Positions 1 to 10,987 of a stretch of 10,987 nt of DNA are shown piece by piece. A program made the translations under genes and the position numbers. How positions within the stretch are numbered: the stretch's first letter is position 1; each line of letters opens with the position of its first letter. The stretch lies in the NCBI GenBank assembly GCA_030691435.1, contig JAUYEK010000133.1:1-10987 (forward strand), given 5' to 3'. The notes below the pieces were generated by a model that was given only the letters and a program-made list of their open reading frames with translations, was not told the origin of the DNA and ran no database searches. The DNA is from Sulfuricella sp. (GTDB taxonomy: Bacteria; Pseudomonadota; Gammaproteobacteria; Burkholderiales; Sulfuricellaceae).

Positions 1-67
1 TCCCCCGCTTGCGGGGGAGAGGACGAACGCTCCCTCTCCCTTCGGGAGAGGGTTGGGGAGAGGGTTG
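1..67. repeat. GC-rich dispersed repeat fragment (CCCTCTCCC family)
   Basis: Two hairpins are visible. One pairs 2-8 with 11-17 (CCCCCGC/GCGGGGG, loop TT). The other pairs 32-40 with 44-52 (CCCTCTCCC/GGGAGAGGG, loop TTC), followed by a second GGGGAGAGGG run. The 22 bases at 43-64 are the exact reverse complement of 6039-6060 inside hpnE, so this is a copy of a dispersed repeat family. Sequence of this type is common in proteobacterial genomes. It directly joins a truncated copy of the REPIN/MITE element that begins near 68. The left end lies outside the window. Confidence 0.7.
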
Positions 68-141
68 GCCGCGATTTGCGGCCGCATTCGCGCCGGGGGC
101 GGCGCTCCTACAGGCACGAACATTCCAATGGACAATCCGGG
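68..141. repeat. Truncated third copy of the REPIN-like MITE (right arm only)
   Basis: From about 68 to 141 this matches the right part of the full elements at 5455-5577 and 7729-7849: the central GCGATTT, the shared REP-like arm, and the right terminal repeat TCCAATGGACAATCCGGG at 124-141. The left arm is absent and replaced by the unrelated repeat at 1-67, so this copy is broken or composite. Its outer flank is TTAAA (142-146), but no duplication can be tested because the other end is missing. Confidence 0.75.
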
Positions 142-178
142 TTAAAGCCAAACAAGCCGCCGCTGGGGAAGCGGCGGC
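140..178 (-). terminator. Rho-independent terminator after clpX
   Basis: On the minus strand, just past the clpX stop, a perfect 9 bp stem (GCCGCCGCT/AGCGGCGGC, 156-164 with 170-178, 5-base loop) is followed by TTGTTTGGCTTT. This is a strong GC hairpin with a moderately U-rich tail. It is placed to end the tig-clpP-clpX transcript before any downstream gene. Confidence 0.75.
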
Positions 179-184
179 GAAACA

Positions 185-1450
185 TCAGGCTGTGCCGGCC
201 ACCTTCGGCTGATCGGCGTAAATCAGGATCGGTTGAGTCTCCCCCCTGACCACCCCGTCGTCGATCACTGCCTTGGCGACATTACTCATGGAGGGCAGGT
301 CGAACATGATGTCCAGCAGGGTATGTTCCAGAATCGAACGCAAGCCGCGGGCGCCGGTCTTTCTCGCCAGCGCTTTCTTGGCAATGGCGAGCAGCGAATT
401 TTCCCTGAACTCCAATTCGACCCCTTCCATCGCGAAGAGTTTCTGATACTGCTTGATCAGGGCATTCTTGGGCTCGGTCAGAATGCGCATCAGGGCGTGT
501 TCGTCGAGATCCTCGAGGGTCGCGACTACGGGCAGGCGACCGACGAATTCAGGGATCAGGCCAAATTTGATCAGATCTTCCGGCTGGACATCGCGCAGCA
601 CGGCACCGATTTCCTTGCGGTCATCCTTGCTCTTCACTTCTGCGCCAAAACCTATCCCACCCTTCTCGGAGCGCATGCGGATTACCTTGTCCAGGCCACT
701 GAACGCACCACCGCAGATGAACAGAATGTTGGTGGTATCAATCTGAACGAATTCCTGATTGGGGTGTTTGCGTCCGCCCTGCGGCGGCACCGAGGCAGTG
801 GTGCCCTCAATCAGCTTGAGCAATGCCTGCTGCACGCCTTCGCCAGACACATCGCGGGTAATCGACGGGTTGTCGGACTTGCGTGAAATTTTGTCGATTT
901 CATCAATGTAGACAATGCCGCGCTGCGCCTTCTCCACATCGTAGTCACATTTCTGCAGCAGTTTCTGGATGATGTTTTCGACGTCCTCGCCGACATAACC
1001 GGCTTCGGTCAGGGTGGTGGCATCGGCGATAACGAAAGGCACGTTGAGCATGCGCGCCAGAGTCTGGGCCAGCAGGGTCTTGCCGGAGCCGGTTGGGCCA
1101 ATCAGCAGGATATTGCTCTTGGCCAGCTCGACCTCGTCGGTCTTCGAACTGTTCTTGAGCCGCTTGTAGTGATTGTAAACGGCGACGGAGAGGATTTTCT
1201 TCGCCTTCGGCTGATCGATCACATATTCGTCGAGCATCTGGCAGATTTCCTGCGGCACCGGCAGGTCGGAAGCACCGCCCTTTGCCGACTGATCGCCCTG
1301 CGCCTCCTCGCGAATAATGTCGTTGCACAGCTCGACGCACTCATCGCAGACAAACACGGACGGGCCGGCAATCAATTTACGCACTTCATGTTGGCTTTTG
1401 CCGCAGAACGAGCAGTAAAGCAGTTTTTCGCCGCCGGTTTTATCAGACAT
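185..1450 (-). CDS. clpX: ClpX, ATP-dependent unfoldase subunit of the ClpXP protease
   Basis: ClpX is a hexameric AAA+ unfoldase that recognises tagged or degron-bearing cytosolic proteins, unfolds them and feeds them to ClpP. The 421-residue protein has the usual length. Visible motifs are the N-terminal zinc-binding domain with Cys13, Cys16, Cys35 and Cys38; Walker A GPTGSGKT (118-125); pore-loop GYVG (151-154); Walker B IVYIDEID (179-186); a GGRKHP pore-2 loop; the ClpP-contacting IGF loop (in [11 protein letters not shown]); and the sensor-2 segment [10 protein letters not shown]. The ATG at 1450 is preceded by TTGAGGAAAAC, a good ribosome site. It lies 23 bases after clpP on the same strand and is clearly the last gene of the tig-clpP-clpX operon. 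A strong hairpin terminator follows. Nothing in the sequence looks damaged. Confidence 0.98.
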
Positions 1451-1473
1451 TTTCAGTTTTCCTCAAATATTCA

Positions 1474-2103
1474 TCAACTGGCAAAATCGGCTCGATTCGC
1501 CAGCACTTTATCCACCAGCCCATATTTTACCGCTTCCTCGCCGCTCATGAAATTATCGCGGTCGCTGTCCTTTTCAATGGTTTTAACGGACTGGCCGGTG
1601 TGGTGAGCCAGCATCGTATTCAGGCGCTGTCTCAAGTACAGGATTTCCTTGGCATGGATTTCAATATCGGAGGCCTGGCCCTGGAAGCCGCCCGACGGTT
1701 GATGAATCATCACGCGGGAGTTCGGCAGGCAGAAACGTTTGCCCTTGGCGCCGGCTGCCAGCAAAAATGAACCCATGCTGGCCGCCTGGCCCAGGCAGAG
1801 TGTGCTGACGTCCGGCTTGATAAACTGCATGGTGTCGTAAATCGCCATGCCGGCGCTGACCGAGCCGCCCGGCGAGTTGATGTAGAAGAAAATATCCTTG
1901 TCCGGATTGTCCGATTCCAGGAACAGCATCTGCGCCACGATCAGGTTGGCCGTCGCATCGTTGACCGGCCCAACCAGAAAAATCACGCGCTCCTTGAGCA
2001 GGCGGGAATAGATGTCGAACGCGCGTTCGCCACGCCCACTCTGCTCGATCACCATCGGAACCAAACCCAGGTTTTGCGGCTCCCAGTTCTGACTATGAAT
2101 CAT
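1474..2103 (-). CDS. clpP: ClpP, serine protease subunit of ClpXP/ClpAP
   Basis: ClpP forms the double-heptamer proteolytic chamber that degrades substrates unfolded by ClpX or ClpA in the cytoplasm. The 209-residue product (ATG at 2101-2103) shows the full catalytic triad: Ser109 in GQAASMGSF, His134 in MIHQP and Asp183 in the SDRDNFM segment. It also has the oligomer-forming YINSPGGSV motif (74-82). I chose this ATG over the TTG one codon upstream because a GGGGA ribosome site lies seven bases before the ATG. The tig stop TGA overlaps the start by one base (TGATG), so the two genes are probably translationally coupled. The first dozen residues are probably a short removable propeptide, as in other ClpP proteins. 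That last point is inference from the family. Confidence 0.97.
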
Positions 2104-3410
2104 CAATTATTCCCCATCAGCTCATCAAAGGCGGAAGCGACTTCCACCACTTTGGCGCGTTCCAGCACCCACTTGACCACATTGTCTTCTATCACCAGCG
2201 ATTCCACGGTGGCCAGGCGATTCGGCTCACCATAATACCAGGCCAGTACCTGCTCCGGCTGCTCATAGCTCTGCGCCAGCTCGTTCACCAGCTCACGCAC
2301 CTGCTCAGGCTTGGCCTGCAACTGGTGCGAATTAACCAGTTCCGACATGATCAAACCGAGGCTGACGCGGCGGCGCGCCTGATCCTCGAACAAATTGGCA
2401 GGCAGCGAAATATCGCCGCTGGCGCTCAAGCCGCGAGCACGCAAATCTTCGCCGGCCTGCTGGCGAAGATGGTCAATCTCCATCTCGATCAGCGACCTGG
2501 GCTGCTCGAACGGCGTCGCGTCGAGCAGAGCCTGCATCACGCGCTCCTTGACCCGGCCGTCGATACGCTTTTTCACTTCGCGTTCCAGGTTGGCCTTGAT
2601 TTCGCTGCGCATGGTTTCAAGGTTGCCGTCCGATACGCCCAGCGACTTGGCGAAATCCGCATCGACTTCCGGCAGTTTCGGCTCCGCCACCTGATTCAGC
2701 GTCACCGCGAAAGTCACGGTTTTTCCGGCCAGTTCCTTGGCATGATAATCTTCGGGAAAGGTTAATTCAAACGATTTGCTCTCGCCGTCCTTCATGCCCA
2801 GGATAGCTCCTTCAAAATCCTTCAGCGTATGGCCTTCGCCCAGCACCAGCTTATAGCCCTGGGCCTGGCCACCCTGGAACACTTCTCCATTCAGGGTGCC
2901 GCAGTAATCAATCTCGACCTGGTCGCCGGTTGCGGCCTTGCGCTCGACCGGCGCATAGGTCACGCGCTGCTTGCGCAGGATTTCAATAGTTTTGTCCGCC
3001 TCGGCATCGCCAACCACCACCTTCGGATGATCGATCGCCACTCCGCTGACATCGCCCACCACCACGTCGGGGTAAACTTCAAAAGTCGCAGCGAATTGCA
3101 GCTCTTTGGATTCGCCTTCGGCCGGCCTGGCCTCGATCCGTGGATAACCCGCCACCTTCAGGTTCTGCGCCCTGACCGCTTCGGCAAAATTCTTATGCAC
3201 CGCCTCGCCCAAAACTTCCTGACGTACCTGGCCGCCATGCTGTTGCTCCACAATCTTCATCGGCACCTTGCCGGGGCGGAAACCATCCATCTTGACCGTG
3301 CGCGCCACCCGTTTAAGCCTGTTTCCCACTTCCGCTTCCATGCTGGCGAGCGATACTGCCAGGTTGAGCGTGCGTTGCAGCGAGCTGGAGTTTTCCGTAG
3401 TCGTTTCCAT
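2103..3410 (-). CDS. tig: Trigger factor, ribosome-associated chaperone and prolyl isomerase
   Basis: Trigger factor binds the ribosomal exit tunnel and shields nascent chains. The 435-residue protein matches the family length. The N-terminal ribosome-binding domain carries the signature GFRPGKVP (43-50). The middle FKBP-like prolyl isomerase domain covers roughly 155-245 ([17 protein letters not shown], then the [17 protein letters not shown] stretch). The C-terminal helical cradle is long and charged, and the protein ends MGNN. The ATG at 3410 gives an N-terminus ([17 protein letters not shown]) that aligns with family starts such as MQTTVENLSALERRL. An AGAGGG lies about 15 bases upstream and an AGG closer in, so the ribosome site is only fair. 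The gene follows tRNA-Leu by 39 bases and overlaps clpP by one base. Confidence 0.97.
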
Positions 3411-3449
3411 TACCTGTCTATCCCTCTAAATTAAAGACTGTTGCATGTC

Positions 3450-3534
3450 TGGTGCGAAAGGCGAGACTCGAACTCGCACGCCGTGAGGCGCTGGAACCTA
3501 AATCCAGTGCGTCTACCAATTCCGCCACTTTCGC
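3450..3534 (-). tRNA. tRNA-Leu, anticodon UAG
   Basis: The minus strand folds as an 85-base class II tRNA. The acceptor stem pairs GCGAAAG (from 3534) with CTTTCGC (3460-3454), followed by discriminator A and an encoded CCA (3452-3450). The anticodon stem CTGGA/TCCAG encloses the loop TTTAGGT, giving anticodon UAG for leucine CUA/CUN codons. There is a long variable arm and a TTCGAGT T-loop. It lies 39 bases upstream of tig in the same direction with no evident terminator between, so tRNA and tig may share a transcript. This arrangement is seen in other betaproteobacteria. Confidence 0.97.
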
Positions 3535-3544
3535 AAAAACCTAT

Positions 3545-3574
3545 AGTGTAATATATTCAATGGTCGGCTGTCAG
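3545..3574 (-). promoter_or_regulatory. Probable sigma-70 promoter for tRNA-Leu and possibly tig-clpP-clpX
   Basis: Reading the minus strand, CTGACA (3574-3569) is followed by an 18-base spacer and TACACT (3550-3545). That would start transcription near 3538, only a few bases before the mature tRNA 5' end, as is usual for tRNA genes. Both boxes are imperfect, so the assignment rests mainly on position. The same AT-rich stretch (TATAGTGTAATATATT, 3542-3557) may also hold the hpnC promoter on the plus strand (TATAGT, 3542-3547), but no convincing -35 box is visible for it. Confidence 0.4.
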
Positions 3575-3596
3575 CTTCTCAGCTTCCAGCTTCCTT
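3566..3596. repeat. Short AGCTT-rich repetitive stretch before hpnC
   Basis: The motif CAGCTTC recurs at roughly 8-10 base spacing (GTCAGCTTCTCAGCTTCCAG and onward). It resembles fragments of dispersed repeats, but no second copy exists in the window. It lies inside the likely 5' leader of hpnC and overlaps the proposed minus-strand -35 box. Confidence 0.35.
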
Positions 3597-3626
3597 ATTC
3601 CGCGAGCCATCCTACCTGAAAACCCT

Positions 3627-4439
3627 ATGCCTCAACACTATGAAAATTTTCCGGTGGCATCCGTCCTGCTGCCAAAACGGCTGCGCCGCCCGGTTGGCGT
3701 CATTTACGCTTTCGCCCGTGCGGCCGACGATTTCGCCGATGAAGGGGATCTCGACGATGATGCGCGACTGGCTCTGCTCGGCGGTTTTCGCGCCGAACTG
3801 GACATGATCGGAGCCGGCCTGCCGCCAGCAACCCCGTTGTTCCATGAGCTCAAAGAAATTATCGGTCTCCATCGCCTGCCGTTGCAACCTTTCTACGACC
3901 TGCTCGACGCCTTTTCCCAGGATGTCATTAAAAAACGCTATGCTCACTTCGGCGAGGTGATGGATTACTGCCAGCGCTCCGCCAATCCGGTTGGCCTGCT
4001 GCTGCTCCATCTTTACGGCGCGGCGACGGAACGCAATATCAGCTACTCGAACGCCATCTGCTCCAGTCTGCAGCTGATCAACTTCCTCCAGGATATCGCC
4101 ATCGACTACCACGGCAAGAACAGGGTTTACCTGCCGCAGGATGAACTGGCAAAATACCGCATCACTGAAACGCAAATCGCGCGCGGGGATAACAGCGGCC
4201 TGTGGAAACCCTTCATGCAGTTCCAGATCGAGCGCGCGCGCAAGCTGCTACAGGCGGGTGCGCCGCTCGGCAGCGTGCTGCGCGGCAGGATCGGCCTGGA
4301 AATGCGCATGATCATCATGGGCGGCGAAACCATCCTGCGCAAGCTGCACAAATCCGGCGGCGATATCTTCAATGACCGTCCGCTGATCAAGCCTGGCGAC
4401 TGGATATTCATGCTTTACCGGGCTCTGCGAAAAAAATGA
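3627..4439 (+). CDS. hpnC: HpnC, squalene-pathway synthase (hydroxysqualene synthase)
   Basis: HpnC is a trans-isoprenyl synthase-like enzyme of the three-step bacterial squalene route. It converts the presqualene diphosphate made by HpnD into hydroxysqualene, which HpnE reduces. The 270-residue protein starts with the HpnC-type HYENFPVASVLLP segment. It has both aspartate-rich motifs: DDFAD at 34-38, and D156-x3-D160 in QDIAIDYHGKNRVYLP. The second motif distinguishes it from its paralogue HpnD, which has RDVGEDARRNRIYLP. It is probably cytosolic and membrane-associated, although no clear transmembrane segment is needed. The ribosome site is weak (CCTGAAAACCCT before the ATG). It is first in the hpnCDE-SDR set, and hpnD follows after a repeat-filled gap of 165 bases. 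A phytoene synthase is the main alternative, made unlikely by the hpnCDE order. Confidence 0.93.
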   Translation: MPQHYENFPVASVLLPKRLRRPVGVIYAFARAADDFADEGDLDDDARLALLGGFRAELDMIGAGLPPATPLFHELKEIIGLHRLPLQPFYDLLDAFSQDVIKKRYAHFGEVMDYCQRSANPVGLLLLHLYGAATERNISYSNAICSSLQLINFLQDIAIDYHGKNRVYLPQDELAKYRITETQIARGDNSGLWKPFMQFQIERARKLLQAGAPLGSVLRGRIGLEMRMIIMGGETILRKLHKSGGDIFNDRPLIKPGDWIFMLYRALRKK

Positions 4440-4454
4440 ACCAAAAACCACTTT

Positions 4455-4592
4455 TCGTCCACAAAAATCACGAAAGACACGAAACCAATCAACAGCCGGC
4501 ATTTCGCTTTCGACCCACCCAACAGATGAGAGCTGTCAATTGAATATGTCTTTGAACTTTTTTGTGATTTTCGTGCCTTTCGTGGACCAACT
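4455..4592. repeat. Dispersed repeat with inverted ends between hpnC and hpnD
   Basis: The left end (GTCCACAAAAATCACGAAAG, continuing with ACACGAAA) and the reverse complement of the right end (GTCCACGAAAGGCACGAAAA, continuing with TCACAAAAAA) are inverted, imperfect versions of each other. Both are built from CACGAAAG units of about 9-10 bases. The middle (about 4485-4560) is unique sequence. Repeats of the type 'CACGAAAGACACGAAA' are familiar as dispersed non-coding repeats in bacterial genomes. The element fills most of the hpnC-hpnD gap and ends about 12 bases before the hpnD start codon. ATGAA occurs at the hpnC stop (4436-4440) and again at the hpnD start (4605-4609). Confidence 0.7.
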
Positions 4593-4604
4593 GCCTTTCC
4601 TAGG

Positions 4605-5453
4605 ATGAAAGAACACGCCTTGACACCTGACCAATACTGCCAGGAACGGGCCGCAAAAAGCGGCTCCAGCTTCTACTACAGCTTCCTTTTCCTGCCGCCG
4701 CTCAAGCGTCGGGCGATCACCGCCCTGTATGCCTTTTGCCGCGAAGTGGACGATGTCGCCGACGAATGCCACGATATCGCCATCGCCCGCGCCAAGCTCG
4801 CCTGGTGGCGCAATGAAGTCTCCAATATCTTCGCCGGCCACCCAGAGCACCCCGTGGGGCAGGCCCTGGCGCCGCTGGTTCGGGAATTCGGCCTGCCCGC
4901 CTCGGAGTTCGATGAAATCATAACCGGCATGGAAATGGATCTGACCCACAACCGCTATGCCGATTTCGACCAGCTCCAGCTCTACTGCCACCGCGTGGCG
5001 GGCGTGGTGGGGCTGCTTTCCGCCCGCATTTTCGGTTACCGGGATGCGCGCACTGAAGCCTACGCCCACGACCTCGGACTGGCTTTCCAGCTCACCAACA
5101 TCATCCGCGATGTCGGCGAAGATGCCCGACGCAACCGCATCTACCTGCCGCTAAATGAGCTGACCCGGTTCGGCGTCAGCGAAGCCGACATTCTGCATGG
5201 CCGGGAAACCGGGAATTTCAGCCAGCTGATGGCGTTCCAGGGCGAACGGGCAAACCAATACTACACCCAGGCGTTTGCCGAGTTACCTGCGGCGGACCGC
5301 AAGAACCAGCGCACCGGCCTGATCATGGCGGCGATTTACCATGCCATACTGGACGAAGTCAGGCAAGACGGCTACCACGTCCTGAATCAGCGCATCTCGC
5401 TGACGCCACTGCGCAAACTGTGGATAGCGTTCAAGACCTGGCTCAAGGAATGA
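4605..5453 (+). CDS. hpnD: HpnD, presqualene diphosphate synthase
   Basis: HpnD condenses two farnesyl diphosphates head to head into presqualene diphosphate, the first committed step to squalene. The 282-residue protein has the conserved start region (TPDQYCQERAAKSGSSFYYS), the first aspartate motif DDVAD (49-53) in ALYAFCREVDDVADEC, and the second motif D169-x3-D173 in NIIRDVGEDARRNRIYLP. The length is normal. The ATG at 4605 follows CCTAGG directly, which is too close for a classic ribosome site. An in-frame TTG at 4620 would give the family-like start M-T-P-D-Q-Y-C, so the true start is uncertain by five residues. The upstream gap is occupied by a repeat, and another mobile repeat begins one base after the stop codon. 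Phytoene synthase is the only realistic alternative. Confidence 0.95.
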   Translation: MKEHALTPDQYCQERAAKSGSSFYYSFLFLPPLKRRAITALYAFCREVDDVADECHDIAIARAKLAWWRNEVSNIFAGHPEHPVGQALAPLVREFGLPASEFDEIITGMEMDLTHNRYADFDQLQLYCHRVAGVVGLLSARIFGYRDARTEAYAHDLGLAFQLTNIIRDVGEDARRNRIYLPLNELTRFGVSEADILHGRETGNFSQLMAFQGERANQYYTQAFAELPAADRKNQRTGLIMAAIYHAILDEVRQDGYHVLNQRISLTPLRKLWIAFKTWLKE

Positions 5454-5582
5454 ACCCGGATTATCCGTTAGAGCCCAAACACCGCTGTGGGAGCGGCGCC
5501 CTCGCCGCGATTTGCGTCCGCATTCGCGCCGGGGGCGGCGCTCCTACATGCATGCGCATTCCAATGGACACACCCAGATGAA
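5450..5582. mobile_element. REPIN-like MITE copy with ATGAA target duplication, between hpnD and hpnE
   Basis: The element body is 5455-5577 (123 bp). It is flanked exactly by ATGAA on the left (5450-5454) and ATGAA on the right (5578-5582). Its left end CCCGGATTATCCGTTAGA resembles the intact left end of the copy at 7729. Its right end TCCAATGGACACACCCAG keeps the inner 11 bases of the terminal repeat. Inside are two inverted REP-like hairpins: GCGGCG-CCCT-CGCCGC on the left arm, and GCGCCG-GGGG-CGGCGC on the right. The left copy of the duplication contains the hpnD stop (TGA 5451-5453). The right copy is the hpnE start (ATG 5578). No transposase is encoded, so movement would need one from elsewhere. 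Confidence 0.85.
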
Positions 5583-6984
5583 AGTCGCGATCATCGGCGC
5601 CGGCTATGCCGGCCTGGCGGCGGCAGTGGAGCTGGCCGCGCAGGGGATATCCGTTACCGTCTTCGAGTCCGCCAGGCAGTTGGGTGGGCGTGCGCGACGG
5701 GTGGATTACCGCGGCATGGCACTGGATAATGGGCAGCACATATTACTCGGCGTCTACCGCGAAACCCTGCGCCTGATGCGCATGACCGGTGCCGATCCGG
5801 CGACGCTGCTGCTGCGGCTACCCCTGCAACTGGTCATTCCAGGCCGCTTCAGCCTGCAAGCGGCGCCGCTGCCAGCCCCGCTACACCTGGCGCTAGCCCT
5901 GCTCACGGCGCGCGGCCTGACTTGGGGCGAACGCCTCTCCGCCGTGCGCTTCATGAGCGCAATGCGTCGCCGGAATTTCCGAATCGGCGGGCATGGCAGG
6001 GATGCCGCCCCTAATGATGAAACCTGTCATGCCCGCCCCCCTCTCCCCAACCCTCTCCCGCGAGCGGGCGAGGGGGCAAACGAATCGCTGCGCGAATTTT
6101 ATATTAACGACGACATCGGCGCCGGCAAGATGCTGACGATGCATGGCCAAACCGGCAATCTGCGCCGCTATTTATGGGAGCCGCTCTGCATCGCCGCGCT
6201 CAACACCCCTCTCGATACCGCGTCGGCCCAAGTATTCCTCAACGTCCTGCGCGATAGCCTGGCCGGCAGCCGGGCAGACAGCGACATGCTGCTGCCGCTG
6301 GCAAACCTGACGCATCTCTTCCCGGAACACGCAGCCGCATTCCTCGAGAGCCATGGCGGCAAAATCATCCATTCCCAAACAGTGCTTGCGGTCAAAGCCG
6401 AGGCTGCCGGCTTCTCCCTCGAAATGCGACCGGGGCCGGAAAAGTTCGACCAGGTCATTTGCGCGGTGCCGCCGCAGCGCCTGGCCGCGCTTACCGTCGA
6501 CCTGCCTGAACTGGCGGAAGCCAGGGCACTGGTTGACCGCTTCAGTTACCAGCCGATCTACAGCGTATTCCTGCAATATCCCGCTGCAACCAGCCTGCCC
6601 CGGCCCATGATCGGCCTGTACGGTGGCGTCACTCAATGGGTGTTCGACCGCGGCCAGATCAACCACGAAGCCGGTCTGCTGTGTGCTGTAATCAGCGCGG
6701 AAGGACCGCACCAGACACTGGATCACGACGAACTGGCACAGCGGGTGCATGACGAACTACTCGCGATCCTTCCCGACCTGCCGCAACCGCTGTGGCACAA
6801 GGTGATTGCGGAAAAGCGCGCCACCTTTACCTGTAGCCCAGGTCTGGAGCGCCCCGGCCAAGCCACGCCGCTGCCGAATTTCTACCTCGCCGGCGACTAC
6901 ACCGCCGGCGATTACCCCGCCACTCTCGAAAGCGCGGTACGAAGTGGGGTAAAATGCGCGCAACTTATTCTGGAATCGCCATGA
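5578..6984 (+). CDS. hpnE: HpnE, hydroxysqualene dehydroxylase, with an internal repeat-encoded insertion
   Basis: HpnE is an FAD-dependent amine-oxidase-fold enzyme that reduces hydroxysqualene to squalene. The N-terminal dinucleotide-binding motif is MKVAIIGAGYAGLAAAVEL (GAGYAG, 7-12), followed by LGGRARRV. The core has HGQTGNLRRYLWEPLCIAAL and the C-terminal FAD contact is NFYLAGDYTAGDYPATLES. I place the start at the ATG at 5578. In-frame codons upstream (ATG 5548, TTG 5512) would translate the mobile repeat and add residues unlike the family. The protein is 468 residues, somewhat long. About 40 of these (roughly 135-174, including RPPLPNPLPRAGEGA) come from a dispersed repeat, and flanking motifs stay in frame. 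No ribosome site precedes the ATG. The stop overlaps the SDR start (ATGA at 6981-6984). Confidence 0.93.
   Translation: MKVAIIGAGYAGLAAAVELAAQGISVTVFESARQLGGRARRVDYRGMALDNGQHILLGVYRETLRLMRMTGADPATLLLRLPLQLVIPGRFSLQAAPLPAPLHLALALLTARGLTWGERLSAVRFMSAMRRRNFRIGGHGRDAAPNDETCHARPPLPNPLPRAGEGANESLREFYINDDIGAGKMLTMHGQTGNLRRYLWEPLCIAALNTPLDTASAQVFLNVLRDSLAGSRADSDMLLPLANLTHLFPEHAAAFLESHGGKIIHSQTVLAVKAEAAGFSLEMRPGPEKFDQVICAVPPQRLAALTVDLPELAEARALVDRFSYQPIYSVFLQYPAATSLPRPMIGLYGGVTQWVFDRGQINHEAGLLCAVISAEGPHQTLDHDELAQRVHDELLAILPDLPQPLWHKVIAEKRATFTCSPGLERPGQATPLPNFYLAGDYTAGDYPATLESAVRSGVKCAQLILESP
5980..6099. repeat. Dispersed repeat inserted in frame inside hpnE
   Basis: The segment contains a 15 bp near-perfect inverted repeat (5986-6000 GGCGGGCATGGCAGG with 6023-6037, one mismatch). 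A second hairpin, CCCTCTCCCGC/GCGGGCGAGGG (6051-6061 with 6064-6074), has one mismatch. The 22 bases at 6039-6060 are identical in reverse complement to 43-64. Translated, it gives the PLPNPLPRAGEGA peptide commonly produced by this repeat type. Candidate flanking direct repeats are GAATTT (5973-5978 and 6094-6099) and CGAATCG (5980-5986 and 6081-6087). The exact boundaries are uncertain. Confidence 0.8.
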
Positions 6985-7727
6985 AAAACTACCAGGCACC
7001 GCAAGATATGCTGAAGGGCCGCGTCATTCTCATCACAGGCGCGGGCCAAGGCATCGGCAAAACCGCAGCTTTGACCTTCGCCGCCCACGGCGCCACGGTC
7101 ATCCTGCATGGCCGTTCGGTAAAAAAACTGGAAGCGGTATACGATGAAATCGTGACGGCAGGCCACCCACAGCCGGCGATTTTCCCGCTTGACCTGAACA
7201 GGGCTGAAGACAAGGATTTCGCCGCAATGGCTGACGGCATCGGCGGACAGCTCGGACGGCTCGACGGCATACTGCACAACGCTGCCAAGCTTGACCGTCC
7301 GCAGCCGCTGGAAGACCAAACCCTGGCGCAGTGGCTGCCACTGTTGCGCGTCAATCTGGCCGCGCCCTTCGCTCTCACCCGCGCCTGCCTGCCGCTGCTG
7401 AAAGCTTCACCGGATGCATCCATCCTGATGACCTCGGAAACCCACGGCCACACTCCAACGGCCTTCTGGGGCGGCTTTGCCGTCGCCAAGAACGGCGTGG
7501 AAACGCTGGTGAAAATCTGGTCACAGGAACTGGAGGTCTACCCCACGCTACGCATCAATGCAGTGGTACCCGGCCCGGTGCAGTCGCCACAGCGTATCCG
7601 CACCTATCCTGGCGAGAGCAAGAATAGCCTGCCCACGCCTGAAACACTGATGCCGCTCTACCTCTATCTGATGGGGCCGGACAGCCAAGGGACGAGCGGC
7701 CAGATTATCGAGGCGAACCGGGGCTAA
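6981..7727 (+). CDS. YciK-like short-chain dehydrogenase/reductase with altered catalytic residues
   Basis: This is a 248-residue Rossmann-fold SDR resembling E. coli YciK, whose substrate is unknown. The cofactor site TGAGQGIGKTAAL follows the start. LDGILHNAAKL is the NNAG-like motif (HNAA), and INAVVPGPVQSP is the post-catalytic motif. The usual YxxxK is FxxxK here (Phe166-Ala-Val-Ala-Lys170 in WGGFAVAKNG). The residue 13 positions before it, normally the catalytic Ser, is Glu153 (in MTSETHG). Lys170 is kept. The protein may therefore bind NAD(P) without classic oxidoreductase chemistry, or use other residues. The start ATG overlaps the hpnE stop by four bases (ATGA), which indicates translational coupling. 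I prefer it to a start 27 bases upstream inside hpnE. A role in isoprenoid or hopanoid metabolism is only inference from position. Confidence 0.88.
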   Translation: MKNYQAPQDMLKGRVILITGAGQGIGKTAALTFAAHGATVILHGRSVKKLEAVYDEIVTAGHPQPAIFPLDLNRAEDKDFAAMADGIGGQLGRLDGILHNAAKLDRPQPLEDQTLAQWLPLLRVNLAAPFALTRACLPLLKASPDASILMTSETHGHTPTAFWGGFAVAKNGVETLVKIWSQELEVYPTLRINAVVPGPVQSPQRIRTYPGESKNSLPTPETLMPLYLYLMGPDSQGTSGQIIEANRG

Positions 7728-7854
7728 TCCCAGATTGTCCATTGGAGCCAAGACACCGCTGTGGGAGCGGCGCCCTCGCCGCGATTTGGCCGCATTCGCG
7801 CCGGGGGCGGCGCTCCTACAGGTACGAGCATTCCAATGGACAATCTGGGCTAAT
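7724..7854. mobile_element. Intact REPIN-like MITE with perfect 18 bp ends and CTAAT target duplication
   Basis: The body is 7729-7849 (121 bp). The left end CCCAGATTGTCCATTGGA (7729-7746) is the exact reverse complement of the right end TCCAATGGACAATCTGGG (7832-7849). Directly outside lies CTAAT on both sides (7724-7728 and 7850-7854). The core has two REP-like hairpins in inverted orientation, 7767-7782 (GCGGCG/CGCCGC, loop CCCT) and 7798-7813 (GCGCCG/CGGCGC, loop GGGG), so the whole element can also fold into one long imperfect hairpin. It sits between two converging genes and could act as a bidirectional transcript end. It has no coding capacity. Confidence 0.9.
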
Positions 7855-8549
7855 TACTTCTTCTGGAAAAATTCCAACTTTTCCTGACCGACCTCGATCA
7901 CATCGCCGTCCTGCAGGGTATGGGGCTCGTTGCCGATGGCCCGACCGTTCACCCGTGCGGTTTTAGTCCCTTCCACGTGGGTGATGAAGTAACCCGGCGG
8001 TCGCCGCATGATTACCGCAACTTGCTCCCCCGTCGTTCCGAAGGTTTTAAGCGGTCGTTCCAACTCGATTTTCTGGCCGGCAAACTCGCCCTTGACCCCT
8101 CTCACCTCGCCCAACGGAAAACCCGCCCGGAGCGACGACCGCGCAGTCGACACCGAAGCATGGCTGCCCGCCTCCCTTCCGGCGGACTGCGGCACCGCGC
8201 CGACTTCCCGGTCGACGGTGCGTATCATCATGGTCCGGTCGTAATCCATTTCCGGGTTGGCTTTGATGTTGGCGTACTTGATCTGATAAGCGCCGATGTC
8301 TATCACGTCGCCGTTTTGCAGAATATGTTTGGCGATGCGGCTGCCGTTCAGGGTCGAACCGTTGGTGCTGCCCATATCCTCGAAAATATGGTCGTTGCCC
8401 ACCGTCTGAATGACTGCATGTTCCTTGCTCACCCCCGGATCGTCGAGGTGAATGTCGTTGCCGGACCGACGACCGATGGTGATCCGTCCCTTGTCGATAA
8501 AATGATTCCCTACCATCGCGCCATTCAAAATCACCACCAGTTTCGCCAT
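7854..8549 (-). CDS. FHA-domain protein with two FHA domains
   Basis: FHA domains bind phosphothreonine peptides, so this 231-residue soluble protein is probably a reader or scaffold for the neighbouring kinase. The N-terminal FHA domain (about 1-95) has all key residues: Gly26-Arg27, Ser41 and His44 in SKEHA, and Thr62-Asn63-Gly64 in GSTNGSTLNG. The C-terminal half (about 145-228) is a second, degenerate FHA-like domain (KTFGTTGEQVAVIM, then TARVNGRAI and LQDGDVIEVGQEKLEF) that lacks the GR and SxxH signatures. The linker contains DYDRTMMIRTVDRE, with Thr106 and Thr111 as candidate phosphosites. The start has a good AGGAGAT site that overlaps the phosphatase stop region. The two genes are four bases apart and must be co-transcribed. 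Confidence 0.9.
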   Translation of the reverse strand: MAKLVVILNGAMVGNHFIDKGRITIGRRSGNDIHLDDPGVSKEHAVIQTVGNDHIFEDMGSTNGSTLNGSRIAKHILQNGDVIDIGAYQIKYANIKANPEMDYDRTMMIRTVDREVGAVPQSAGREAGSHASVSTARSSLRAGFPLGEVRGVKGEFAGQKIELERPLKTFGTTGEQVAVIMRRPPGYFITHVEGTKTARVNGRAIGNEPHTLQDGDVIEVGQEKLEFFQKK

Positions 8550-8553
8550 CGCC

Positions 8554-9378
8554 TTATCTCCTGAACCAGCCTAACAAGCTCTTAAGCAGTCCGCGCCTGG
8601 CGGATTGTGCCCGCACCCGAGCCAGAACCACGGAGACATTGTCGTGCCCGCCATTGTCGTTCGCCATCTGGACCAATACATTCGCCGCCAGCGGCAAATT
8701 TGCTTTCAGTTCGCACAAGGCCAGTTCGATGTCGGCATCCTCCACCATATCATTCAGGCCGTCGGAGCAGAGCAGGTAGATATCCCCCGGCAGCACGTCC
8801 TCTTCGCGCACATCCACCTCTACCGTTTCCTCTTTGCCCAGAGCGCGAGTCACCAGGTTGCGGTTGTGTGAAAGCCTGGCGTCCCCGGAATCGATCAATC
8901 CGGCTGCAACCTGGCCCTGCAGCAACGAGTGGTCCATGGTGAGTTGTTCGAGCCGGTCATAGCGCAAGCGGTAAAGGCGCGAATCACCGACATGGGCGAT
9001 GGAAATGCGATCTTCGCGGAACAGGGCGAGCGTCAGCGTCGTTCCCATTCCCTCGCACTGCGAATTTTTCCGCGCCACCCTCAAGATCATCTGGTTGGCT
9101 TTTTCCGCCGCCCACTTCACGGCCAGCGTCTGGGGCAAGTATCTTTTGGCCGTGTCGTTCTCCACTGGCTCCAGGTTCCCCAGCGCAGCGACCAACTCCT
9201 CTGTAACGACCGAAATCGCCAAGGCGCTGGCCACATCACCGGCCATATAGCCGCCCATACCGTCAGCTAGCGCCATCAGACCGATCTCGCTGTCGGTGGC
9301 AATGCTGTCTTCATTGTATTTGCGCACTACGCCGGTATCCGTGGCGCTGGCGAATTCAACCCTGCCTTGTGCTGTCAT
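8554..9378 (-). CDS. PP2C-family (PPM/Stp1-like) serine/threonine protein phosphatase
   Basis: This is a metal-dependent phosphatase of the PPM family, expected to reverse phosphorylation by the divergent kinase. The 274-residue protein has the ordered family motifs: KYNEDS (20-25); ALADGMGGYMAGDVAS with metal-binding Asp39 and Gly40; GMGTTLTLAL; IAHVGDSRLYRLR; LLCSDGLNDMVED with its metal-binding Asp; and GHDNVSVVLARV. The catalytic domain takes up nearly the whole protein. A short basic, amphipathic tail (QSARRGLLKSLLGWFRR) might touch the membrane. The ATG at 9378 is preceded by AGGGGAAC. It is the first gene of a two-gene operon with the FHA protein and is transcribed away from the kinase. 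Proteins of this size resemble Stp/PppA-type phosphatases, but no type VI secretion gene is visible. Confidence 0.95.
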   Translation of the reverse strand: MTAQGRVEFASATDTGVVRKYNEDSIATDSEIGLMALADGMGGYMAGDVASALAISVVTEELVAALGNLEPVENDTAKRYLPQTLAVKWAAEKANQMILRVARKNSQCEGMGTTLTLALFREDRISIAHVGDSRLYRLRYDRLEQLTMDHSLLQGQVAAGLIDSGDARLSHNRNLVTRALGKEETVEVDVREEDVLPGDIYLLCSDGLNDMVEDADIELALCELKANLPLAANVLVQMANDNGGHDNVSVVLARVRAQSARRGLLKSLLGWFRR

Positions 9379-9419
9379 GCGTTCAGTTCCCCTGAAAACC
9401 AGCCGTCCCTGGTCGCGCC

Positions 9420-9448
9420 ATCATAGCAATAATGGTTGAGAACGTTAA
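9420..9448 (-). promoter_or_regulatory. Predicted sigma-70 promoter of the phosphatase-FHA operon
   Basis: On the minus strand, TTAACG (9448-9443), a 17-base spacer and TATGAT (9425-9420) form a good sigma-70-like promoter. The -10 box matches five of six positions. Transcription would start near 9413, giving a leader of about 35 bases before the phosphatase ATG. Confidence 0.55.
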
Positions 9449-9474
9449 CCACATTGATCCTAAAAACCACAGCT

Positions 9475-9629
9475 AGCCACAGATTAACACGGATTAACAC
9501 AGATAAAACAATGTGTTGTGGCAGATTTACCATTCACCCAAAAGGCACGTAAAATGAGGAAGGTAATTCATTGATAATCTGTGTAAATCTGTGTCGCCTA
9601 GAGGCGCCTACTTTTGGTAATCCGTGGCT
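9475..9629. repeat. Dispersed repeat (CACAGATTAACAC type) in the phosphatase/kinase gap
   Basis: The left part AGCCACAGATTAACACGGAT (continuing TAACACAGAT) and the right part read on the other strand (AGCCACGGATTACC, then CACAGATTTACACAGATTAT) are inverted relatives built from ACACAGATTTA-like units. The right end is split by a short palindrome around GCCTAGAGGCGCCT (9597-9610). Repeats of this type are common dispersed non-coding repeats in bacteria. It separates the two divergent promoters. No clear target duplication is seen at its ends. Confidence 0.7.
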
Positions 9630-9719
9630 GAACTGCTTTTTCTAGGTTGATATTCTTCTACCGTAATTTTTACACCCCCTGGCAGGCGCGCAAGAACCGC
9701 TTCCCATGGTGAATTCGGC

Positions 9720-9748
9720 TTGACACGAAACAGCTAAAAATCTACTGT
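9720..9748 (+). promoter_or_regulatory. Predicted sigma-70 promoter of the kinase gene
   Basis: TTGACA (9720-9725) is a perfect -35 box. After a 17-base spacer comes TACTGT (9743-9748), a weak -10 box. TATAGG lies just beyond it but at a poor distance (23 bases). Transcription would start about 45 bases before the ATG at 9800. Confidence 0.5.
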
Positions 9749-9799
9749 TATAGGTCATCGACGAGCGCCTCTTCACCATAAATTCAGCATCGGTTATTC

Positions 9800-10987
9800 A
9801 TGGAAATCGAAAAACTGGGCCGTTACGAAATCCTGTCCGAGTTAGGGCAAGGCGCCATGGGCGTAGTTTACAAAGCAATCGATCCGCTCATAGACCGCAC
9901 CGTCGCCATCAAGACCATCAATCTCAACCTGTCCGGAGACGAACTCGCGGATTTCGAGGAGCGTTTCCACCGCGAAGCCAAATCCGCCGGACGCCTGAAC
10001 CACCCCAACATTGTCACGATCTACGATGTAGGCAGAACCGATCACGTCGCCTTCATGGCGATGGAATACCTGGAAGGCCGCGAACTGAAGGAGATCATCG
10101 CTTCCGGCGAGGCGCCGCAACCGGACCGGGTCGCCGAAATCATCGCCCAGATCGCCGATGCCCTGGCATTCGCCCACGACCATGGCGTTGTCCACCGTGA
10201 CATAAAACCTGCCAACATCATGGTACTGCGCAATGGCAGCGTGAAAATCACCGACTTCGGCATCGCCAAAATGTCGTCCGGGTCCCGAACCCAAATCGGC
10301 ATCATTCTCGGCTCGCCCAAGTACATGTCTCCGGAGCAGGTGGCCGGCAAACCCGTGGACGGTCGCTCCGACATTTTCTCCCTGGGCGCAGTGCTCTACG
10401 AATTACTCACCGGCAAGCCCGCGTTTGGGGGTGAGAACAGCACCCTGACCTCCATCATGTATCAGGTGCTGAATGAAATGCCGGCATCGCCGACAGGCAT
10501 CAATCCCTCCATTCCCGTGGCGTTTGATTACATTGTCGCCAGGGCGCTGGCCAAGGCGCCGGAAAACCGCTATCAGTCCGCACGGGAAATGGCCAACGAC
10601 CTCAGAAATTACAAGAATCTGACCGCCACTTCACCATTGGTTTCCGCAGGGGAAATCTCTGCCGCAAAGAAAGAAAGCAACGGGGATACCACCGTTAGAT
10701 TGAATACAAGTCAAATTCCGGCAGCTCCCCGCCGGAGCAGCGGAAAAAAACGGGCAGGCCTTGCAGCCGCTGCAATTTTTGTCGCAGCCACCGTGCTATT
10801 CATCACTTCCAGCCGCGAACCCGCAGTGACGGCAGTTGATGATAAAAAACCGACGATGCCCCCGACCACTTTGGCTGCCGCCGTAAAACCGCTCCCCCTT
10901 GCGGCAACCGATCGCAAAGTGCCGGATGGGCAGTCGAGCATTGCTGCCCGCACCCAGGCCACCCTCGGTTTCGCGGTACTCCCCTGG
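9800..10987 (+). CDS. Hanks-type serine/threonine protein kinase with one transmembrane segment (partial, 3' end outside window)
   Basis: The open frame runs 396 codons to the window edge without a stop. The kinase domain (about 9-270) has every catalytic motif: glycine loop GQGAMG (16-21), VAIK with Lys38, HRDIKPANIM with Asp134, DFG (152-154), activation loop GSRTQIGIILGSPKYMSPEQ, and SDIFSLGAVLYELLTG. A linker of about 45 residues follows. GKKR then precedes a single hydrophobic segment (about 319-336, AGLAAAAIFVAATVLFIT), so the kinase is cytoplasmic and the C-terminus should be outside the cytoplasm. The extracytoplasmic part begins with a Pro/Ala-rich stretch. The last visible residues, LGFAVLPW, resemble the start of PEGA-like modules found in such kinases; this is inference. 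The start at 9800 has a weak ribosome site but gives a standard N-terminus. It is divergent from its likely phosphatase and FHA partners. Confidence 0.95.
   Translation, partial: MEIEKLGRYEILSELGQGAMGVVYKAIDPLIDRTVAIKTINLNLSGDELADFEERFHREAKSAGRLNHPNIVTIYDVGRTDHVAFMAMEYLEGRELKEIIASGEAPQPDRVAEIIAQIADALAFAHDHGVVHRDIKPANIMVLRNGSVKITDFGIAKMSSGSRTQIGIILGSPKYMSPEQVAGKPVDGRSDIFSLGAVLYELLTGKPAFGGENSTLTSIMYQVLNEMPASPTGINPSIPVAFDYIVARALAKAPENRYQSAREMANDLRNYKNLTATSPLVSAGEISAAKKESNGDTTVRLNTSQIPAAPRRSSGKKRAGLAAAAIFVAATVLFITSSREPAVTAVDDKKPTMPPTTLAAAVKPLPLAATDRKVPDGQSSIAARTQATLGFAVLPW

Follow-up and report, generated by a model that had tools for sequence, protein, structure and literature searches.

In a Sulfuricella sp. 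genome, a short repeat element has entered the four-base stop/start overlap between the hopanoid-pathway genes hpnD and hpnE, and a 43-codon ORF runs through the inserted DNA, overlapping the stop codon of hpnD at one end and the start codon of hpnE at the other. Copies of the element recur at stop/start overlaps in two genera, and forward copies at these overlaps carry an intact relay frame in excess over copies that are not at gene starts. From the arrangement of the codons, the repeat may pass ribosomes to the next hopanoid-pathway gene instead of cutting that gene off. We consider it probable that the coupling of hpnD to hpnE is relayed through the element and not lost; use of the relay by ribosomes, and its maintenance by selection, we infer from these patterns. 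Coupling at 4-nt overlaps is believed to require a spacing close to zero, and an element whose insertion there leaves coupling unbroken would provide a route for intergenic DNA and small ORFs inside tight operons.

The hpnD-hpnE junction

The window, by which we mean the whole stretch of 10,987 nucleotides analyzed here, is part of a fragmented genome of 453 contigs that is 79% complete, and contains hpnC, hpnD, hpnE and an SDR gene, all on the forward strand. The hpnC gene (squalene synthase HpnC, 3627 to 4439) matches NCBIfam TIGR03464 with 323.5 bits against a cut-off of 250.45, hpnD (presqualene diphosphate synthase, an ORF from 4605 to 5453) matches TIGR03465 with 398.9 bits (cut-off 278.6) and hpnE (hydroxysqualene dehydroxylase, 5578 to 6984) matches TIGR03467 with 457.4 bits (cut-off 283.05). 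The closest named relatives of this HpnD include that of Sulfuricella sp. T08, at 92% identity. The coding sequence of hpnD ends in GAA TGA, with the stop codon at 5451-5453. The N-terminus of the hpnE product aligns with those of four relatives, and the gene is open along its whole length, but with a 40-residue insert. The start of the SDR-family gene (6981 to 7727) overlaps the hpnE stop as ATGA at 6981-6984, an existing four-base overlap already pointed out in the preliminary description of this sequence.

Between hpnD and hpnE lies a MITE-like element of 123 bp in forward orientation (5455 to 5577), recognized by matches in its own genome and by comparison with paired copies. It is flanked on both sides by ATGAA. 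The left target-site duplication (5450 to 5454) contains the stop of hpnD together with the ATG from which hpnE originally started, and the right one (5578 to 5582) forms the present hpnE start, so that, as first described, the left copy supplies the end of one gene and the right copy the beginning of the other. The left terminal inverted repeat occupies 5455 to 5472, and the family consensus starts CCCAGATTATCCATTAGA. Compared with other copies, the right terminal inverted repeat (5560 to 5577) has diverged in its last 7 bp, which read CACCCAG and mismatch the family end ATCYGGG; the right boundary of this copy was therefore placed from its length of 123 bp, from the duplication and from the empty sites. 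A REP-like inverted pair at 5484 to 5551, with arms that by eye start GTGG/GTAG, is predicted by the minimum free energy (MFE) structure to form one long hairpin. The strong hairpin ascribed to the spacer is borne out by the predicted MFE of positions 5450-5590 (-65.4 kcal/mol, z -4.35). The element occurs again at 7729 to 7849 (forward strand) as a 121-bp copy with a perfect 18-bp inverted repeat, and there its duplication, CTAAT, falls on the SDR stop codon.

The preliminary description held that a MITE insertion had split an ancestral ATGA while leaving the ends of both proteins intact, and proposed a search for the empty form in close relatives. That form was found in 7 of 9 relatives from the genus (L049-L053, L056, L057), in which the hpnD TGA and hpnE ATG overlap as ATGA and no element is present. 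These include all four of the closest relatives, L049-L052 (92-93% HpnD identity), and the overlap is also kept at 80-83% identity, in L053, L056 and L057. Long unrelated spacers in relatives lacking the element had been named as the observation that would count against the insertion, and they do occur in two of the nine, L054 and L055 (both 82% HpnD identity), which carry unrelated inserts at hpnD-hpnE instead of the element; but seven relatives keep the ATGA, and the spacer of L055 itself holds a relay ORF. Empty ATGA forms were also found at other junctions occupied by the element, namely those of metZ (7 of 11 relatives), cobS (2 of 5) and a uroD-like gene (3 of 6). An ancestral overlap is well supported at hpnD-hpnE and metZ, and less so at cobS and the uroD-like gene.

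One part of the preliminary description has to be revised. The junction had been regarded as a 124-base spacer lacking translation signals. However, the left ATGAA still contains the former start codon of hpnE, in overlap with the hpnD stop, and translation from this codon yields a mini-ORF of 43 codons (5450 to 5581, forward strand) whose TGA at 5579-5581 overlaps the hpnE ATG. The junction now reads hpnD-ATGA-mini-ORF-ATGA-hpnE, with the ATGA duplicated and a -4 junction at each end. Given an ATGAA duplication, any element whose length is divisible by three and whose frame is open will produce a relay ORF of this kind; because the mini-ORF spans the hairpin, the spacer need not be untranslated. 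The absence of a good Shine-Dalgarno sequence ahead of hpnE was correctly noted (duplex -3.0), but the corresponding values are -3.3 for the SDR gene and -1.8 for hpnD.

The element family

The genome that carries the window contains at least 40 strong matches to the element among the best 40 of 119 candidates scored, besides 13 weak matches on the opposite strand. Searches with end patterns gave 82 matches to the right end and 72 to the left, a small number of which are the opposite end of a copy. Profile searches of 76 contigs of this genome plus the window identified 67 copies paired at both ends, de-duplicated across strands and including the hpnD-hpnE copy with its diverged right end. Their lengths are 123 bp in 31 cases, 202-207 bp in 14 and 259 bp in 3, with other lengths in the remainder. 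The family has CCCRGATTRTCCATTRGA ends and 5-bp duplications of the insertion target NTNAN. When the ends were allowed to slide by up to 2 bp, the duplication was perfect in 36 of the 67 copies and matched at 4 or more of 5 positions in 55; without sliding, it was perfect in 19 of a 41-copy subset, 30 of which are 123 bp long. As a control for chance, left and right flanks taken from different copies agree at all five positions in 6.3% of pairs. The family is thus short, multicopy and bounded by terminal inverted repeats, with a target-site duplication of fixed length, as is characteristic of MITEs. The flanks have a mean GC content of 0.533 for the 8 copies at overlaps, 0.471 for the 17 at stops and 0.476 for the remaining 42, numbers of copies at which a preference for a GC-rich setting is neither shown nor excluded.

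The element ends and 5-bp duplications presumably resemble those of ISEcp1, which pointed to IS1380 (PF13701) as a mobilizer. Matches to PF13701 were found in 3 of 12 genomes, the source genome not among them, and five PF13701 loci in the genus lack the element ends at up to 3 mismatches, so this candidate was set aside. A scan of 117 sequences for a larger autonomous element detected no inverted pair of ends 300-4000 bp apart outside the known copies. Matches to PF01797, a family wider than RAYT, occur in 11 of the 12 genomes; the source genome has a single weak one (24.5 bits, cut-off 23).

Several known repeats resemble this element in part. The Correia/NEMIS, ERIC, YPAL and RPE MITEs are, from the account in PMC2229807, likewise about 100-200 bp long, with inverted repeats, hairpin RNA and open frames, but there the frames are fused to host proteins, whereas here a separate mini-ORF ends at an ATGA. 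The inner inverted pair of REP-like arms recalls the REPIN/REP sequences mobilized by RAYT, as these are outlined in PMC3116915; the present element differs in its outer inverted repeats and 5-bp duplication. Within the portion of the MITE and insertion-sequence literature covered, we found no such terminal-inverted-repeat element described in connection with coupling or start/stop overlaps, and a 2024 review of MITEs (PMC10969869) never uses the terms MIRU, coupling, overlap, start codon or stop codon.

Relay frames at stop/start overlaps

Eight of the 67 copies in the source genome, seven of them forward, interrupt a stop/start overlap where two long ORFs meet; the other 59 are found elsewhere. 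The split overlaps are hpnD-hpnE, the starts of metZ, cobS, uroD-like, TlpA-like and rfbC-like genes, and two others, where all gene names except hpnD and hpnE were judged from translations and not from family searches. The rfbC-like junction is occupied both in G000 (L238, forward, 207 bp) and in G006 (L271, reverse, 121 bp), which reflects either two insertions or one that was later inverted. Occupancy is higher at ATGA-type overlaps (7 of 45) than at intergenic WTNAW sites (45 of 1647; odds 6.6, p=0.0003), a comparison in which the ratios are meaningful and the rates are not, as genes came from a simple codon-score caller and contigs were chosen for holding copies. L238 interrupts a TGATG overlap and so is left out of the ATGA-type counts (6/16 and 7/45). 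The zero copies within gene calls, against 4811 coding WTNAW sites, are unusable: genes were called with the elements in place, and a gene-breaking insertion could pass as intergenic.

We assembled a pool of 136 copies from two genera, with 67 from the source genome, 19 from other members of its genus and 50 from G020 and G021, which represent the second genus; from relatives, only some of the copies were retrieved. The relay frame is open and in phase in 11 of 11 forward overlap copies, one of which (L281) has lost its left ATG, compared with 61 of the 115 copies located away from starts (p=0.0015, in a set of tests chosen once the pattern had been seen). A length divisible by three was found in all 11 and in 72 of the 115 (p=0.008). 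Forward copies outnumber reverse ones at overlaps by 11 to 2 (p=0.022). One further reverse copy, L228, was classed as "other", since the upstream gene ends in one duplication while the second reads ACGAA with no long ORF beyond; counted as a reverse overlap it gives 11:3, with p about 0.06 by hand calculation. When any forward start is considered, 15 of 16 copies have the relay (p=0.0012), a count that includes both L365 and L381, apparently one ancestral insertion in two species. The sole exception is L354, whose mini-ORF stops 5 nt inside the gene. Five reverse copies at starts, two at overlaps and three at starts only, are omitted from the relay test; the two at overlaps have no exact relay, with L206 stopping early and L271 stopping 6 nt before the ATG.

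The relay excess persists at overlaps (10/10 vs 50/104, p=0.0011) when the 111-bp copies, many of them near-identical, are removed. Within the first genus alone, forward starts give 9/9 vs 40/72 (p=0.008), copies with perfect duplications 8/8 vs 20/37 (p=0.014) and copies of 119-127 nt 7/7 vs 33/52 (p=0.055). G020 and G021 alone give 3/3 at overlaps vs 21/43 (p=0.13) and 6/7 at forward starts (p=0.08). A single relay ORF is unremarkable, since the same frame is open in so many copies away from starts; the signal is carried by length phase and orientation.

The frequency of that open frame is also an argument that the relay is a by-product. In such a case a GC-rich element would have a commonest length that merely happens to be a multiple of three, insertions into ATGA would survive because the duplication restores both codons, and the relay would be unselected, translated or not. 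Identity to the consensus is alike in the two groups (0.923, n=7, vs 0.932, n=56), and reverse insertions at overlaps do survive, as L206 and L271 attest. The excess of the relay frame at overlaps, the bias in orientation and the unrelated inserts that form relays at the same junctions speak against this explanation, and we regard it as rather unlikely. Inserts other than the element follow an ATGA in eight relatives at the four junctions examined, and in five of these a mini-ORF ends on the next ATG: L055 at hpnD-hpnE, L320 and L323 at cobS, and L328 and L331, which are homologous, at the uroD-like gene. The remaining three (L315, L316, L322) have no relay, and a ninth insert, L054, has no restart codon. 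These relays are suggestive only, as the shuffle null fixes insert length and ranges from 0 to 0.75.

Possible translation across the element

The proposed relay starts from a short terminal-inverted-repeat element that entered the hpnD/hpnE ATGA and duplicated ATGAA, the left copy retaining the hpnD stop with the old start codon and the right copy becoming the new hpnE start. A ribosome resuming translation at the left ATG would read through the element and its hairpin for 43 codons, terminate at the TGA within the right ATGA and might then restart on hpnE. Passage through the element is possible because 123 bp is a multiple of three and the forward frame is open. Termination-reinitiation, described for ATGA and TGATG overlaps in PMC6728339 and PMC10666635, is what we assume to operate at either end of the mini-ORF, although those overlaps join native gene pairs and not an insertion element. 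The 4-nt stop/start overlap is given in PMC10666635 as the commonest spacing of neighboring genes across 1,695 species, and the same source reports that 15 nt at the end of the upstream gene are enough for reinitiation. It also reports that 38 nt between genes reduced reinitiation by 80-90% in two E. coli gene pairs and abolished it in a third. Since reinitiation is reported to be so sensitive to spacing, a 124-nt untranslated spacer should uncouple hpnE, while a translated relay would restore a spacing of -4 at both ends. The sensitivity to spacing is contested: PMC12548453 cites a study in which one measure showed no effect between -4 and +25 nt, distances that all fall far below 124 nt. With two imperfect restarts following one another, the level of HpnE might drop to some extent, making a modest change in its supply possible, and the predicted hairpin past the hpnD stop could itself hinder restart.

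If that hindrance were severe, coupling would be broken: the hairpin would block restart, the mini-ORF would hardly be translated, and hpnE would be translated independently and weakly, with HpnE reduced relative to HpnC and HpnD, along the lines of the altered HpnE supply that the preliminary description had raised. The strength of the predicted hairpin and the weak Shine-Dalgarno sequence before hpnE are consistent with this outcome, as are the reported spacing sensitivity (PMC10666635) and the statement in PMC12548453 that predicted structure just past a stop lowers coupling. Against it stand the continuous mini-ORF with an ATGA at each end, the recurrence of the same frame in every forward overlap insertion and the fact that hpnE is still open, and we think such a break improbable. 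It is very improbable that the element supplies a promoter or stabilizing hairpin that drives hpnE independently of coupling: REP-like hairpins can stabilize upstream RNA, and one sigma-70-like match (5565-5594) was found against 0.1 expected, but it matches at only 9 of 12 positions with an 18-nt spacer, its second hexamer (5589-5594) falls within hpnE and so leaves no normal hpnE leader, and no terminator-like site was detected in 5400-5640.

The relay reading has a close parallel in the MIRUs of mycobacteria, short, apparently mobile repeats whose insertion at start codons couples the repeat ORF to the gene at -4 nt, as summarized in a 2025 review (PMC12548453, citing Supply et al. 1997), which considers that the arrangement probably limits the cost of insertion. 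Like MIRUs, the present element is a short, mobile-looking repeat that is found at stop/start overlaps, here in 8 of 67 copies, and that by position carries an internal ORF apparently set at -4 nt to the next gene; the likeness is one of description. It differs in having 18-bp terminal inverted repeats, a 5-bp duplication and a REP-like hairpin, and it belongs to a Sulfuricella-type family that lies mostly outside overlaps. MIRUs are not known to have inverted repeats. The principle is thus already in print for MIRUs, and what we describe looks like a separate version, bearing terminal inverted repeats, in a Sulfuricella-type bacterium.

A broader proposal, which we put forward tentatively as being a little short of an even chance, is that this family of Sulfuricella MITEs owes part of its persistence to stop/start overlaps, which would serve it as safe harbors. 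Its 5-bp NTNAN target would rebuild both codons, its stop-free forward frame of 3n length would serve as a transferable relay, and selection would keep forward, in-phase insertions in operons, convergently with the mycobacterial MIRUs; unrelated inserts would obey the same rule. Insertions of the same element in either orientation, some in phase and others not, form a natural set for testing termination-reinitiation. Some of the small proteins predicted between operon genes may, we suggest, be relays and not functional peptides. A protein search with the mini-peptide encoded between hpnD and hpnE returned 3 related predicted proteins.

Further element copies in the window

A second full copy of the 123-bp element, 121 bp long, occupies positions 7729-7849, and its CTAAT duplication (7724-7728 and 7850-7854) falls on the SDR gene's stop codon, at a site adjoining the opposing stop of an FHA gene. 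Of a third copy only the right part is present, at 1-141; it is apparently a long form, broken up by a second, distinct palindromic repeat and truncated by the contig end.

Recurrent and apparently shared insertion sites

In three other genomes (L320, L322 and L323), different inserts also split the ATGAA at the cobS start, one of the element's occupied stop/start junctions, and this junction therefore looks like an insertion hotspot. In the second genus, the copies at L365:6222-6344 (genome G020) and L381:2325-2447 (G021) look like a single insertion, shared by both genomes, at the start of a gene. The two elements differ at 8 positions, and the relay ORF, the mini-ORF that crosses the element to end on the next gene's start codon, is unbroken in both.

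Long forms, a subfamily and similar ends

Two long copies, at L238:5549-5755 in the source genome and at L281:1120-1392, look like the 123-bp element holding another repeat internally; the forward frame, that of the relay ORF, is still open in each. A 111-bp subfamily is found in G020 (L371, L372, L373, L375-L378 and others), where many copies have an identical score, and was apparently amplified recently in the second genus. Closely similar ends, of the CCCRGATTATCCATTRGG type, occur as inverted pairs about 155 bp apart in genomes G005 and G009 (L282, L283, L284, L290, L291 and L299). These pairs perhaps represent a sister element having the same ends as the 123-bp family.

An insert within hpnE

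Alignment with four relatives revealed a 40-residue in-frame insert, IGGHGRDAAPNDETCHARPPLPNPLPRAGEGANESLREFY, in HpnE of the source genome (window positions 5983-6102) that none of the four carries. Inside it, at 6039-6060, lies the second palindromic repeat, which also occurs in inverted orientation at 43-64. This arrangement is reminiscent of the Rickettsia palindromic elements.
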